DNA of 64,000 bases, from contig AP009389.1 of NCBI GenBank assembly GCA_000010565.1, positions 1,426,001 through 1,490,000 of the forward strand. Reading direction: 5' to 3'. A model generated the notes under the pieces. It searched no databases. It was not told where the DNA came from and was given only the letters and a program-made list of their open reading frames with translations. This DNA comes from Pelotomaculum thermopropionicum SI. GTDB lineage: Bacteria > Bacillota > Desulfotomaculia > Desulfotomaculales > Pelotomaculaceae. A program made the position numbers and the translations under genes. Shown here in pieces: positions 1-64,000 of the stretch (the first letter of the stretch is position 1; the number at the start of each line of letters is the position of its first letter).

Positions 1-1481
1 ATTGTACGGCCTTTTAATTCCACCAGGGCTTCTTTTATGCCGCTGAAACCGCGAAATTCCTCATAATCAAGGAGGTCAAGCTCCTTGCCGGTAGTGAGAT
101 AATAAGCCGTGCGCACTGCTGCCTCTATTACACCGCCCGTGGAACCGAAAATGGCTCCGGCACCGCTAGCTATACCCATTGGAGTGTCGTAGTCCTCATC
201 AGGCAGTTCACGAAAATTTATGCCGGCCTGCCTGATCATCCTGGCCAGTTCCCTGGTAGTAAGGACCCAGTCCACGTCTTTGAACTTGCCGGTACCCATT
301 TCCGGCCGGCTGGCCTCAAACTTTTTAGCCGTACAGGGCATGACGGCCACTACCACAATCTTCTCCGGGTCGAGGCCCTCCTTCTCTGCAAAGTAGGTTT
401 TGGTCAGGGCACCGAACATTTCGTGGGGCGATTTGCAGGTGGAAAGGTTTTCAAGAAACTCCGGGTAAAAATGCTCGGCAAACTTTACCCAGCCCGGACT
501 GCACGAGGAAAGCAAGGGAAGCCTTCCCCTCCCTTCCAGCCTTTCCAGCAGTTCGTAAGCCTCCTCCATTATCGTCAAATCCGCAGTAAAATCGGTAGCA
601 AAAACCTTGTCGAACCCCAGGCGCCGCAAGGCCGCTACCACCTTTCCGGTAACCACCGTTCCCACCGGGTACCCGAACACCTCGCCTAGGGTTACCTGAA
701 TGGAAGGGGCGGTTTGTACCACCACGTATTTGTTTGGGTCTTCCAGTGCCTCCCAGACAGAATCAATACATTCTTTTTCGGTAAGTGAAGCGGTGGGGCA
801 GGCAATGACGCACTGGCCGCAGGTGATGCAGGCCACCCGGGACAGATCCTGCATGAAAGCCGGTGCAATCACCGTGTCGTAGCCACGGTTCAGGGCGGAA
901 TATACGTTTACTTCCTGCACCTTGCTGCAGATGGCTTCGCACCGCCGGCACTTGATGCATTTGTTGTAGTCCCGGACAATGAAAGGATTTTTGTTCTGGA
1001 CCGGAAGCATCTTCATCTCACCGGTATACCTGATGTTTCTTATGCCCAGGTTGTCCGTAAGATTTTGCAACTCGCAGTTAAGATTGCGGATGCAGGTTGT
1101 GCATTCCCGGTGATGATCAGAAAGGAGCAGTTCCACCATGGTCTTTCTCACCCGCCTGGCCCGCGGCGTGTTAGTGTATACCACCAGTCCCCCGGATGCG
1201 GGATAAACGCAGGAGGCCTGAAGGGTTCTGGTACCTTTCATTTCTATTTCCACCAGGCAGACCCGACAGGAGCCAATTTCATTTATCCGGCGCAGGTAGC
1301 AAAGGCTTGGTATTTCTATGCCGGCCAAGCGCGCCGCTTCCAGGACGCTCATGCCTTTTTCGGCCTCTACTTCCCGGCCGTCGATGATGAGCCTAATTTT
1401 CTCAACCTTTTTTTCGGGGTTGTCATAAAGTTGCCCGGTACTCCGGACCACCGGTCCCGGAGAAAATTCCCTCTTTTCCAA
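1..1481 (-). CDS. hydA: [FeFe]-hydrogenase catalytic subunit HydA (partial, cut by window edge)
   Basis: This is the catalytic subunit of an NAD-linked [FeFe]-hydrogenase; about 493 residues are visible and the C-terminus lies outside the window. In order I read a plant-type [2Fe-2S] domain (Cys61, Cys72, Cys75), a His/Cys-ligated cluster (HHRECTTC), two [4Fe-4S] motifs (CIKCRRCEAIC, CITCGQCVIACP) and the H-cluster signatures L1 (SSCSPGW), L2 (MPCTAKK) and the start of L3 (FGSTGGV). Serine in place of the third L1 cysteine is common in trimeric, electron-bifurcating enzymes, which fits the NuoF- and NuoE-like genes just upstream. The chosen start is TTG at 1481, seven bases after GGAGGTG; it overlaps the end of hydB by 59 nt. 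A cytoplasmic enzyme coupling NADH and ferredoxin to H2 is inferred from the family. Confidence 0.93.
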   Translation of the reverse strand, partial: MEKREFSPGPVVRSTGQLYDNPEKKVEKIRLIIDGREVEAEKGMSVLEAARLAGIEIPSLCYLRRINEIGSCRVCLVEIEMKGTRTLQASCVYPASGGLVVYTNTPRARRVRKTMVELLLSDHHRECTTCIRNLNCELQNLTDNLGIRNIRYTGEMKMLPVQNKNPFIVRDYNKCIKCRRCEAICSKVQEVNVYSALNRGYDTVIAPAFMQDLSRVACITCGQCVIACPTASLTEKECIDSVWEALEDPNKYVVVQTAPSIQVTLGEVFGYPVGTVVTGKVVAALRRLGFDKVFATDFTADLTIMEEAYELLERLEGRGRLPLLSSCSPGWVKFAEHFYPEFLENLSTCKSPHEMFGALTKTYFAEKEGLDPEKIVVVAVMPCTAKKFEASRPEMGTGKFKDVDWVLTTRELARMIRQAGINFRELPDEDYDTPMGIASGAGAIFGSTGGVIEAAVRTAYYLTTGKELDLLDYEEFRGFSGIKEALVELKGRT

Positions 1482-3375
1482 TTCTCTTCACCTCCTTCCG
1501 GGCAGCTTTCATAATGGCGTTCCTGGGACATCTGGCCACGCAGGCGGCGCATTTCACGCATTTCTCAGGGTCTATCCGGTACGGCTTTTTCGGTTCTCCG
1601 TAAATGGCCTGTACAGTGCAGGCTTTGGCGCAGAGGCCGCAGGCTATGCATCTTTCTTCATCCACCCGGTAGTCAAGCAGGGCTTTGCATACACCAGCAG
1701 GACAGGTCTTGTCCATTACATGGGCAATGTACTCTTTCCTGAAATGCCGCAGGGTGGAAAGAACGGGGTTGGGTGCCGTTTGACCCAGGCCGCACAGGGA
1801 AGCATCGCGAATGTCGCCGGCCAGCTCCTCCAGTAAATCAAGGTCTTCCATTTCACCTTTTCCCCCGGTAATTATTCTAAGAATTTCCAGCAGCCTTTTT
1901 GTTCCGACACGGCACGGTGTACAGCGCCCGCACGATTCGTCCTGGGTAAATTCCAGGTAAAAACGGGCTATGTCCACCATGCAGTCGTCTTCGCTCATGA
2001 CGATCATGCCCCCGGAACCCATTATCGATCCGATCTCTTTGAGAGATTCGTAGTCGACGGGCAGGTCCAGATATTTTTCCGGAATGCAACCGCCTGAAGG
2101 GCCGCCGGTTTGAACCGCTTTAAACTTTTTACCGCCGGTGATGCCGCCGCCGATGTCAAAGATGATGGTTTTCAGAGTGGTGCCCATGGGTACTTCAATA
2201 AGCCCGGTATTGTTTATTTTGCCGGCCAGGGAAAAGACCTTGCTTCCTTTGCTGCTGGCGGTACCATGCCCGTAATACCACTCCCACCCTTCCCTCAAGA
2301 TGACTGGAATATTGGCGTACGTTTCCACATTGTTAATTAACGTGGGCTTGCCCCAGAGCCCTTCCTGGGCCGGATAAGGGGGACGCGGCCGCGGTTCGCC
2401 CCGCTGTCCCATCACCGATTGCAGGAGGGCAGTCTCCTCACCGCAGACGAAAGCTCCTGCACCAAAGCGAAGGTCAATATCGAATTCAAATGTGGTGCCG
2501 AAAATTCCCCTGCCCAAAAGGCCTGCCTCTTTGGCCTGATTAATGGCTATCTCCAGCCTTTCCACGGCAATCGGGTATTCTGCCCGCACATAGATGTAAC
2601 CCTGCCCGGCACCTGTACAGTAACCCGCAATGGCCATTGCCTCCAGAACGCTATGCGGATCACCTTCCAGGATACTGCGGTCCATGAACGCTCCCGGGTC
2701 TCCCTCGTCGGCGTTGCAGACGACAAACTTGGGAGTAACATTCTGGGCCGCAGCAAGCTCCCATTTCCTTCCGGTGGGAAAGCCAGCCCCGCCTCTGCCT
2801 CTTAGGCCAGATTTTATGACCGTATCTATTACTTCCTGAGGCTTTTTATTCAAGACTACATCGGCCAGGGCAAAATAACCGTCCCGCGCAATGTATTCCC
2901 CTATTTCCTCGGGATTTATTACGCCGCAGTTGCGCAGGACAATCCTTTTTTGAGCTCTAAAGAAATGAATGTCTTCTATGCCGGGCGTCCTTTTGCCCGT
3001 TACTTTATCCTCGAATAAAAGCCTTTCCACAATCCTCCCGTTGACCAGATGGGCTTCAACCAACTTCCCGGTGTCCTCCGGCCTTACCTGACAGTAAAAA
3101 ACTCCCCCGGGGTGAACCATGACAATTGGCCCCTGCTGGCAGAAACCGAAACAGCCGGTTTTAAACAATTTTATATTTTCCTCGAGGCCGCGTTTATAAA
3201 TCTCCTCCTGCAAAGCCTGCCGCAAGATCTGGCTATCAGCGGAAGTACAGGCGGTTCCTGAACAAACCATTACCTGGGTCAGGCCAAGTCCGTTGCTATG
3301 CCCCATTCTTTGCTTGATCAGAGGGTAGTATTTTTCCTTCACTGCTCTGAGATCATCAATGCTTTTGATTCTCAT
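1423..3375 (-). CDS. hydB: NADH-binding NuoF-like hydrogenase subunit HydB
   Basis: This flavoprotein subunit should carry electrons between NAD(H) and the hydrogenase. The order is an N-terminal thioredoxin-like [2Fe-2S] domain (CSGTAC near 37, GCFGFC near 72), the NADH/FMN site with the glycine-rich motif GLRGRGGAGFPTG near 190, an SLBB segment, a [4Fe-4S] site ESCGRCTPC near 490, and two C-terminal ferredoxin motifs (CIACGLCAKAC, CVKCAACVARC). About 650 residues with extra N- and C-terminal Fe-S domains is typical of HydB rather than respiratory NuoF. ATG at 3375 sits six bases after AGGTG and is preferred over GTG at 3384. Its start overlaps the end of hydC by about 20 nt, so the three genes form one operon. 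Confidence 0.93.
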   Translation of the reverse strand: MRIKSIDDLRAVKEKYYPLIKQRMGHSNGLGLTQVMVCSGTACTSADSQILRQALQEEIYKRGLEENIKLFKTGCFGFCQQGPIVMVHPGGVFYCQVRPEDTGKLVEAHLVNGRIVERLLFEDKVTGKRTPGIEDIHFFRAQKRIVLRNCGVINPEEIGEYIARDGYFALADVVLNKKPQEVIDTVIKSGLRGRGGAGFPTGRKWELAAAQNVTPKFVVCNADEGDPGAFMDRSILEGDPHSVLEAMAIAGYCTGAGQGYIYVRAEYPIAVERLEIAINQAKEAGLLGRGIFGTTFEFDIDLRFGAGAFVCGEETALLQSVMGQRGEPRPRPPYPAQEGLWGKPTLINNVETYANIPVILREGWEWYYGHGTASSKGSKVFSLAGKINNTGLIEVPMGTTLKTIIFDIGGGITGGKKFKAVQTGGPSGGCIPEKYLDLPVDYESLKEIGSIMGSGGMIVMSEDDCMVDIARFYLEFTQDESCGRCTPCRVGTKRLLEILRIITGGKGEMEDLDLLEELAGDIRDASLCGLGQTAPNPVLSTLRHFRKEYIAHVMDKTCPAGVCKALLDYRVDEERCIACGLCAKACTVQAIYGEPKKPYRIDPEKCVKCAACVARCPRNAIMKAARKEVKRIGKEGIFSGTGGPEYRATL

Positions 3376-3934
3376 TTTTTTCACCTTTCCGGCAATTTTT
3401 AATTAATTCCTGGATCTTGCCCGGGTCTACCATGCCTTGAACCTTACCGTTCACCGCCAGAATTGGCGCCAACCCGCAGGCCCCAACACAGCGGGTGCTT
3501 TTTAAGGTAAACAGCCCGTCGGGGGTAGTTTCCCCCTCATCTATTTTTAACCGCTTCTTTAGGGCATCCATAACCTGCTGGGCCCCCTTGACGTAACAGG
3601 CGGTACCCATACAAACATTGATTATGTATTTTCCCTTCGGTCTGGTGGAAAAAAGGGAATAAAAAGTTACCACCCCGTTTACTTCCGCCACCGGAACCCT
3701 TAATCTTTCGGCTATAAAAGCCTGTACATCATCTGGCAGGTATCCGAAAATATCCTGCGCTTTTTGCAGGATTCTGATCAACTGTCCTTTATCCCCGGCA
3801 AGACTTTCTATAATAAGGTTTAATTCATTAAAATTTTTATCCCGTTCATCATCCTGCAGTTCCCTGCCAATCCGTTCAACCGCCGGAATTGGCTTAATAC
3901 TTTCGGTCTTTACGGTTTTTTCATTTTGTTCCAT
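3356..3934 (-). CDS. hydC: NuoE-like [2Fe-2S] hydrogenase subunit HydC
   Basis: This is the small thioredoxin-like ferredoxin subunit (192 residues) of the trimeric hydrogenase. The four cluster cysteines are seen in CMGTAC and in CVGACG about 40 residues later, the NuoE pattern. It is the first gene of hydC-hydB-hydA. The start ATG at 3934 follows GGAGGTG by five bases; the open frame extends 20 codons further upstream without a ribosome site. The 30 or so N-terminal residues before the conserved domain are charged and probably flexible. No clear promoter was seen in the short gap to the znu terminator. Confidence 0.93.
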   Translation of the reverse strand: MEQNEKTVKTESIKPIPAVERIGRELQDDERDKNFNELNLIIESLAGDKGQLIRILQKAQDIFGYLPDDVQAFIAERLRVPVAEVNGVVTFYSLFSTRPKGKYIINVCMGTACYVKGAQQVMDALKKRLKIDEGETTPDGLFTLKSTRCVGACGLAPILAVNGKVQGMVDPGKIQELIKNCRKGEKNENQKH

Positions 3935-3992
3935 TGCAGCACCTCCTGCCTGTCTCAACAATATTGTTTTATTTTCGCCATCTTTTATGCCC

Positions 3993-4021
3993 AAAAAAAC
4001 TGCCCCCCTGAAGGCAGTTTC
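3993..4021 (-). terminator. Terminator of the zur-znu operon
   Basis: On the minus strand AAACTGCC and GGCAGTTT flank an eight-base loop and run into seven T. It lies about 35 nt past the znuB stop and separates znu from hyd transcription. Confidence 0.8.
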
Positions 4022-4054
4022 TCAGTTATTCCTGTTTTAAGCTCAAGATGCGTT

Positions 4055-4912
4055 CTACCGGGACAAGGTTTGCCGGTGCACGGACGGATCATCCGCCATC
4101 TTGTGAAACATCTTCACGGCCGTTTTTTTGCCGGCAAGAACGCAGAGCAGGATTATCACCGAAATAATAATTATTGTGCCGCCGGGGGCCAAATTCAGAT
4201 AAAATGAGGCAAAAATACCAGACAGGACGGAGGCAAGGCTGAACCCTACGGACAGGAAAAAAGCCTCTCTAAAGCTTCTGGCCAACTGCAGGCTGGCTGC
4301 AACCGGAAGCACCATGAGAGATGATACCAGCAGTATGCCTACCACCCTCATTGATATGGCAATGGTCATTGCCGTCAATAAAGTAAAGCCAACGCTGATT
4401 TTTCTGACGGCAATGCCTGAGGCGGCCGCCGTATCCTCATCAAGCGTGATAAAATAAAGTTCCTTAAAGAACAGAATGATCAGGCCGGTGGCCGTTATAC
4501 CGATAATAATAATCAGCCAGAAATCAGTTTTGTCTATTAATACTATGCTGCCAAATAAATAGCTTAAGACGCTGGCATTAAATCCCCTTCCCAGGCTGAG
4601 GAGCACTGCCCCCAGCGACAGCCCTGCCGAAAGCATTACGGCAATGGAAAGCTCGGAATAGGTCCGGTAATTTTCCCTTAGTTTTTCAATCAAGACGGCT
4701 CCTGAAAGTGAGAAAAAAGAAGCCGCGATAAGCGGATTGACACCTGTCAGCAGACCTGCTGCTACCCCCGCCAGCGATATATGGGAAAGGGCGTCGGCAA
4801 TTAGAGAAAGACGCCTGAGCACTATAAAAATTCCGATTGACGGACAGGTAACCCCAACCACCAAGCCAACAATAAAAGCTTTATTCATATAACCGTACTG
4901 AAAAATGTCCAA
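4055..4912 (-). CDS. znuB: Zinc/metal ABC transporter permease ZnuB
   Basis: This is an integral membrane permease of the ABC-3 family (285 residues, about eight hydrophobic segments) for divalent metal import. The N-terminal part contains the family signature around residues 30-50 (VLRRLSLIADALSHISLAG). It is the last gene of zur-znuA-znuC-znuB, 15 nt after znuC and followed by a terminator. Zinc rather than manganese is inferred from the Zur-like gene at the head of the operon; sequence alone does not separate these substrates. Confidence 0.9.
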   Translation of the reverse strand: MDIFQYGYMNKAFIVGLVVGVTCPSIGIFIVLRRLSLIADALSHISLAGVAAGLLTGVNPLIAASFFSLSGAVLIEKLRENYRTYSELSIAVMLSAGLSLGAVLLSLGRGFNASVLSYLFGSIVLIDKTDFWLIIIIGITATGLIILFFKELYFITLDEDTAAASGIAVRKISVGFTLLTAMTIAISMRVVGILLVSSLMVLPVAASLQLARSFREAFFLSVGFSLASVLSGIFASFYLNLAPGGTIIIISVIILLCVLAGKKTAVKMFHKMADDPSVHRQTLSR

Positions 4913-4927
4913 CCTGTTTCCCCCGCT

Positions 4928-5668
4928 TCAGGCAGTCCAGATCCTTTTTCTGCACGTTTCGTATTCAAATGCCCCGTTTTCATCAAAATTATAGCAACAA
5001 GAGCATATGTGCTTATCAAGGCAAACCTGACGGTCCACCACGGATGAAATTGCTTCCAGATCATGAGAGACAAGCAACAGCGTTATGGCGTTTTTTTGGA
5101 TGAGTTCTTTTAACAGGGAGTAGAATTTTGCCTGGGATTCCGGATCCATGCCCGCCGTGGGTTCGTCAAGAAGAAGCAGGTCCGGCCGGCTTGCCAGAGC
5201 TCTGGCAATAAATACCTTTTGCTGCTGTCCTCCGGAAAGCGAACCGATCGCTTCCCGGCGGTATTTTTCCATACCAAGCACGGCTAAAGCCTCGCTAACG
5301 ATCATCCGGTCCTCCCTGTTTAAAGCCCTGAAGAGCCCCCGGCCGGCTATTCGCCCTGATAAAACAATTTCTTCAACAGTCGAGGGAAAACCGGAATTAA
5401 TAATAGAAACCTTCTGGGCTACATAGCCAATCCGGCCGCGCTCTTTAAAGTTTTTACTGTCCCGGCCGAAAATTCTTATGTTGCCGGCATCAGGTTTTAA
5501 CAGTCCTGCCACCAGCTTTAAAAGAGTGCTCTTCCCGGAACCGTTCGGACCTGTTATTCCGACCGATTCACCACATTTTACAGTCAGGCTTATATTTTTC
5601 AAAACGGGGTGACACCCGTAACTAAAACTTACCTTATCCAGTTCTAAAGCAATTGTATTTTTTTTCAT
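4928..5668 (-). CDS. znuC: Zinc/metal ABC transporter ATP-binding protein ZnuC
   Basis: This cytoplasmic ATPase (246 residues) powers the metal importer. Visible motifs are Walker A GPNGSGKST near 40, signature LSGGQQQK near 143, Walker B LLLLDEPTAG near 164, and the switch histidine in VSHD. Its ATG overlaps the znuA stop as ATGA, so translation is probably coupled. The extreme C-terminus carries several cysteines (CSCC and one more), which may bind metal; that is only a suggestion. Confidence 0.92.
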   Translation of the reverse strand: MKKNTIALELDKVSFSYGCHPVLKNISLTVKCGESVGITGPNGSGKSTLLKLVAGLLKPDAGNIRIFGRDSKNFKERGRIGYVAQKVSIINSGFPSTVEEIVLSGRIAGRGLFRALNREDRMIVSEALAVLGMEKYRREAIGSLSGGQQQKVFIARALASRPDLLLLDEPTAGMDPESQAKFYSLLKELIQKNAITLLLVSHDLEAISSVVDRQVCLDKHICSCCYNFDENGAFEYETCRKRIWTA

Positions 5669-6666
5669 GGCCTTACCTCGAGCCCTTTTTGCAAATTAGC
5701 CAGGTTTTTCCTCATGATTGAAAGGTAATCCTCCCCCCTGTTTAATTCATCCTGAGTTAACCCTCCAACCGGATTTAAAACCAAAGTTTGGGCGCCCGCC
5801 TCGCCTGCAATAATCTGGGATATTTTGGGACTCACCAGCGTTTCAAAAAAAATGTAGTGTATGTTTTTTTCCTTTGCTATTTTCACCACTTCGGCCATTC
5901 TGGCCGGGGTCGGCTCTACCTCCGGGGATAAACCGCGTACCGGTATCTGAATCAGGCCGTAACGCTTTGCCAGGTATCCGAAAGCGGCGTGAGAGGTAAT
6001 AAATTCTCTCAGTGGCGCATTAGCCAGCCCTTTTTTATATTCACCGTCCAGTTCCTCTAGTTTTTTGCGGTAACCCAGAGCGTTAGCATCGTAAAATTCC
6101 TTGCTTGCAGGATCAGCTTTGGCCAGGCCGGCGCAAATGTTTTCAACCATCTGCATGGCGTTTACAGGATCAAGCCAGATATGCGGATCGATATTGTGCC
6201 TTTTACCGTTAACGCTTCCCGCACTGCTGTCAGTGTCTGGAAATTCTGCGCCATCCGATTCTTCGTCAGTTAAGGTAATGAGTTGAATATTCCGGCTTGC
6301 ATCCACCACAACGGTCCTTTGCTTGTCTATTCCATTTATTGCCTTCTCAATCCATTCTTCCATTCCTGCCCCGCAGTATATGAAGACATCCGCTTTTTGA
6401 ATTTCGGCCAGGTCCCTGGGAGTAGGTTCCCATCCGTGCGGCTCTGACCCAGGTGCCACCAGGCACAAAACTTCTGCTTTTTCCCCGGCAATATTTCTTG
6501 TGAAATCATATAGCGGGTAAATTGTTGTAACTATTTTTAACTTGCGATCGCCTTGATCTGTTGTAGCTGCAATGTTTTTTTGATAGCCGCTTACGCAACC
6601 GGCCTGGGTCAGACCAAGAATCAGTACCATCAACAGTACGGCTGTAACGCACCTGGGCTTTTTCAT
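5665..6666 (-). CDS. znuA: Metal-binding lipoprotein ZnuA
   Basis: This is the extracytoplasmic solute-binding protein of the importer, cluster A-I type. It has a lipoprotein signal peptide with lipobox LTQAGC (Cys near 24), the metal-site motif HIWLDP near 185, and further conserved His/Asp/Glu positions (EPHGWEPTPRD, TSHAAFGYLA). The acidic stretch just before HIWLDP is short and not the long His-rich loop of some zinc-specific members. ATG at 6666 is spaced seven bases from GGGAGG; a TTG two codons upstream is less likely. It follows the Zur-like gene by 61 nt. Confidence 0.92.
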   Translation of the reverse strand: MKKPRCVTAVLLMVLILGLTQAGCVSGYQKNIAATTDQGDRKLKIVTTIYPLYDFTRNIAGEKAEVLCLVAPGSEPHGWEPTPRDLAEIQKADVFIYCGAGMEEWIEKAINGIDKQRTVVVDASRNIQLITLTDEESDGAEFPDTDSSAGSVNGKRHNIDPHIWLDPVNAMQMVENICAGLAKADPASKEFYDANALGYRKKLEELDGEYKKGLANAPLREFITSHAAFGYLAKRYGLIQIPVRGLSPEVEPTPARMAEVVKIAKEKNIHYIFFETLVSPKISQIIAGEAGAQTLVLNPVGGLTQDELNRGEDYLSIMRKNLANLQKGLEVRP

Positions 6667-6727
6667 ATGCAAACCTCCCGCAAAATTTGCTTTTCTTAGA
6701 AATCCGGTTTAAAAAGCCAAATTGCGC

Positions 6728-7207
6728 TTATTCTTGGTCATCCGTACCTTCAAATGTGCCTGGTTCCGTACCCTCCGGCTGATGCCTGCAAATTTTACAG
6801 TAACCGAAAAGCTCGAAGCTGTGCCTTCTTATTTCAAATTTCTTTTCCTCTTCTATTTTTTTTATATCTACTGACTTGAACGGGCAGAATTCAATTGCCT
6901 CCGCCGCACCGCACTTTAAACATATCAAATGGTGGTGGTGCTCCCCGTAATTAAGCTCATAGCGGTTTTTGCCGTCCTGCAGGTTTAATTTGCTCACAAT
7001 TTCCAAATCGGTAAGGACCTGCAGGTTGCGGTAGACCGTATCCAAGCTGATATGTGGATATTTTTCAATTACTTTTTTGTGAATTTCTTCAGCGCTTTGC
7101 GGAATATTTATGCCGCTTCCCAGCAAAGCATTCAATATTTCCTGTCTTTGAGGGGTTATTTTATAGCCGCTCTTGCGCAGCCTTTCAAGTACCTGGCTCC
7201 CCTTCAC
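6728..7207 (-). CDS. zur: Fur-family metalloregulator, probably Zur
   Basis: This Fur-family repressor (159 residues) has an N-terminal winged helix (TPQRQEIL, LDTVYRNLQVL), the metal-binding HHHH stretch (YGEHHHHLIC) and two CxxC pairs (CLKC, CKIC) for the structural zinc. It heads the znuACB operon, so sensing of zinc and repression of its own operon is the simplest reading. GTG at 7207 follows AGGAGGG by eight bases. I found no clean palindromic Zur box in the 80 nt upstream, only AT-rich half-palindromes over the promoter. A Mn- or Fe-sensing role cannot be excluded. Confidence 0.85.
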   Translation of the reverse strand: MKGSQVLERLRKSGYKITPQRQEILNALLGSGINIPQSAEEIHKKVIEKYPHISLDTVYRNLQVLTDLEIVSKLNLQDGKNRYELNYGEHHHHLICLKCGAAEAIEFCPFKSVDIKKIEEEKKFEIRRHSFELFGYCKICRHQPEGTEPGTFEGTDDQE

Positions 7208-7251
7208 CGGGATCCCTCCTAAATAATATATACTCCTATTTAAAAGTTAAT

Positions 7252-7283
7252 ATTATATTGACACAGATGCCCTATGATGTCAA
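7252..7283 (-). promoter_or_regulatory. Sigma-A type promoter of the zur-znu operon
   Basis: A perfect TTGACA (7278-7283 on the minus strand) is followed after 17 nt by CAATAT (7255-7260); TATAAT lies three bases further on. It is the only strong promoter-like match between the glycosyltransferase terminator and zur. Confidence 0.5.
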
Positions 7284-7326
7284 CCGGAAATTTTCAAATA
7301 TTTAAATATTTATGGCTTAAAACAAA

Positions 7327-7357
7327 AAAACCAGCATCATGCCGGCCCTGCTGGCAA
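7327..7357 (-). terminator. Terminator after the glycosyltransferase gene
   Basis: On the minus strand GCCAGCA pairs with TGCTGG across a GC-rich loop and is followed by seven T, about 25 nt past the stop at 7381. Confidence 0.75.
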
Positions 7358-7380
7358 AACAAATATTTCTGAAAAATCCT

Positions 7381-8533
7381 TCAACAGCTAGCGTTAATCA
7401 ACTTGAGATAATGATCTGCCAGCTTTGCTGCACATTTTGCAGATGAAAACTTTTCAGCATTCTTTCTTGCGTTTTTGCTCATTTCTTCCCGCATGGTATC
7501 GTTTTTTAGGATGCGGCAGGCCCTTTCAGCAAATTGTTCCGTTTCCAGTACAGTTAAATAGCCGTCAACTCCATCTTCAACCATCTCCGAAACCCCGTAG
7601 GCTTTTACGGCCACTACCGGCAAACCCGCCGCTTTGGCTTCATTAATAACTATACCCTGTGTTTCGGTAACCGAGGAAAACAGGAACATATCGGCACCGG
7701 CGTAACAGTTTATAACGTCCCGATAAGGCAGAGTACCGGTAAATATTACCCGTTCGCTCAGGCCGAGCTCTTTTGTCTTTTTTTTCAGGGCCTCTTCCTC
7801 GGGTCCTCCCCCAACCAGAACCAGCACGGTGTTTTCAACTTCTTTATTAATGAGACAAAAGCTTTCCAAAAGAAAGCCAATGTTTTTTTCCTGTCCCAGC
7901 CTTCCGACAAAAAGAAGCACTTTATCCGCCGAACTAATGCCGTATTCATTTTTTAGCCACTCCGGATTGCCACTTCGCAATTCATCAACCTTAATGCCGG
8001 TTGGAACCCTTTTAATAGGCGATTTTACACCGATATCGCGCAGGTATTCTTCGATTATATTTGTTGGAACAATTACCATGTCGCATTGATTGCAGAAGTC
8101 GCGGCTTATTCTCTGGGCGAGTTCCCTGGTGAATGACCTGGCAAAGGGTACATAATGAACATACTGATCGTAGAGCGTATGGAACGTAAATACCAGCGGT
8201 ATTCCCAGCTTTCTGGCGTATCTGGCGCCAAGGCGGCCAAGCAGGAAGGGTGAATGAACATGGATCAAATCGAGCTTTATTCGTTGAATAGTTGGCTTTA
8301 AGCGCAGCGAAAAAGGCACCGCCAGTAAAATCAGGATTGGTCGGCGAGGGTATAGAGGCAAAGCGGAAAACCTTGCTTTCCGCCCCGCAGTTTTTGTAAC
8401 TCGGGGCAAAGATGAAAACCTCGTGTCCCATTCTGGAAAGCTCTTCTTTAAATATTTGAATAGAACGGACAACACCGCTGGTATAAGGCAGGTAACTGTC
8501 TGTAAAGATCCCTATGTTCAAACGCTTTTTCAA
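7381..8533 (-). pseudogene. GT4-family glycosyltransferase, interrupted by a frameshift
   Basis: The sequence encodes a family-4 (GT-B) glycosyltransferase of about 380 residues, in two frames. The N-terminus (GIFTDSYLPYTSGV, ATG at 8533) stays in frame to about codon 70 (PSPTNPDF). The rest, LAVPFSLRL.. through HVHSPFLLG, the GRLGQEKN motif and the nucleotide-sugar E-x7-E region, is in another frame and ends at 7381. The switch lies near 8320-8340. The downstream open frame alone (from 8475) lacks the correct N-terminal loop. This is either a real inactivating indel or a sequence error. The intact family makes glycolipid or cell-envelope glycans; the substrate is not predictable. Confidence 0.82.
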
Positions 8534-8684
8534 CAGGCGCCCCCCCGATTACCCTAAGGCTCTTTCAATGAAGATGTAATCTTAAAAATATTAATAAACC
8601 TGCAACCTCTCTTTCTATCGCGAAAGAAGGGTTGTTTAAATCTTTCTATTTCTATTATATCTGGAAATGTTTAGTTTATTCACC

Positions 8685-9155
8685 CTATCCTCTCAGCGTT
8701 GCCACCAGCCTTGCCGTGTTTAAAAGCAAGTCCAGCCCGTGGTTTATATCGCTTACCAATGCGTCGGCAGCAAGCAAGGCTTTTGCCGATGCACCCTCCG
8801 GTCCCAGTACCATTATCCCCAGAGCTGCCCCTGCAAGCATAAGGCTGTCATTGGATCCGTTGCCGATGGCTGCAGTTTCAGCAGCATTCAATTTCTTTAA
8901 GAACTTCAGTTTTTCCCGTGCTCCCAGTGGTTCTTTTAAAATTTCCACCTTGGCTTTAATTTCCGAGCATAAAGAGCGGACCGTGCCAAAAGTATCCGCA
9001 GTAATTATATATATGTCCATAATTTTTGACAGGGCTTCCAGCCTTTCTTTGACGCCGGGTAAAAGTTTACCGTCCAATGCCAGCGTACCATTGAAATCGA
9101 GCACCAGGTTCTTTAAAGTGATTTTACCTCTGCCTGGAATATCAACTGAAATCAT
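8685..9155 (-). CDS. HAD-family phosphatase-like protein
   Basis: This 156-residue protein is a HAD hydrolase resembling the soluble P domain of P-type ATPases. It has motif I DFNGTLA with the nucleophile near residue 19, motif II ITAD, a lysine before motif III, and GNGSNDSLML for motifs III/IV. There are no membrane segments and no cap domain of note. ATG at 9155 lies 11 bases after GGAGG, with a purine-rich AGAGAG closer. The neighbour upstream is phosphofructokinase, 50 nt away on the same strand, so co-transcription is likely. The substrate is unknown. Confidence 0.75.
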   Translation of the reverse strand: MISVDIPGRGKITLKNLVLDFNGTLALDGKLLPGVKERLEALSKIMDIYIITADTFGTVRSLCSEIKAKVEILKEPLGAREKLKFLKKLNAAETAAIGNGSNDSLMLAGAALGIMVLGPEGASAKALLAADALVSDINHGLDLLLNTARLVATLRG

Positions 9156-9204
9156 TCTCTCTAAATCCTCCAAATGAAGACCGGCTTTTTTAAAAAAAGA
9201 AATG

Positions 9205-10308
9205 CTAATCACCAAAAGAAATTCCAACCTGCTTTGCTGTCCTGACTATATCGCCATCTACTGGGACCAGGCGCAACTCGCCCACCGCCTCGGCCAGCGG
9301 AACAGACATTATGTGCGGTGTACGCAGGCAGACCATCTCGCCGAACTTTCCGGCCATAACAAGATTTACCGCCCCTGTGCCGTAGCGGGTGGCCAGGATG
9401 CGGTCAAAAGCAGTCGGGATACCCCCCCTCTGAAGGTGCCCCAGCACCGTTACCCGTGTTTCCATCCCGGTCCCTTCCTCAATCTGACTGGCAACCGCAT
9501 TTCCGATACCGCCCAGACGGATGGGCTCAAAACTGTCCTCCACCCTTCTTTGAATCACCATTTCCCCGCCTAGCGGCTTGGCCCCTTCTGCAACCACCAC
9601 CAAGCTGAACTTCTTTCCCAGATTGCGCCTTTCAATTATTTTCTCAATTACCTTCTCTATTCTATAAGGAATTTCTGGAATTAAAATGACGTCAGCGCCC
9701 CCGGCAATGCCTGACTCCAAAGCAATCCACCCAGCATAGCGCCCCATTACCTCCAGTATCATTACCCGGTGATGTGACTCCGCCGTTGTATGCAGTTTAT
9801 CGATGGCCTCGGTTGCCGTATTGAGCGCCGTGTCAAAACCAAAAGTTTGATCGGTGGCCGAAAGGTCGTTGTCAATCGTTTTCGGTACCCCCACCACCTG
9901 TAAGCCCTTCTTTTCAAAAAGCTCCTTCCCTATTGTAAGGCTACCGTCTCCGCCGATAATGATCAGAGCGTCTATGCCGTGAATATTAATATTTTCCACA
10001 ACCCTGTCAGAAACGTCCCGAAACACCTTTTGCCCGTTAATAATCATGGGGTAGCTAAAAGGGTTGTCCCTGTTGGTGGTACCTAAAATCGTCCCGCCCC
10101 GCGGCAGGATGCCGGCCACATCCGCCTCGGTCAATTCCCTAGCCCTGTTCTGGATTAAACCGCCAAAGCCGTTTTCAAAACCGACCACCGAAAGCCTGTA
10201 TTCCCTTATGGCAGTTTTTACAACCGCACGGATGACAGCGTTTAAACCCGGGCAGTCACCGCCCCCTGTTAATACGCCGATTCTTCTTACGGTTTTTTTT
10301 ATCGTCAT
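9205..10308 (-). CDS. pfkA: 6-phosphofructokinase, group III (mixed-substrate type)
   Basis: This enzyme phosphorylates fructose 6-phosphate in glycolysis. The protein (367 residues) shows the nucleotide site GGGDCPGLNAVI near 12, GGDGS near 108, the catalytic PKTIDND near 130 and MGRYAGWIAL. Glycine in GGDGS argues for ATP use, whereas lysine in PKTIDND is typical of PPi-dependent and group III enzymes, so the phosphoryl donor is uncertain. ATG at 10308 is ten bases from GGAGGG; a TTG at 10314 is also possible. The gene sits between a HAD phosphatase and the UPF0182 gene. Confidence 0.92.
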   Translation of the reverse strand: MTIKKTVRRIGVLTGGGDCPGLNAVIRAVVKTAIREYRLSVVGFENGFGGLIQNRARELTEADVAGILPRGGTILGTTNRDNPFSYPMIINGQKVFRDVSDRVVENINIHGIDALIIIGGDGSLTIGKELFEKKGLQVVGVPKTIDNDLSATDQTFGFDTALNTATEAIDKLHTTAESHHRVMILEVMGRYAGWIALESGIAGGADVILIPEIPYRIEKVIEKIIERRNLGKKFSLVVVAEGAKPLGGEMVIQRRVEDSFEPIRLGGIGNAVASQIEEGTGMETRVTVLGHLQRGGIPTAFDRILATRYGTGAVNLVMAGKFGEMVCLRTPHIMSVPLAEAVGELRLVPVDGDIVRTAKQVGISFGD

Positions 10309-10350
10309 TCTCAAACAGCCCTCCTTTGAATTTTTACGGGCAAAGCATAA

Positions 10351-10375
10351 ACAAAAGCCGGCACAGAGCCGGCAG
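10351..10375 (-). terminator. Terminator after the UPF0182 gene
   Basis: On the minus strand two GCCGGC arms flank a five-base loop and are followed by TTTTGTTT, between the UPF0182 stop and the pfkA ribosome site. Confidence 0.65.
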
Positions 10376-10505
10376 CAATTGTTTTTGCAAAGTGGCCGCG
10401 GCAGCTTTCAAGCCCTTCTGCATACAACAGACAGATTATAAATACCCTGCCCCGACTACTGCCGCTTCGATGAAAATTATCCGGTCATTCTTAAAGACTG
10501 TTCAG

Positions 10506-13250
10506 CTATTTTCCGGCTCTTTCCGCTAATTCAGCCAGCACCTGTTTTAATCTGGATAAATCTTCGCCGTAGCCGGCCCAATCACCTGCCTTAATCTTCT
10601 TCATTGCCTCATCATAGATCTGATTTGCCGTATTTGCCAGTTCGGCTATGCTTTTTTCAGGCTGCGGCTGGGTGACATCCACAGGCTGCTGAACGGATTT
10701 CTGAACCGTTGCGCCTTCTCCGAATATTTTCTCCAGTGCCTTGTCCAGGGTCGGCTCCATAACCACCTTTTCCCCATGGGCAACTATAACCCTGCGCAGT
10801 TCGGGCATCCTGCTCTGTTCGGCCTGCAGGTAAAGCGGTTCCACGTAAAGCAGGGCGTCCTTTATTGGTACGGCAAAAAGGTTGCCTCTGATAACCCTTG
10901 ACCCTCCCTGATCCCACAGGGTCAGTTGTTGGGAAATAGTGGTATCCTGGTTGATCCTGGCCTCCACCTGCATCGGACCGTACACCAGTTCTTGCTTGGG
11001 AAAACTATAGGATATAAGCTTGCCGTAGTTTTCACCATCCGACCTGGCTGCCAGCCAGGCAATCATATTCTTTTTGTTTTGAGGAGTAAACGGTAAGATT
11101 AAAACGTATTCAGGCTTATTCTCGCCTGGCAGTTTTATAACCGTGTAATACGGTTCCATTGGCTTTTCTTCGCTGGCATATATTTCGGTCGGCAGGTTCC
11201 ATTTGTCTTCTTTGTTGTAAAACACCTGAGGATCCTCCATATGATAGACGGCATACATTTTTGCCTGCGTTTTAAAAAGATCCACCGGATAACGTATGTG
11301 TCGCCTCAAGTCCTCCGGCATTGAGTCCAGTGGTTTAAACATGCCAGGGAAAATCTTGCTGTAAGTCAACACCAGCGGATCGCTGCTATCGCTAATGTAG
11401 AAATCCACCTTACCGGTGTAGGCGTCAACAACTACCTTAACCGCGTTACGGATGTAATTATCATTTTTATTGTAAGGCTCGGAATACGGGAACTTGTCCG
11501 TAGTAGTATAAGCATCCCACATCCAATAAAGTTTTCCCTCACTCAGAATTATATAAGGATCGTTATCATACTGCAAAAACGGAGCAATTTTGGGTACCCT
11601 TTGTCTGATGTTGCGGTAATACAAAACCCTGCTGTTATTGTCCACCTCGCTGGAAAGCAGAAGCTTGTAATCCCCCAGGGAAAAAGCAAACATCAAGCGG
11701 CGCAGGAAGTTCGCTACTCTGACCCCGCCGTCACCTTCGTAAGTTGAAAAAACGTTTTCTTCCCCTTTCGGGTAGTCAAACTCCTGCGATCTGGTATTGA
11801 CGATAACGTACTGGTCGCTTGCCTCGCCGTAATAAATCTCCGGCCGGGTCACCTGTAAGTCGGTGGGGCCTGTCGGCGGGATATCCTTTAAGAAAAAGGC
11901 GGGAAGCCCCTCCCCAGTCAGCTCATTGACGGGACTCATGGCTATGCCGTAGCCGTGGGTGAACTTAAGCCTCTGATTAACCCAGGTTTTTGCCTGGGCG
12001 GGCAAGTGCTCCTGATTCAATTCCCTGGCCGCCACCATCACCTGGCGGTAGCGGCCGTTAACAATATAACGATCTACGTCTATGTCCTTGAATTCGTAGT
12101 AAAGTCTCATTTCCTGAAGCTGACCGTATGTTTGCTGTAAAGGCTCCCAGTCCCACAGGCGGATATTGCTGATAGTATCCTGATTGGCACGAATGTCTTC
12201 AGCCGTTAAGACCCGTCCGGCCGGGAAGTACCTCTTTTCTATTTCATCCAGGTTATACGCCAGCCTGGTAAAATTAATATTCCTTTCCAGATAAGGCCTT
12301 TCCATGGCAATTTCATTGGGTGTTACCATGAATTTTTGCACCGCGGCCGGGTAGATGCCGCCTAGTAAAACCGAAGCAATCAAAAGCACGCCGATGCTGT
12401 ATATAACCAACTTGAAGCGACGCAAAAAAAGGTTTATCAATATGGCCAGGGCACATAGCAGGGCGATGTAGGTTAAGACCTTGTAGGCGAGCAGCGTGGC
12501 GTGCGTGGCCGTATAGCCGGGACCCCAGACCGCTCCGTGGTGAGAAAACAGCAAAGAATACTGTTCTAGCTGGTATCCTGCAGCTTTTAAGCCGAAAAAA
12601 ATGGCTGCCAGGAAGGAGAAATGATAACGTGCTGAAATGTTTCTAAAAATCGCTCCTGGATTGCCCTGGATGAAGTAAACAACGAAATAGGCTGCCAGAA
12701 CCCAAAAAGCAGATACCAGTATTACCCAGTTGATCACCTTATAAATAAAAATGTAAAAGGGCAACTTAAAAACGTAAAAGCCTATGTCCAAATTAAAAAC
12801 CGGATCTTTTATACCAAATGATGTTGGATGAAGAAATTTTTGAAATGTTATCCAGTCTCCGGCAACGGTAAAATTAAAAAGGAAGGCCATTAATGCGCTC
12901 AAAGCAATGAAGGCCAGCAAAAGAAGTTTTGGGGTAATAAGCTGGCTCAAAGGCGAGCTCTGAATTGTTAAAACATCTTTTTCCCTAATTATTGCCGAGT
13001 TCTGGGAAACTTTTAGCAAAGGACGCCGGGTCAACATCAGGTTGAGGAAAAGCAAAACAAAAAATGTCAGGCCAACAGCCAAACGAAGGCCCAAATCAGA
13101 AATAATGATGGTTGCAAAAACGCGCTGGTAATTAACAGACTGAAACCACAGCCAGTCGGTATAAAGGCGCGCCCCGGCAATGGTAAGAGCCAGAAATATT
13201 AATCCAAAACCTGCTAAAACATACGCCGCAAACCGAAATTTTTGACGCAC
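10506..13250 (-). CDS. UPF0182 family large membrane protein
   Basis: This 914-residue protein matches the UPF0182 (COG1615) family of unknown function. The first 320 residues hold about seven hydrophobic segments. The remaining 600 form a hydrophilic, probably extracellular, domain with family-typical stretches (LYWMWDAYTTTDKFPYS, PYSEPYNKNDNYIRNAVK). The last 70 residues are predicted helical (DEAMKKIKAGDWAGYGEDL). GTG at 13250 is chosen because AAGGAGG lies six bases upstream; the longer frame would run into the preceding zinc-ribbon gene. It follows that gene by 25 nt and ends before a terminator. No function is established that I know of. Confidence 0.9.
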   Translation of the reverse strand: MRQKFRFAAYVLAGFGLIFLALTIAGARLYTDWLWFQSVNYQRVFATIIISDLGLRLAVGLTFFVLLFLNLMLTRRPLLKVSQNSAIIREKDVLTIQSSPLSQLITPKLLLLAFIALSALMAFLFNFTVAGDWITFQKFLHPTSFGIKDPVFNLDIGFYVFKLPFYIFIYKVINWVILVSAFWVLAAYFVVYFIQGNPGAIFRNISARYHFSFLAAIFFGLKAAGYQLEQYSLLFSHHGAVWGPGYTATHATLLAYKVLTYIALLCALAILINLFLRRFKLVIYSIGVLLIASVLLGGIYPAAVQKFMVTPNEIAMERPYLERNINFTRLAYNLDEIEKRYFPAGRVLTAEDIRANQDTISNIRLWDWEPLQQTYGQLQEMRLYYEFKDIDVDRYIVNGRYRQVMVAARELNQEHLPAQAKTWVNQRLKFTHGYGIAMSPVNELTGEGLPAFFLKDIPPTGPTDLQVTRPEIYYGEASDQYVIVNTRSQEFDYPKGEENVFSTYEGDGGVRVANFLRRLMFAFSLGDYKLLLSSEVDNNSRVLYYRNIRQRVPKIAPFLQYDNDPYIILSEGKLYWMWDAYTTTDKFPYSEPYNKNDNYIRNAVKVVVDAYTGKVDFYISDSSDPLVLTYSKIFPGMFKPLDSMPEDLRRHIRYPVDLFKTQAKMYAVYHMEDPQVFYNKEDKWNLPTEIYASEEKPMEPYYTVIKLPGENKPEYVLILPFTPQNKKNMIAWLAARSDGENYGKLISYSFPKQELVYGPMQVEARINQDTTISQQLTLWDQGGSRVIRGNLFAVPIKDALLYVEPLYLQAEQSRMPELRRVIVAHGEKVVMEPTLDKALEKIFGEGATVQKSVQQPVDVTQPQPEKSIAELANTANQIYDEAMKKIKAGDWAGYGEDLSRLKQVLAELAERAGK

Positions 13251-13275
13251 GACCTGCCTCCTTAAGTTAAACAAC

Positions 13276-13455
13276 CTAGATGGGTTTAGGAATTTTTTGA
13301 GCTTCATCTGCCTCGTGTTTAAGCTTTGCCTCACACATTAGGCAGACCAGCATAGGCTTCTTTTTCGGCATTTCATCATCTTCATCATCTATAGGATTTG
13401 GATTTATAAATTCATCCTCAATCGGCCTGCCGCACAACATACAGCGAATTTTCAT
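13276..13455 (-). CDS. Small zinc-ribbon protein
   Basis: This 59-residue protein has two CxxC pairs (CMLCGR near 5 and CLMCEAKLKHE near 39) separated by an acidic Asn/Asp/Glu-rich linker, so it probably binds one zinc. ATG at 13455 follows GGGGGTG by six bases. It lies 25 nt before the UPF0182 gene and probably shares its transcript. I do not recognise a named family. Confidence 0.7.
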   Translation of the reverse strand: MKIRCMLCGRPIEDEFINPNPIDDEDDEMPKKKPMLVCLMCEAKLKHEADEAQKIPKPI

Positions 13456-13562
13456 GGCCAGCACCCCCGGGTACTTATTAGTTAAACGGTATATTATAAA
13501 TTCTATATCGTTTTAACTAATTCCTGCCCGTATTAAAAATACCGGCCATGTTTCAGGAGATC

Positions 13563-13585
13563 AAGTCCTAATTCTTGTGTAAAAT
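13563..13585. repeat. IS left terminal inverted repeat
   Basis: This is the left partner of the repeat at 15116-15138. Shared blocks are AAGTCC and TTGTGTAAAAT. Confidence 0.75.
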
Positions 13586-13795
13586 TCCTCAGTCAGAAAA
13601 AGACTGACATAGTTAAGAATAACATTACTCATTTGAACACCGCAGCTAAAATTATCCATTTCGCCGCCAGGCATAAGCCGAAGTTAAAGGATTAGTCTTC
13701 GCTACGCAGACATATGACAGCGACAGCCGACTGACATTGCTGGGATTGATTAACAAGCGACGTTCAAAAGTAAAACCATATTGCCATTTTAGATT

Positions 13796-15025
13796 TTACC
13801 GGATATAAGCAACATTGTTTTGATGACGGTCATGTTTTTGTTCCTTTTGCCACTGAAGATACTCGGCCATATCTAGATACTTTTTACCGGCTGCCCACTT
13901 GTCGTCGATTTCCATGAGTAAAGCTCCGATTAAACGAACTACCGATTCTCTGTTCGGGAAAATGCGAATGACACGTTCCCGGCGCCGGACTTCTTCGATC
14001 AGGCGCTCAACACCGTTTGTAGTGCGCAGCCGGAGGCGATATTTTTCCGGTAGTACAAGCACTGCCGTAGCATCATCAAAGCCCATTTCAAGTACCCGCA
14101 TGGCCCTAGGCGCCTTTTTCTCAAATGCCTCCAGGGTTTGGTTCAATAATAGCCGGGCGCTGCCGATATCCGGAGCATCCAAAATGGCCCTCAAGCGCGG
14201 GTAAAGTTCTTCCTTTACAGATTTGGGCGCAGAGTCCATGATATTACGCATAAAGTGGGTCTGGCAGCGTTGCCAGGTAACTCCCTGGAAGTGATTGCGA
14301 ACAGCCTTTACCAAACCGCTATGGTCATCTGACACTACCAGGTCGACACCGCGCAGGTTACGGTTTTTAAGCCAAGAGAAAAATTCGCTCCAACTGGCTT
14401 CGGATTCACTGTCGCCAAGCATAATGCCTAAAACTTCCCGGTATCCTTCGGTGTTTAGGCCGATGGCGATCATGACACCCCGGGAGCGGACGCGCCCATC
14501 TTCACGAACTTTGAGCACCAAAGCGTCTACCAATATAAAAGGGTAGCGCATTTCCCGCAAGTCCCGGTTATTCCAAGAGATAACCAGCGGGTCCAGTTTC
14601 TTGCATAAGTCTGAGACAGTGGACTTGGAAAATTCGGCGCCACACAGTTCTTCTGTGATCTGGCTGATTTTTCGGGTAGAGACCCCGTTGATTACCATTT
14701 CCATCAGGGTCAGCACCAGGGCCTGTTCGCTGCGCTGGTACCGGGCGAACATTTCGGTGGAAAACTGACCGTTGCGGAAACGCGGTACTCTTAAGGTTAT
14801 GGTTCCTACCCGGGTTGTCAGTTGGTGCGGGTATGTGCCGTTGCGATATCCCTTTCTTTCATCGGTGCGTTCGTATGGCCCGGCTTGAAGCTGCTCGGTG
14901 GCTTGAGCCTGTAAAATCTGGTTCAATACGGATTCCAGCAGGGCTGCTATACCGGAATCTTTGTTATTACTTAAAAATAGTTGGTGCAAAAGTTCCTGAT
15001 TTACGGTAATCTGATATTGAGCCAT
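13796..15025 (-). CDS. IS256-family transposase
   Basis: This is a full-length DDE transposase (409 residues). It has the N-terminal DNA-binding part (ERTDERKGYRNGTY), the first catalytic Asp in ILVDALVLKVRE, the second in VVSDDHSGL near 240, a following WQRCQTHFMRN motif, and the C-terminal glutamate region TTNGVERLIEEVRRRE. The frame is open with a strong ribosome site (GAGGAGG) before ATG 15025. The copy looks recently active because ends, target duplication and gene are all intact. Confidence 0.95.
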   Translation of the reverse strand: MAQYQITVNQELLHQLFLSNNKDSGIAALLESVLNQILQAQATEQLQAGPYERTDERKGYRNGTYPHQLTTRVGTITLRVPRFRNGQFSTEMFARYQRSEQALVLTLMEMVINGVSTRKISQITEELCGAEFSKSTVSDLCKKLDPLVISWNNRDLREMRYPFILVDALVLKVREDGRVRSRGVMIAIGLNTEGYREVLGIMLGDSESEASWSEFFSWLKNRNLRGVDLVVSDDHSGLVKAVRNHFQGVTWQRCQTHFMRNIMDSAPKSVKEELYPRLRAILDAPDIGSARLLLNQTLEAFEKKAPRAMRVLEMGFDDATAVLVLPEKYRLRLRTTNGVERLIEEVRRRERVIRIFPNRESVVRLIGALLMEIDDKWAAGKKYLDMAEYLQWQKEQKHDRHQNNVAYIR

Positions 15026-15115
15026 GCAAATTCCTCCTCTTAGAATGTTTGTTTGTCCAACTTCTATTCTAACTGAGGAATTTGTAAATGGCTCCCACCA
15101 TTTTTCAGGAAACCG

Positions 15116-15138
15116 ATTTTACACAATTATACGGACTT
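15116..15138. repeat. IS right terminal inverted repeat
   Basis: This is the right partner of 13563-13585. The outer position is supported by the TTTCAGGA flanking duplication four bases outside. Confidence 0.72.
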
Positions 15139-15220
15139 AACTTTTCAGGAATATATCTTCCCTGTTTTTATATTACATTTTAACCTGTTTGTCAAAAAAC
15201 CAGCATTAAAGTTTATTTTT

Positions 15221-15249
15221 TAAAAAATAACCCGGCCTTAAAGCCGGAT
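15221..15249 (-). terminator. Terminator after deoC
   Basis: On the minus strand CCGGC and GCCGG enclose TTTAAG and are followed by GTTATTTTTT, about 20 nt past the deoC stop. Confidence 0.65.
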
Positions 15250-15266
15250 GCCCGTTTGCTCTAAAA

Positions 15267-15923
15267 TTATTTATTCAGCTCCTCAATAATAGATACGGCC
15301 GAACTGGTTCCAAGACGGCTGGCACCTGCCTCGATCATTTTTATGGCCGTAGAAAGGTCGCGAATCCCTCCCGAAGCCTTTACCCCAATTTCCTGCCCTA
15401 CCGTCCGCCTTAGGAGGATGACGTCGGAAACTTCAGCTCCTCCTTTTCCAAATCCTGTTGAAGTCTTAACAAAATTTGCGCCGGCTGCAACGGCAATCCG
15501 GCATGCTTCTATTTTTTCACTATCACTCAAAAAGCCTGTTTCCAGGATTACTTTTACCACCGTTTCTCTTTTTTCTTTCCTGGCCGCCTTAACAACTCCT
15601 TCCATATCTTCTTTTACTTCCTTTAATAGCCTCCCTTTTAAAAAACCTATGTTCATTACCATATCAATCTCCGATGCGCCGGCCCGTACCGCCGCTGCCG
15701 CCTCCGCCGCCTTTACGGCAGAATCGCTGGCCCCCAGGGGGAAACCTATTACAGTGCATACCTTTACCGGGGATTCCTTCAATTCCCTGGCCGCCAGGTA
15801 AACATAACAGGGATTGACGCATACTGTAGCAAACCCGTAGTGCCTTGCCTGGATACAAAGCTTTACTATATCCTCAGGGGTCGCCTCAGGCTTCAAAAGG
15901 GTATGATCTATTAATCCGGCCAA
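15267..15923 (-). CDS. deoC: Deoxyribose-phosphate aldolase
   Basis: This TIM-barrel aldolase cleaves 2-deoxyribose 5-phosphate to glyceraldehyde 3-phosphate and acetaldehyde in nucleoside catabolism. Visible hallmarks are the N-terminal LIDHTLLKPEAT, EIDMVMNIG, the Schiff-base lysine in FVKTSTGFGKGG near 150, and VKASGGIRD with the second active lysine. The start is unclear: TTG 15923 lies 24 bases from the only good ribosome site (GGAGG at the ddl stop), while in-frame CTG and ATT codons lie 9-12 bases from it. It follows ddl by 21 nt in one transcript. Confidence 0.93.
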   Translation of the reverse strand: MAGLIDHTLLKPEATPEDIVKLCIQARHYGFATVCVNPCYVYLAARELKESPVKVCTVIGFPLGASDSAVKAAEAAAAVRAGASEIDMVMNIGFLKGRLLKEVKEDMEGVVKAARKEKRETVVKVILETGFLSDSEKIEACRIAVAAGANFVKTSTGFGKGGAEVSDVILLRRTVGQEIGVKASGGIRDLSTAIKMIEAGASRLGTSSAVSIIEELNK

Positions 15924-15944
15924 ATTATCAAACAGAATAAGTCA

Positions 15945-16901
15945 TTACCTCCGTCTTATACCACAATTTTCCATAGCAAGCTCTACCAGTTTTTCTATTA
16001 GATCGGGGAACTCAATTCCCGCTGCTCGCGCCGCGTCGGGAAAGAGGCTGGTTGCAGTCATTCCGGGAATAGTATTCACCTCAAGAATAAAGGGGTTGCC
16101 CTGTTTATCGACAATAAAATCAACCCTGGCCAGCCCCCGGCAGCCCAGAGATTTAAAAGTGCTGACAGCGAGTTTTTTTATTGCATTTTGCTGTTTTTCG
16201 GGTATACGCGGCGGTATTATGTGATCGCTCATTCCGGCTGTATATTTGGCCTTATAGTCATAAACCCCGGTTGCCGAAACAATCTCTATCAAAGGAAGAG
16301 CTACCGGTTCCTCATTTCCCAGGATGGAAGCAGTGACTTCGGTACCCCGGATAAACTGTTCCACCAGGGCTACCGGATCATAATCATAGGCCAGTTCAAG
16401 AGCTCCTGCCATGTCTTCTTCTTTATGTACAAAAGACATACCAATGGTGGAGCCCTGGGTGGGAGCTTTTACCACAAGCGGAAGCCCCATTTCCCGGCAT
16501 ATCCTTTCACTACATGCCTGCAAGCTTTCTTTCAAGGCTTCTTTTTTTTCTACAAGCATAAAGGGCGGCGTGGGAAGCCCTTCGTATTGAATGATCTTCT
16601 TTGTTGCTGCTTTATCCATTGCCAGGGCGCTAGCCAGGACCCCCGAGCCGGTATACGGAATGTCAAGCATTTCAAGCAGTCCCTGAATGGTGCCGTCCTC
16701 ACCGTACCTGCCGTGCAAGGCAATAAAGGCAAGATCTATTCTCTCTTCCTTTATTCTTTCTACTACATCTAGCCCAACGTCGATTTTTACCGCAAGGTAG
16801 TTTTTCACCTTCAGAGCGTTATAAACAGCCTCCCCGGTTTTAAGAGAAACCTCTCTCTCCGAGGAGCGCCCTCCCATCAAAACACCGACCTTAAGCGTCA
16901 T
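15945..16901 (-). CDS. ddl: D-alanine--D-alanine ligase
   Basis: This ATP-grasp enzyme joins two D-alanines for peptidoglycan precursors. The 318 residues include GGRSSEREVSL near 11, the LHGRYGEDG motif near 63, the ATP-grasp core MDKAATKKI and VVKAPTQGSTIGM, and the metal-binding FILEVNTIPGMT near 275. ATG at 16901 follows GGAGGTG by six bases. It is the first gene of a two-gene unit with deoC, an unusual pairing with no obvious metabolic link. Confidence 0.95.
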   Translation of the reverse strand: MTLKVGVLMGGRSSEREVSLKTGEAVYNALKVKNYLAVKIDVGLDVVERIKEERIDLAFIALHGRYGEDGTIQGLLEMLDIPYTGSGVLASALAMDKAATKKIIQYEGLPTPPFMLVEKKEALKESLQACSERICREMGLPLVVKAPTQGSTIGMSFVHKEEDMAGALELAYDYDPVALVEQFIRGTEVTASILGNEEPVALPLIEIVSATGVYDYKAKYTAGMSDHIIPPRIPEKQQNAIKKLAVSTFKSLGCRGLARVDFIVDKQGNPFILEVNTIPGMTATSLFPDAARAAGIEFPDLIEKLVELAMENCGIRRR

Positions 16902-17118
16902 TTTTTCACCTCCTTGGTCTTGAAAGTTGGTTGCAGATGAACAAGCAACAGGCCAGGCTTTTACTGCTTTAAAAGACGGAAGAATATTATGGTGGTACTA
17001 TTTATATTCTTTCCTGTTTGATAAAATCCTTTGGTCAAGCCGGTTTTGTATTGCGGCAGTTTTTTAGTTTAAAGACATTTTATTTTTATTTACGGATTTG
17101 TGCTTTATCCCCTTCCTC

Positions 17119-17147
17119 TTGACGGAGAAAGAATATTTCTGTATAAT
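17119..17147 (+). promoter_or_regulatory. Sigma-A promoter of tRNA-Trp
   Basis: TTGACG (17119-17124) and a perfect TATAAT (17142-17147) are 17 nt apart, and the tRNA starts 24 nt downstream. Confidence 0.8.
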
Positions 17148-17170
17148 GACCTTGCAGGGTTAGGTAACAC

Positions 17171-17246
17171 AGGGGTGTAGCTCAATTGGTAGAGTAGCGG
17201 TCTCCAAAACCGTTGGTTGCGGGTTCGAGTCCTGCCACCCCTGCCA
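17171..17246 (+). tRNA. trnW: tRNA-Trp (anticodon CCA)
   Basis: The 76-nt gene includes the encoded CCA end. The acceptor arms AGGGGTG and CACCCCT pair, the anticodon loop reads CTCCAAA with CCA, and the T loop is TTCGAGT. Its 3' 52 nt are repeated at 24252-24303 because an integrative element is inserted there; the copy here is the complete one. Confidence 0.97.
17195..17246 (+). repeat. attL core, 52-bp direct repeat
   Basis: It runs from the anticodon stem to the CCA end of tRNA-Trp and is identical to 24252-24303. Confidence 0.93.
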
Positions 17247-17369
17247 GCCTTGATATACAAGCCTTTCCCGGTTCGAGGGGAAGGCTGTTTTTATTCAAAT
17301 CCGTTACTCTTGAAAAACGCCTTTCCCATAACAACGGATTATCAAAAATCCGTAAGGGGGAAGGTATCT

Positions 17370-18323
17370 ATGCGGAAAGTGGTAAGGCTAAAAAAGCTGT
17401 CGGTAAAATGGGAACAGGCTTTAGAGGAATTCCTTCTGCACAAGAAGGCCGAAGGGAGGGCCGCCAGGACGTTGTTTGATTACAAGGCCAGAATAACACC
17501 TTTCTTCCAGGCATATCCCGAAGCATGGCCCGATTATGAAGCACTCAGGAGGGCTGTAAGACTGTATCTAGCACAGTTCACCGGCAAAGCACCGGCCAGT
17601 TATAATTTGCCGCTCCAGTACCTGCGTTCCTTCTTTTCGTGGTGCATGGCTGAAAATATGCTGCACGCCAATCCAACCGAAGGCATTGCCAAAAGAAAGG
17701 ATGAAGGCAAGGCCAGGGAGATACCAGAGGACACCTTGAAAAATCTCCTTGCCTTGCCTGACAGAAGGACATATGCAGGTATTCGAGATTACGCCTTGAT
17801 TCTCCTGCAAGTTGACACTGGAATCAGGCCGGGAGAGGCATTAAATTTAAAACCGTCGGATTTCAATATCCCGCAGCTTGAAGTAGTCATTCCCAGGGAA
17901 ACAGCCAAGACAAGGACGCAGAGGACGGCAGTTTACTCGCCGGTAACGGCCAAGGCAATTAAAAGACTGCTTGACGTAAGGCCGCCGGATTGGAATGATT
18001 CTGTGCCTGTCTTCGCAAGCCAGGACGGTAAGAGGATGCTGGAAACGTCCTGGGCTAACAGGCTAAGAGCTTACGGCAAGCGGATTGGGGCTGACTTGCA
18101 GCCTTACATGCTCCGGCATACCTCCGCAATCATGGCCTTGCGTAACGGGGCAACAGCCTTCTTTGTTCAAAAACAACTAGGCCATTCGGATATGCAAATG
18201 ACAAAGCGGTATTGCCGGCTAGTAGAAGAGGATATGCACAGGGAACACTCTATAGCTTCACCTGTAGGGAGCTTAATTCAAACAAGAGCCGTTAAGCCGA
18301 AAGAGAGTAAACGAAGGAAATAG
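17370..18323 (+). CDS. int: Tyrosine recombinase (integrase) of the element
   Basis: This 317-residue site-specific recombinase has an N-terminal SAM-like DNA-binding domain and a C-terminal catalytic domain. The catalytic arginine is in TGIRPGEAL near 195, the HxxR box reads YMLRHTS (first His replaced by Tyr, seen in some members), the second histidine is in LGHSDMQMT, and the nucleophile Tyr in KRYCRL near 283. ATG at 17370 follows GGGGGAAGG by five bases; the open frame runs back into the tRNA but without a ribosome site. It abuts attL, as usual for tRNA-targeting integrases, and ends at a terminator. Confidence 0.93.
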   Translation: MRKVVRLKKLSVKWEQALEEFLLHKKAEGRAARTLFDYKARITPFFQAYPEAWPDYEALRRAVRLYLAQFTGKAPASYNLPLQYLRSFFSWCMAENMLHANPTEGIAKRKDEGKAREIPEDTLKNLLALPDRRTYAGIRDYALILLQVDTGIRPGEALNLKPSDFNIPQLEVVIPRETAKTRTQRTAVYSPVTAKAIKRLLDVRPPDWNDSVPVFASQDGKRMLETSWANRLRAYGKRIGADLQPYMLRHTSAIMALRNGATAFFVQKQLGHSDMQMTKRYCRLVEEDMHREHSIASPVGSLIQTRAVKPKESKRRK

Positions 18324-18350
18324 CAGGGAAAATCCCTGCTTCTTCTTTTG
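18323..18350 (+). terminator. Terminator after the integrase gene
   Basis: AGCAGGGA and TCCCTGCT flank an AAA loop and are followed by TCTTCTTTT. The hairpin overlaps the stop codon. Confidence 0.75.
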
Positions 18351-18474
18351 TCCACCAATACCCTTTTCCCCTTCTTTTGGGTATTTTACCCTTCAGAAGC
18401 CGCAGAATGGCCTACAAGCCGCCTTTTTAATTTGCAAAGGCAATCCATACCGCCCCGGCTATTATCTCCTTGAT

Positions 18475-18678
18475 TTAGGCCATTTCTGCAAGCCTGGGAA
18501 GTGTGCACAGCATTGTGCACAGGCCCCCAGGGGGGGAGGGCAGCCGCGGGGCCGGAGAGATACCTCGAACAGTTTTTACGGACAAAAGGGCCGTCAATTG
18601 ATACAGGGCACCCATGTCCCTTATTGCGTCAACGGCCTTCGCAAACTCGGCGGCACGGCGGATAGTCTTCTCATTCAC
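18475..18678 (-). CDS. Possible small element protein (doubtful)
   Basis: An open frame of about 67 codons from GTG 18678 encodes a helical N-terminus (KTIRRAAEFAKAVDAI) followed by a Pro-rich tail. It lies beyond the terminator that closes the element's minus-strand operon and has no clear ribosome site, so it may not be a gene. Otherwise the 18351-18709 stretch holds nothing I can name. Confidence 0.25.
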   Translation of the reverse strand: MNEKTIRRAAEFAKAVDAIRDMGALYQLTALLSVKTVRGISPAPRLPSPPGGLCTMLCTLPRLAEMA

Positions 18679-18709
18679 TCGGTACAGGTTTTCGCCCCCT
18701 CTTAGGCAG

Positions 18710-18733
18710 CAAAAAACCGGCTCAGTTGCCGGT
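18710..18733 (-). terminator. Terminator of the element's minus-strand operon
   Basis: ACCGGC and GCCGGT flank a six-base loop and are followed on the minus strand by six T. The hairpin overlaps the last codons of the gene ending at 18722. Confidence 0.75.
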
Positions 18734-19153
18734 CTCCAGTTCCAGGGCACCCTCACCGCCACGCCAGGCAATCCGTAAGCGGGCAGGGACTTCATTCTTA
18801 GCCTTTGGCAGCAGGCTTTCCCTCTTGTCTAGTAAAATCCCGGCAGCCACCACCAGGTCACGCAGTCCAGCCTTGTCAATTTTGTCCGGGCCGATTTTAG
18901 CAAGCACCTGCTCGATTTTGTTCTCGATTTCCTTGACTTGCAGCATGTTCCAGTCGCTTGCCTGGCTAACAACTTCTTCCGCAAGCCATTGTTGGACGGT
19001 ACGGACAGGAATGCCAAGCCTCCGGGCAGCCTTTATACCGCTTTTCAGCTCGATGGCCAGATCAACGGCTTGCTGCCGGATTTCTTCGGGCCAAGTATTC
19101 CACGGCTTTTGCCCCTCATAGGGCCTTGGAATTGGTTCAATGGTATCAGTCAT
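18722..19153 (-). CDS. HTH protein resembling a phage terminase small subunit
   Basis: The protein has 143 residues. Residues 20-55 (IRQQAVDLAIELKSGIKAA, RTVQQWLAE) form a homeodomain-like helix-turn-helix. The middle part is helical, and the C-terminus is a short basic/acidic tail (RLRIAWRGGEGALELE) like the large-subunit-binding tail of small terminases. The ribosome site is GAGGTG before ATG 19153. It is the last gene of the operon. A terminase small subunit in an element with no other packaging gene would fit a phage satellite that redirects a helper's packaging. An alternative is a transposase-like HTH regulator. Confidence 0.55.
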   Translation of the reverse strand: MTDTIEPIPRPYEGQKPWNTWPEEIRQQAVDLAIELKSGIKAARRLGIPVRTVQQWLAEEVVSQASDWNMLQVKEIENKIEQVLAKIGPDKIDKAGLRDLVVAAGILLDKRESLLPKAKNEVPARLRIAWRGGEGALELETGN

Positions 19154-19190
19154 TTTATCACCTCATTTTCACGGTTATAATACCTGTAAA

Positions 19191-19361
19191 TTACGCCCTG
19201 AATGCTTCGTCGGGTAATTCAAGCTTTTCTAACTCGGCCTTTATCCGTGCAATCCGTTCTTGTGCGTCAGCAATACCCTCCGGGTCTTTTTCCTCGGCCA
19301 GTATCTTTTTGAAAGTCCGCAGTTTTTCTTCAAGCTCCCGCTTGTGCAGTTGGTATAACAT
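19191..19361 (-). CDS. Small coiled-coil protein of the element
   Basis: A 56-residue frame from ATG 19361 is preceded by GGAGGG eight bases upstream. It is rich in Lys, Glu and Leu with heptad-like spacing (ELEEKLRTFKKILAEE, ERIARIKAELEKLELP), so a short coiled coil is likely. It lies between the zinc-ribbon gene (4 nt) and the HTH gene. Family unknown. Confidence 0.65.
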   Translation of the reverse strand: MLYQLHKRELEEKLRTFKKILAEEKDPEGIADAQERIARIKAELEKLELPDEAFRA

Positions 19362-19364
19362 GAT

Positions 19365-19568
19365 TCAATCCCTCCAAAAACGAATTTTTGATACAGCCTC
19401 AATCAGTAAATCAGGCCACCCGCCGGGCCTGGGGACGGCAGGGCAACGATAACCCCGCCGCCTCGATTCCCGCAAGTCTATCCTTGCCATATATTCCCTG
19501 CATGGCACACAAACGCCTTGTTCCTGCCAATCCTGGTCAACTTCAACGCCGCACCGCTTGCACCGCAT
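19365..19568 (-). CDS. Small zinc-ribbon protein of the element
   Basis: This 67-residue protein has CKRCGVEVDQDW near 3 and CVPCREYMARIDL near 20, a DksA/TraR- or ribbon-like zinc-binding pattern, followed by an Arg-rich stretch. ATG 19568 follows AGGTGG by five bases and lies two bases after the preceding stop, so it is translationally linked to the 240-residue gene. Nucleic-acid binding is plausible but not shown. Confidence 0.65.
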   Translation of the reverse strand: MRCKRCGVEVDQDWQEQGVCVPCREYMARIDLRESRRRGYRCPAVPRPGGWPDLLIEAVSKIRFWRD

Positions 19569-19570
19569 AC

Positions 19571-20293
19571 TTACCACCTGGCCACCGGGATTTTTATTTG
19601 CCGGCACACTTCCTGCTTTTCCAACAGCCGCACAAGCTCATGCCTTACGTGTTCAGCCTGCCGCTTAATCCTGCCGTTGCCGGCCATGCTTGTACCGGCC
19701 AGAAGTGAGGCTTCTTGCTTCAGCAGATCGTCCAGTTCCCGCAAGGACATAATCAAATCCTCGTGGATCGACATAGCTTCGCCAATGGCCTTGTCCACCT
19801 TTTTTTGCAAATCACCCAGGGCCTTTAAGTCCGGCTCCGGTAGCGGACGCAAGGCAGGGCACAAGCTGTAAACTTGTTCCTTTAATTCCGGATAGTCGTC
19901 AACTGCTCTTAAAACGTCTTTGGCGAACATTTCCACGGCCTGCTCTTGCAGTTGCTGAATCTCGCTCAAGTGTTCCTCGGTTAGTTCTAAAATCGCCGGT
20001 TCGCACCGTGCCGCCGATACCCGGTATTCCGTTTCGACGGCTCCCCGCAACGAATCAGCCACGGTTATAAGATCAATGTCCGGTTTCGGTTGCCGCCGCT
20101 TGAGGAAGGATTTACCGGCCTTTTTCTCCTGCTCCTGGTGCTCGGCCAGGACGGTTACAACCTCATTTGCCGCCCGGCTCGCAAGGGTTCGAACGTCCAC
20201 CACTGGACGCCGCTGGATGAAAGGTATTGGTTCCGGGCCGGCCAGCCGCACCGGGACGCCGTCGGGAATACCTGTCGCCGCTGTTTTAAGCAT
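19571..20293 (-). CDS. Unrecognised 240-residue helical element protein
   Basis: I do not recognise this protein. It is soluble, starts with a Pro-rich segment, has a basic patch (KSFLKRRQPKP) near 65 and then a long helical part rich in Glu, Gln and Leu (EEHLSEIQQLQEQAVEMFAK, LKALGDLQKKVDKAIGEAM), probably coiled coil. ATG at 20293 is ten bases from AGGGAG; GTG at 20302 is an alternative. It is in the middle of the element's minus-strand operon, downstream of the primase-polymerase. Confidence 0.7.
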   Translation of the reverse strand: MLKTAATGIPDGVPVRLAGPEPIPFIQRRPVVDVRTLASRAANEVVTVLAEHQEQEKKAGKSFLKRRQPKPDIDLITVADSLRGAVETEYRVSAARCEPAILELTEEHLSEIQQLQEQAVEMFAKDVLRAVDDYPELKEQVYSLCPALRPLPEPDLKALGDLQKKVDKAIGEAMSIHEDLIMSLRELDDLLKQEASLLAGTSMAGNGRIKRQAEHVRHELVRLLEKQEVCRQIKIPVARW

Positions 20294-20308
20294 GATGCTC
20301 ACTCTCCC

Positions 20309-20527
20309 TTAATTGGTTTGCCAATCAGTCAGCACACTCGCCAAAAGCCGACGGGCCTTATCGTCGAAGTCCTTGCGGCTTAACGTCACAGTCCTCAGCC
20401 TTTCGCCATTTTGTGTTAGGATTCGCCGCACGACTTGGAGCTTACCGGCTTCCCGGTAATATTTGAAGGCCACAAACTTTGATTCGACAACTTCCGGTAT
20501 TTCGTTCTCCCACCAATTACCCGCCAC
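20309..20527 (-). CDS. Unrecognised 72-residue element protein
   Basis: GTG at 20527 follows AGGAGG by seven bases. The protein (WWENEIPEVVESKFVAFKYY, RRILTQNGERLRTVTLSRK) alternates beta-like and basic segments and could be a small DNA-binding or accessory factor. It starts one base after the stop of the upstream 35-codon frame and precedes the 240-residue gene by 15 nt. No family recognised. Confidence 0.65.
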   Translation of the reverse strand: MAGNWWENEIPEVVESKFVAFKYYREAGKLQVVRRILTQNGERLRTVTLSRKDFDDKARRLLASVLTDWQTN

Positions 20528-20528
20528 G

Positions 20529-20636
20529 TTATTTCCTCCTTTTGCTATTTTTAGTGTACTTCCGCTTCTTGGTAAGCTTCGCCTCACGCCTTTGTTCCCG
20601 CTCAAAACGCTCCAGCAGTAAATCAATTGAAAACAC
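20529..20636 (-). CDS. Possible 35-residue basic peptide
   Basis: A short frame from GTG 20636 (LLLERFEREQRREAKLTKKR) ends one base before the next start and contains that gene's ribosome site. It is very basic and helical. The start has only a weak ribosome site, so it may instead be a leader that couples translation. Confidence 0.4.
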   Translation of the reverse strand: MFSIDLLLERFEREQRREAKLTKKRKYTKNSKRRK

Positions 20637-20655
20637 CTCGCTTTTTAAACTATTG

Positions 20656-21117
20656 CTAAAAAGGCTTTTCAGCCTCGTCCAGCACCTCGCCACCTTCGGC
20701 CAACTGATGAAGTAGGCAGATCCGCTTCAATGTGGCCTCCCAATCTGCCGCAGCCTGCCGGACGCCTTCAACATCTTGCCGCCAGTAGGCCGCCTCAAAC
20801 CGGTTTTCGGCCTCAGTAAGCCGCTTTTGCAAGTCCGGGAAGTGTGTCCTTGCCCATTGGAGTGCACCTGGCCGGTAAGCCTGGTTGCACCGCTCCAACA
20901 TGCTTGTCCAGGTCAGGTGACAGATAGCTTCGGCTTTTCGTTCCTTTAGTTCCCGCACTATGGCCTTTACCTCCTCCGGGGCACCCTCCCATGAGGGGGG
21001 GGAGGGGGGACGCACCAGTTTTAGAGAATTGCCGTTGGGTTCAATGGACACACCGTGTCCAATTAGTTGGTTGATTAGCTCATATATCGATCGAATCAAT
21101 ATCCTCCCACCCCTCAA
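20656..21117 (-). CDS. Unrecognised element protein of about 150 residues
   Basis: The N-terminus (SIYELINQLIGHGVSIEPNG) resembles small docking domains seen at the start of some phage replication proteins. The rest is helical and rich in Ala, Arg and Glu (RLTEAENRFEAAYWRQD). The frame overlaps the primase-polymerase gene by 38 nt. The start may be TTG at 21117 or TTG at 21099; GGGAGG lies only three bases before the latter. An accessory role in replication is inferred from position only. Confidence 0.65.
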   Translation of the reverse strand: MRGGRILIRSIYELINQLIGHGVSIEPNGNSLKLVRPPSPPSWEGAPEEVKAIVRELKERKAEAICHLTWTSMLERCNQAYRPGALQWARTHFPDLQKRLTEAENRFEAAYWRQDVEGVRQAAADWEATLKRICLLHQLAEGGEVLDEAEKPF

Positions 21118-23017
21118 AAGTCACCGTTTCATTTTCACGTTGCTGGTTACTTTGGTTACTTCGGTAACTTTTTCCCGTGAAGCCTTGTGGCTGTAAGCTT
21201 TGCGGGTTTTCGGCACCGGTAACTTTCCGGTAACTTTCAGCACTCCCCGGTAACTTTTCTTGAAAGTTACCAAAGTTACCGTGGTTACCAAAGTTACCGT
21301 AGTTACCAAAGTTACCGATAATATATCTCCCTCTGGTAACTAACTTTAACTCACCACTTTTAGCCATTACATACACCAGTTTTTTAATATTGGCATATGG
21401 CTTACCGGTCAGGTCGGCTATTTCTTTTGGGCCTAGAGGTTCCTCCGCTTCCCGCAGCACGTCCAGAATCTCCCGCCGCTCACGTGACATCCGATATTCT
21501 GCCGCAGTTCCCATGATATTCCATGTTGTGGTTGCAGGATCGAAAGACAGGGCCAGTTCTTTTTCTTCAAGGTCTCTCCCTGTTACGTAGAGTATGGCAT
21601 CTGCCTGGCCTCTCTCACGGGTCAACACCCAGATTGCATCAGCCGCACCTGAAAGGCCGGTCGATCCCGAAAGCATGTCCACCGGATCTATTTCAGAAGC
21701 CTTTTTCAGGTGGTGGATCAGCATCATGGCCACGCCGCACCGGTCAGCCACCTGTTTCAGCCGGGCGGTATCTTCATAGTCTATGCCGTATATGTTCCCG
21801 TTCCCTCTCTGTACGGGCCGGATCCGCTGAAACGTATCTATTATCACCAGCCGGGGCTCACGTCGAAGAATTTCGGCTTCAAGAAGGGTCAGGCCATTCT
21901 CACCCAGCTTGGGCCATGAGGTATAGAAGTGAAGCTCTCTTGGAGCGGGGCCGCCGTTCAGCACCGACAGCAGCCTGCTTTTCAGCCTCCGGGGAGTATC
22001 CTCCAGGGCCAGGTACATCACCGGGCCGGGTTCCACGTCCACACCCAGGGCCTTGCCTCCGTTGGCAACGGCAACGGCCAGATTCAGGGCCAGCCAGCTT
22101 TTGCCGATTTTCGCCTTGCCGCCTAGAATGGTTAGTCCCTCCGGGAGAAGGCCGGGGACGCACCAGGCAGGGTCGGGGAAGTCCATCTTCAGGAGGTCTG
22201 TGGCTGAAACGCCTTTAGGATTACCGCCTCCTTCGGGATATTTCCAGGCTTGCTCCACTTTTAGCCGGGCTTCCCGCTCCGGGAAAGGTGGTGTGCAGTT
22301 CCGGGCTGCCTCCAGCACCAGCCGCAGGGCCTCTTCCCTGGTAAGCCCCTGCGTCCTCAGCCGGCAGGCATACCTAAAAAGAGTCACATCCCTTTGCCCT
22401 TCGGGAACGCCCGCCAGCACCCGCACCGGGTCGATTTTTGAAGAAGAATTTCCACCTGGCCTTTTCAACAGCTCCACCAGCCAGGCCGGGGCCTCTGCCG
22501 GCTCCGGCATGTCGGCAGGGGAAAGGCCGTCCACCCATCCATATTTTTTCCCGGACACATGGACGCTGCCTGGGGCCACCACATAGCCGCCGTCACCGCG
22601 AATGTCCACGCCGGGGAGTATGCCGGTTCGACACTCCACCGGAAAACCGGGCCACTGAAAGTATATATGCCGGCCTTTCCCGGTCCTCACCATCCAGGTC
22701 GGGGGGATGTGCTTCCCGCGAAGGGAAGCCTCCCCTTCCGGGCCGTCCATGTCCAAGACGACCACCTCCGACACTTTGCCGGTCACTACCGCCCAGTTAC
22801 AGCCGGGGTATTTTCCCCTCCATTGGGTTACTTCATCCCGTGTAGGCCGCCTCCGCTGATATACCCGCCATTCCGGGATACAGGGGTGCTTGCCTGGCTT
22901 AGTGCAGTCGTTTTTTCCGCAGGTACACTTTCCGTTTTTCAGACTGTGAAGCGGGATCACGGAAAACTTTTGGAAAATGTCGTCGTTTTGTGGTACACTA
23001 TACTTAGATCGGTTCAC
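21080..23017 (-). CDS. Primase-polymerase / RepA-like helicase fusion
   Basis: This is the element's replication protein (645 residues). The N-terminus (about 1-200) is a bifunctional primase-polymerase domain: a Cys-rich entry (CTCGKNDCTKPGKHPC), the catalytic DxD in VVVLDMDGPEG near 90, and GRHIYFQWPG. The centre is a RecA/RepA-type ATPase with Walker A GGKAKIGKSWLA near 300, Walker B LVIIDTFQRI near 385, and an IHHLKK motif. A winged-helix-like part follows (LGPKEIADLTGKPYANIKK). The C-terminal 100 residues are low-complexity Gly-Asn-Phe repeats encoded by 9-bp repeats. GTG 23017 is the start. It is expected to prime and unwind the excised element. Confidence 0.88.
   Translation of the reverse strand: MNRSKYSVPQNDDIFQKFSVIPLHSLKNGKCTCGKNDCTKPGKHPCIPEWRVYQRRRPTRDEVTQWRGKYPGCNWAVVTGKVSEVVVLDMDGPEGEASLRGKHIPPTWMVRTGKGRHIYFQWPGFPVECRTGILPGVDIRGDGGYVVAPGSVHVSGKKYGWVDGLSPADMPEPAEAPAWLVELLKRPGGNSSSKIDPVRVLAGVPEGQRDVTLFRYACRLRTQGLTREEALRLVLEAARNCTPPFPEREARLKVEQAWKYPEGGGNPKGVSATDLLKMDFPDPAWCVPGLLPEGLTILGGKAKIGKSWLALNLAVAVANGGKALGVDVEPGPVMYLALEDTPRRLKSRLLSVLNGGPAPRELHFYTSWPKLGENGLTLLEAEILRREPRLVIIDTFQRIRPVQRGNGNIYGIDYEDTARLKQVADRCGVAMMLIHHLKKASEIDPVDMLSGSTGLSGAADAIWVLTRERGQADAILYVTGRDLEEKELALSFDPATTTWNIMGTAAEYRMSRERREILDVLREAEEPLGPKEIADLTGKPYANIKKLVYVMAKSGELKLVTRGRYIIGNFGNYGNFGNHGNFGNFQEKLPGSAESYRKVTGAENPQSLQPQGFTGKSYRSNQSNQQRENETVTFEGWEDIDSIDI
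21266..21316. repeat. Six 9-bp iteron-like repeats inside the replicase gene
   Basis: GTTACC recurs at 21266, 21275, 21284, 21293, 21302 and 21311, an exact 9-bp period, in units GTTACCAAA and GTTACCGTR. Inverted copies (GGTAAC) lie at 21163, 21218, 21229 and 21249. They encode a Gly-Asn-aromatic tripeptide repeat in the replicase. Confidence 0.85.
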
Positions 23018-23024
23018 CTTTGGA

Positions 23025-23429
23025 TCACCGCCTTACCCCGGATACGCCGGGGCTTATTTCTTCTTCCTGGAATATTGAAAGCTGTTCCTGTGCCACGTTT
23101 TTCCAGTACCGGTACGGAAGGTACATCCGCCGGGGATGGAGCGGGCCGATTCGCTGAACGTCCGTTCTGGGGTGGTTCCGCAGGACGCCCAGGGGAATTT
23201 CGTACACCGTACCGCCGACGATATGTCTGACTATCGTGCTTTCGGGAAGCTCTGGTTCGTATCGAAGGTCTATCCCCGCCGCTCCACGGATTCGAAGGAC
23301 TTGCTCAGGCCGGATTTTCTGCTCAAAAACTACCCTGCCATTCTCACGATAGAGGACGCCGCATTTTTTCCACGTACCGTTCACGAATGCTGAAACAGCC
23401 ACACTATCCTTTTTTCGAGAACGTTTCAT
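23025..23429 (-). CDS. Unrecognised 134-residue element protein
   Basis: ATG 23429 follows GAGGTGG by six bases. The protein is basic at both ends, with a beta-rich centre (YRENGRVVFEQKIRPEQVL, GAAGIDLRYEPELPE) and a Pro/Arg-rich stretch (GPLHPRRMYLPYRYWKNVA). It ends seven bases before the replicase start and probably acts with it. No family recognised. Confidence 0.65.
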   Translation of the reverse strand: MKRSRKKDSVAVSAFVNGTWKKCGVLYRENGRVVFEQKIRPEQVLRIRGAAGIDLRYEPELPESTIVRHIVGGTVYEIPLGVLRNHPRTDVQRIGPLHPRRMYLPYRYWKNVAQEQLSIFQEEEISPGVSGVRR

Positions 23430-23459
23430 TTTCTTCCACCTCTTTTTTTTGTTTTCAAA

Positions 23460-23485
23460 AATAAAAAAGCCGCCTAATGACGGCT
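23460..23485 (-). terminator. Terminator after the excisionase-like gene
   Basis: On the minus strand AGCCG and CGGCT enclose eight bases and run into TTTTTTATTTTT. It lies about 45 nt past the HTH gene, so that gene may be separately transcribed or attenuated from the replication genes. Confidence 0.65.
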
Positions 23486-23486
23486 A

Positions 23487-23517
23487 ACGGGAAGGTTCTC
23501 GGCCTTCCCGTTTTTTT
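23487..23517 (+). terminator. Plus-strand-oriented terminator hairpin
   Basis: ACGGGAAGG and CCTTCCCGT enclose seven bases followed by seven T on the plus strand. No plus-strand gene leads into it; it may block antisense transcription into the HTH gene. Confidence 0.55.
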
Positions 23518-23528
23518 GTATTTTTTTT

Positions 23529-23702
23529 TTACCCACTCATCAGCCACTCTAAAAAACTCTCCCGGTGAATCCTGATACACTTCCTCCCTATCCGCTTTGC
23601 CCGGATTACACCTTCCCGCACCAGCCGGTAGACTACGGCCGGGCCGACACCGCTTAGTTTGGCAGCCTCCTTTACCGTGAGAAATACCGGGTGTTCGCTC
23701 AT
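23529..23702 (-). CDS. Excisionase-family HTH protein (AlpA/HTH_17 type)
   Basis: This 57-residue protein is a MerR-like excisionase-type helix-turn-helix. FLTVKEAAKLSGVG, VVYRLVREGVIRAKRIGRK and the final IHRESFLEWL are characteristic. ATG 23702 follows GGAGGTG by six bases. It is the first gene of the minus-strand block, downstream of the palindromic operator region, so it likely regulates excision or expression of the element. Confidence 0.85.
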   Translation of the reverse strand: MSEHPVFLTVKEAAKLSGVGPAVVYRLVREGVIRAKRIGRKCIRIHRESFLEWLMSG

Positions 23703-23820
23703 GGTTCCCACCTCCTTTCAGGCTGTCTTTAACAAAAAAAAGACGCTTTTGCATCTTTAATTTTTTTGTGTTGTGAAGTTTTTATAATACCATTTTTAAG
23801 TCTTATTATGCCGGGTGGTG

Positions 23821-23928
23821 TGTATACATACCGTTTTCTTGTTTCGTGAAAACAGTATGCCTAAACAATCCATTATAATTTTAATACCGTTTTATATACT
23901 ATTGTGTGTATACACATCATGTATACAT
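23821..23928. promoter_or_regulatory. Three TGTATACA palindromes, probable repressor operators
   Basis: Palindromes lie at 23821-23828 (TGTATACA), 23905-23916 (TGTGTATACACA, perfect) and 23919-23928 (ATGTATACAT, perfect). The last two are centred 13 bp apart. They sit upstream of the HTH/replication block, as expected for operators of an element repressor. Confidence 0.6.
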
Positions 23929-24044
23929 ATTTCAACTAAACTTGCGTACATAGTTAACGGTTTCCGCACAAGCTCATGGTAAAAGCGTAACATATTTGTT
24001 AACTAAAAATACGGACGTGGTTGACAGTTCCCCAGCACGGTAAT

Positions 24045-24080
24045 AAAAAAACAAAAACGCTGCACAGCCATAAGCGTTTC
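24045..24080 (-). terminator. Hairpin with T-tract near attR
   Basis: AAACGCT and AGCGTTT flank 11 bases; on the minus strand the hairpin runs into TTTGTTTTTTTATT. It could insulate the element from host transcription entering through attR. Confidence 0.5.
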
Positions 24081-24251
24081 TTATTTGTAACGCCAGGAAA
24101 TTTTATAGGTAGGAAGCGGGAAGGAAGCAGGGGAAGGACAACGGATTTGACGAAAATAAGGTACTAAAAAATACGCAAATCCGTTGTTGGTGGAAAGGCA
24201 AAAAATCCGGGAAAGCTTGTGGCTGTAGGGCTGGAGGGCTTCCGGGCCAGT

Positions 24252-24303
24252 TAGCGGTCTCCAAAACCGTTGGTTGCGGGTTCGAGTCCTGCCACCCCTG
24301 CCA
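24252..24303 (+). repeat. attR core, 52-bp direct repeat
   Basis: This is a perfect copy of 17195-17246: the 3' part of tRNA-Trp without its 5' half. It is the displaced original tRNA end. Confidence 0.93.
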
Positions 24304-24312
24304 TGAACAGCC

Positions 24313-24349
24313 GGGAGCCTCAATAGTTTGAGGCTCCCTTCACTTTTTT
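24313..24349 (+). terminator. Original tRNA-Trp terminator, displaced to attR
   Basis: GGGAGCCTCAA and TTGAGGCTCCC enclose TAGT, then TTCACTTTTTT. Before integration this would have followed tRNA-Trp directly. Confidence 0.8.
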
Positions 24350-24500
24350 GCGAATTCTACAGAAAGGCCGCTTTAGGGGCAAAACAACCGCCCGGGTAAA
24401 ATCATTCGCGGTGAGTCCGAGCATTTATATAAAAGGGCTTAACTCCTGCAAACTGGAAAAAATTATGAAATTAATTTTCACGGTGACAGCAAATGCCTAC

Positions 24501-24532
24501 AAAAAAAACGGGATTATCTTATCCCGTTTTTT
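24501..24532 (-). terminator. Terminator after the EF-G-like gene
   Basis: ACGGGAT and ATCCCGT enclose TATCTT and are flanked by A8 and T6, so it can act on both strands; it lies 14 nt past the stop at 24546. Confidence 0.8.
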
Positions 24533-24545
24533 ATGCTCTTAAATT

Positions 24546-26561
24546 TTATTTTTCGGCTTCGGCCTCCGCCTTGGCCTTCTTAATTATTTCTTCTGCCAGC
24601 CGGGCCGGGACTTCTTCATAATTACTGAATTCCATCTTGAAAGAGCCGCGTCCCTGGGTCATCGATTTCAGGTCTATGGCATAGCGGTACATTTCTGCCA
24701 GCGGCACCATTGCTTTAATAACCGTTTGCTTGCCTCTGGATTCGGTGCCCAGGACGCGCCCGCGTCTGGTATTAAAGTCGCTTATAATATCGCCCATGAA
24801 GTTTTCCGGAACCACAACCTCCACATTCATTATCGGTTCCAGAAGAACCGGCTTTGCCTGCTGGGCGCCTTTCTTGAAGGCCAGCGAAGCGGCAATCTTA
24901 AAGGCCAGTTCTGAAGAGTCCACCGTGTGATACGAACCGTCGTACAGAGTTGCCTTTATACCTACGGTGGGATAACCGGCCAGAACCCCTTCCATCATAG
25001 CCTCCCGCAGGCCCTTCTCTACAGCCGGGAAATACTGTTTGGGAACAGAGCCCCCGAATATTTCCTCGGCAAAGACAAAATCTTCATCCGGATTTGGTTC
25101 AAAGCGAATCCATACATGGCCGTACTGACCCCGGCCGCCGGACTGTTTCTTGTGCTTGCCTTCCACCTCCACCTTTGCCCTTATGGTTTCCCTGTAAGGA
25201 ACCTTGGGATCGGTCATGACAACATCGACGCCGTATTTGCGCTTCAACTTTTCCAAAACGATGTTCAAATGCAATTCGCCCATTCCGGTTAACAAAGTCT
25301 GCTTAATTTCCGTGTTCTTCTCCACCCGCAAAGTCGGATCCTCTTCAAGGATTTTGGAAATGGCATCTCCCAGCTTGTCTTCGTCGTTTTTACTCTTCGG
25401 GGATATGGCAACGGTCAGGGTCGGTACGGGGAAGTCAATGCCTTCCAGCACTACCGGTTTGTCCTTTTCGCATAAAGTATCGCCCGTACCAGTATCCTGA
25501 AGTTTTACAACCACCGCCAGATCGCCGCAGAAAACCGTATCGGTCTGCAAAGTAGTCTTGCCGCGAACAAAGAACACATTGCCGATTTTTTCGGTTTTCT
25601 CCTTGGTGCTGTTGTATACAACCGAGTCGCTCTTCAAAGTTCCCCTGAAAACCCGTAAAAAGTTCATCTTTCCCACATACGGGTCGGCTATTGTCTTGAA
25701 CACCAATGCAGCCATTGGGCCCTCTTCTTTTTGAGGAGCCGGCAGGTAATCCGCCGCAAAATCAAGCAACTGGGCCACGCCAATATTTTTTGTGGCGGAA
25801 CCGGCAAGAACCAGCACGACTTTCCTCTGGACAAGGCTCTTCCTTAAACCGTCTTTAATTTCATCCGGGGTAAGTTCTTCGCCTTCCAGGTATTTCATGG
25901 TGAGGTCGTCATCGCCCTCGGCGGCCGCATCGATAAGCTGCTCGCGGTACCTGTTGATGTCCTCTGCAAGCTCGGCGGGTATTGCCGTTTCTTTTCCTTT
26001 GCCTTCGCCGGTATAAGCCTTTTCATTGATAATATCAACAACGCCATTAAATGTATTGAAAGAGCCGATGGGAATCAGGGCAGGTACAAAATTGGCGTTA
26101 AATTTACTTTTAAGATCTTCCAGTGTCTTATCAAAACTGGCATTTTCCCGATCCATCTTGTTTATGAAAACGATTCTCGGAAGCTCATAACCATCGGCAA
26201 TATCCCAGATGATCTCATGCTGCACTTCCACCCCGTCCACGGCAGAAACCACAAACAGGGCGGAATCGGCAACTCTCAGGGCTCCCTTTACCTCTCCGAT
26301 AAAGTCAGAAAACCCGGGAGTGTCCAGCAGGTTAATTTTAACACCGTTCCATTCGCATGGCACCAGGCTGGTATGGACAGTTACCTGCCTTGCAGTTTCT
26401 TCTGGATGATAATCGGAAGTGGTAGTTCCGTCCTCTACCCTGCCCATGCGGGAAAGAACACCGGTATTAAACAACATTGCTTCAACCAGGGATGTTTTCC
26501 CGGCCCCGCCGTGTGCTACCACACCCAGATTGCGTATTTGTTCCGTCTGATAACCTCTCAA
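24546..26561 (-). CDS. fusA2: Elongation factor G-like GTPase (FusA2 class)
   Basis: This translational GTPase (671 residues) is an EF-G paralogue. G1 reads AHGGAGKTSL near 16, G3 DTPGF near 80 and G4 NKMD near 135, followed by domains II to V (LTGMGELHLNIVLEKLKRK near 430, RGRVLGTESRG near 605). It is shorter than canonical EF-G, and G1 has Gly-Gly-Ala where EF-G usually has Ile-Asp-Ala. It also stands alone, away from rpsL/rpsG/tuf, so it is the second-copy type often linked to ribosome recycling or to unknown roles. The start is TTG 26561, eight bases after GGAGG. Confidence 0.9.
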   Translation of the reverse strand: MRGYQTEQIRNLGVVAHGGAGKTSLVEAMLFNTGVLSRMGRVEDGTTTSDYHPEETARQVTVHTSLVPCEWNGVKINLLDTPGFSDFIGEVKGALRVADSALFVVSAVDGVEVQHEIIWDIADGYELPRIVFINKMDRENASFDKTLEDLKSKFNANFVPALIPIGSFNTFNGVVDIINEKAYTGEGKGKETAIPAELAEDINRYREQLIDAAAEGDDDLTMKYLEGEELTPDEIKDGLRKSLVQRKVVLVLAGSATKNIGVAQLLDFAADYLPAPQKEEGPMAALVFKTIADPYVGKMNFLRVFRGTLKSDSVVYNSTKEKTEKIGNVFFVRGKTTLQTDTVFCGDLAVVVKLQDTGTGDTLCEKDKPVVLEGIDFPVPTLTVAISPKSKNDEDKLGDAISKILEEDPTLRVEKNTEIKQTLLTGMGELHLNIVLEKLKRKYGVDVVMTDPKVPYRETIRAKVEVEGKHKKQSGGRGQYGHVWIRFEPNPDEDFVFAEEIFGGSVPKQYFPAVEKGLREAMMEGVLAGYPTVGIKATLYDGSYHTVDSSELAFKIAASLAFKKGAQQAKPVLLEPIMNVEVVVPENFMGDIISDFNTRRGRVLGTESRGKQTVIKAMVPLAEMYRYAIDLKSMTQGRGSFKMEFSNYEEVPARLAEEIIKKAKAEAEAEK

Positions 26562-26910
26562 AACATTTGCCTCCTTTTGTAAATAATGGTTTCCCTAAAT
26601 ATTATTTTCTATACTTATTTATAACCAAAATTGGACGTTTTTGGATTTAAACAAAAAGAACCTTTAAAGGTCCGGCCGTGCTTTGCAGTAAGTCTCAACT
26701 TTAACATGACTAATAAAGCATTTCTCAAAGCTTCTATTTCTACAAAAAATCTTTAAAATCCTTGTTTAAAAAAAATTAACCATATTTTTTTTTCGACAGA
26801 AATATATTTTCTCAACGACATTATATACCAACATAGGAAAATTAAGGATGAAATAGATATTATCAGATAACCTTCAGGTCCTTACTACAAAGAACTGGAG
26901 CGGCAAGAAT
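26562..26910. other. Divergent intergenic region, AT-rich
   Basis: The 349 bp between the EF-G-like gene and spoVB are AT-rich. A short palindrome AACCTTTAAAGGTT lies near 26660. I cannot assign a promoter with confidence; a sporulation sigma promoter for spoVB would be expected here. Confidence 0.5.
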
Positions 26911-28473
26911 ATGGCCGGGCAATCCTTTTTATACGGAACGGCAGTTTTGGTACTGGCAAGCCTTTTTAACCGTATCCTTGGCTTCATCTATCAGATCTTA
27001 TTGATCAGGCTGATCCTTCCCGAAGGCATAGGCTTGTTTAACATGGTCTACCCGGTTTATGTCCTGGTGCTGGTAATGGCTACAGCAGGCATTCCGGTTG
27101 CTATTTCCAAGCTTGTAGCTGAAGAGATGGCCAGAAACAACCTGCATGGCGCATACCGGATATTTAAAATGTGTTTCATCATTCTAACTTTTAATAGTGT
27201 TTTTTTTACCGTTCTCTGTTTCCTTATTGTCCCTCTCCTGCTCGAATATGTTTTTCCTAACCCTAAAGTCTTTTTTATATTTTTGAGCCTTATACCGGGA
27301 ATTGTCATAGTTTCACTTTGTTCTGCCTTCCGCGGCTTTTTTCAGGGCCTTCAGCAGATGGCGCCGACCGCCGTCACTCAATCGCTGGAACAACTGGTGA
27401 GGATAATTTTCGGCCTCTTTATGGCGCGGCTTCTATTTCCAAAAGGAATAGAATATGCTGCAGCAGGAGCCTCTATAGGTGTTATTGCCGGGGAAGTGGC
27501 CGGGTTAATAGCAATGATCGTTATCTACTTAAAAAAACGGCCTGCTCTTGTCTCATCATTTGTTTTGCATCCTGGCGAGTCTTTCTGCAGCATCCTCCGG
27601 AAAATTGCCGGCATGGCCCTGCCTGTTACCATGGCTCGCATTGTTTCGACAATTCTCCTTTCGCTTGATGCCATTCTGATTCCACAGCGCCTGCAGGCCG
27701 GCGGCCTCGGCTTGAGTGAAGCTACTTCAGTATATGGACAGTTTGTTGGAATAGCTGAAAGCCTGTTATTCATTCCGGGAATTGTAACCGTATCGATGGC
27801 CGTGGCTCTAATACCCTCTGTATCTGAAGCGCTTGCTGTGAAAAGAATTGACGTAGTCCGTGCTCATTGCGAGAAAGCGGTCCGGATTACCCTTCTTACC
27901 GGCCTTCCGTTTGCTGCAATGCTTTTAATCCTGTCGGAGGAGCTGTGCGGTTTTATTTTTGGTTATCCCGAAGCTGGTAAAAGTCTTGAGGTTTTAGCCG
28001 TCGGCGGACCGTTTCTTTACGTCCAGCAGACCACAACGGGAATTCTTCAGGGTTTGGGCGAAGCTTCCCGGCCGTTACGAAATCTTGTACTTGCCTCACT
28101 TTTTAAAATTACCGGAATCTACTTTTTAACCGGCCTACCCCAGTTCGGCATACGCGGGGCGGCAATTGCCATTGTGGCCGGATACATAATTACGGCCTGG
28201 CTAAACCTTGCCGATATTTACCGGTTGACAGGCTTCAGGCTTAATGCCAGAAAAACACTCCTAAAGCCCGTGGCCGCGCTGTCCGGTATGCTGGTATCAA
28301 TATTCTTTTTACATAATCTCCCTGCTATCCAGGAAATTCCCGGCCCTTTTGAAATAATTTCAACTGCAACTGCGGGCCTAATTGTCTACATTTTATTTTT
28401 ATCGTTTACCGGCAGTATTAACCTGAAGAGTATTTATAAAATCAAAAATATTTTTTTAATTAAATCAAATTAG
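26911..28473 (+). CDS. spoVB: SpoVB-like polysaccharide/lipid flippase (MVF family)
   Basis: This 520-residue membrane protein has about 14 hydrophobic segments and belongs to the MATE-like MVF superfamily. Family-typical parts are the N-terminus (FNRILGFIYQILLIRLI), GLFNMVYPVYV, and SAFRGFFQGLQQMAPTAV near 135. SpoVB-type proteins translocate lipid-linked envelope precursors during spore cortex or wall synthesis. The ribosome site is GGAG ten bases before the ATG. It stands alone and converges with surE nine bases after its stop. Confidence 0.88.
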   Translation: MAGQSFLYGTAVLVLASLFNRILGFIYQILLIRLILPEGIGLFNMVYPVYVLVLVMATAGIPVAISKLVAEEMARNNLHGAYRIFKMCFIILTFNSVFFTVLCFLIVPLLLEYVFPNPKVFFIFLSLIPGIVIVSLCSAFRGFFQGLQQMAPTAVTQSLEQLVRIIFGLFMARLLFPKGIEYAAAGASIGVIAGEVAGLIAMIVIYLKKRPALVSSFVLHPGESFCSILRKIAGMALPVTMARIVSTILLSLDAILIPQRLQAGGLGLSEATSVYGQFVGIAESLLFIPGIVTVSMAVALIPSVSEALAVKRIDVVRAHCEKAVRITLLTGLPFAAMLLILSEELCGFIFGYPEAGKSLEVLAVGGPFLYVQQTTTGILQGLGEASRPLRNLVLASLFKITGIYFLTGLPQFGIRGAAIAIVAGYIITAWLNLADIYRLTGFRLNARKTLLKPVAALSGMLVSIFFLHNLPAIQEIPGPFEIISTATAGLIVYILFLSFTGSINLKSIYKIKNIFLIKSN

Positions 28474-28481
28474 ATACTCCA

Positions 28482-29261
28482 TTAATCTTTAAGTTCACGG
28501 TTAAGGATCTTGGCAGTTTTAAGCAACTTTTTCAATCGTTCCATAATTTTATAATCGGTCAGGTCAAAGTGAACCGGCGTAATGGAAACGTATCCTTCCT
28601 TAACGGCCCATACGTCGGTGTCCGGATCATCTTCATCCAGATCAAACGGCTCGCCGGCCATCCAGTAGTACACCCTTCCCCTCGGATCGGTTCTTTTGTC
28701 AAAGATATTAATATAGCGCCTGTTGCCCAGCCTGGTAACTTTAATGCCGCAGGGCTTGCCAGGAGGTACATTTATATTCAGCAATGTTTTATCCGGAAGC
28801 CGGTTGCCAAATGCCGAAACCAGCTCTTTTATAAGCTTGCCGGAAAAAGAAAAGTCGCGGTAATCATAGCTGGCCAGAGAAACGGCAATGGCCGGTATGC
28901 CGTTGATAATTCCTTCAATGGCGGCAGAAACGGTTCCTGAATACAAAACGTCCGTGCCCAGGTTCGGTCCCAGATTAATGCCTGAAATAACCAAATCCGG
29001 CGGTGCCGGGAGCAAAGCCTCCAGGCCCAGTTTGACACAGTCGGCAGGCGTGCCGTCCACCGCCCACCCTACTGTTTTGGCTTCCGGGTAATGCCATTCC
29101 TTTACCCTGAGCGGCCTGTGCATGGTAATTTTGTGCCCCGTGGCGCTTCTTTCCCGGTCTGGTGCAACGATGTATATCTCATTTTGTTCCTGCAGGCAGG
29201 CCCTTAACGCGTTAATCCCTTCCGCCTGGATGCCGTCGTCATTACTAATTAAAATTCGCAT
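28482..29261 (-). CDS. surE: 5'-nucleotidase SurE
   Basis: This metal-dependent nucleoside monophosphatase (259 residues) has the N-terminal MRILISNDDG metal motif, DRERSATGHKIT near 40, DGTPADCVKLG near 80 and SGINLGPNLGTDVLYSGTV near 98. ATG 29261 is the first codon consistent with the family and follows GGAG by six bases. It is the last gene of the queD-to-surE operon, 11 nt after the YpmA-like gene. Confidence 0.93.
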   Translation of the reverse strand: MRILISNDDGIQAEGINALRACLQEQNEIYIVAPDRERSATGHKITMHRPLRVKEWHYPEAKTVGWAVDGTPADCVKLGLEALLPAPPDLVISGINLGPNLGTDVLYSGTVSAAIEGIINGIPAIAVSLASYDYRDFSFSGKLIKELVSAFGNRLPDKTLLNINVPPGKPCGIKVTRLGNRRYINIFDKRTDPRGRVYYWMAGEPFDLDEDDPDTDVWAVKEGYVSITPVHFDLTDYKIMERLKKLLKTAKILNRELKD

Positions 29262-29272
29262 AAATATCTCCA

Positions 29273-29461
29273 TCAAGTTTCATATATGGAAATGGACATC
29301 GTGCCTTTTTGGTTGTCCTTGCTCAAACCGAAAATTACCCTTTTATCCTTTAAAGTTTTGTTTAAAAAGTCAACTACCTTAAACATATCGTCATAATGCT
29401 TGAAAGATTTTACGGCTATCAGTTCAAGCTTGCCGCCTGCCGGCTTGTCGTCTTTCTCCAC
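29273..29461 (-). CDS. YpmA-like protein (DUF4264)
   Basis: This 62-residue protein matches the small YpmA-like family of Firmicutes. LELIAVKSFKHYDDMFKVV, VDFLNKTLKDKRVIFGLSK and the ending MSISIYET follow the family pattern. Function unknown. GTG at 29461 lies six bases after GGAGG; the ATG two codons upstream overlaps the ribosome site and is unlikely. It is the sixth gene of the que operon. Confidence 0.8.
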   Translation of the reverse strand: MEKDDKPAGGKLELIAVKSFKHYDDMFKVVDFLNKTLKDKRVIFGLSKDNQKGTMSISIYET

Positions 29462-29518
29462 GTTCATCCTCCAACCCCCCGTTTTTTTAAAAATAAAATG
29501 AAAATATAACATATTTTT

Positions 29519-30085
29519 CTATGCCTGGCCCTTTATCAAGGAAAAGGCTTCAGCCCTAGTGGCTACATTCTTGCGGAAAAGTCCCCTTACTGCAGAGGTT
29601 ACGGTTTTCGAGCCAGGTTTTTTAACTCCCCTGAACGTCATGCACATATGCTCAGCCTCAATAACAACAAGTACTCCGATTGGGTTCAGCCTGCGCATGA
29701 TAGTATCGGCAATTTGCGAGGTAAGGCGCTCTTGCAGTTGGGGGCGCTTGGCAAATCCCTCCACCACCCTGGCCAGTTTTGACAGGCCGGTAACTTTGCC
29801 TTTTCTTGGTATGTAGGCAACGTGAGCTTTTCCGTAAAAAGGCAGCAGGTGATGTTCACATATTGAATACAGCGGTATATCTTTTACTATAACCATTTCT
29901 TCGTGTTCTTCCGAAAATATTTTCTGTAAATGCTCTTCGGGGTCCTCCTGCAAACCTGAAAAAATCTCTTCATACATCCTTGCTACTCTGGCAGGCGTTC
30001 CTTTTAACCCCTCTCTCTCCGGGTTTTCACCAATTGCTTCCAGGATTAATCTGACCGCCTTTTCGATTTTATGCTGATCGAACAC
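29519..30085 (-). CDS. folE: GTP cyclohydrolase I
   Basis: This enzyme converts GTP to 7,8-dihydroneopterin triphosphate, the entry to both folate and 7-deazaguanine synthesis. The 188 residues include the zinc ligands in [10 protein letters not shown] near 75 and [15 protein letters not shown] near 145, and [20 protein letters not shown] near 100. GTG 30085 follows AAGGAGG by seven bases. It lies in the que operon, so its product probably feeds QueD directly. Confidence 0.96.
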
Positions 30086-30108
30086 GTTAGATCCTCCTTG
30101 AGAAAAAG

Positions 30109-30846
30109 TTATAAATAGCCAATTACCTTATGAGTCTGGGGGATAACCCGCACATCGTTCAGGAATTTCAAAGCAAGCTTTTGCAATTCCAGCACACGTG
30201 AAGCCGTTATTCCCAGCGTGCCGTCACTCCCGGTAACCGGCTGAATTACCATGGGTATATTGCTGGAAACGCTTTTTATGATTGAAGCGGATTTCTCAAT
30301 TTCTTCGTGGGCTGTATTCTGTCCCACAACAACTTTTACCAGCACTTTTCTTGAAGCTGCAATCTTTAAAAAATCCCAGTGTTTTTCCCAGAACGGCGGC
30401 ATTCCGGAAACACTCGGAAGTTTAAAATCCATTGAGACCATGTCAATCAGATCTATCACTTCCAACAGGTTGCCGGGCAGCGTACCGTTTGTCTCAAGGT
30501 ATATGCCGTGCCGTGTCCCTTTAACCAGCGGGATCAGTTCCTTTAGAAAGGCGGTGTGAAGCAAAGGTTCTCCTCCAGTTAAACTTACGGAGTGGTGCAG
30601 GGACAGGTCATACGAGGCCGCAGCAGAAGCGGCCTCCCCAACTTTGAGCGGGTTTGGGAGATATCTGAAATCACCGCCAGCCGGTAATGACTCAATGCGG
30701 CAACAGGCCGGCGGTCCGCCGTATTTTGTGTCGCAGAAGGAACAATTCAAATTACAGCCGTAAAACCTGATAAAAACCTGCCTGCATCCTGTCAGCAGCC
30801 CCTCACCCTGAACGGAAGAAAAAATTTCGCTGACATAAGCCCGCAT
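30109..30846 (-). CDS. queE: 7-carboxy-7-deazaguanine synthase QueE
   Basis: This radical SAM enzyme makes 7-carboxy-7-deazaguanine from carboxytetrahydropterin. The cluster motif is CNLNCSFC (CX3CX2C) near 30, followed by [16 protein letters not shown] near 90 is the GGE motif that holds SAM, and LETNGTLPG and DFKLPSVSG follow. ATG 30846 ([16 protein letters not shown]) is the family start; the stop of DUF366 lies just upstream. Confidence 0.93.
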
Positions 30847-30847
30847 T

Positions 30848-31411
30848 TCACTTAACCCCCCGGACTTTACAACGGGCCAGCCGGATTCCGTCAAGCTCGG
30901 TAGCATAGCTGCTGCATACAGCATTGCCGGCCTGCACTACCTGTTCATCTGTAAACCCAAAGTCTGCCAGGCCAACTGCCGGCACGGGCGTATCTCTGCT
31001 CGAGACGTTCAGGCCGGTGTGGATCATTGTTGATACCGGCGTGATGGTGGCAATTGATACGGACAGTTTCCTTTCTTCCAGGAACAGGTCGTCCCCGCTA
31101 CGGTGCAGGCATACTCCGCAAAATTCATGTATAACGTCCTTTATAACCGCAATTAGAAGGCGCTGCCTTAAAATCGTCTTTTCCAGATCCAGATCAAAAT
31201 GCTCTACGATGAAGTGAAGCATGTCTGTACTGTATATGGGAGATTTTCTTCTCACATCCTCCATATCTACCATCTCAGACAGCTCCACCCGGCACGGACC
31301 GCGGAATGATACTATGCTGTCCCCCTGCAGGCCGTAATTGCGAAAAGCCCACAGGGATGACAGTTGTGTACCGTCGTATGTAATTGTCTCGTCAATGAAT
31401 TTTTGAAGCAT
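30848..31411 (-). CDS. DUF366 family protein within the queuosine operon
   Basis: This 187-residue protein resembles the DUF366 family: EFRNYGLQGDSIVSFRGPC-like and YSTDMLHFIVEHFDLDL segments, and SGDDLFLEERKLSVSIATIT near 120. The last stretch recalls the GRKLSG-type lysine motif of biotin/lipoate ligase folds, which is only a resemblance. It sits between queC and queE with a good ribosome site (GGAGG, six bases before ATG 31411), two bases before queE begins. Its place suggests a role in 7-deazaguanine or pterin metabolism; this is inference. Confidence 0.75.
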   Translation of the reverse strand: MLQKFIDETITYDGTQLSSLWAFRNYGLQGDSIVSFRGPCRVELSEMVDMEDVRRKSPIYSTDMLHFIVEHFDLDLEKTILRQRLLIAVIKDVIHEFCGVCLHRSGDDLFLEERKLSVSIATITPVSTMIHTGLNVSSRDTPVPAVGLADFGFTDEQVVQAGNAVCSSYATELDGIRLARCKVRGVK

Positions 31412-31432
31412 AACGGACCTCCATCAGGCCAG

Positions 31433-32098
31433 TTATTCCAGTTGAAGACCGGCAGTTTTCGCCGCTCTGATGAAACGCAAGCAGCTTTCACAGCGGCGGC
31501 ACATTTTTTCTGCCCCGCCGTAACAGCTCCAGATCAGGTCAAAAGGTACCCCCATATTCATTCCAAGTTTAACGATTTCAGTCTTGTTCAGCCCCTGGGT
31601 ATAGCTTGCCACCCTAACTTTATTGAGAGTTGAATAGCTCAGCGAGGCATTTGCCGCCACGACGAATTCCGGGCTGTTATCCGGAAACGAAGCCGCCTCT
31701 TCCCGGTTGAACCCGGTTACAACCAGATCGCACCGGTACGCCTCGGCAAAAGCGGCCGCAATATTTATAAAAACGCCGTTGCGGTTGGGAACCCATACCA
31801 GCGCCGCAGAGGATCTTGATGCCTCGTTCTCATCAAGCTCTTCTTCTTCTGCTGCCGGCAGTTCTGACGTTTCCGAAACCAGGGCGGTGCTGGTAATTTC
31901 TTTCAGGAAGGGAAGTTCTATTACCCTGTGCCTCAGCTTATAATGCGCGGCCAGGGCAGCTGCCGCCTTTTTTTCCCTTTCAGCCGCCTTTTGCCCGTAG
32001 TCAAAGGTAAGGCAAAGGCAAACCTCGCCCCCCTGCAGTGAACAGGCAAGCGAAACGGCAGAGTCCAGGCCACCGGAAAGCAGCACAATGCTTCTCAT
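31433..32098 (-). CDS. queC: 7-cyano-7-deazaguanine synthase QueC
   Basis: This ATP-dependent enzyme converts carboxydeazaguanine to preQ0. The 221 residues show the PP-loop SGGLDSAVSL near 8, FDYGQKAAERE near 33, VVTGFNREEAASFPDN near 125, and the C-terminal zinc site CYGGAEKMCRRCESC. An acidic insertion of Glu-rich residues near 85 is longer than in many homologues. Its ATG lies two bases after the queD stop, using a GAGGTGG inside queD. Confidence 0.95.
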   Translation of the reverse strand: MRSIVLLSGGLDSAVSLACSLQGGEVCLCLTFDYGQKAAEREKKAAAALAAHYKLRHRVIELPFLKEITSTALVSETSELPAAEEEELDENEASRSSAALVWVPNRNGVFINIAAAFAEAYRCDLVVTGFNREEAASFPDNSPEFVVAANASLSYSTLNKVRVASYTQGLNKTEIVKLGMNMGVPFDLIWSCYGGAEKMCRRCESCLRFIRAAKTAGLQLE

Positions 32099-32100
32099 GA

Positions 32101-32490
32101 CTAATCCACCTCCAGGTACGACGCGGCTGCTGTATCAGATTCCCAAACGCGGACCATGGCCAGGTGGATATTTCGTTCGAGTTTTACAATTTCCGGTTTA
32201 ATTCTGCAAAATAAATACCTGGCTATGTTTTCGGCCGTCGGGCTGTCGCCGCTGCCACCTGCAAAAGGTTTTATTTCATTGAGGTTCTGGTGATCGAGCT
32301 CCCCGACGGCCGACCTTAAAATATTCTTGACCTCTTTAAAGTCAACCAGCATTCCTTTCTGGTCAAGCTGACCGCCTCTCAATACGGCCTCCACCAGCCA
32401 GGTATGGCCGTGCATCCTGGAGCACGGCCCGTCGTAACCTTTTATCGAGTGGGCAGCCGCAAAACTCGTCCGGACTACAATCTCATACAT
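32101..32490 (-). CDS. queD: 6-carboxytetrahydropterin synthase QueD
   Basis: This PTPS-family enzyme converts dihydroneopterin triphosphate to 6-carboxytetrahydropterin. The 129 residues hold the zinc histidines in FAAAHSI (12-18) and RMHGHTW near 27, DFKEVK near 50, and LDHQNLNE near 66. It is the first gene of the operon queD-queC-DUF366-queE-folE-ypmA-surE. A small hairpin in its leader includes the ribosome site. Confidence 0.95.
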   Translation of the reverse strand: MYEIVVRTSFAAAHSIKGYDGPCSRMHGHTWLVEAVLRGGQLDQKGMLVDFKEVKNILRSAVGELDHQNLNEIKPFAGGSGDSPTAENIARYLFCRIKPEIVKLERNIHLAMVRVWESDTAAASYLEVD

Positions 32491-32879
32491 GGAAGGGGCC
32501 TCCTTCGGCGGAAGGCTGAAATTTCAAGAACATAAACGGCTGCAATTTTTAAGTGCAGGCATTCTAACTGTAATTTTATAATGATAAAACTCCTTTGTCG
32601 ATAATTATAAAGCTGTTTCGCAAATAAAGCTCATAACACAAAAGCCCGGCATTTACCGGACAGGACAGTCTTTCTTTATTCATTACAGTTTTTACAGGAA
32701 CGCTCTCTTTGCAATTCATAACGGAGCAGCCGCCGTTTCATCCGGTGTTCCATTTTTTATCCTGTACATTATTTTATTTTTCCCTGGCAAAAAAGGATAT
32801 ACTCCTTATTTTTCATATATAAAAAATGCATTTTGTCTAATATTAAATATAAAAATCATTCAAAGAAGGAGCGGTTTTA
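32491..32879. other. Divergent intergenic region with leader hairpins
   Basis: On the minus strand, hairpins CTGCA..TGCAG (32540-32558) and CCTTC..GAAGG (32502-32515) precede queD; the second overlaps its GGAGG. No sequence matching a known preQ1 riboswitch class was recognised. The rest is AT-rich without genes. Confidence 0.45.
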
Positions 32880-33044
32880 ATGGGCAGACACCGCATTGGT
32901 AAACACCGTAAAGGAGACACTTTTGTACGCGAAAGGACCGGTTCGGCAACTCTGATCAGCCTGGAGAAAAACTACGAAACTGAAGACGTTCCCGCTGATA
33001 ATCCATCAATAACAGGTAGAAAAAATGGCATGGAGAAAAAATAA
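32880..33044 (+). CDS. Small basic peptide, 54 residues
   Basis: ATG 32880 lies eight bases after GAAGGAG. The N-terminus is His/Arg/Lys-rich (MGRHRIGKHRKGDTFVRERT), the centre is acidic and the tail basic (GRKNGMEKK). There is no membrane segment and no cysteine. Family unknown. It is monocistronic between the que operon and the TIGR04086 gene. Confidence 0.55.
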   Translation: MGRHRIGKHRKGDTFVRERTGSATLISLEKNYETEDVPADNPSITGRKNGMEKK

Positions 33045-33183
33045 TTTGATAACAAATATACCCATTGCAACAATATTATAGCAATATGCTACCACCTTAA
33101 AAATTTTTATCAATGTGGTTATATGTGTTAATCAGTTACATAGAATTTATTATATAGCATACTTAAAAAACGGAGGTATTGCA

Positions 33184-33573
33184 ATGCCTGCCTTTTCCAA
33201 CGAAAAATTTAAAAACATATTAAGCATTTCTCTGGTTTTAAAAGGCACCCTGCTTACCCTGGCCATCTCCTTGCTGTTGGGCATGGCTGCCGGCTTTGTT
33301 TACCATTTTACTTCTTTTCCCGAACACACCATGCCCTGGCTTTCTGCCGCAATTGTTGCCGCCAGCGCCTTCAGCGGTTCCTTCTACGCTGGCAGGGAAG
33401 CCGGCAGCAGGGGGCTTTACCACGGCCTGGCAGTTGGCCTCCTCTTCTTTGCTTTCGTGTGGCTGGCATCCATCCTGCTAATGCCCGGCCAGTCTGCCCC
33501 CGGAATTTTTTATAAACTTCTGCTGGCTGCTTCTGCCGGCGCTCTGGGCGGCATCGCCGGAGTGGGGCTGTAG
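33184..33573 (+). CDS. TIGR04086-type small membrane protein
   Basis: This 129-residue protein has four hydrophobic helices and Ala/Gly-rich turns (SAFSGSFYAGREAGSRGLYH), the pattern of the TIGR04086 (YrzE-like) membrane family found in spore-formers. Function unknown. ATG 33184 follows GGAGG by seven bases. It ends just before the terminator of the converging hdr-flx operon. Confidence 0.75.
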   Translation: MPAFSNEKFKNILSISLVLKGTLLTLAISLLLGMAAGFVYHFTSFPEHTMPWLSAAIVAASAFSGSFYAGREAGSRGLYHGLAVGLLFFAFVWLASILLMPGQSAPGIFYKLLLAASAGALGGIAGVGL

Positions 33574-33576
33574 TAG

Positions 33577-33611
33577 CAAAAAAAGCGCCCGGAAATTGCT
33601 TGGCGGGCGCT
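33577..33611 (-). terminator. Terminator of the hdr-flx operon
   Basis: On the minus strand AGCGCCCG and CGGGCGCT pair across 12 bases and run into seven T, 37 nt past the flxA stop. Confidence 0.85.
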
Positions 33612-33648
33612 CTACCTCTAATATCTTTGACATTCCTCAGAATCTTTT

Positions 33649-34491
33649 TTAGAACTCAGGGGGAAGCTGTTTTAGCTGGGCCAGACTGAAAACAGGCCCG
33701 TCGACGCAAACGAATTTGGATCCGATGTTACAGCGGCCGCACTTTCCAATGCAGCACTTCATTTTCATCTCCAGCGTGGTGATGATCTGCTCGTCGCTGA
33801 ATCCCAGTTTTTCCATAACTGCCAGCGTAAACTTAATCATGATAGGCGGTCCGCAAATAATGGCAATTTTGTTTTCAGGCGACGGGTTCACTTCCTCCAC
33901 GTAGTTAGGTACAAACCCGACGTGCCCGGTCCAGCCTTCTTCCGGACGGTCAATTGTGGTGTACACCTTTGTATTCGGGCATTTAGGCCAGCGCTCGAAG
34001 AGATCCGATTTAAAGCACAGGTCGTTATATGAGCGTGCCCCGTATAAAATTTCTACCTTGCCGTAGTCTTTCCTGTACTGTTCGGAAAGGACAAAATCAA
34101 TCAGGGAGCGCAGGGGAGCCAGCGCAATGCCGCCGCCAATGAAAAACAGATCTTTGCCCTTCATCATTTCATAAGGAAACCAGTTCCCGTAAGGTCCGCG
34201 CACGCCAATCTTCTGGCCTACCTCCATCTGGTGCAGGACGCTGGTCAGCCTGCCAACTCTTCTTACACTGAATTCGAGAAACTTTCCTCTTGTCGGCGAC
34301 GAAGTAATGGAGATAGTGGCTTCACCTTCGCCAAATACTGACAATTCCGCTACCTGGCCAGGCTTATTGCCAAACCTTTCCATAACCTCCGGATCGTCAA
34401 ATTCCACCGTAAAGGTTTTTACATCCCCGGTTTCATCAACAATCTTTGTAATGGTAGCGGGGTAAGGAATTAAAGGAGAAGGATTATGCAT
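33649..34491 (-). CDS. flxA: FlxA-like FAD/NAD(P)-binding oxidoreductase subunit
   Basis: This 280-residue flavoprotein has a ferredoxin-reductase fold: FAD-binding barrel (SITSSPTRGKFLEFSVRR), GGGIALAPLRSLI near 118 and CGPPIMIKFTL near 220 for NAD(P). A [2Fe-2S] site of the dihydroorotate-dehydrogenase-electron-transfer type lies at the end (CCIGKCGRCNIGSKFVC). It is the last gene of the hdr-flx operon and should be the NADH-oxidising entry. It overlaps the preceding Fe-S gene by eight bases. Confidence 0.9.
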   Translation of the reverse strand: MHNPSPLIPYPATITKIVDETGDVKTFTVEFDDPEVMERFGNKPGQVAELSVFGEGEATISITSSPTRGKFLEFSVRRVGRLTSVLHQMEVGQKIGVRGPYGNWFPYEMMKGKDLFFIGGGIALAPLRSLIDFVLSEQYRKDYGKVEILYGARSYNDLCFKSDLFERWPKCPNTKVYTTIDRPEEGWTGHVGFVPNYVEEVNPSPENKIAIICGPPIMIKFTLAVMEKLGFSDEQIITTLEMKMKCCIGKCGRCNIGSKFVCVDGPVFSLAQLKQLPPEF

Positions 34492-35524
34492 TCTGCCCCA
34501 CCTCCTTCAGATCTTTAATAATTGCTGTTATGTCTATGTTCACCGGGCACTTGGCAATACAACGGCCGCAACCCACACAGCCTGCTATATTGTAGCGGTC
34601 CAGGTGATACTTCAGCTTGTGCATAAAACGGTTGCGTACCCGCTCTTTCTTGGTCGGGCGCGGGTTATGGCCGCCGGCCATCAGCGTGAAATCGGGAAAC
34701 ATACAGGAATCCCAGCAGCGGAAGCGCTCGCCGGTAAAATCTCCGGTGGTAAAGTCAAAAATATCAAAGCAATGACAGGTCGGGCAGACATAAGTGCATA
34801 TTCCGCAGCCCAGGCATTTTTTAAATACCTTATCCCAGTACGGAAGCTCGAAATTTTCGTCAAGAACTTCCTTTACCCCTCCCAGGTCTACCTGCCTGAT
34901 AAACTGCCCCTCCAGTGTTTTAGCCAGTTCTTCCTTTGCTTTGGCCAGTTGTTCCGCACCCTGGCTGGCGAAGTACTGTCCATAAGCCTCAACAAAAGAT
35001 TTTCCTTTATCCGTATTAACTTCTACATAGTACTTGTCGCCCAGGTCGGTCAACAGCAGGTCGGAACCGGTGCCGTCGCAAGGCCCGCTGTTAAAGGCAT
35101 TGCAAAAACAGGTGCTCAGCACTTTATTGCAGCTTAAGCCGATTATTACCGTATTCTGCCGCCTGGCAGCGTAATAATCGTCAACAAATTTTCCTTCAAA
35201 AACAGGATCGAGCGATAAAATGCTTCTTACGTCACATGGACGGGCCCCGAAAATAACCGTGTTTTGCACATCTTCGTTCTTATTGATTTGAAGGCTGTCT
35301 CCCGTGTAAATGTAGGAAAAGGTCTTTTCGGTTTGCGGGAACAGGCAGCCTTTCGGCGAAACGTCCGAATTGGTATAGTCTAAAGCTACCTCTTTGGCGC
35401 CGGCAACCTTTTTAAACAAAGTGACCGTTTCTTCTTCACGTACCGGCGCGAACAGGGCATAATCCTTAGCCAACCTGTCCAGTAATTCGGGCAGCTGTCC
35501 TTTGTTTATAACCCTAGCATCCAT
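34484..35524 (-). CDS. FlxB-like 4Fe-4S dicluster subunit
   Basis: This 346-residue subunit belongs to the AsrA / hydrogenase-beta type of iron-sulfur proteins. The N-terminal half has family segments (PKGCLFPQTEKTFSY, GARPCDVRSI near 95), and the C-terminal half holds two [4Fe-4S] motifs (CLGCGICTYVCPTCHC near 240 and CVGCGRCIAKCPVN near 317). It lies between the second Fe-S subunit and FlxA and should relay electrons between the flavin and HdrA/MvhD. The flxB assignment rests on its position beside flxA. Confidence 0.85.
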   Translation of the reverse strand: MDARVINKGQLPELLDRLAKDYALFAPVREEETVTLFKKVAGAKEVALDYTNSDVSPKGCLFPQTEKTFSYIYTGDSLQINKNEDVQNTVIFGARPCDVRSILSLDPVFEGKFVDDYYAARRQNTVIIGLSCNKVLSTCFCNAFNSGPCDGTGSDLLLTDLGDKYYVEVNTDKGKSFVEAYGQYFASQGAEQLAKAKEELAKTLEGQFIRQVDLGGVKEVLDENFELPYWDKVFKKCLGCGICTYVCPTCHCFDIFDFTTGDFTGERFRCWDSCMFPDFTLMAGGHNPRPTKKERVRNRFMHKLKYHLDRYNIAGCVGCGRCIAKCPVNIDITAIIKDLKEVGQNA

Positions 35525-35539
35525 CTCTGCACCACCTTC

Positions 35540-36502
35540 TTACATAAACTCCTCCGGATCACCGGTCGTGAATTCTCCCAGCGGCGATACTAAATCGGGT
35601 CTCGAACCGGGTGTGGGAGCATCAAACAAGTCACCAAGGTCTTTCAGTATTTTCTGATTCAGTTTTCTTAAAGGAATATCAACCGGGCAGATCCGGTCGC
35701 ACTCGCCGCAGTCGACACAGCGCCCCGCCACATGGAAGGCTCTGATTAAATGGAAGGCCGTATTTTCAGAAAGATTGTTTCTCTTTGAAACCCACATCGG
35801 CTTCATTTGATCGAAAACACACTCGCGGCAGGTGCAGACAGTACATACGTTACGGCAGGCATAACAGCGCAGGCAGCGGCTGAACTGCTTATCCCAGTAC
35901 GCGCTTTTTTCTTCTGTGCTGAGCTGCTCCAGCGCCTTTACCTCGGCAAAACGCTCTTCATAGTTTTTGACCGGTTGCTCTTTGCCCAGTAAGACATCGG
36001 CTACTACAGGATTCGGGTTTTCACAAACCAGGCACCTGCGCAGCATATAATCTTTCTTGTCAAATTTGTATTCTCCGGCGTCAGTTTTAACAGTAAAACT
36101 GTCCCCGTTGTCGGTAACTTCCTTCAGGCGCACTCCGGGGCTGATTTTTGCTGCTACTTTTTGCCAGTCCAGCTGACCGGGGCAGGTTACCCCAATTACC
36201 ACCACTTTTTCTTTCTTTATCTGGTTATCTGCTATTAACCTGTTTACCGCCCGGGAATCGCACCCTTTAACGACAACCGCAACCTTTCCCGGTTCATGGC
36301 TGTAATCGGTAAGGTATTTCACCAGATTGTTGGCGCAAAAGGGATTCCAGGTCAGGACGGCAACATCCTCGGGATTATTTACAAAAACCGGGGTGGTTCG
36401 CGCCAGTTCGGTGCCTTCACCAAATCCTATAACAAGATCGACTTTTTTCTCTTCCAGGAGCTTTTTTGCCTGCTCCCTGAGTTGTTGAGCTATGTCCATC
36501 AT
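35540..36502 (-). CDS. FlxC-like 4Fe-4S subunit
   Basis: This 320-residue subunit has an F420-hydrogenase-beta-like N-terminal domain (VVVKGCDSRAVNRLI, VVIGVTCPGQLDW) and Fe-S motifs CLRCYACRNVCTVCTC near 210 and CVDCGECDRICPVD near 260. Another cysteine pair is in RRCLVCENPNP. Its ATG overlaps the stop of the MvhD/FlxD selenoprotein gene, so translation is coupled and depends on readthrough of that gene's TGA. It probably passes electrons within the Flx module. Confidence 0.85.
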   Translation of the reverse strand: MMDIAQQLREQAKKLLEEKKVDLVIGFGEGTELARTTPVFVNNPEDVAVLTWNPFCANNLVKYLTDYSHEPGKVAVVVKGCDSRAVNRLIADNQIKKEKVVVIGVTCPGQLDWQKVAAKISPGVRLKEVTDNGDSFTVKTDAGEYKFDKKDYMLRRCLVCENPNPVVADVLLGKEQPVKNYEERFAEVKALEQLSTEEKSAYWDKQFSRCLRCYACRNVCTVCTCRECVFDQMKPMWVSKRNNLSENTAFHLIRAFHVAGRCVDCGECDRICPVDIPLRKLNQKILKDLGDLFDAPTPGSRPDLVSPLGEFTTGDPEEFM

Positions 36503-36939
36503 ACAACATCATCCCTCATCTTCTTATTGGGACCCAGGGATTTTACCGTTTCTGTCATCTCTTTTATAGTGCTGGCAAATTTGGCCCCCTCTGACCCTGA
36601 AATCCAGCGCGCCTGGAAGCGGCCCGGCTCGAATCCAACATACTCAAGCAACCGCTTGAATACCAGGTAGCGCCTCCGTGTAAAATAGTTGCCACTAGCA
36701 TAGTGGCAGTCTCCCGGGTGTCACCCGGAAACCAGAACGCCGTCCGCACCTTTTTGAAAGGCCCTCAGTACAAACTGAGGATTAACCCTCCCTGAACAAG
36801 GGACGCGGATTACCCGAACATTTGCCGGATATTTCATCCGGCTGACCCCGGCCAGGTCGGCGCCGGCATAGCTACACCAGTTGCAGGTGAATCCAATTAT
36901 TTTTGGCTCAAAATCTTTTTTCGCCTCGTTTATCGACAC
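36499..36939 (-). CDS. flxD: MvhD/FlxD-like [2Fe-2S] subunit, selenocysteine-containing
   Basis: This is the 146-residue MvhD-type subunit that links an electron donor module to HdrA. It starts at GTG 36939 (overlapping the hdrA stop) and reads [19 protein letters not shown], then RVPCSGRV. At codon 73 an in-frame TGA (36721-36723) stands where the family has cysteine in GC-HPGDCHY. Reading continues [17 protein letters not shown] and [10 protein letters not shown] to TGA 36499. A perfect 8-bp hairpin begins 12 nt after the TGA. Selenocysteine at this site is known in archaeal VhuD. Without readthrough both the protein and coupling to flxC would be lost. Confidence 0.9.
36690..36708 (-). promoter_or_regulatory. 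Candidate SECIS hairpin of mvhD/flxD
   Basis: On the minus strand TGCCACTA and TAGTGGCA pair perfectly across a TGC loop, 12 nt after the in-frame TGA at 36721. Bacterial selenocysteine insertion hairpins lie at this kind of distance within the coding region. Confidence 0.7.
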
Positions 36940-38912
36940 AGGGCGTCCACCTCCGCAAGCACTTGATGGTTAGTGAATCCTTTCAGGTTTGCCGCACCTG
37001 ACCGGCAAGCCACAGTACAGTTGCCGCAACCCTGACACAGGCCGGTATTTACACTGGCAACCAACCTTTCCACAGGCTTGCCGTGGACACGCTCGGTAAT
37101 GATCTTCTCCTCGATGGCCTTATACGGGCAAACTGCCTTGCAGGCCAGGCAACCGGAGCACATTTTTTCGTTGATCTGGCTGATCATCGGGTCGGTAGCC
37201 AGTTCATCCTTGTTTAAAAGTGCACTGACCTTAACTGCCGCCCCGCTGGCTTGCGAAACTGTATCCGGGATATCCTTGGGCCCCTGGCAGGCTCCAGCAA
37301 GGAATAGACCGGCCGTCATGGTCTCAACAGGCCTGAGCTTAGGGTGCGCTTCCTGGAAAAAGCCGTCCTTATCAGTGGGGCAGCTAACTATTTGGGCAAT
37401 TTTTTCCGACCCGGCGCTCGGCACCATGGCAGTTGCCAGAACAACCAGATCGGCCACGACCTCCACCGGCCTTCCCAGCAAAGTATCTGTTCCCATTACT
37501 ACCAGCTTGTCGCCGGACTGATATATTTTCGATACCCTGCCCCGGATATATTGTGCTCCCTCTTCAACCGTACGGCGGTAAAACTCATCATATGCCTTGC
37601 CCGGAGTTCTCACGTCCATGTAAAAAACGTAAGCGCTCGAGCCCGGTATCTTGTCCAGCACCTGGTGGGCATGCTTGGCCGTATACATGCAGCAGGCCCT
37701 TGAGCAATATTCTTTGCCCTTGCTCTCATCCCTTGAGCCCACACACTTGATAAACACCACCGTCTTTGGTTCTTTCCCGTCGGAAGGACGGATGATTTTA
37801 CCGCCGGTGAGGCCAGACGCGTTAGACATTCTTTCAAAATGGAGGCCAGTTATAACATCGGGATAACGGCCGTAGCCGTATTCACCGTAAACCTCTTCCC
37901 ACTTGAACAGGTCAAAACCGGTTGCCAGTACAATAGCCCCGACTTTCTCCTTGATAAACTCTTCTTTTTGCTCATAATCAACCGCGCCGGTAGGACAGAT
38001 CTTCTTGCAGATGCCGCACTTGCCCTTGGTAAACTGGCGGCAGTTTTTCGCATCGATGACGGGCTTGTTCGGCACCGCCTGCGGGAAATTGATGTATATG
38101 GCCTTTCTCATCCCGATGCCCAGGTCATATTCGCTGGGCACCTTTGTCGGGCACTTTTCCCAGCAGGTACCGCAGCCGGTGCATTTGCTGTGGTCCACAT
38201 AGCGAGGCTTCTGTTTGATTGTTACCTCAAAGTTTCCAATATAGCCGTTGACCTCCACCACTTCGGCATAGGTCATCAGTTTAATGTTAGGATGCTGCGC
38301 CGCAGCAACCATCTTAGGGGTGCTAATTCAGGCGGAGCAGTCCAGAGTCGGGAAGGTCTTATCCAGCATGGCCATCTTCCCGCCTATGGTCGGCTCTCTT
38401 TCCACCAGGATTACCTCATGGCCGCTGTCAGCTATGTCCAGGGCAACCTGCATTCCGGCAATGCCCCCGCCTATCACCAGCGCCCTTTTGGTAACAGGTA
38501 TATACGATTCGTACAACGGCTCAACCAGCGATACCTTCGAAAGCGCCCGTTTAACCAGGGTTATGGCTTTTTGAGTGGCAGTTTCCTTGTCATCAGGGTG
38601 AACCCATGAACACTGCTCGCGAATGTTTGCCATCTCAAACATATAGGGGTTCAAACCGGCTCTTGCAATAGCCTTCCGGAAAGTCGGCTCGTGCAGCCTG
38701 GGCGAACAGGAAGCCACAACCACCCTATCCAGCTTGTGTTCCTTAATTGCCTGAACGATCATGTCCTGGCCCGGTTCGGAACACATATACTTGTAATCGG
38801 TTTTATATACGACTCCCGGAAAATTGCCCGCCTCCTGCACGACCCTGGGGACATCGATCACACCGCCGATGTTGGAGCCGCACCAACAAACAAAGAGGCC
38901 AATCCTTTTCAT
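36930..38912 (-). CDS. hdrA: Heterodisulfide reductase subunit HdrA, selenocysteine-containing
   Basis: This FAD- and Fe-S-containing subunit (660 residues) is the electron-bifurcating core. It has the N-terminal [16 protein letters not shown] motif [19 protein letters not shown] near 147, and [19 protein letters not shown] near 180. At codon 195 an in-frame TGA (38328-38330) replaces the cysteine of the family's DCSxC, and reading continues [20 protein letters not shown]. Four further Fe-S motifs follow ([44 protein letters not shown]). Selenocysteine at this site is known in Methanocaldococcus HdrA. A hairpin starts 17 nt downstream of the TGA. Confidence 0.92.
38290..38310 (-). promoter_or_regulatory. 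Candidate SECIS hairpin of hdrA
   Basis: On the minus strand GGTTGCTGC and GCAGCATCC pair (one T-T mismatch) around a GGC loop, 17 nt after the TGA at 38328. The apical G pair and the T opposite T below the upper stem fit the loose bacterial SECIS pattern. Confidence 0.65.
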
Positions 38913-38938
38913 ATTCCATCGCTCCCGTCAGGAATTAA

Positions 38939-39799
38939 TTAACCAACCATACTCAATACCTTTTGAGTGTCGGTAAAGTGCGAACCAAGTTGCAGGTCCT
39001 GCTGGTTTAGCCCCATAGCCAGCCCCAGCAACTGGGTAAAGTAAAATACCGGTATGGTATACGAGGTACCGAGCATCTTGTTGCAGCTTTTCTGGTGCAT
39101 GTCAAGGTTGAAATGACATAACGGGCAGGCTACAACAAAACAGTTAGCGCCGCATTCCACTGCAGCTTTAATTATCCTGTTCAGCATTTTTACAACTATA
39201 TCCAGGTTGGAAACGGCCAGCGAACCCCCGCAACACTCGGTTTTATGGGGCCAGTCCAGTGTCTCGGCGCCGGCCAGCCTCATAATGTTATCTAAAAACA
39301 TGGGGTTTTCCGCATCATCAAAATTGGTTACCTTAGGTGGCCTGACCAGCAGGCATCCGTAATAAGCTGCTATTTTCAAGCCTTTTAAAGGTTTGACTAT
39401 TTGAGCTTTAATATATTCCGGCGCTATTGAGCCTATGACTTCCACTATGGACTTTACTTTTAAGGTGCCGTTATAAGTTTTTCCGGTTACCTGGTTAACC
39501 TTTTCCTTTAGCTTCTTGTCTTCAATCATACATTTATTGGCGTAGGCAAGCTGTTGATAACATGAAGCGCAAGGAGTGGTCACATCCAGCCCCATTTCTT
39601 CGGCCAAGGCCAGGTTTCGCGCCGGCAGGGCTACGTTTAACAGATGGCTTTTGCCATGCGCTGCAGTGGCGCCGCAACAGCTCCAATCCGGTATTTCCAC
39701 GAGCTCCAGGCCAAGGTTCTTGGCTACCACCCGGGTTGAGGCCTCGTACTCTTTACCGCTGGTATGGTAACTGCACCCCGGATAATAAGCGTATTTCAT
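38939..39799 (-). CDS. hdrB: Heterodisulfide reductase subunit HdrB
   Basis: This 286-residue subunit carries two CCG domains that bind the noncubane [4Fe-4S] clusters reducing disulfides in methanogens. Visible parts are YYPGCSYHTSGKEY and WSCCGATAAHG near 41, TPCASCYQQL near 76, YYGCLLVRPP near 147, TECCGGSLAV near 190 and CPLCHFNLDM near 226. Its ATG overlaps the hdrC stop as ATGA. The physiological disulfide in bacteria (for example a DsrC-type protein) is not in this window. Confidence 0.93.
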   Translation of the reverse strand: MKYAYYPGCSYHTSGKEYEASTRVVAKNLGLELVEIPDWSCCGATAAHGKSHLLNVALPARNLALAEEMGLDVTTPCASCYQQLAYANKCMIEDKKLKEKVNQVTGKTYNGTLKVKSIVEVIGSIAPEYIKAQIVKPLKGLKIAAYYGCLLVRPPKVTNFDDAENPMFLDNIMRLAGAETLDWPHKTECCGGSLAVSNLDIVVKMLNRIIKAAVECGANCFVVACPLCHFNLDMHQKSCNKMLGTSYTIPVFYFTQLLGLAMGLNQQDLQLGSHFTDTQKVLSMVG

Positions 39800-40377
39800 T
39801 TACCCCCACCTTCCATCCGCCGCGCCTCGGCAAAAATGCGTGCTACTTCATTTGCGTTTTTAACCTTTGACGGGCCTAACTTGAGCTTGCCCTTTTGAAA
39901 CATCGGCAGGCCCAGATCGGCATTGTTAAAGGGCTTTTTGCTTTTCAGATTATACTGAAGTATTGTACCGACTTCGAACATGCGGCCGTATTTTTCAACG
40001 GTATTAAGGAATGAATCATAAAAGAGCTCCACATTCTTTGCCTTGCCCGGGGGTGTAGTACCGCTGCGCCCCGCCATCACCCTCAGTACCTCCATAACAT
40101 GCGCAATCTCGATATTGCAGGGACAGCGGGTGGTACAGGTGGAACAGGTGGCGCATAACCAAATGGAATTGCAGCGAAGCAGCTCTTCCTTCAACCCAAG
40201 TTGAACCATGCGTATCACCTGGTTGGGCGGGTAGTCCATGGCAAAAGCTACCGGACACCCAGCCGTGCACTTTCCGCATTGATAGCATTTGTGCACGGGT
40301 TGCCCGCTTTCAATACCCACCTGCTCAATAAAATCGGCATTTTTGGAGATTGACTGGTTGACATTGATCGGCTCCAT
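39796..40377 (-). CDS. hdrC: Heterodisulfide reductase subunit HdrC
   Basis: This 193-residue ferredoxin-like subunit passes electrons from HdrA to HdrB. Two [4Fe-4S] motifs are CYQCGKCTAGCPVAF near 31 and CATCSTCTTRCPCNI near 75. It is the first gene of hdrC-hdrB-hdrA-flxD-flxC-flxB-flxA. ATG 40377 follows GAGGAG by six bases. A strong inverted repeat lies 30 nt upstream of the start. Confidence 0.93.
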   Translation of the reverse strand: MEPINVNQSISKNADFIEQVGIESGQPVHKCYQCGKCTAGCPVAFAMDYPPNQVIRMVQLGLKEELLRCNSIWLCATCSTCTTRCPCNIEIAHVMEVLRVMAGRSGTTPPGKAKNVELFYDSFLNTVEKYGRMFEVGTILQYNLKSKKPFNNADLGLPMFQKGKLKLGPSKVKNANEVARIFAEARRMEGGGK

Positions 40378-40407
40378 TTCAAACTCCTCTTTGTAAAATA
40401 TTTTTTA

Positions 40408-40432
40408 TGCAAAGTACTTTTAGCACTTTGCA
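40408..40432 (-). promoter_or_regulatory. 25-nt inverted repeat in the hdrC leader
   Basis: TGCAAAGTGCT and AGTACTTTGCA (minus strand) form an 11-bp stem with one G-T pair and an AAA loop. It ends about 30 nt before hdrC and is not followed by a T tract, so an operator or leader structure is likelier than a terminator. Confidence 0.55.
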
Positions 40433-40502
40433 CAAAAGCCCACAACTCAATACTCTAAAAAATAAATCACAACAACCATAAAAATATTTTAATATATTTA
40501 TT

Positions 40503-40532
40503 TGTGAGCAATTTAACTGTGAGCAATTTAAC
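40503..40532. repeat. Tandem 15-bp repeat upstream of hdrC
   Basis: TGTGAGCAATTTAAC occurs twice head to tail, 126 bp or more from the hdrC start. It may be a paired regulator site. Confidence 0.6.
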
Positions 40533-40749
40533 CATTTAATATAAAATATATAAACAAGTAATAAAAGTTATTTATACTATTAATATATATTCATGTGTGC
40601 CTTTAAATATCAGCTCGTATCATAAAAAGCCATAATCTGTCACTTCTGGTGTCCAAATTTTTTGTAGAGAAAGCATTTTCCTATGCACAATACTTTATAC
40701 TACATTCGCTGTTGCAATTCTAAATCCTTTTTGATTTTAAAAATTTATT

Positions 40750-40782
40750 AAAAAATTAAAAGAGGCAGACATTAGCCTGCCA
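40750..40782 (-). terminator. Terminator-like hairpin downstream of dinG
   Basis: GGCAG and CTGCC (minus strand) enclose eight bases and are followed by TCTTTTAATTTTTT. It lies about 190 nt past the dinG stop, which is far for a terminator. Confidence 0.45.
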
Positions 40783-40969
40783 AATACTTAACCCCAAAAT
40801 CTCATTAAGAAGGATCTTAAGAAAGACGGCAGCCGGACAAAATAAACGCGCATTCCAGCTCACACTCCTTTTTTATGTTAACTGTTAATATATTATTTTA
40901 ATACCGGCCTGAACGTGCCAATAATTTCGCTCCGGGGGGATGCCAGGTATTTACAAGAAACAAACGTTT

Positions 40970-43783
40970 TTACTCTTTCATCCAGTCGGATATTTTTCTG
41001 ACTATAGTTTCGATGTCGCCCCTAAAATGCTTTTTTAAAGGCAGCGAATTAAGAAACCGCCTGCCGTAACTTCTGCTTAAAATCCGCCTGTCCAGAACAA
41101 TTACACAGCCGCGGTCGCTTCCGCTGCGAATCAGTCTGCCGAAGCCCTGCTTGAAACGTATTACTGCCTGCGGGACGCTTAAATCCCTGAAGCCATCTCT
41201 CTTCCTCCTTGCCAGATCTTCCAGGCGGGCCTCGATAACTGGCACAGAAGGGGAAACAAAAGGCAGTTTAACCATTATGACGCATGATAAGGCCTCGCCG
41301 GGCACATCCACTCCTTCCCAAAAACTGGATGCTCCAAACAAAACTGTTTGTGCCGTTGACTTGAATTCCTCAAGGAGGTTCAGCCTGTTTCCGTCAATTC
41401 CATGGCCCAGGATGCAAATACCCCTGGCCTCCATTCTTGGTTTCAGCCTCCTGTAGGTTTCTCTGAGAACCTTATGAGAGGTAAAAAGCACCAGAGTCCT
41501 TCCTCCAACCGCTTCCAGGAGCTTTAAGATGGCTTCTTCCAGGTTGTCCAGGTAAACTTCCTCTGCCACGGCACCCTGAACCGGCAGGTCATGACAGATA
41601 CAGAGCAGTGCCTGGCGCTCAAAGGCAAAGGGGGAATCAAAACTTGCCTTAATTATTTTTTCTGGCGGGAAGTTGTTCAGGCCGTTACGGTCGATAAAAT
41701 GGTCAAACGTGCCGTTTACCGAAATGGTAGCCGAGGAAAAGATAACCGTGCCGCGGTTTTTGAAGAACTGCTCATATAAAACGGTACCCACATTAACAGG
41801 TGCAGCATAAAGTGCATAATTTTTAAAGCCCCGCCTGGAGTATTCAAATTCTGCCCAGTATACAAAGCCCTGTTCCCTGCCTTCCAGAATAAACTGCAGG
41901 TCATCGATAATTGTCTGGCCGGAGTTGTAAATTTGAAAAAGGTCGCGGGCCGCTTCTGCCCAAACTTCCTCTGTTATCCCCCACATCTCCAACACTTTTG
42001 CAATATAGCCGATCTTCCCGTTAAGGCTCAGGAAAAGTTCAATACAACGCGTTCCGCATTCTAAAACCGCATTGTATGATGTGTTTGCAAGCATTTTTTC
42101 ATTTGACAGCCTTAAGGTTATCCGGCCGGAATCACCTTCGTCGTTTGACAGGGCAGATGCAAGCTCCCCTAGTTGCTGAAAGAAAAAGTGGACATTTCCT
42201 TGTGCCTCCAGCAGTACTTCACGAGAATCTTTAATTGTTTCCGACCATTTTTCAACATCTTCAGGCGGAACCTTTTCCGCCAGCCTGAACAATGCTTTTC
42301 CGGCTGCGCTTAACCAACGGTTAAGAGCACCTTGAGTAACCTGCCGGCCCAAATGAACAGTGGCAGATTCTTCCAAGTGGTGAGCTTCGTCGATAATTAA
42401 CGCTTCGTAAGCAGGCAGTATCCGGTTTTCAACTTTCACATCAGAAAAAAGCAGAGAGTGGTTGGTAATGATCAGATTTGATTCTTCCGCTTCTCTTTTA
42501 GCCGCGTTCACAAAACAGTATTTTAGATAACGGCATCTGGAACCCATGCATCCATCACTTTCCCCGCAAATGGAAAGCCAGAAATCCTCTTCGGCCGGAA
42601 TAACGTTGAGTTCACTTTTATCACCGGTTTGAGTTACTGTCAGCCAGGTCAGGACGCGTGCAAAAAAACCGGCCTCCTGCGGTTGATGAGGGTTTTCCAG
42701 AACGCTGAACCACCTGCGCAAGCAGATATAATTTTGCCTGCCCTTAACCAATGAGGCTTTAAAGGGCCTGCCGGTTACTTTTGCAGCCAAGGGAATGTCC
42801 TTGTGCCATAATTGCTCCTGAAGGTTTATCGTGCGGGTGGCAACCAGAACCCTTTGCCTGTTCAAACAGCTCCACAGCACCGAGGGGATTAAATAGGCCA
42901 GAGACTTGCCCACACCGGTACCCGCTTCCATTAACAAATACTTCTCTTCGTTAAGAGCCCTTGTTACCAGACGGATCATCTCCTGTTGCTGTGGCCTGTA
43001 TTCGTAACCCGGTACAACATCCGCAAGAGGGCCGTCCTTTCCCACCAGTACAGCCACTTCATCTTCTGCAAGCAAAACCTTTTCTCTTTTTGCAGAAGGT
43101 TCCAAGGCATTAAGAGGCGTGCTTTCTTTTTTATCTGGCAGTCTCTTCCAATAAGGACTCTCAGGTATCTTCCTATCCGGAAATTTTTTAATAATGCTTT
43201 TCAGCAGCGATGTTGTAATAAACTGCCACTCAGACCGGGCTTCGGTTAGCAGGGCGTTTAACTGCGCCAGAACCTCAATATCGATGTCATGTAGCTTGTG
43301 GATCAGCTTGATCAGCAGGCCGGCGGCTGCCAGGGCATCATCTAAAGCGCGGTGCCTTGCCGCCGCCTCTACATTTAATCTTTCACACAATGATTCGAGG
43401 CGGTAGGTGGGCAAGCCTGGTACAGCCAGCCTGGCCAGTTCCACCGTATCGTAGGCCGGATTTTTAAAAGAAATTCCCCCGGCTGCAGCCAAAAATCCCA
43501 TATCGAACCTGATATTATGCCCTGCTATAGGTGCGTCTCCGATAAAACCTAAAACCTTTTCACGCACACCGGAAAAAGCGGGGGCAGATGCCAGGTCGCT
43601 GTCATCAAGACCGGTAAGATTTTTTATTTTTAGCGGCAGAGGCCGGCCTGGGTTGACCATTGTATGATATATGTCGACAATCTTTAGATCTTTTAATCTT
43701 ACCAGGCCGATTTCAATTATCCTGTCAGAAAGGGGATCCAGTCCCGTAGTTTCCAGATCGCAAACAACAATTTCTTTTATCAT
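40970..43783 (-). CDS. dinG: DinG-family helicase with N-terminal DnaQ-type exonuclease
   Basis: This 937-residue protein joins a DEDD 3'-5' exonuclease domain (CDLETTGLDP near 8, HNIRFDMGFL near 93, HRALDDALAAAGL near 142) to an XPD/DinG-type superfamily 2 helicase. Walker A is MEAGTGVGKSLAYLIP near 290, the DEAH box IIDEAHHLEES near 467, and the C-terminal motif VI region QGFGRLIRSG near 885. Four cysteines (CGESDGCMGSRC, YCF) near 410-425 could ligate a [4Fe-4S] cluster. The fused form is usual in Firmicutes and acts in DNA repair. ATG 43783 follows GAGG by four bases. Confidence 0.93.
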   Translation of the reverse strand: MIKEIVVCDLETTGLDPLSDRIIEIGLVRLKDLKIVDIYHTMVNPGRPLPLKIKNLTGLDDSDLASAPAFSGVREKVLGFIGDAPIAGHNIRFDMGFLAAAGGISFKNPAYDTVELARLAVPGLPTYRLESLCERLNVEAAARHRALDDALAAAGLLIKLIHKLHDIDIEVLAQLNALLTEARSEWQFITTSLLKSIIKKFPDRKIPESPYWKRLPDKKESTPLNALEPSAKREKVLLAEDEVAVLVGKDGPLADVVPGYEYRPQQQEMIRLVTRALNEEKYLLMEAGTGVGKSLAYLIPSVLWSCLNRQRVLVATRTINLQEQLWHKDIPLAAKVTGRPFKASLVKGRQNYICLRRWFSVLENPHQPQEAGFFARVLTWLTVTQTGDKSELNVIPAEEDFWLSICGESDGCMGSRCRYLKYCFVNAAKREAEESNLIITNHSLLFSDVKVENRILPAYEALIIDEAHHLEESATVHLGRQVTQGALNRWLSAAGKALFRLAEKVPPEDVEKWSETIKDSREVLLEAQGNVHFFFQQLGELASALSNDEGDSGRITLRLSNEKMLANTSYNAVLECGTRCIELFLSLNGKIGYIAKVLEMWGITEEVWAEAARDLFQIYNSGQTIIDDLQFILEGREQGFVYWAEFEYSRRGFKNYALYAAPVNVGTVLYEQFFKNRGTVIFSSATISVNGTFDHFIDRNGLNNFPPEKIIKASFDSPFAFERQALLCICHDLPVQGAVAEEVYLDNLEEAILKLLEAVGGRTLVLFTSHKVLRETYRRLKPRMEARGICILGHGIDGNRLNLLEEFKSTAQTVLFGASSFWEGVDVPGEALSCVIMVKLPFVSPSVPVIEARLEDLARRKRDGFRDLSVPQAVIRFKQGFGRLIRSGSDRGCVIVLDRRILSRSYGRRFLNSLPLKKHFRGDIETIVRKISDWMKE

Positions 43784-43856
43784 TAATCCTCAAGCTCTCC
43801 CGGACGCAAATTACAAGCATTTGAAAAAGTTCTTAAAACCATTTACCTGTTGCCTT

Positions 43857-44156
43857 TTATTCTTTTGGTTCCTTGCGCTCACACCTGATACGGTCCAGTT
43901 CCCGGACAAGCTGCTGATTTTGCTCCGTCAGCTCGCGAATTTTAATCATGCACTTCAGTTGTCTGTAAAAGCAGAGCAAAAGGGCGGCAAGGACCCCAAT
44001 GGTAAAAGAAAAAATGACTACAAGTACCAGCGATACCTTTTGCAAGGTCCACCACAAGAACTTCAAATCAATAAAATATGAGTTCTGAACAGCAAAAACG
44101 GAAACAAGAACTGCAATGACAAGGACTAAAACTATATGTATCCGCATTTTCACCAT
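43857..44156 (-). CDS. LapA-domain (DUF1049) small membrane protein
   Basis: This protein of about 99 residues has two hydrophobic helices (IVLVLVIAVLVSVFAVQN and VVIFSFTIGVLAALLLCF) with the short WWTLQKVSL link, followed by a basic coiled-coil tail (IRELTEQNQQLVRELDRIR), the LapA pattern. Function is unclear; the family is linked to envelope assembly in proteobacteria. Start codons ATG 44156, GTG 44153 and ATG 44147 are all possible after AAAGGA. Confidence 0.78.
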   Translation of the reverse strand: MVKMRIHIVLVLVIAVLVSVFAVQNSYFIDLKFLWWTLQKVSLVLVVIFSFTIGVLAALLLCFYRQLKCMIKIRELTEQNQQLVRELDRIRCERKEPKE

Positions 44157-44221
44157 ATTCCTTTCTTTCAAAATTTCTAGAAAATATTATTAAATCCTCC
44201 ATACTACTGAATTTAAAGGCC

Positions 44222-44255
44222 GAAAAAAGCCCCGGCGGATCATCCTGCCGGAGCT
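44222..44255 (-). terminator. Terminator after the UPF0173 gene
   Basis: On the minus strand GCTCCGGC and GCCGGGGC pair (one T-G) and are followed by six T, 18 nt past the stop at 44273. Confidence 0.8.
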
Positions 44256-44272
44256 TTTATTGCAACAGAGAT

Positions 44273-44959
44273 CTATAACTCCATGCTTTCTCCTGGAGAT
44301 AAGATTTTAACTTCAGCGCTTGTTGCGGCTTCAACTGCAGACTTGAATTCTGCCGGGTCCTGTTCAATTAGCGGCCAGGTGTTGTAATGCATCGGGATTA
44401 CCGTTTTGGGCTTCAACATTTTTACCGCTTCAAGGGCATCTTCCGGTCCCATGGTAAAGTTGTCGCCTATGGGCAACAGGGCCAGGTCTAACGAATTAAA
44501 GCGCCCAATCAGTTCCATATCTCCAAAAAGGCCTGTATCCCCGGAATGGTAAATTGTTTTACCGTCTATTTTTATTACAAATCCGCATGGATTTCCCAGG
44601 TATTCCATCGGCCCTTCACCAGTGCCAAAACCCGCGCCATGCCATGCAGGAGTAAGCTTAATTTTAACCCCGTCGAAAGCACGGCTGCCTCCAATATGCA
44701 TTCCGTGAGACTGGGCACCGTGGCGCGCGCAATAGTCTGCCAATTCGTAAACGGACACTACCAGTGCATTAGACTGCCCGGCAATGGCTACTGCATCACC
44801 CAGGTGATCTCCATGCCCGTGACTGACCAGGACCAAGTCTGCTTTCACTTCCTCCGCTTTAGCCTTTGCAAGTGGGTTGCCGGTTAAAAAAGGATCGATA
44901 ACGATTTTTTTGCTTCCTTCAATTAGAAACCCGGCATGTCCTAAAAAAGTTACCTTCAT
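44273..44959 (-). CDS. UPF0173-type metal-dependent hydrolase
   Basis: This 228-residue protein has the metallo-beta-lactamase fold. The metal motif SHGHGDHLG (HxHxDH) is near 46, AWHGAGFGTGEG near 105, YHSGDTGLFGDM near 138 and the last ligand in VIPMHYNTWP near 185. The family (YtkL-like) has no firm substrate. It is monocistronic with its own terminator. Confidence 0.88.
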   Translation of the reverse strand: MKVTFLGHAGFLIEGSKKIVIDPFLTGNPLAKAKAEEVKADLVLVSHGHGDHLGDAVAIAGQSNALVVSVYELADYCARHGAQSHGMHIGGSRAFDGVKIKLTPAWHGAGFGTGEGPMEYLGNPCGFVIKIDGKTIYHSGDTGLFGDMELIGRFNSLDLALLPIGDNFTMGPEDALEAVKMLKPKTVIPMHYNTWPLIEQDPAEFKSAVEAATSAEVKILSPGESMEL

Positions 44960-45039
44960 TGACTGTCATCTCCTTTCTTTTTCTTTTGATTATACTTAAA
45001 ATTTTATCATATTTCACTTGCATCCCAAAATTTATAAAC

Positions 45040-45063
45040 AGAAAAGCGCCTGTCGCCGGCGCA
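45040..45063 (-). terminator. Terminator after meaB
   Basis: GCGCC and GGCGC (minus strand) enclose seven bases and run into TTTTCTG, about 20 nt past the meaB stop. Confidence 0.65.
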
Positions 45064-45079
45064 AAATTTAATGGTTTTT

Positions 45080-46048
45080 TTAATTATTTTTTTTCAAGCC
45101 TGAATCAGCTATAATCCACTCCAGGATTAAAGCCGCTGCGCTGTAAGGATCCATTTCCCTCGATGCAACTTTTTCCAGCAACTGATTTACCCGTCCCGGC
45201 AAGTTCAACTGCTGCCTTACCAAACGCTGCCACTGGTAGTTTACAATATCCAGGGCCTCGCTTTTCGCTCTTTCCTTCCGCCTCTCCAGGAATATTCCTT
45301 TTTCTATCAGGTAACTGCGGTGTTTTTCCACCGCGACCAACAGTTCACCAATACCTTCTCCCTTGTTTAACGTAGACGTTTTTACAACAGGAGGACGCCA
45401 TTTAATATGATCATCCTGAAGGTCAAGCATCAATTCTATTTCAGCAGCTACACCATCCGAACCGGGCATATCGGACTTATTGACAGCAAACACATCGGCA
45501 ATCTCCATTATTCCGGCCTTCATGGTCTGGATACTGTCTCCTGCTCCCGGCGTCAACACGACAACGGTAGTATCGGCAATGTACATAATATCAAGTTCTG
45601 CCTGACCAACCCCGACGGTTTCAATTATAATCCAGTCCATCCCGAAGGCGTCCATTACCTTGGCGACTTCCTTTGTTGTCTTGGCCAGCCCGCCCAGGCT
45701 GCCTCGCGTACCCATGCTGCGGATGAAAACTCCTTTGTCCAGGGCGTGCTCATTCATCCGGATCCGGTCTCCCAGGATGGCTCCGCCGGTAAAAGGGCTT
45801 GTGGGATCGACTGCAATAATTCCTATTGTTTCTTTTCTTTTTCTTATCTCGCTAACCAGGCGGTCAACCAAAGAACTTTTGCCGGCTCCCGGGGAACCGG
45901 TCACTCCCAATATATAACTACGGCCGGTTTTCGGATAAAGTTTCTTCAAAAGCTCGTCTTTTTCGGGCATTTCATTCTCTATAAAAGAGATAATTCTTGC
46001 CATTGCCCGCTGATCTCCCGCCCAGAACCTTTTAAACAGCTCTTCCAA
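45080..46048 (-). CDS. meaB: Methylmalonyl-CoA mutase-associated GTPase MeaB
   Basis: This G3E-family GTPase (322 residues) loads and protects B12 enzymes, chiefly methylmalonyl-CoA mutase. P-loop GVTGSPGAGKSSLVDRL is near 50, DPTSPFTGGAILGDRIRM near 85, SMGTRGSLGGLA near 115, ETVGVGQAELD near 143 and NKSDMPGSDG near 190. The start is TTG 46048 after GGGGGTG. The mutase genes are not beside it here. In a propionate-oxidising anaerobe the enzyme would serve the methylmalonyl-CoA pathway. Confidence 0.92.
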   Translation of the reverse strand: MEELFKRFWAGDQRAMARIISFIENEMPEKDELLKKLYPKTGRSYILGVTGSPGAGKSSLVDRLVSEIRKRKETIGIIAVDPTSPFTGGAILGDRIRMNEHALDKGVFIRSMGTRGSLGGLAKTTKEVAKVMDAFGMDWIIIETVGVGQAELDIMYIADTTVVVLTPGAGDSIQTMKAGIMEIADVFAVNKSDMPGSDGVAAEIELMLDLQDDHIKWRPPVVKTSTLNKGEGIGELLVAVEKHRSYLIEKGIFLERRKERAKSEALDIVNYQWQRLVRQQLNLPGRVNQLLEKVASREMDPYSAAALILEWIIADSGLKKNN

Positions 46049-46199
46049 AAGTACACCCCCAGTAACAATAAAAAATTTGAGAACACTCTCATAATAATCT
46101 TAACATATATATTTTTTTGAGTCCTATAATTTTAAAAATTATTTAAATAATTATTTTATTAATTAATTTTCTTATTTTAGTGTAATTTAACGAAATGTA

Positions 46200-47120
46200 T
46201 TAGTGGGCCTCCTCCAAATATTTTTCAGCAGCAACTGCAGCCACGGCCCCGTCTGCCACAGCCGTAACCACCTGCCGGAGGAGTTTCCGGCGCACATCCC
46301 CGGCAGCATACAGGCCCGGTTGCGAAGTCATCATGTTTTCATCCGTAATGATATAGCCTTTCTCATCCAGGCTGACGATATCTCTGACCAAATCGGAGTT
46401 GGGCTTCTGTCCGACGTAAATAAAAACGCCGTCCACCTGTAAATCCCTTTCTTCCCCATTCTTAACGTTTTTCACGGTTACCGATTCCACCAAGTCTGAA
46501 CCGCTGATTTCACTAACAACAGCATCCCATACAAATTCTATCTTTGGATTGCCAAAGGCCTTTTCCTGAACAGCCCTGGTTGCTCTTAGTTCATTCCGCC
46601 TGTGGATAATAAAAACCTTCTCGGCAAATTTTGTTAAAAAAATTGCCTCCTGGACGGCTGCATCTCCCCCGCCGATTACGGCAACCTTTTTCCCCCGGAA
46701 AAATGCTCCGTCACATGTGGCACAATATGAGACTCCCCGGCCGGTGTACTGCTCTTCGCCTTTCACCCCAAGCAACTGGGGCTGGGCACCGGTGGCAATA
46801 ATTACCGCACCTGCCAGGAGTTCCCCATCCTCAGTTTTCACACAAAAACCTTTACCGTCAACCCTGATGCTTTCCACATTAACCGATACAATTTCAAGGC
46901 CAAAACGGCGGGCTTGCTCTTCCATTTTTTGCATCAATTCGAACCCGCCTATTCCTTCGGGAAAACCGGGATAGTTTTCTACCTGATCGGTACTAATCAC
47001 AAGACCTCCCGGAATTCCTCTCTCCAAAAGCACGGTGTCGAGCTTCGCCCTTGAACCGTAAAGACCCGCAGAAAGCCCGGCAGGCCCCCCGCCTATAATC
47101 ACCAGTTCCTTCTTTTCCAT
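46200..47120 (-). CDS. trxB: Thioredoxin reductase
   Basis: This FAD-dependent reductase (306 residues) has GGGPAGLSAGLYGSRA near 10, the redox CATC (SYCATCDGAFF near 135), the NADPH motif GGGDAAVQEA near 153 with HRRNELRAT, and the FAD-binding GLYAAGDVRRK near 270. It is the classical low-molecular-weight NADPH type, judging by the HRR motif. The AT-rich gap on its 3' side (46049-46199) holds no gene. Confidence 0.93.
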   Translation of the reverse strand: MEKKELVIIGGGPAGLSAGLYGSRAKLDTVLLERGIPGGLVISTDQVENYPGFPEGIGGFELMQKMEEQARRFGLEIVSVNVESIRVDGKGFCVKTEDGELLAGAVIIATGAQPQLLGVKGEEQYTGRGVSYCATCDGAFFRGKKVAVIGGGDAAVQEAIFLTKFAEKVFIIHRRNELRATRAVQEKAFGNPKIEFVWDAVVSEISGSDLVESVTVKNVKNGEERDLQVDGVFIYVGQKPNSDLVRDIVSLDEKGYIITDENMMTSQPGLYAAGDVRRKLLRQVVTAVADGAVAAVAAEKYLEEAH

Positions 47121-47251
47121 GAAAACCTAACCCCTCTGTCATATACTTCTTTTATCTTAGTTATCTTAACTTATCAATAACTCTTCAGTCAATAATAAAA
47201 AGATAATAACTTCATAAGTTTCTGTATTTTCAGAATATATATTTAAAATAT

Positions 47252-47275
47252 AAAAAAAGGACAATTAATTGTCCC
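47252..47275 (-). terminator. Terminator after adk
   Basis: The palindrome GGACAATTAATTGTCC is followed on the minus strand by seven T, 67 nt past the adk stop. Confidence 0.7.
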
Positions 47276-47341
47276 TGCCTGAGAAAAGATGACCATTACA
47301 ATTTTCACCATGGATTCATTAAAATGGGTTACCCTCCCGCC

Positions 47342-47989
47342 CTATCTGATGTTCAGGCTTAACAGAATATCTTCCAGAACCTTTTTGATATCCTGGTCCC
47401 CGTTAATGTTTTTTAGCAATCCCCTTTCTGAATAATAATTTATTAGGGGCTGCGTATGTGCTTCATATACCTCTAGACGGTTGATTACTGCCATCTCATT
47501 GTCATCACTGCGCTGGTAAAGTTCACCGCCGCACGCATTGCATCTTCCTTCAATTGCGGGCTTATTGAACAGCACGTGATAGCTGGCACCGCAGGAACGG
47601 CAAATGCGCCGCCCGGTAAGACGGACTATTATTTTTTCCCTTGGCACGGTTATATTAATCACGCCGTTCAGCTTCAGCCCCATGGAGTCAAGGGTTTCAT
47701 CCAGCACCTCGGCCTGCGTCACATTGCGCGGAAAGCCGTCCAGCAAAAATCCATTTTCACAATCAGGCTGCAACAGGCGCTCTTTTACCATGCCTACAAC
47801 CACCGAATCAGGAACCAGTTCTCCTTTATCCATATATTCCTTCGCCTTTTTGCCCATCTCAGTACCTTCCTTAATAGCCTTGCGGAACATATCGCCTGTA
47901 GAAATATGGGTAATATTTAATTCTTTTATTAGCGCTTCCGCCTGGGTTCCCTTACCGGCCCCCGGAGGCCCCATAATTAACAGGTTCAC
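47342..47989 (-). CDS. adk: Adenylate kinase (zinc-binding lid)
   Basis: This 215-residue enzyme interconverts ATP+AMP and 2 ADP. P-loop GPPGAGKGT is near 7, AMP site [10 protein letters not shown] near 31, [15 protein letters not shown] near 80, and the lid has CRSC and CNAC zinc pairs, typical of Gram-positives. GTG 47989 lies six bases after GGAGGG. The gene is not next to secY or map as in the usual ribosomal-protein operon, so it may be a second copy or a relocated one. Confidence 0.93.
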
Positions 47990-48084
47990 TACTATCCCTC
48001 CCAATATACTTTCCCTTTTGGACAAAAACCGGCAAGGCTATTATACCATAGGATTGTTCATCCGCGAAAATAAACTGGAAATTT

Positions 48085-48540
48085 TCATTGGCCAAAAATA
48101 AGAAAAGCAGCGTGGGCGTAAACCGCCGCCGTGGTCGCCGGGCTGCTGTGTTCCAGAAAAGCGGCCACTGAAGGAAAAGAATACCCAACGTCAAGCAGGA
48201 GGGAGCCCACCGTGTGTCGATTTCCGGAACCAATAGGGTTATATGTGTTCGATTTACTCCCATCTTCAAGCGAAAAAAATAAAACCTTTTCCCGGCCTTC
48301 CTTGCCTCCCTTGTTAAAATATGGATGGCCTGGCGATCACCTTTGAAGTCGATTGCAATAACTGGTAAACCGCGCCGGATGGCTTGAACGCAGATGGGAA
48401 TGAAGGTAGACGTGTTCGGTCATTTCTGACCAGTCTACTCGGACCGGCTGCCGGCGGTCATCTAGCCCAAGGAAAACCAGAACTGCCGGAGTGCGTTTGA
48501 CCTCTCTTTCCCAGTCGAACTCAACTTTTTTAAATCGAAT
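48085..48540 (-). pseudogene. Mobile-element remnant: HerA/FtsK-like ATPase fragment joined to an integrase C-terminus
   Basis: Three frames on the minus strand give consecutive pieces. First (about 48400-48540) is LVFLGLDDRRQPVRVDWSEM. Next, in another frame, is STFIPICVQAIRRGLPVIA followed by IDFKGDRQAIHILTREARK, the Walker-B-like part of a HerA/TraG-type ATPase whose P-loop is missing. After a shift in a T7 run comes EDGSKSNTYNPIGSGN. The frame then continues (48085-48219) as RHTVGSLLLDVGYSFPSVA and EHSSPATTAAVYAHA, the catalytic C-terminus of a tyrosine recombinase. I read it as a deletion scar of a former integrated element. Family assignments are from motifs only. Confidence 0.6.
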
Positions 48541-48543
48541 TGA

Positions 48544-48798
48544 TTAGATAACTCTTTTTCCCACAAAGAACTTTACCGGCACATGAATGATTTTGTTAGC
48601 GGCAGTTTTATCTAGCGACATTTGTTCAAGCGTTTTGGCAACCCTGGCGGTATAATATCTTTCACCGCATTGCCTGCATACGCCGGCCGGAACATTTTCG
48701 AAAATCATTAATTCATCCCCTAGCCGGTAATCAACCCGAACCTTCTTCTCCGTTACTTTGCCTCCGCAGAAGGAGCAATCAGCATACTCGTGCTTCAT
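48544..48798 (-). CDS. YgiT-type zinc-finger protein (probable antitoxin)
   Basis: This 84-residue protein has CSFCGGKVTEKKV near 8 and VCRQCGERYY near 41, the zinc finger of YgiT/MqsA-like proteins, but no C-terminal HTH. Such proteins are usually encoded with a DUF4258 or MqsR-type toxin. The upstream overlapping frame (48779-48967) is DUF4258-like, supporting a toxin-antitoxin-like pair. ATG 48798 follows GGAGG by about seven bases. Confidence 0.8.
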   Translation of the reverse strand: MKHEYADCSFCGGKVTEKKVRVDYRLGDELMIFENVPAGVCRQCGERYYTARVAKTLEQMSLDKTAANKIIHVPVKFFVGKRVI

Positions 48799-48967
48799 TG
48801 GTCTTTCCTCCGTTTCCTTGTTTTCCAGTCACAATTATCTCCCCATTAAGTATTGCCATTTCTATGTCTTCAATAAACAGATTGTCGTTTCTTCTCTCCT
48901 GTTCTGCATGATGAGAAACTTCGTACCGTTCTTCCAGTATGGCTTTTCGTATTAAAAGGATATCCAG
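48779..48967 (-). CDS. DUF4258-like protein, no canonical start codon
   Basis: A 62-codon frame reads IRKAILEERYEVSHHAEQER and NLFIEDIEMAILNGEII, the N-terminal two thirds of DUF4258 (His-containing RNase-like fold). It lacks the usual C-terminal strand and overlaps the YgiT start by 20 nt. No ATG, GTG or TTG is placed correctly; CTG 48967 lies eight bases after AAAGGGGG. It may be a truncated toxin or use CTG. Confidence 0.5.
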   Translation of the reverse strand: MDILLIRKAILEERYEVSHHAEQERRNDNLFIEDIEMAILNGEIIVTGKQGNGGKTNEARVC

Positions 48968-49208
48968 GGAATTTGCCCCCTTTACTTCAATACCTGTATT
49001 CTTATTTTAAAAACAGGCCCGTATTCAGCCAAAGTCACCACTCCTGTGGTTATAATTATATCAGATTATGATAAAATAAAAGCACTTTAATTTCTTACAA
49101 AGTTCTGAGGAATTTCGGCATGTCCCCTGGCCTTTTGCCCGCGTGACTCTCGATAAATTAAGGGTTTCTAGTGGGACTATGCAGTAAGATTTTTTCTGTT
49201 AAAAATAT

Positions 49209-49233
49209 AAAAAGCCTTGATTTCCAAGGCTTT
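49209..49233 (-). terminator. Terminator after tRNA-Pro
   Basis: AAAGCCTTG and CAAGGCTTT (minus strand) enclose GAAAT and run into TTTTTATATT, 12 nt past the tRNA. Confidence 0.8.
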
Positions 49234-49244
49234 CAGGGCCTAAC

Positions 49245-49322
49245 TGGTCGGGATGACAGGATTTGAACCTGCGACCTCACGGTCCCGAACCGTGCGCTCT
49301 AGCCAAACTGAGCTACATCCCG
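49245..49322 (-). tRNA. tRNA-Pro (anticodon CGG)
   Basis: The 78-nt gene includes CCA. The acceptor CGGGATG pairs with CATCCCG, the anticodon stem CACGG/CCGTG encloses TTCGGGA with anticodon CGG, and the T loop is TTCAAAT. It stands alone with its own terminator. Confidence 0.96.
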
Positions 49323-49527
49323 GCGACTAAAATTTAAATAAATGCCTATTCCGGTTGCAAGTAGTATTTTGCCACAGTGCACTTAAAAAGTCAATATAGA
49401 TGGTGAGCAAAATGCTTAGCAGAACGGCTAGGGTTTCTTTCACAGTACTCTAACCGGTAAACTTTTATTGAAATGCAGGTATTCCCGGATAAAAAATAAT
49501 GTTGGGAGCGGTTCGGTATAAGGCGTG

Positions 49528-50538
49528 CTAACCCATTTCTGTTGACACCTTCCATACCTGAACGCCTCCATCAGCAGTGCCAATTCCTATCAACCCTTCA
49601 TTGCTTAAAGCAAGATCGTTTATCGGCCTGTTTATCCGCACCGCCCAGTCAGGAGATTTTTGCTCAACCGGCAGCTTGAACCCAAAAAGATAACCTTCAG
49701 GGGTACCTGCTATAAGAGTCCCGGAATTTTCCCCCCATAGCCTGCCGCTGGTTAAAGCCGGCAAAACACTGCCCAGGTTGTCTGAAATCAGTGTACTTTC
49801 AAGCTGGCGGTTGACTTCCATTACTCTCAGCATTCCGTCCGCACCGCCCCAGGCAATTTCTTCACCTGGCCTCGTCCTCAAATCGCCTTTGGTTAGAGAG
49901 GTAACATTTGTGGAAAGATTTACCATCGCAGGCCCTTCTACAAATCCCATTTCTGTATAAGTTAAAAGAAACAGGCCCGACGCGCCGTTATTTCTATATG
50001 CAGCAGCAATCACCGGCGGCCTCTGTTCTCCCTTTAAGGCCAATGCAGTTACTTTCTGGGCGGGACCGGGCAATACCCTGATCGCAGCAAGGTTTAACCG
50101 CATCCCCCCCTCAGGCATCCGGAAAATATAAAGAGCCTCTTTGCTTTCCGATGCAGCAATAACTTCTTCTTTACCATCGCCGTCAATATCTGCCAAGGCA
50201 AGATCGACAAAACGGGCGCCTGGTTCAGATTCCGTTTCCCATAATGCGTACAGCTCCCCTGCACGCCAGCCGTATACCTTTACCGTATCCTCAAATCCTA
50301 AAACCACATGATAAGAACCTGAAACTGGCAGTCCCACTGCAAGGGCCAACACCCTCTTACCCAAGGCTACGGACGAGCTGAGAAAATATGTCTGATCAGC
50401 AGGTGTAAAGAGAAAGACCTTTTCCCCTGCCGCTGCTACCAGGTCAGACCTGGCACCGGAAATTGTCCCCCAACCGACCTGAACAGTTCCATTCAGCCCG
50501 TCTTTGTGCCAGGTTGTTTCTGCTAATGAAAAAGGCAT
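49528..50538 (-). CDS. FG-GAP/VCBS-type beta-propeller protein
   Basis: This 336-residue protein is built of repeated four-strand blades. One calcium-type motif is clear (LALADIDGDGKEEVIAASES near 115), and other blades are recognised by LVAAAGEKVFLFTPAD, IAWGGADGMLRVMEV and LIGIGTADGGVQVWKV. No signal peptide is evident, so it may be cytoplasmic. The ribosome site is GGTGAA about eight bases before ATG 50538. Partner and function are unknown. Confidence 0.72.
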   Translation of the reverse strand: MPFSLAETTWHKDGLNGTVQVGWGTISGARSDLVAAAGEKVFLFTPADQTYFLSSSVALGKRVLALAVGLPVSGSYHVVLGFEDTVKVYGWRAGELYALWETESEPGARFVDLALADIDGDGKEEVIAASESKEALYIFRMPEGGMRLNLAAIRVLPGPAQKVTALALKGEQRPPVIAAAYRNNGASGLFLLTYTEMGFVEGPAMVNLSTNVTSLTKGDLRTRPGEEIAWGGADGMLRVMEVNRQLESTLISDNLGSVLPALTSGRLWGENSGTLIAGTPEGYLFGFKLPVEQKSPDWAVRINRPINDLALSNEGLIGIGTADGGVQVWKVSTEMG

Positions 50539-50692
50539 CGGCTTTCACCGTTCTTTTCTTATATGCAGACCGGCAAGATGGTTAAATTCCCGCCATTAGA
50601 CATTTGGGCTTATTATACGGTATGCACTGCTTGTATTTAATGTCACCAGACTTTTTTAGCACTTTTTTCCTTACCCTTTATTATATGGGTTA

Positions 50693-51985
50693 TTACGGGC
50701 ACATCCGGTAAAGCATCCGCGGAAAAGGTATTGCCTCGCGTATGTGTTCTATACCACAAATCCAGGCCAGCAGCCTTTCGAGGCCGAGGCCGAATCCAGA
50801 ATGCGGAACGCTGCCGTAACGCCTCAAATCCAGGTACCATTCGAATGCCTCTTCCGGCAGTTTATGCTGGACTAGTCTTTTCTTCAACAGCTCCAGTTCG
50901 TCTATCCTTTGTCCGCCTCCGATAATTTCACCATACCCCTCAGGCGCCAGAAGATCGGCACCCAGCACTACATCCGGGTTTTCAGGGTCTGGCTTCATAT
51001 AAAACGCTTTAATATCAACAGGAAAACGATGGATGAAAACCGGCAGCCCGAAATGTTCGGAAATCATTGTCTCATGCGGGGCACCGAAATCGTCTCCCCA
51101 CTTAAAATCAACACCCTTGCTGTTAAGAAAATCTACCGCGTCGGTATAGCTCATCCGGGGAAAAGGCGGGGTTACACCGGTCAGCCTGCCTGTATCCCTC
51201 CGCAACAATTCCAATTCCTTTTTGTTGTTTTCCAGCACCCGCCTTACCAAATAGCTCACCAGTTCCTCTTGGAGCCTGATATTATCCTCAAAGTCAAAAA
51301 AAGCCGCCTCTGCCTCCACCATCCAGAATTCCATTAAATGGCGCCTGGTTTTTGACTTTTCTGCCCTGAAAGTTGGGCCAAAACAATAAACCCTTCCCAA
51401 TGCCATTGCAGTAGCTTCATTGTATAACTGACCGCTCTGGGAAAGATAAGCTTTTTCACCGTGATAGTCTATCTCAAAAAGGTTTGTCGTTCCTTCGCAG
51501 GCAGTTGGAGTTATAATGGGCGCGTCGGCCAGAACGAAATCCCTTTCCTCGAAAAAGTCCCTGCATCCTTTCTCCAGCTCTGAACGTATCCTTAAAATAG
51601 CCGACTGGCGTGGAGTACGGATCCAGAGATGCCTCCGCTCCGCCAGAAAGTCCACCCCGTGTTCTTTTAAACTTATTGGATATGGCTCCGCCATGTGAAC
51701 AATCTCCAGGCCTGTTACCTGTATCTCAAACCCGCCCGGGGCACGGGGCTCTTCCCTTACCGTGCCCCGGAGCATGAGAGAGCTTTCCTGGGTAATATTT
51801 CCGGCCAGAGAAAACAAGTCCTCTCCGGCAGCCTTTTTTTCAACCACCCCCTGCACCAGCCCTGTTCCGTCCCGCACAATTAAAAAACATATTTTCCCGG
51901 ATGACCGCTTATTATAAAGCCACCCTTTGATTAACACTTCCTGTCCGGCATAATTTCCCAGGTGCTTGATTAAAACCTTTTCCAC
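50693..51985 (-). CDS. asnS: Asparaginyl-tRNA synthetase
   Basis: This class IIb synthetase (430 residues) charges tRNA-Asn. It has an N-terminal OB anticodon-binding domain ([18 protein letters not shown]-like), motif 2 [20 protein letters not shown] near 205 and motif 3 [15 protein letters not shown] near 395. The helix around [20 protein letters not shown] is AsnRS-like. GTG 51985 follows AGGGGTG by seven bases. No T-box leader is visible upstream. Confidence 0.93.
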
Positions 51986-52375
51986 AATTAATCACCCCTG
52001 GCTTAGATTTCTCCGTTTTATTTTATAATACTCATCGATTATAAACCTATACCAAAAAGACTTATTAACCTTCACTACCCTAATTATTTTTTTTATATTT
52101 CATGGTTTATCCTTCCTTCAAATTTAACTTCTTTTCGCAGCAAGTAAATTATAAATTATTTTATTTGCCGGCCGATAAAGTTAAAAACGGCCCTTTTGAG
52201 CCGTTAAAAGCATTGGAAAATTATGAGAATTATTATGGCCGCTTCAGGCACCCCCTTGCAGCCGCATGCGTTGCCGGCACCGGATTACAGACGTGGAAGC
52301 CGCGTCCACGGTAAAGTTCCTTGCCACATAATCAACGACGATTATTCCGGTCTAAAACAACTGTTTGTTACAGGC
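51986..52375. other. Intergenic region between asnS and the AbrB-type gene
   Basis: The 390 bp hold the AbrB-side terminator (52180-52206) and an AT-rich asnS promoter area with TATAAT near 52037 on the minus strand but no good -35. I see no gene. Confidence 0.5.
52180..52206 (-). terminator. Terminator downstream of the AbrB-type gene
   Basis: AACGGC and GCCGTT (minus strand) enclose eight bases and run into TTTTAACTTT. It lies 170 nt past the stop. Confidence 0.6.
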
Positions 52376-52582
52376 TTATTTGGAAGCGCGCTGCCAGGAA
52401 GATACAGGGAGTTGCCAAAATGAAGCATTTTTACCGCCACAATTTTCAAGCTTTTTTAAAATTAACCGGTTCTCTCTAACTTCGATAAAAATTTCGCTTC
52501 CGCAGTCTATTCCAAGAGATTTCATAATGGAGCGAGGTATAGTTACCTGCCCGTAAGGGGTGATATAGGATAATTTTGGCAT
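52376..52582 (-). CDS. AbrB/SpoVT-type DNA-binding protein
   Basis: This 68-residue protein has a swapped-hairpin AbrB domain (ITPYGQVTIPRSIMKSLGI near 7-25, IFIEVRENRLILKKLE near 31). Such proteins are transition-state regulators or antitoxins. No toxin gene is adjacent. ATG 52582 follows GAGGAG by six bases. The tail after residue 50 is not conserved-looking. Confidence 0.82.
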   Translation of the reverse strand: MPKLSYITPYGQVTIPRSIMKSLGIDCGSEIFIEVRENRLILKKLENCGGKNASFWQLPVSSWQRASK

Positions 52583-52781
52583 CGGACTCTCCTCTGGTGC
52601 TTAATTTTGCCGCCAGCTATTTAATTATAAAGTATGGCCGGTTTTCCATCCAGGGGATATTATTAAGAGGTTTTGTCATTCTTTGGCGGCCAGCAAAACA
52701 AAACGGCTTGAACTTTTTCTGGTATAATGTAAGATATAGTATATAGTATATGATAATTTTAACAGACAGGGTGTGAATCAA

Positions 52782-53972
52782 TTGGCAATCTCTAAAAAAA
52801 TTGAATCTTCTCTCGCCGGCGCCTCCTGGATCCGCAGGATGTTTGAAGAAGGAGAGAAATTAAGAAAGCTTTACGGGCCTGACAGGGTCTACGATTTCAC
52901 CCTTGGCAACCCTAATGTCGAACCTCCCGCCGCTTTCAAAGAAGAGCTGAAGAAACTTGCCCTGGAACCCGTTCCCGGAATGCACCGCTACATGAGCAAT
53001 GCCGGATATCCCGAAACGCGCCGGGCCGTAGCCGAAGTGCTGGGCGAACAGACAGGCCTGCCCTTTAACGAAAATCACATAGTAATGACCTGCGGCGCCG
53101 GGGGGGCTCTCAACGTAGTGCTGAAAACCCTGCTGGATCGAGGTGATGAGGTAATTGTCCTGTCACCCTACTTTGTCGAGTATAAATTTTACATCGACAA
53201 CCACGGAGGCATATGCAGGGAAGTCCCCACCACTGAAGAATTCAAACCGGATTTGGATGCCATCGGCAGGGCCATAACCTCACGCACAAAAGCTATCATC
53301 ATCAACTCTCCCAACAACCCCACCGGAGTAGTTTACAACAATGCCCCGCTGGCCGAACTGGGCGAGTTGCTTGATAATGTAAAAAGAAAAACGGGGCAGG
53401 CGGTGTACGTCATTTCTGACGAACCTTATGCAAAAATCGTTTACGACGGCATTACCGTCCCCAGCGTCTTTAATTACATTCAAGACAGCATAGTTGTTAC
53501 CTCCCACAGCAAGGATCTTGCCCTGCCCGGCGAACGGATTGGTTATATTGCTATTTCACCGGCAATTGAAAACCCCGGCCTGCTGATGGAGGGACTGATT
53601 TTTTGCAACCGCACTCTTGGGTTTGTCAATGCACCTGCACTAATGCAGCGCATCGTGGCCAGGCTCCAGCGCGAAAGCGTTGATATTTCGGAGTACCAGG
53701 AAAAAAGAGACATTCTTTACAACAACCTGACGGCTATGGGCTTCCAAATGGTCAAGCCGCAAGGAGCCTTTTACCTTTTCCCCAAATCGCCCCTGCCCGA
53801 TGATGTGGCTTTTGTCATGGAAGCGCAAAAACATAACATTTTACTTGTACCCGGCAGCGGCTTTGGTACACCTGGTTACTTCCGGATTTCCTATTGCATA
53901 GACAAGCAAATTATTCTCAATTCCCTTCCTGCTTTTAAAGAACTGGCAGACAGGTTGGGACTGAGTTCCTAA
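52782..53972 (+). CDS. PLP-dependent class I aminotransferase
   Basis: This fold-type I aminotransferase (396 residues) resembles aspartate or branched-chain/aromatic transaminases. Hallmarks are MTCGAGGALNVVLKTLLDRG near 105, NSPNNPTGVVY near 180, SDEPYAKIVYDG near 220 and the PLP lysine in SHSKDLALPGERIGY near 244. TTG 52782 lies eight bases after AGGGTG; GTG 52773 is the alternative. The substrate cannot be fixed from sequence. It is monocistronic with a terminator. Confidence 0.88.
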   Translation: MAISKKIESSLAGASWIRRMFEEGEKLRKLYGPDRVYDFTLGNPNVEPPAAFKEELKKLALEPVPGMHRYMSNAGYPETRRAVAEVLGEQTGLPFNENHIVMTCGAGGALNVVLKTLLDRGDEVIVLSPYFVEYKFYIDNHGGICREVPTTEEFKPDLDAIGRAITSRTKAIIINSPNNPTGVVYNNAPLAELGELLDNVKRKTGQAVYVISDEPYAKIVYDGITVPSVFNYIQDSIVVTSHSKDLALPGERIGYIAISPAIENPGLLMEGLIFCNRTLGFVNAPALMQRIVARLQRESVDISEYQEKRDILYNNLTAMGFQMVKPQGAFYLFPKSPLPDDVAFVMEAQKHNILLVPGSGFGTPGYFRISYCIDKQIILNSLPAFKELADRLGLSS

Positions 53973-54010
53973 AAAACGGAGAACAGAACTGCGCACCCAA
54001 ACAACAGGTA

Positions 54011-54045
54011 GTCCCCGGAAAAAATTGCCGGGGATTTATTATTAT
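54011..54045 (+). terminator. Terminator after the aminotransferase gene
   Basis: TCCCCGG and CCGGGGA enclose nine bases and are followed by TTTATTATT, about 40 nt past the stop. Confidence 0.75.
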
Positions 54046-54136
54046 GAAAATATTTGACACAAATTAACAAAATCTTTAAAGGATTTTCCAAGCATGATAA
54101 AGTATTTAGAACACAACTAAAAAAGGAGGAGATAAC

Positions 54137-56527
54137 TTGCACCGTTTGTTAAGTGCCTGGAAATTTGTGTACATTCTGCCGCTGATTGTTGCGCTTATAT
54201 ATATTGCTCTTTTAGAAAACACCCAATTCAACAACTATCCCGTTTTGCTTTTTTTAGCTGCCCTGGTCAGTATCGGACTTTATAAATTTGACAGGATAAA
54301 AAACAGGAAGGCTTTGAACAATGAGGCAATACTCAGGATGGAGGGAGAGATTAACTGGCTGAGGGGCGTACTGGAAGGCCTTCCCCTGGGAGTTGTTGTT
54401 TTCGATACTTCCAGTAAAATCGTCTATATCAACAACGGCTTTGAAAATATTACCGGATATGGCAAGGAACTGTTAGGACTTGAATACAAGGCCCTGGAGG
54501 AAAAACTTTTTCCCCTTCCGGAGCGAAGAAATCTCGATATTGAAAAGGCTATTAAAAACTGTCAACAAATGAACGAGCACAGACGTTCCCTGATCAGCAA
54601 AGACGGCCGGGTAATAACCGTAAAAGCCAAAATATTGCCTTTAAAAAGCTCCAAGGGGGCTTTAACCGGTACACTTTGCCTCTTTTGCGAAACCGCCAGT
54701 TATCTGGAACTGCAAAACCTGCGGCAAAAAACCCACTTTTTCCTCGATTTTACCTCATCCTGCGTGCTGGCAGTGGACAATCGGCTTAGGGTAACAATTT
54801 TTAACGCTGCCTCAGAAAAACTGACCGGCCTTAAAAAGGAAGATGTCCTTGGCAGGCATGTAACCGAAATATTCAACGATTACGAAGCTGAAAATTACCC
54901 TATCATAAAGACCATTATTACCGGCGAAACTTTTCATAATTACGAAGTTACCCTGTTTGTAAACGGCCAGATGCGGACGCTGCTTTTCGATACCGCGCTG
55001 ATTACTGATGACGGCGGCAAAGTGAACGGGGCGATAGGAATTTTTAAAGATATTTCAGAAAGCAAGAGAATCGAGGAAGAGCTTAAGAGGACGGTCTTTG
55101 CATATTCAAAAGAGAAAAGTTTCATGAGAAATGTTTTAAACAACCTTCCTCTTGCCATCATTACCTATGACCGCGATCTGATGCCCACTTTTATGAACAA
55201 GATGGCTGAAGACCTAACCGGCTACCGTTTTGAAGAATTCGCCAGTTCTATGCAGAATATTTCTGCCAACGAGCCGGTATTCCCTTCCAGTGATTTTAGC
55301 CGTCATCTGGCAGAGGCCGTCTTGAGCAGCGGCGAGCCAATCTTTGGTGAACAAAGAACGATAACTTCCCGCGACGGTACGGCAATACCCGTTTCCCTGG
55401 ATATTCACCCTATTTACAGTGCCCTCAGGGAGAAAAACGGCGTAATGATTATTGCCAGGGATATCAGGGAAATAAGAGAACACGAGCACCTGCTTTACCT
55501 TTCCAAATGCATCCTCAATTCTTTAAACTCTGCGGTCATCTCCATAGATGCCAACTACCGCATTATTATCTTCAACCCGTTTGCTGAAAGGCTTTTTGGC
55601 ATAAGTGCCGATCATGTAATTGGTAAAAATATAAACGAGGTGCATTTGCCGTTCCTAAAAGAAGAAAGAATGCTCCAAAATACACTTGAAATCGGCACTG
55701 GTTTTCAGTTTACAGAAGCCGCCATACAGGTGAAAGGTGAAGAGATAACCCTTTTAATTAACTCAGCTGTTGTAAGAGATAAAGATGACAATATTGTCGG
55801 AGCAGTAGCCATTTTTCAAGATATTACTGAGTTGAGACGTACTCAAAAAGCAGTAAGAGAAAGGGAAAGGCTGGCAATAATTGGGCAGATGGCAGCAGGC
55901 ATGGCTCACGAAGTAAAAAATCCTTTAACTGCTGTCAGAGGGTTCACCCAACTGCTTAAAGAAAAATGTCCCGATAACCCCAAACTGGTCAGCTATGCGG
56001 AAATCATACTGGAAGAGATAGACCGGGCCAACAGCGTAATTACAGAATTCCTGCAACTGGCCCGTCCCAAGCAACCTGCTTTAAAACGGCAGTCTTTGAA
56101 CAGTCTTGTAGAAGAAATAGCGGCCATAGTCAGCTCTCAGGCCTTTCTCAAAAATATAAAGGTAGAATATGAATGTGTAGACAACCTGCCCCTCTGCATG
56201 CTGGACCGCGACCAAATCAAGCAGGTTTTGCTTAATATGTGCCAGAACGCCATCGAAGCAATGCCCGGCGGAGGTATACTTGTAATGAAAACCGGTTTTT
56301 TACCGGCACAAAAAGAGGTATTTATAGATATTAATGATACGGGATGCGGCATACCCCGTGAACAGATCGAAAAAATCGGTGTACCCTTTTTCACCACTAA
56401 AGCCGACGGCACCGGACTGGGTCTGAGCATTTCTTATTCTATTATTGGAGCCCATAAAGGGCGGGTGGAAGTGGACAGCAAGGAAGGCAAGGGAACAAAG
56501 TTTCGAATCTACCTGCCCTGCTGTTAA
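54137..56527 (+). CDS. Membrane multi-PAS sensor histidine kinase
   Basis: This 796-residue kinase starts with two hydrophobic helices (ILPLIVALIYIAL and VLLFLAALVSIGL). They are followed by about four PAS domains (starting near 75, 195, 335 and 455; for example VFDTSSKIVYINNGFENITG). HisKA carries the phosphorylated His591 in MAHEVKNPLTA. The ATPase has the N box LNMCQNAIEAMPGG, G1 DTGCGIP and G2 GTGLGLSIS. No response regulator is adjacent, which is common for orphan kinases feeding the sporulation phosphorelay; that role is inference. The start is TTG 54137 after AAGGAGGAG. Confidence 0.9.
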   Translation: MHRLLSAWKFVYILPLIVALIYIALLENTQFNNYPVLLFLAALVSIGLYKFDRIKNRKALNNEAILRMEGEINWLRGVLEGLPLGVVVFDTSSKIVYINNGFENITGYGKELLGLEYKALEEKLFPLPERRNLDIEKAIKNCQQMNEHRRSLISKDGRVITVKAKILPLKSSKGALTGTLCLFCETASYLELQNLRQKTHFFLDFTSSCVLAVDNRLRVTIFNAASEKLTGLKKEDVLGRHVTEIFNDYEAENYPIIKTIITGETFHNYEVTLFVNGQMRTLLFDTALITDDGGKVNGAIGIFKDISESKRIEEELKRTVFAYSKEKSFMRNVLNNLPLAIITYDRDLMPTFMNKMAEDLTGYRFEEFASSMQNISANEPVFPSSDFSRHLAEAVLSSGEPIFGEQRTITSRDGTAIPVSLDIHPIYSALREKNGVMIIARDIREIREHEHLLYLSKCILNSLNSAVISIDANYRIIIFNPFAERLFGISADHVIGKNINEVHLPFLKEERMLQNTLEIGTGFQFTEAAIQVKGEEITLLINSAVVRDKDDNIVGAVAIFQDITELRRTQKAVRERERLAIIGQMAAGMAHEVKNPLTAVRGFTQLLKEKCPDNPKLVSYAEIILEEIDRANSVITEFLQLARPKQPALKRQSLNSLVEEIAAIVSSQAFLKNIKVEYECVDNLPLCMLDRDQIKQVLLNMCQNAIEAMPGGGILVMKTGFLPAQKEVFIDINDTGCGIPREQIEKIGVPFFTTKADGTGLGLSISYSIIGAHKGRVEVDSKEGKGTKFRIYLPCC

Positions 56528-57003
56528 AACACTTTTATAAAGAACCACGCAATCATCACTGCTTCCACTGCCAGTTTGAGCACCGTGCTTCCGAGCAACC
56601 CGATGATGGTGCCAATACCAACCTGAAATGCTTTTTCGAGAGGGCTTTTATGGTACAGTTCCCCAGCTATTGCTCCAATAAAAGGGCCAAAGATAAGGCC
56701 GAATGGTCCCAGCAAAATTACTCCGAGCAGTCCGCCGATGAGACTGCCCCAAACGGCCGCCCCTGAGCCGCCATACCTTCTAACCCCCCAAATGCCTGCC
56801 AGGTAATCAATTAAAAATATCAATATAACAGCCAGGCCCTGACCGGCATAAAATGTCCAGGGGAGGTTGCTAAAATTAACAAATATACCATATATAAGCA
56901 TTCCCAGCCAAATTAAAGGCGCTCCCGGCAATGCCGGCAATACTGTGCCGATGACACCCGCCGTAAAAAATACCACTGCTAAAATCATGCCGACAAGAGA
57001 CAT
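56524..57003 (-). CDS. DUF456 membrane protein
   Basis: This 159-residue protein has about four hydrophobic helices rich in Gly (GTVLPALPGAPLIWLGML, GSLIGGLLGVILLGPFGLI), the DUF456 pattern. Function unknown. Its stop overlaps the converging kinase gene by four bases. ATG 57003 is preceded by GGGAGG. Confidence 0.85.
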   Translation of the reverse strand: MSLVGMILAVVFFTAGVIGTVLPALPGAPLIWLGMLIYGIFVNFSNLPWTFYAGQGLAVILIFLIDYLAGIWGVRRYGGSGAAVWGSLIGGLLGVILLGPFGLIFGPFIGAIAGELYHKSPLEKAFQVGIGTIIGLLGSTVLKLAVEAVMIAWFFIKVF

Positions 57004-57049
57004 CCTGCAACCTCCCTTTATTTTTTACATTTTTTATATTCTTATTATA

Positions 57050-57077
57050 TGACAAAATAGGCCACTTTTAGTGGCCT
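57050..57077 (-). terminator. Terminator after the Cys-rich peptide gene
   Basis: GGCCACT and AGTGGCC (minus strand) pair around AAA and are followed by TATTTTG, 26 nt past the stop at 57103. Confidence 0.6.
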
Positions 57078-57102
57078 TCCCGCAACTGCCCTTTCTAAAA
57101 AA

Positions 57103-57243
57103 CTAGCTTAAAGACGCCCTTTCGAAACAACTCTTTACCGAACCCTGCCTGCAAGTACCGCCTGTTTCCGGAAGGTCCTCTTTCTGGCAGGTACCACCTG
57201 AACCACACCATTTGCAATCGCTTAATTCACATTCTCTTGGCAT
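57103..57243 (-). CDS. Cys-rich 46-residue peptide
   Basis: ATG 57243 follows GGAGGTG by eight bases. The peptide has six cysteines (CELSDCKWCGSGGTC, then GGTCRQGS and SCFE). The spacing suggests a metal or Fe-S site, or disulfides. It follows the methyltransferase gene by 94 nt and has its own terminator. No family recognised. Confidence 0.6.
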   Translation of the reverse strand: MPRECELSDCKWCGSGGTCQKEDLPETGGTCRQGSVKSCFERASLS

Positions 57244-57337
57244 CACTATTTCACCTCCGAGATTATTTTACCCTTTACAGGATGGGAATAATCTGGCAAC
57301 TTCAGGACAGGTTGTTTTTATGCGGAAGTATTCGCCT

Positions 57338-58285
57338 TCAACGTTTTTTTGCCGTTAAAACCTGCCTTCCTCCTACTTCGGACAACTCTACCCCTTCAAA
57401 GCCGGCATCTCCCAGCCAGGCAGAATATTGCTCGAAGGTCCAGGTACCGCCGTTAGAAGTGCTAATAAGCATGTTGACGCCGAATACAGCTGCTGCCGGG
57501 TTGGTGCCGCGGACAAAATCAACCACTGCAATCTTTTTTCCAGGCGCCAGGACGGCAGCAGCTTTTTTAAACAGTTCCCTGTTTTCGTGCTCGCCGTAAA
57601 TATGGCAAACATTACCGAGAAAGGCCAGATCAAAAGGGCCCGGCGGAAGGGCTAAATTAAAGTCCCCGGGAATCATTTCTATTCCTTCTGTTCCTTCCAG
57701 AAAAGGTGTCATATATTCCACCACCTCAGGCAGGTCAAGCACGGTCACCCTGGCGCCCAACGAGGCAAAAGCCCTGGCATAGGTAAGCGGACCGCCGCCC
57801 ACATCGAGTACCTTTTTACCCTTGCCGTCTCCCTCCAGGCAAAAACCTGCCACTGCAGGCGCGCCCTGCCGTGCACTATGGCTCATGGCAGCCATAAAAT
57901 ACTTAATATTTTCCGGCCCTTTTTCTCGCGGGCGGGGCCGCCCCGTACGTATTACTTCCGGCAGGTGCACCCAGGAATTTATAACATTATACCGATGCAT
58001 AAAAGAAAAGCCGGTGTAGTTTTGCGCCTCCGGATTGTAAAGCATATCTTCAGCTTCTTTAGTAAGCCGGAGCTTTTCACCCTGCTTGGTTAAATATCCC
58101 AGTGCAATAAGCGCCTCGGCAACTACCCATACTGCCCTGACGTCTGCGCTGATTTCTCCGGCCAGCTCTTCCACGGTTGCCGGCTTGTATTTAATGGCCT
58201 CCAACATACCGGTTTTTACTGCCGCACCCAAAATTAAAAGTTCCTGGGGCACGACAAATGCCGTTTCATCAGGCACTCTTTCCAC
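57338..58285 (-). CDS. SAM-dependent methyltransferase (O-methyltransferase type)
   Basis: This 315-residue protein has an N-terminal winged-helix dimerisation domain (KPATVEELAGEISADVRA near 35) and a Rossmann methyltransferase domain with motif I VLDVGGGPLTYARAFASLG near 160, an acidic VLDLPEV and GDFNLALPPGPFDLA. This is the class of hydroxyneurosporene or N-acetylserotonin O-methyltransferases. The substrate is unknown. GTG 58285 and GTG 58276 are both possible starts. Confidence 0.85.
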   Translation of the reverse strand: MERVPDETAFVVPQELLILGAAVKTGMLEAIKYKPATVEELAGEISADVRAVWVVAEALIALGYLTKQGEKLRLTKEAEDMLYNPEAQNYTGFSFMHRYNVINSWVHLPEVIRTGRPRPREKGPENIKYFMAAMSHSARQGAPAVAGFCLEGDGKGKKVLDVGGGPLTYARAFASLGARVTVLDLPEVVEYMTPFLEGTEGIEMIPGDFNLALPPGPFDLAFLGNVCHIYGEHENRELFKKAAAVLAPGKKIAVVDFVRGTNPAAAVFGVNMLISTSNGGTWTFEQYSAWLGDAGFEGVELSEVGGRQVLTAKKR

Positions 58286-58383
58286 ATCCCTTCTGCCCGG
58301 TTAAATTCGTTCGGGATTATTTGCTCCTGTATGAGTTTATTCAGTTAATTTACGTTTTACAAGTTTCAATACAACAATACGTA

Positions 58384-59142
58384 TCAGGGCGCAAGAACTG
58401 CCCGGGGCTGAGCAAAATAGCGGACAATACCGGCATAAATAGCCCAGGCAATTTTATTCTGATAAATGGGATCCAGCATTAATTTTTCTTCCTGGGGGTT
58501 GGTAATAAACCCTATCTCAATTATGACACTCGGCATTCTCGCCATACTGTTGGCAAAATAATCTACCTGTCTGGCCTCCCGGCCGGGGTTGGCCGAAAAG
58601 CGATTTAATTCGTTCTGGATGGCCACCGCCAGCTTCCTGCTCTCCTCCGAACCCGGCTGGGAAAAGGTTTGGGCGCCGTCCTCCCGTGGATCAGGAAAAC
58701 TGTTGACGTGAATACTGATAAACAGGTCAGCCTTCCTGTTGTTGGCCAATTCAACCCGGCGGCTTAGGTCCTGTAACTTGGCCTGGTACAGGTTTTTCGT
58801 TTCCGGGTCGCTTAAATCACGGTCGCTCTCTCTGGTAAGCACTACCTCCGCTCCGCCCTGCCTGAGTATTTCTGCCAGCTTTTTTGACACTTCCAGGACT
58901 ATATCCTTTTCATGTTTGCCGGTGCTGCCAAGAGCGCCGGGATCATCACCGCCGTGCCCCGGATCAATAACAATCAGCTTGCTGGCCAGCACCCAGGAGA
59001 TAGCCGAGAGGTGACGTTCTTCAAAGCGTGCGGTAGCAGCATGGAAAGCGGTAAGAATTGCAATTACCGCTGTAATTGTTACCAAGGCAGCCAGGCACCT
59101 GCTCCTTTTCCGCCTGCGCAAAAAAGTAAAGGCTAATTTCAT
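58384..59142 (-). CDS. cwlD: N-acetylmuramoyl-L-alanine amidase CwlD
   Basis: This zinc amidase (252 residues) has an N-terminal signal anchor (LAALVTITAVIAILTAF) and an Amidase_3 domain: VIDPGHGGDDPGA near 57, the glutamate in GKHEKDIVLEVSK near 73, SIHVNSFPD near 143 and the catalytic IIEIGFITNPQEE near 202. CwlD helps form muramic lactam in the spore cortex. That, with spoVB, marks a spore-former. It stands alone on the minus strand. Confidence 0.9.
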   Translation of the reverse strand: MKLAFTFLRRRKRSRCLAALVTITAVIAILTAFHAATARFEERHLSAISWVLASKLIVIDPGHGGDDPGALGSTGKHEKDIVLEVSKKLAEILRQGGAEVVLTRESDRDLSDPETKNLYQAKLQDLSRRVELANNRKADLFISIHVNSFPDPREDGAQTFSQPGSEESRKLAVAIQNELNRFSANPGREARQVDYFANSMARMPSVIIEIGFITNPQEEKLMLDPIYQNKIAWAIYAGIVRYFAQPRAVLAP

Positions 59143-59303
59143 TCTGCCGCCCTTCCCTTAACAAAATCAGAAACACTCCCTTTTCTAAGGCATTTTAGGG
59201 AATGATCCTGATTCAGGAAGCTTTTGTCTCCTATACTGGACTTCCCGCTTCCTTTTTAGGGTATGCCTTAGACGGTCAAAATATGTTGCATAAAGCCTTC
59301 ACT

Positions 59304-59684
59304 TTAAGCCTTAATAACATCGATCAGCTTCCTTGCTGCTGTCCAGCAGTTGTTTGTAAGCATCTCCACATCCTCCTTGCCGGCACCGTCAATATGAATG
59401 CCGGCAACAACGACTACAGGACACCTCCAGGTTTTAGCAATTTCCTCCGCTATCGGCCTGGCTATCTCGTCATCCTTATGCCCCAACAGCGGGACCACGG
59501 TTGTATTGCAGCTAATCTTTTCCGGATCAGCCAGTCCCGGTCTAGGGATACTTAAAGCAATTGCCCCCACGTGTGCTTTTTCTCCGCCATAAATTTGCAC
59601 TACCAAGCCTTCTTTTGTTATTGTGGCCCACAGCTCTATCCGGAACCTCCCCTTACCGGCACGAAATACCGACGTCTTAACCAC
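59304..59684 (-). CDS. LpdD-like (prenylated flavin chaperone-like) protein
   Basis: This 126-residue protein matches the small family linked to prenyl-FMN decarboxylases (LpdD-like). IYGGEKAHVGAIALSIPRPG near 31, LLGHKDDEIARPIAEEIAK near 64 and VVVVAGIHIDGAGKEDVEML near 88 are family-typical. No UbiD or UbiX homologue is adjacent. GTG 59684 follows GGGGGTG. Its role here is uncertain. Confidence 0.7.
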   Translation of the reverse strand: MVKTSVFRAGKGRFRIELWATITKEGLVVQIYGGEKAHVGAIALSIPRPGLADPEKISCNTTVVPLLGHKDDEIARPIAEEIAKTWRCPVVVVAGIHIDGAGKEDVEMLTNNCWTAARKLIDVIKA

Positions 59685-59754
59685 AACGGCACCCCCGGAT
59701 TATAAAATTCAAAACAGTGTCCCAGGAGGTAAAGAAGTTTTGTATACTTTTTGC

Positions 59755-61674
59755 TCATTCCAGAGCCCGCCCGGGAAAACGCTTATCACCAACCCTTCTG
59801 GTAACTCTCTCCCGGTCGAAGAATTCAAGAAGCGGCAAGGCATACTTTCGCGAAGTCTGCAGGAGGTCCCTCATTTCACCGACCGTTATTTCACCTTTCT
59901 CTCCCAGGTAAGCCGCTACTTTTTCACGGGCTTTCTTTAAAATATCGCTTTTAAAGTAAAGGGCCTCGCCCACTTTAACTATATCTCCAGTTCTAATAAG
60001 GTACTGGAGAAGCTCGGTCCCGTCGGTCTCGTCCATTCCCGTCTCACGGCAGATTTCTTCCCAGGATGGCGGCTGAAATGAAGCCTTGCCAAAAATATCA
60101 AAAATTATTTTAACTTTTTTCTCCATTTCGGGATTTGGACCGGGAGTGAAAGAACTCAATGCCACTGCCTGGGAGGTTAATTTCAGCAAGCCGTCTCTTT
60201 CCATCTCTGCAAGCAAAAGCTGAAAAGCCTTACTGCTTAAGGCCTGAAATCTGCGGGAGCGCAGTTCTTCTTTCGGGTACCCTTCCCGTAAAGGGTAATC
60301 ACGGTGGTAACCAGTTAACAGTTTTTCTATCTCATCTGCCCACTGCCTGTATATGTCCATTGAAACAAGGTATATCCTTCCATCACCGGTAATCGTTTTC
60401 AGTTTGCCTGCGCTGGTCAGTTCATTAACCGCTTTCAATACTTCATCTGATCTTAAAGAGGTGGCTGATACAATCTCATCTGCCTCCTTTAGCCCGCGGC
60501 AGCTTAACAAGTAATGCTCCACCACTTCCTCTGGTGCGCCCTTTTCACACATGGCTAAGGCATCCAGGACCTCTTTGCGGTAGCGCTTGTGCTTACGTCC
60601 AGGCAACGGATCAATAACTGTGCCGCCGCCAATTGTTTGCATGGGCGAATAAGACCTGATTACAAAATGATCTCCCCTCACCGCCACCGTTTTTTCTTCC
60701 AGCTCGATCTGAGCGTAAGCCCAAAAGCCTGGTTCCAACTCCTCCCGGTCAAGCAGAATAACCCGGCCCAGGGTTTCTCTGGTGCCGAGGTATAAACGCA
60801 CTCTGGCCCTGTTTTTCAGGGGCCTGGCTGCACTTTTCAATAAAACCAGACGGACATCAATGCGCTGAGAGGGAAATACACTTTTCGGGCCGGCCACCAC
60901 ACTGCCGCGTTCCAGTTGATCCACTTCCAGCCCGGCCAGATTAACTGCCACCCTCTGACCTGCTTTGGCCACCTCCACTTTCTCTCCGTGCACCTGTAGG
61001 GAACGGACCCTTGAGGTAAGACCCTGCGGCTGGATCTCCACCGCATCTCCGACCCGCAGCATGCCGGAAACCATCGTGCCGGTTACTACGGTCCCGAAGC
61101 CGGTTATGGAGAAGACCCGGTCCACAGGCAATCTAGGCGCTCCCGCGCACAGCCGGGCCTGTGTTGCCTCTGCCACCTCATCAATCAGTTTTAGTAATTC
61201 TTTGATTCCCTTCCCGGTTAATGACGAAACCACGGCTACAGGAGCGTCTTCAAGTACCGTACCCTTTAAAAAGTCTCCAATCTCTTCCTTCACCAATTCC
61301 AGCCATTCTTCATCTACAAGATCGGATTTCGTAATTACCACAATACCCTTTTTAACCTGAAGCAATTGTATAATGTCGAGATGCTCTCTGGTTTGCGGCA
61401 TTACTCCCTCGTCGGCGGCAATTACCAGCAAAACCAGATCAAAACCGCCCGCCCCGGCAAGCATGTTTTTAATAAACCGTTCGTGCCCGGGCACGTCAAC
61501 TATTCCTGCCCTGCGTCCGCTTGGCAAGCTAAGAGAAGCAAAGCCAAGCTCTATGGAAATGCCCCGGTCTTTCTCTTCCTTCAGGCGGTCGGTGTCAATC
61601 CCGGTCATTGCTTTAACCAGCGCCGTTTTCCCGTGGTCCACATGACCGGCAGTACCAATTATCAGGTGTTTCAA
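59755..61674 (-). CDS. selB: Selenocysteine-specific elongation factor SelB
   Basis: This 639-residue GTPase delivers Sec-tRNA to UGA codons marked by SECIS hairpins. G1 is [17 protein letters not shown] near 6, G3 [15 protein letters not shown] near 59 and G4 TKSD near 115, followed by EF-Tu-like beta domains and four C-terminal winged helices that bind SECIS RNA ([31 protein letters not shown]). Its ATG overlaps the selA stop as ATGA. It supports recoding of the hdrA and flxD TGA codons. Confidence 0.95.
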
Positions 61675-63116
61675 ACTGCAGCACCTTCCCCAGTTTTATC
61701 TAATGCTTTTGCCAGAGCCTTGGCAATCATCTGAAACTGCCCGCCGCTTACAGTGCGGACATCGAGGAGAAGCCTTTCTTCCCGCACCCTGCCGATCACG
61801 GCCGGTTCTCCCCTGCGCAAGGCCTCTTGCAAATCGCCTGCTGACATCTGCACAGGACAGACGGCTACCACAAATGTCGGCAGAACAGCAGTAGGCATAG
61901 CCCCCCCGCCTACTGCCGAGCTGTCTTCTTCCACATAAATGCTCGCCTTTTCCTTTACGGACTCACTTAATATTCCGGCCAGTTGAAGGGCCTTTTCCTT
62001 AAGCTGTTCCGGGCCTGCGGTCAGCATTTGCAGGACGGGCACCGTTCTGATGGCATGATTTTCATCAAGGTATTCCCGCAAAGTCGCTTCTAAAGCGGCA
62101 ACCGTCATTTTGTCAATTCTAATGGCCCTGGTTAAAGGGTTCTTTTTCATTGCCTCTATGTACCTGCTTTTTCCGACAATAATGCCGGCCTGCGGGCCAC
62201 CCAATAACTTATCCCCACTGAAGGTAACCACATCCGCCCCCGCTCCCACTACCTCCTGAACGGTAGGTTCACCAGGCAGCCCATAACGGTTTAAATCAAC
62301 CAGAAAACCGCTGCCTAAGTCGGACATTACGGGCAGGGAAAAGGCGCGCCCGAGCTCGACCAGTTCGGCTACCGAAGTCTCCCTGGTAAAACCAATGATG
62401 CGGTAATTGCTGGTGTGAACATGTAGCAACAAGGCCGTGTTCTGGTTAATAGCCTGCCGGTAGTCATCAGGATAAGTTTTATTGGTGGTTCCTACTTCAA
62501 CCAGGCGTGCGCCGCTTTGGGCCATAACCTCGGGAACCCGGAAAGAACCTCCTATTTCCACCAGTTGACCCCTGGACACTATCACTTCCCGCCCTCTGGC
62601 CAGCGTGCTTAAGGCGAGAAGCACTGCCGCGGCATTGTTGTTGACAACCAAGGCTGCTTCTGCACCGGTGAGAGAAACAAGCAAGGGTTCAAGCGGCGCG
62701 TACCTGGATCCCCTTTTTCCGGTATCAAGGTCCAGCTCCAGGTTGGAATAACCCGATATCACACTGTTAACTGCCTCCCTGGCCCCTTCACTGAAAGGAG
62801 CCCGTCCCAGGTTTGTGTGCAGTACCACACCGGTAGCATTTATTACCGGACGGAGCTTGTGGCGGACAGTCCGGTCAACGTTTTCAAGAGTTTTTCTGGT
62901 TATCACATCCAGAAAAAACGTTTTATCCTCTACTTTCCCCTCTGGCAAAACTCCGTCCAGGATTGCCCGGCGCTCTTCTGCAAGGGCTTTGCGCACAGCC
63001 CGAACCACCACCTGGCGCGGATGGCCGGCCAGCAGGTGCAAGACCCTTCCGTCCCTGAGCACCTCGTCAACCGACGGTAGCATTCTCAAGCACCATTCCT
63101 TCAGTTCGCTGCTCAT
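61671..63116 (-). CDS. selA: L-seryl-tRNA(Sec) selenium transferase SelA
   Basis: This PLP enzyme (481 residues) converts seryl- to selenocysteinyl-tRNA(Sec) using selenophosphate. Typical parts are [18 protein letters not shown] near 88, [19 protein letters not shown] near 150, the lysine region [18 protein letters not shown] near 297, and [16 protein letters not shown] near the C-terminus. ATG 63116 follows GGAGG by four bases. It heads selA-selB; selD and the Sec tRNA are not in this window. Confidence 0.95.
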
Positions 63117-63410
63117 ATAACCTCCAAAAAGCTTAAGATTTCACAAACAATGAGTTCCTTAAAATTATATGGCAGTGCCAGATCAAAAGCAAGTACCGTT
63201 AAAATTTAAGGTAAATGCTGCTTTTTTTAAAGGATATAAACGCCTGCTGTCAAGATGAACTGGATTGTATTATAATTAATATTGTCTATAAGCAAAAAGA
63301 ATTTAATTTTTATTGCCGGGCAGGAAATGGTGCTGTATTGCAATAAATAAATACTTAATATATTAAAAGATACCAGGAATTGCAGTTGCTGTTTAACAGG
63401 AGGTAAAGCA

Positions 63411-64000
63411 ATGATTCAAGAGGTCCGGGTAACTGTCAAGGACGGGATTCCCGACAAAAAGGGCGAGGATGTTCTTTACGAGATAAACCATGCCCTTGGC
63501 ATTAAAAACGTCGAAAAAGTAAGAACGGCCCGGGTTTACCGATTTGAAGGCATTGGCAAGGATGACGCCGCCTATCTGGCCGAAAAGCTGCTGGCTGAAG
63601 ATGTTTTTCAGTTCTACCGGATTAACGGGCCAGTAATAGAAGGCGCGGAAGTTATCCTGGAAGTGGCCTATAAACCCGGGGTAATGAATCCGGAGGCAGC
63701 ATCTCTAATCAAGTCGGCCGCCGACCTGGGCATTTCCGGCCTGGTAGCAGCCGATTCGTGCTGGGAGTACGGCTTTTACGGGAAAGAAATCACCGGCGCC
63801 GAAATCGAGCGAATTGTCAACAGCCTGCTGGTCAACGCTACAGTCGAATATGTGGTGAAGAATCCTCCAACAACACTGATCATCCACGGAACGCCGGGAC
63901 CAACTAAAATAATCCCCATCCGGGAAATGAGCGATGAGGAACTAATTGAACTGAGCCGCGATAAGCTTTTTTTAAGCCTCGAAGAAATGAAAGTTATACA
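63411..64000 (+). CDS. purL: Phosphoribosylformylglycinamidine synthase PurL (partial, runs off window)
   Basis: The visible 196 residues begin with a PurS-like domain (EVRVTVKDGIPDKKGEDVL near 4, NVEKVRTARVYRF), repeated in a second such unit (AEVILEVAYKPGVMNPEAAS-like near 86). A linker leads to the catalytic domain (SRDKLFLSLEEMKVI). Fusion of PurS-like domains to PurL resembles single-chain enzymes rather than the separate PurS/PurL/PurQ set. ATG 63411 follows CAGGAGG by seven bases. The 294 bp upstream hold no recognised riboswitch. Confidence 0.82.
   Translation, partial: MIQEVRVTVKDGIPDKKGEDVLYEINHALGIKNVEKVRTARVYRFEGIGKDDAAYLAEKLLAEDVFQFYRINGPVIEGAEVILEVAYKPGVMNPEAASLIKSAADLGISGLVAADSCWEYGFYGKEITGAEIERIVNSLLVNATVEYVVKNPPTTLIIHGTPGPTKIIPIREMSDEELIELSRDKLFLSLEEMKVI

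Follow-up and report, generated by a model that had tools for sequence, protein, structure and literature searches.

A putative phage-satellite-like element at the tRNA-Trp gene of Pelotomaculum thermopropionicum, with relatives across the Desulfotomaculales

Introduction

PICIs are characterised by a specific att site with int, divergent regulators (stl/rpr or alpA), an optional terS homologue and dependence on a helper phage for induction and packaging; their genes run in one direction, int coming first, followed by the regulators, xis, pri-rep, ori, the interference genes and finally terS (PMC6092414). The PICMI type bears AlpA, integrates next to fis and is devoid of TerS (PMC10803314). 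Satellites that carry a tape measure protein (TMP) have Gram-negative precedents, namely PLE11 of Vibrio cholerae, which encodes TMP, TAC and BhuB (PMC12987554), and some E. coli satellites, in which the TMP occurs beside MCP and a baseplate component (PMC10448857). Chimeric-tail satellites were demonstrated only in 2026, in the V. cholerae PLEs, and the PLE11 paper knew of no other satellite reported with a TMP, while showing that PLE-like elements and cf-PICIs have putative tmp genes (PMC12987554). Our literature search found nothing on satellites in Desulfotomaculum.

The stretch of DNA addressed here, called the window, comprises 64,000 nucleotides of Pelotomaculum thermopropionicum SI. 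It contains a region that, judging from its sequence, is probably an integrated phage-satellite-like element packaged by a helper. As a satellite in the broad sense, it is integrated, has its own int and replication genes and holds no complete virion gene set.

Integration Site and Boundaries

The element lies between a tRNA-Trp gene and the gene of EF-G.

17195-24251: element proper, 7,057 bp
17171..17246, + strand: tRNA-Trp(CCA), the intact target, in which the final 52 nt form attL (ARAGORN; Rfam 69.1 bits)
17195..17246, + strand: attL core, 52 bp, perfect direct repeat
24252..24303, + strand: attR core, 52 bp, perfect direct repeat, a 3' tRNA fragment and not a functional tRNA

The original prediction had the region bounded by repeats, 52 bp long, of the 3' end of tRNA-Trp, and the two copies are identical, offset by 7057, a perfect match far above chance expectation. 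The whole tRNA-Trp gene is present in the first copy only; the second "tRNA" (24227-24303), which scores 33.2 bits with Rfam, is the duplicated 3' part of the tRNA fused to unrelated element DNA. Rfam finds nothing on the element besides these two copies. Insertion at tRNA-Trp is supported by the same locus in related genomes, the comparison that had been proposed as a check. The site is empty in the relative G063, where the same tRNA-Trp is directly followed by the same EF-G, MurJ and SurE genes; G096 holds a remnant of a related integrase at the same tRNA, adjoining the same ddl gene, and in G062 the site is occupied by a different, 9.3-kb island.

Integration and Replication Modules

17370..18323, + strand: tyrosine integrase, 317 aa from the ATG at 17370, XerC/D-like, without an arm-binding N-domain (PF00589, 1e-26)
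23529..23711, - strand: excisionase-type HTH_17 protein, 60 aa (PF12728, 4e-15; TIGR01764 over cut-off)
17296..17342: left inverted pair of predicted accessory integrase-type sites, AAATCCGTT ... AACGGATT
24137..24190: right inverted pair of predicted accessory sites, CAACGGATTT ... AAATCCGTTG
21080..23017, - strand: replicase, 645 aa, with Prim-Pol, PriCT_1, AAA_25 (RepA-like helicase) and winged helix
21144..21316: iteron array, AGTTACC in ten copies, candidate origin of replication within the 3' end of the replicase gene

The predicted integrase, excisionase-like HTH and primase-polymerase/helicase were all borne out, by matches to PF00589, to TIGR01764 (1.9e-12) and to PF09250 (2.7e-32) with AAA_25 (1.3e-30). 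Aligned with five relatives, the integrase retains the catalytic R..K..R..H..Y. The accessory-site motif AATCCGTT occurs eight times in the 64 kb, half of the copies lying at the two element ends, and the spacing of these sites is identical in three other elements. The replicase has near full-length relatives at 75, 59, 58 and 55% identity, and G080 has the same iteron at the equivalent place. No relative of the replicase was found among viral contigs (IMG/VR), and the phage and plasmid collections gave partial matches only, below 60% identity.

The TerS-like Protein

18722..19153, - strand: orf143, resembling small terminases (TerS), with homologues that precede TerL in the G012 and G027 prophages

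The assignment of orf143 to the TerS family is the key step for the satellite reading. The small-terminase likeness was part of the original prediction; matches in Pfam and PHROGs are weak, and the assignment is supported because two Desulfotomaculales prophages have the same family just ahead of TerL. In the prophages of G012 and G027 the homologue is directly upstream of TerL and portal, the match for G027 having a probability of 97%. The element-borne TerS and the TerS of the G012 phage align over their length, beyond the HTH, at 34%. The structure model predicts an N-terminal HTH, a helical hairpin and a C-terminal beta hairpin, with low confidence (pLDDT about 60) except in the HTH; a search with this model in Foldseek returned no significant match, and orf143 matched PDB 2ao9 at E=0.007 and nothing in the phage collection. 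The annotated TerS of the Enterococcus phage fHoEfm07, which has a related portal, was considered as a close relative and rejected, as the profile comparison aligned the HTH only. Within the element, orf143 stands at the end of the operon and not ahead of structural genes.

Other Genes of the Element

23025..23429, - strand: orf134, conserved, upstream of the replicase (50-56% to G079, G080, G067)
20656..21117, - strand: orf153, TubC_N-like (2.8e-5, below cut-off), after the replicase in most relatives
20309..20527, - strand: orf105, about 72 aa from the homologues' start (WWENE...), 26-45% to the G032/G033 elements
19571..20302, - strand: orf243, all-helical, family core gene, conserved RW at the end (alignment; model pLDDT 83)
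19365..19607, - strand: orf80, zinc-ribbon-like, true start probably internal, 40-51% to the G023, G032 and G033 elements
19191..19361, - strand: orf56, small, coiled-coil-like (tblastn 33% to L068)
18547..18690, - strand: short conserved remnant, VNEKTIRRAAEFAKAVDAI..., 51% over 39 aa to L032

The main genes are all open. For six proteins (orf56, orf80, orf105, orf134, orf153 and orf243) no match to a curated family exceeds the cut-off. The host genome harbors a further element at tRNA-Gly, which contains the short remnant and a counterpart of orf153 at 66%. The counterpart of orf56 in G032 is immediately upstream of tmp, and the profile of orf243 against PDB gave coiled-coil background only. 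As predicted, structural, lysis and conjugation genes are absent: searches with Pfam, PHROGs and NCBIfam found none of the genes for TerL, portal, capsid or lysis, no relaxase, no gene for conjugation and no rolling-circle Rep, FtsK/TraB or coupling protein. The divergent zinc-finger gene of most relatives is also missing. PADLOC returned HTH cross-matches only, and the short matches of the element DNA in a search of the order's genomes for CRISPR spacers were tRNA, replicase and coding motifs, none spacer-like.

Relatives Across the Desulfotomaculales

A TerS of the orf143 family is present in thirteen integrated elements of the order, with many tRNA genes as sites. At least seven of the thirteen encode a TMP of about 1,400 aa, and eight a tail-tip domain; TerL, portal or MCP was found in none of 19 elements. 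Two TMP-bearing relatives are fully bounded: a 19.0-kb element at tRNA-Arg, delimited by a 49-bp repeat, and an 18.6-kb element at tRNA-Leu, delimited by a 59-bp repeat. The satellite TMP matches that of the G012 phage at 35.5% over 1,399 aa, and the tail-tip domain matches the same phage at E=3e-30, so that TMP, tail-tip and TerS of the elements are all homologous to one resident phage. The window element lacks the TMP and tail-tip genes and has the orf105-orf243-orf80-coiled coil set in common with the TMP-bearing elements.

The family is largely confined to the Desulfotomaculales. All TerS-bearing elements come from the order to which the host belongs, and only one further relative emerged from about 400 genomes sampled across the phylum. 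The original prediction would have been undermined by genes in decay confined to this genome; relatives occur across the order instead, with the main genes open. No TerL was detected in the host genome by PF03237, phrog_2 or the G012-type TerL, and with it no helper prophage; any helper must therefore be external. In G091, satellites occur together with a G012-like TerL.

Comparison with Described Elements

The element resembles the Gram-positive PICIs (SaPI type) in being small and site-specifically integrated, in having int, xis, an iteron-bearing primase-helicase replicon and a TerS homologue (the orf143 family), and in the absence of capsid and lysis genes. The att site with int has its counterpart in the 52-bp repeats, the PF00589 integrase and the empty site of G063. 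However, the element is not a canonical PICI, because it has no divergent repressor and a different gene order: no stl/rpr or alpA pair is found, the sole xis-type HTH_17 lies at the far end, and int on the + strand converges with xis, rep and the following genes up to terS on the - strand. It also differs in its Prim-Pol (PF09250) replicase with AAA_25, in the TMP and tail-tip genes of its relatives, and in a TerS-bearing family found within a single order.

Like PLE11, the larger relatives have a TMP and another tail protein and no full tail or capsid set, although the host phylum is different, the genes are unrelated, and here a tyrosine integrase goes with tRNA sites and TerS is present; the window element itself has no tmp. 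The E. coli satellites and cf-PICIs likewise have partial tail gene sets, but encode capsid genes, of which none were found in the Desulfotomaculales elements. PICMI is similar in its very small size, int and primase, near-total need of a helper and plausible multimer packaging, yet the window element sits at tRNA-Trp, has TerS and shows no AlpA match. Like the window element, the AICEs of the pSAM2 group integrate at tRNA genes, have int and xis and replicate by a Prim-Pol protein; but no protein of the window element matches the TraB/FtsK or relaxase families that mark AICEs and conjugative or mobilisable elements. No described element family was matched, in line with the original suggestion of an undescribed one.

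Nature of the Element

Integration at tRNA-Trp, an integrase, an excisionase, a Prim-Pol/helicase replicase with iterons and a TerS-family protein are evident at the level of sequence. TerS, together with the homology of the relatives' TMP and tail-tip genes to the G012 phage, suggests transfer in helper particles, and we infer that the window element, compact and devoid of a TMP, belongs to a satellite-like family and is packaged by a helper. The satellite outline of the original prediction is favored by a TerS family that precedes TerL in two prophages, and by relatives whose sole structural genes are TMP and tail-tip. The same facts bear on a rather unlikely alternative, an integrative plasmid-like element spread by other means such as natural transformation or chance transduction, in which orf143 would bind DNA as a regulator instead of working as a TerS. 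The full set of integration and replication functions, iterons included, would suit such an element, as would the lack of a helper in the host genome and the same-integrase relatives G079 and G080 at tRNA-Leu, in which TerS, TMP and tail-tip genes are all missing; but orf143 aligns along its length, beyond the HTH, with the protein preceding TerL in prophages, and the same TerS accompanies TMP and tail-tip genes in related elements.

It is improbable that the element is a reduced, immobile derivative of a larger TMP-bearing satellite which has lost its regulator and tail genes. The shared gene set kept without TMP, tail-tip and divergent zinc-finger genes fits that history, and so does the short remnant reading frame adjoining orf143, whereas the open core genes, the retained catalytic residues of the integrase, the perfect att repeats and the intact iterons and accessory sites speak against immobility. 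Small size and a tRNA site are common in mobilisable elements, and the original prediction had allowed for one; mobilisation that relies on an unnoticed oriT and a conjugative helper is nevertheless most improbable, with no relaxase, transfer gene, rolling-circle Rep, FtsK/TraB or coupling protein in its support.

As a satellite, the element would be excised as a circle by Int and Xis, and copied after the replicase binds the AGTTACC iterons. When a helper grows in the cell, orf143 may partner the helper TerL, displacing the helper TerS, and steer element DNA into helper particles, probably as multimers because the element is only 7 kb. The proteins orf243, orf105, orf80 and orf56 may have roles in helper interaction or late functions. 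The larger relatives, with their own TMP and tail-tip domain, would probably put partly self-made tails on helper particles.

Significance

There is an even chance that these elements form a previously undescribed satellite family of the Desulfotomaculales, which acquired its TerS, TMP and tail-tip genes from a single lineage of helper phages, builds chimeric tails by a strategy of an origin independent of the Vibrio PLEs, and includes a 7-kb member stripped to TerS alone. If true, the chimeric-tail strategy would also exist, based on unrelated genes, among Firmicutes that are strict anaerobes and often syntrophic, and the parasitised phage lineage would be identified. Re-tuned accessory att sites would open integrase target switching to testing. 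The family would further provide a gradation, with TerS alone at one end and TerS plus tail-tip and tape measure at the other, in which the evolution of such piracy could be studied.

Boundaries and Insertion of the Element

The 3' end of the tRNA-Trp gene is present twice in the window as identical 52-bp copies, which bears out the original prediction that perfect repeats of this tRNA end bound the element. Only the left copy is part of a whole tRNA-Trp gene, while the right "tRNA" is a composite with a low score of 33 bits, versus 69 for the left tRNA-Trp. The element therefore spans 7,057 bp of a genome that is a single contig of 3,025,375 bp.

Boundary features in the window
17171-17246, whole tRNA-Trp gene
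17195-17246, left 52-bp copy
24252-24303, right 52-bp copy
17195-24251, element

Judged from sequence, the element is a real insertion. The tRNA-Trp locus of related genomes had been named as a check, and in the compared genome G063 the same tRNA-Trp runs directly, within about 90 bp, into orthologues of EF-G, MurJ, and SurE, which in the window are the element's right-side neighbours. The G096 tRNA-Trp, beside a ddl orthologue, is followed by an integrase N-terminal remnant that shares 50% identity with the window integrase across 38 residues. In G062, another 9.3-kb island occupies the same tRNA-Trp/EF-G site, and the 3' end of the tRNA is there in a third copy (L224:3754-13972). By this comparison of loci, the tRNA-Trp site is a hot spot common to several genomes. 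Just upstream of the region, a Mutator-type transposase-like gene (13796-15025) was recognized by eye only.

Gene Content, Replication Module and Relatives

The integrase (317 aa) is the sole gene on the + strand, and its catalytic residues are kept in alignment with relatives. All other genes lie on the - strand; starting at the right, their order is xis, orf134, the Prim-Pol/PriCT_1/AAA_25 replicase, orf153, orf105, orf243, orf80, orf56, and orf143. The replicase gene is closed by an array of AGTTACC iterons, with 10 copies within its last 420 nt, representing a candidate replication origin.

Near full-length relatives of the replicase are found in G014 (75% identity), G079 (59%), and twice in G080 (58 and 55%). 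The 58% relative likewise has 10 AGTTACC iterons in this position; different repeats are found there in G014 and in the second G080 element, along with an altered C-terminal winged-helix region. Direct repeats of tRNA-Leu flank the G079 element (41-42 bp) and the two G080 elements (35 and 39 bp), which are 6.2-8.0 kb in size and encode integrases with 42-46% identity to that of the window.

Most relatives have a divergently transcribed gene of 250-380 aa at the place of a master regulator, and the window element is without such a gene. It often encodes a CxxC...C zinc-finger-like motif (weak DUF6076/zf-CGNR) and falls into several unrelated-looking subfamilies.

Divergent zinc-finger-like gene in relatives (examples)
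L062:3417-4406
L071:5360-6241
L027:2512-3492

The window's own genome holds a second element at tRNA-Gly CCC (L032:3986-12014), with an orf153 homologue (66%) and RepA. Its far end repeats both the 3' part of the tRNA and the C-terminus of the integrase, which looks like the scar of two tandem copies. A third replicase region (L031:7481-10188), with a separate Prim-Pol (452 aa) and an adjoining 453-aa gene, has no obvious tRNA boundary.

The Probable Small Terminase and Its Phage Lineage

The orf143 protein is very probably a small terminase (TerS). The predicted model of its family shows an HTH followed by a helical hairpin and, at the C-terminus, a conserved beta hairpin, with high confidence in the HTH only, and the family profile aligns with the B. 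cereus phage protein PDB 2ao9 across the HTH and hairpin (E=0.007). Gene position is more telling than this match. In a G012 prophage (L065), a family member lies directly upstream of the large terminase (TerL), portal, and major capsid protein. A further, more divergent member precedes TerL-sized and portal-sized genes in G027 (L210), matching the family profile across 106 columns (E=5.6e-11).

Strong family matches occur in 10 of the 113 genomes of the order, and outside the window's own genome one case (G196) was found among 398 genomes sampled across the phylum. G196, of another class and the sole genome outside the order with a TerS relative in that sample, holds an element with an integrase, a TerS relative without HTH, and Ntn and tail-tip genes (L209:6805-16208).

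Tail Genes of the TerS-Bearing Elements

Including the window element, 13 integrated elements of the order carry an orf143-type TerS. A tape measure gene (PF10145, phrog_4211) is present in at least 7 of the 13, and 8 encode a domain with weak resemblance to the proteasome type (PF00227, E=0.0013) joined, as a protein or protein pair, to a homologue of a phage tail-tip C-terminus; since several element contigs are cut, these counts are minima. Homologues of TerL, portal, and capsid (three, three, and two queries, respectively) were found in none of 19 elements compared, an absence that for capsid genes can be relied on only in complete elements. Two of the tail-bearing elements are complete, namely that of G023 (19.0 kb, tRNA-Arg, 49-bp repeat) and that of G032 C158 (18.6 kb, tRNA-Leu, 59-bp repeat).

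Ntn-hydrolase-like (weak PF00227) plus tail-tip C-terminal domain protein
L062:9743-11533
L073:16139-17851
L072:1108-2709

In G100, G094, and G196, two separate genes encode the parts of this protein. The satellite tape measure C-termini hold a copper-amine-oxidase-N-like domain (PF07833), unusual in such proteins (L062:14600-16010, L073:14663-16036).

In G032 and G033, the gene order is replicase, orf153, TerS, orf105, orf243, orf80, a coiled coil, and next the tape measure protein; the window element has the order replicase, orf153, orf105, orf243, orf80, orf56, TerS. The G012 prophage has homologues of the TerS, tape measure, and tail-tip genes, with a TerS 34% identical to orf143, a tape measure protein 35.5% identical to that of the G023 satellite over 1,399 aa, and a tail-tip protein matching a G091 satellite protein (E=3e-30). 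One phage lineage of the G012 type appears to stand behind these genes of the satellites. Its type of TerL occurs in 3 of the 113 genomes of the order, including G091, which also holds satellites. Three different searches found no TerL in the window genome, and any helper would therefore need to come from outside.

Possible Accessory Integration Sites

Both ends of the window element, and of three relatives with defined boundaries, contain an inverted pair of ~9-nt sites. At the tRNA end the pair lies 50-95 nt inward, and at the opposite end 60-115 nt inward.

Inverted ~9-nt accessory site pairs
17296-17342, window
24137-24190, window
Ends of L028, L029, and L075, relatives

These sites resemble the anticodon arm of each element's target tRNA, most clearly in tRNA-Leu(TAA) versus Leu(CAA). 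The site of the tRNA-Leu(TAA) element copies the anticodon arm exactly (CAAGGGACT), and within the end zones the element's own target is matched 23 times, versus once for the Leu(CAA) target; in the Leu(CAA) elements, the counts are 8-10 (own) versus 4-6 (other). The window end zones have about six times the interior density of site matches, yet their own target (9) is not told apart from Leu(CAA) (11). The pattern suggests that one integrase surface may recognize both the core and the accessory sites, the latter re-tuned with the target.

Proposed Mechanism and Comparison with Known Satellites

Most likely, the element would be excised by Int and Xis, replicated from the AGTTACC iterons, and packaged by the terminase of a helper under the direction of orf143. 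The simplest guess would be that it is packaged in multimeric form, as PICMIs are (PMC10803314), because 7 kb is far below phage genome size.

Compared with the PICI feature list (PMC6092414), the element has the site, int, replicon, and TerS, but neither the divergent regulator pair nor the gene order, and it is therefore not classed as a PICI. It is satellite-like, apparently intact, and of a lineage for which no description was found. Among known satellites, PLE11 builds chimeric tails using TMP, TAC, and BhuB that it encodes itself (PMC12987554), and some E. coli satellites carry capsid, TMP, and baseplate genes (PMC10448857). Like these, the relatives of the window element carry partial tail gene sets, with no established common ancestry. 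Tail piracy is proposed for the relatives only, not for the window element, and the wider element family is a more interesting find than the window element itself.
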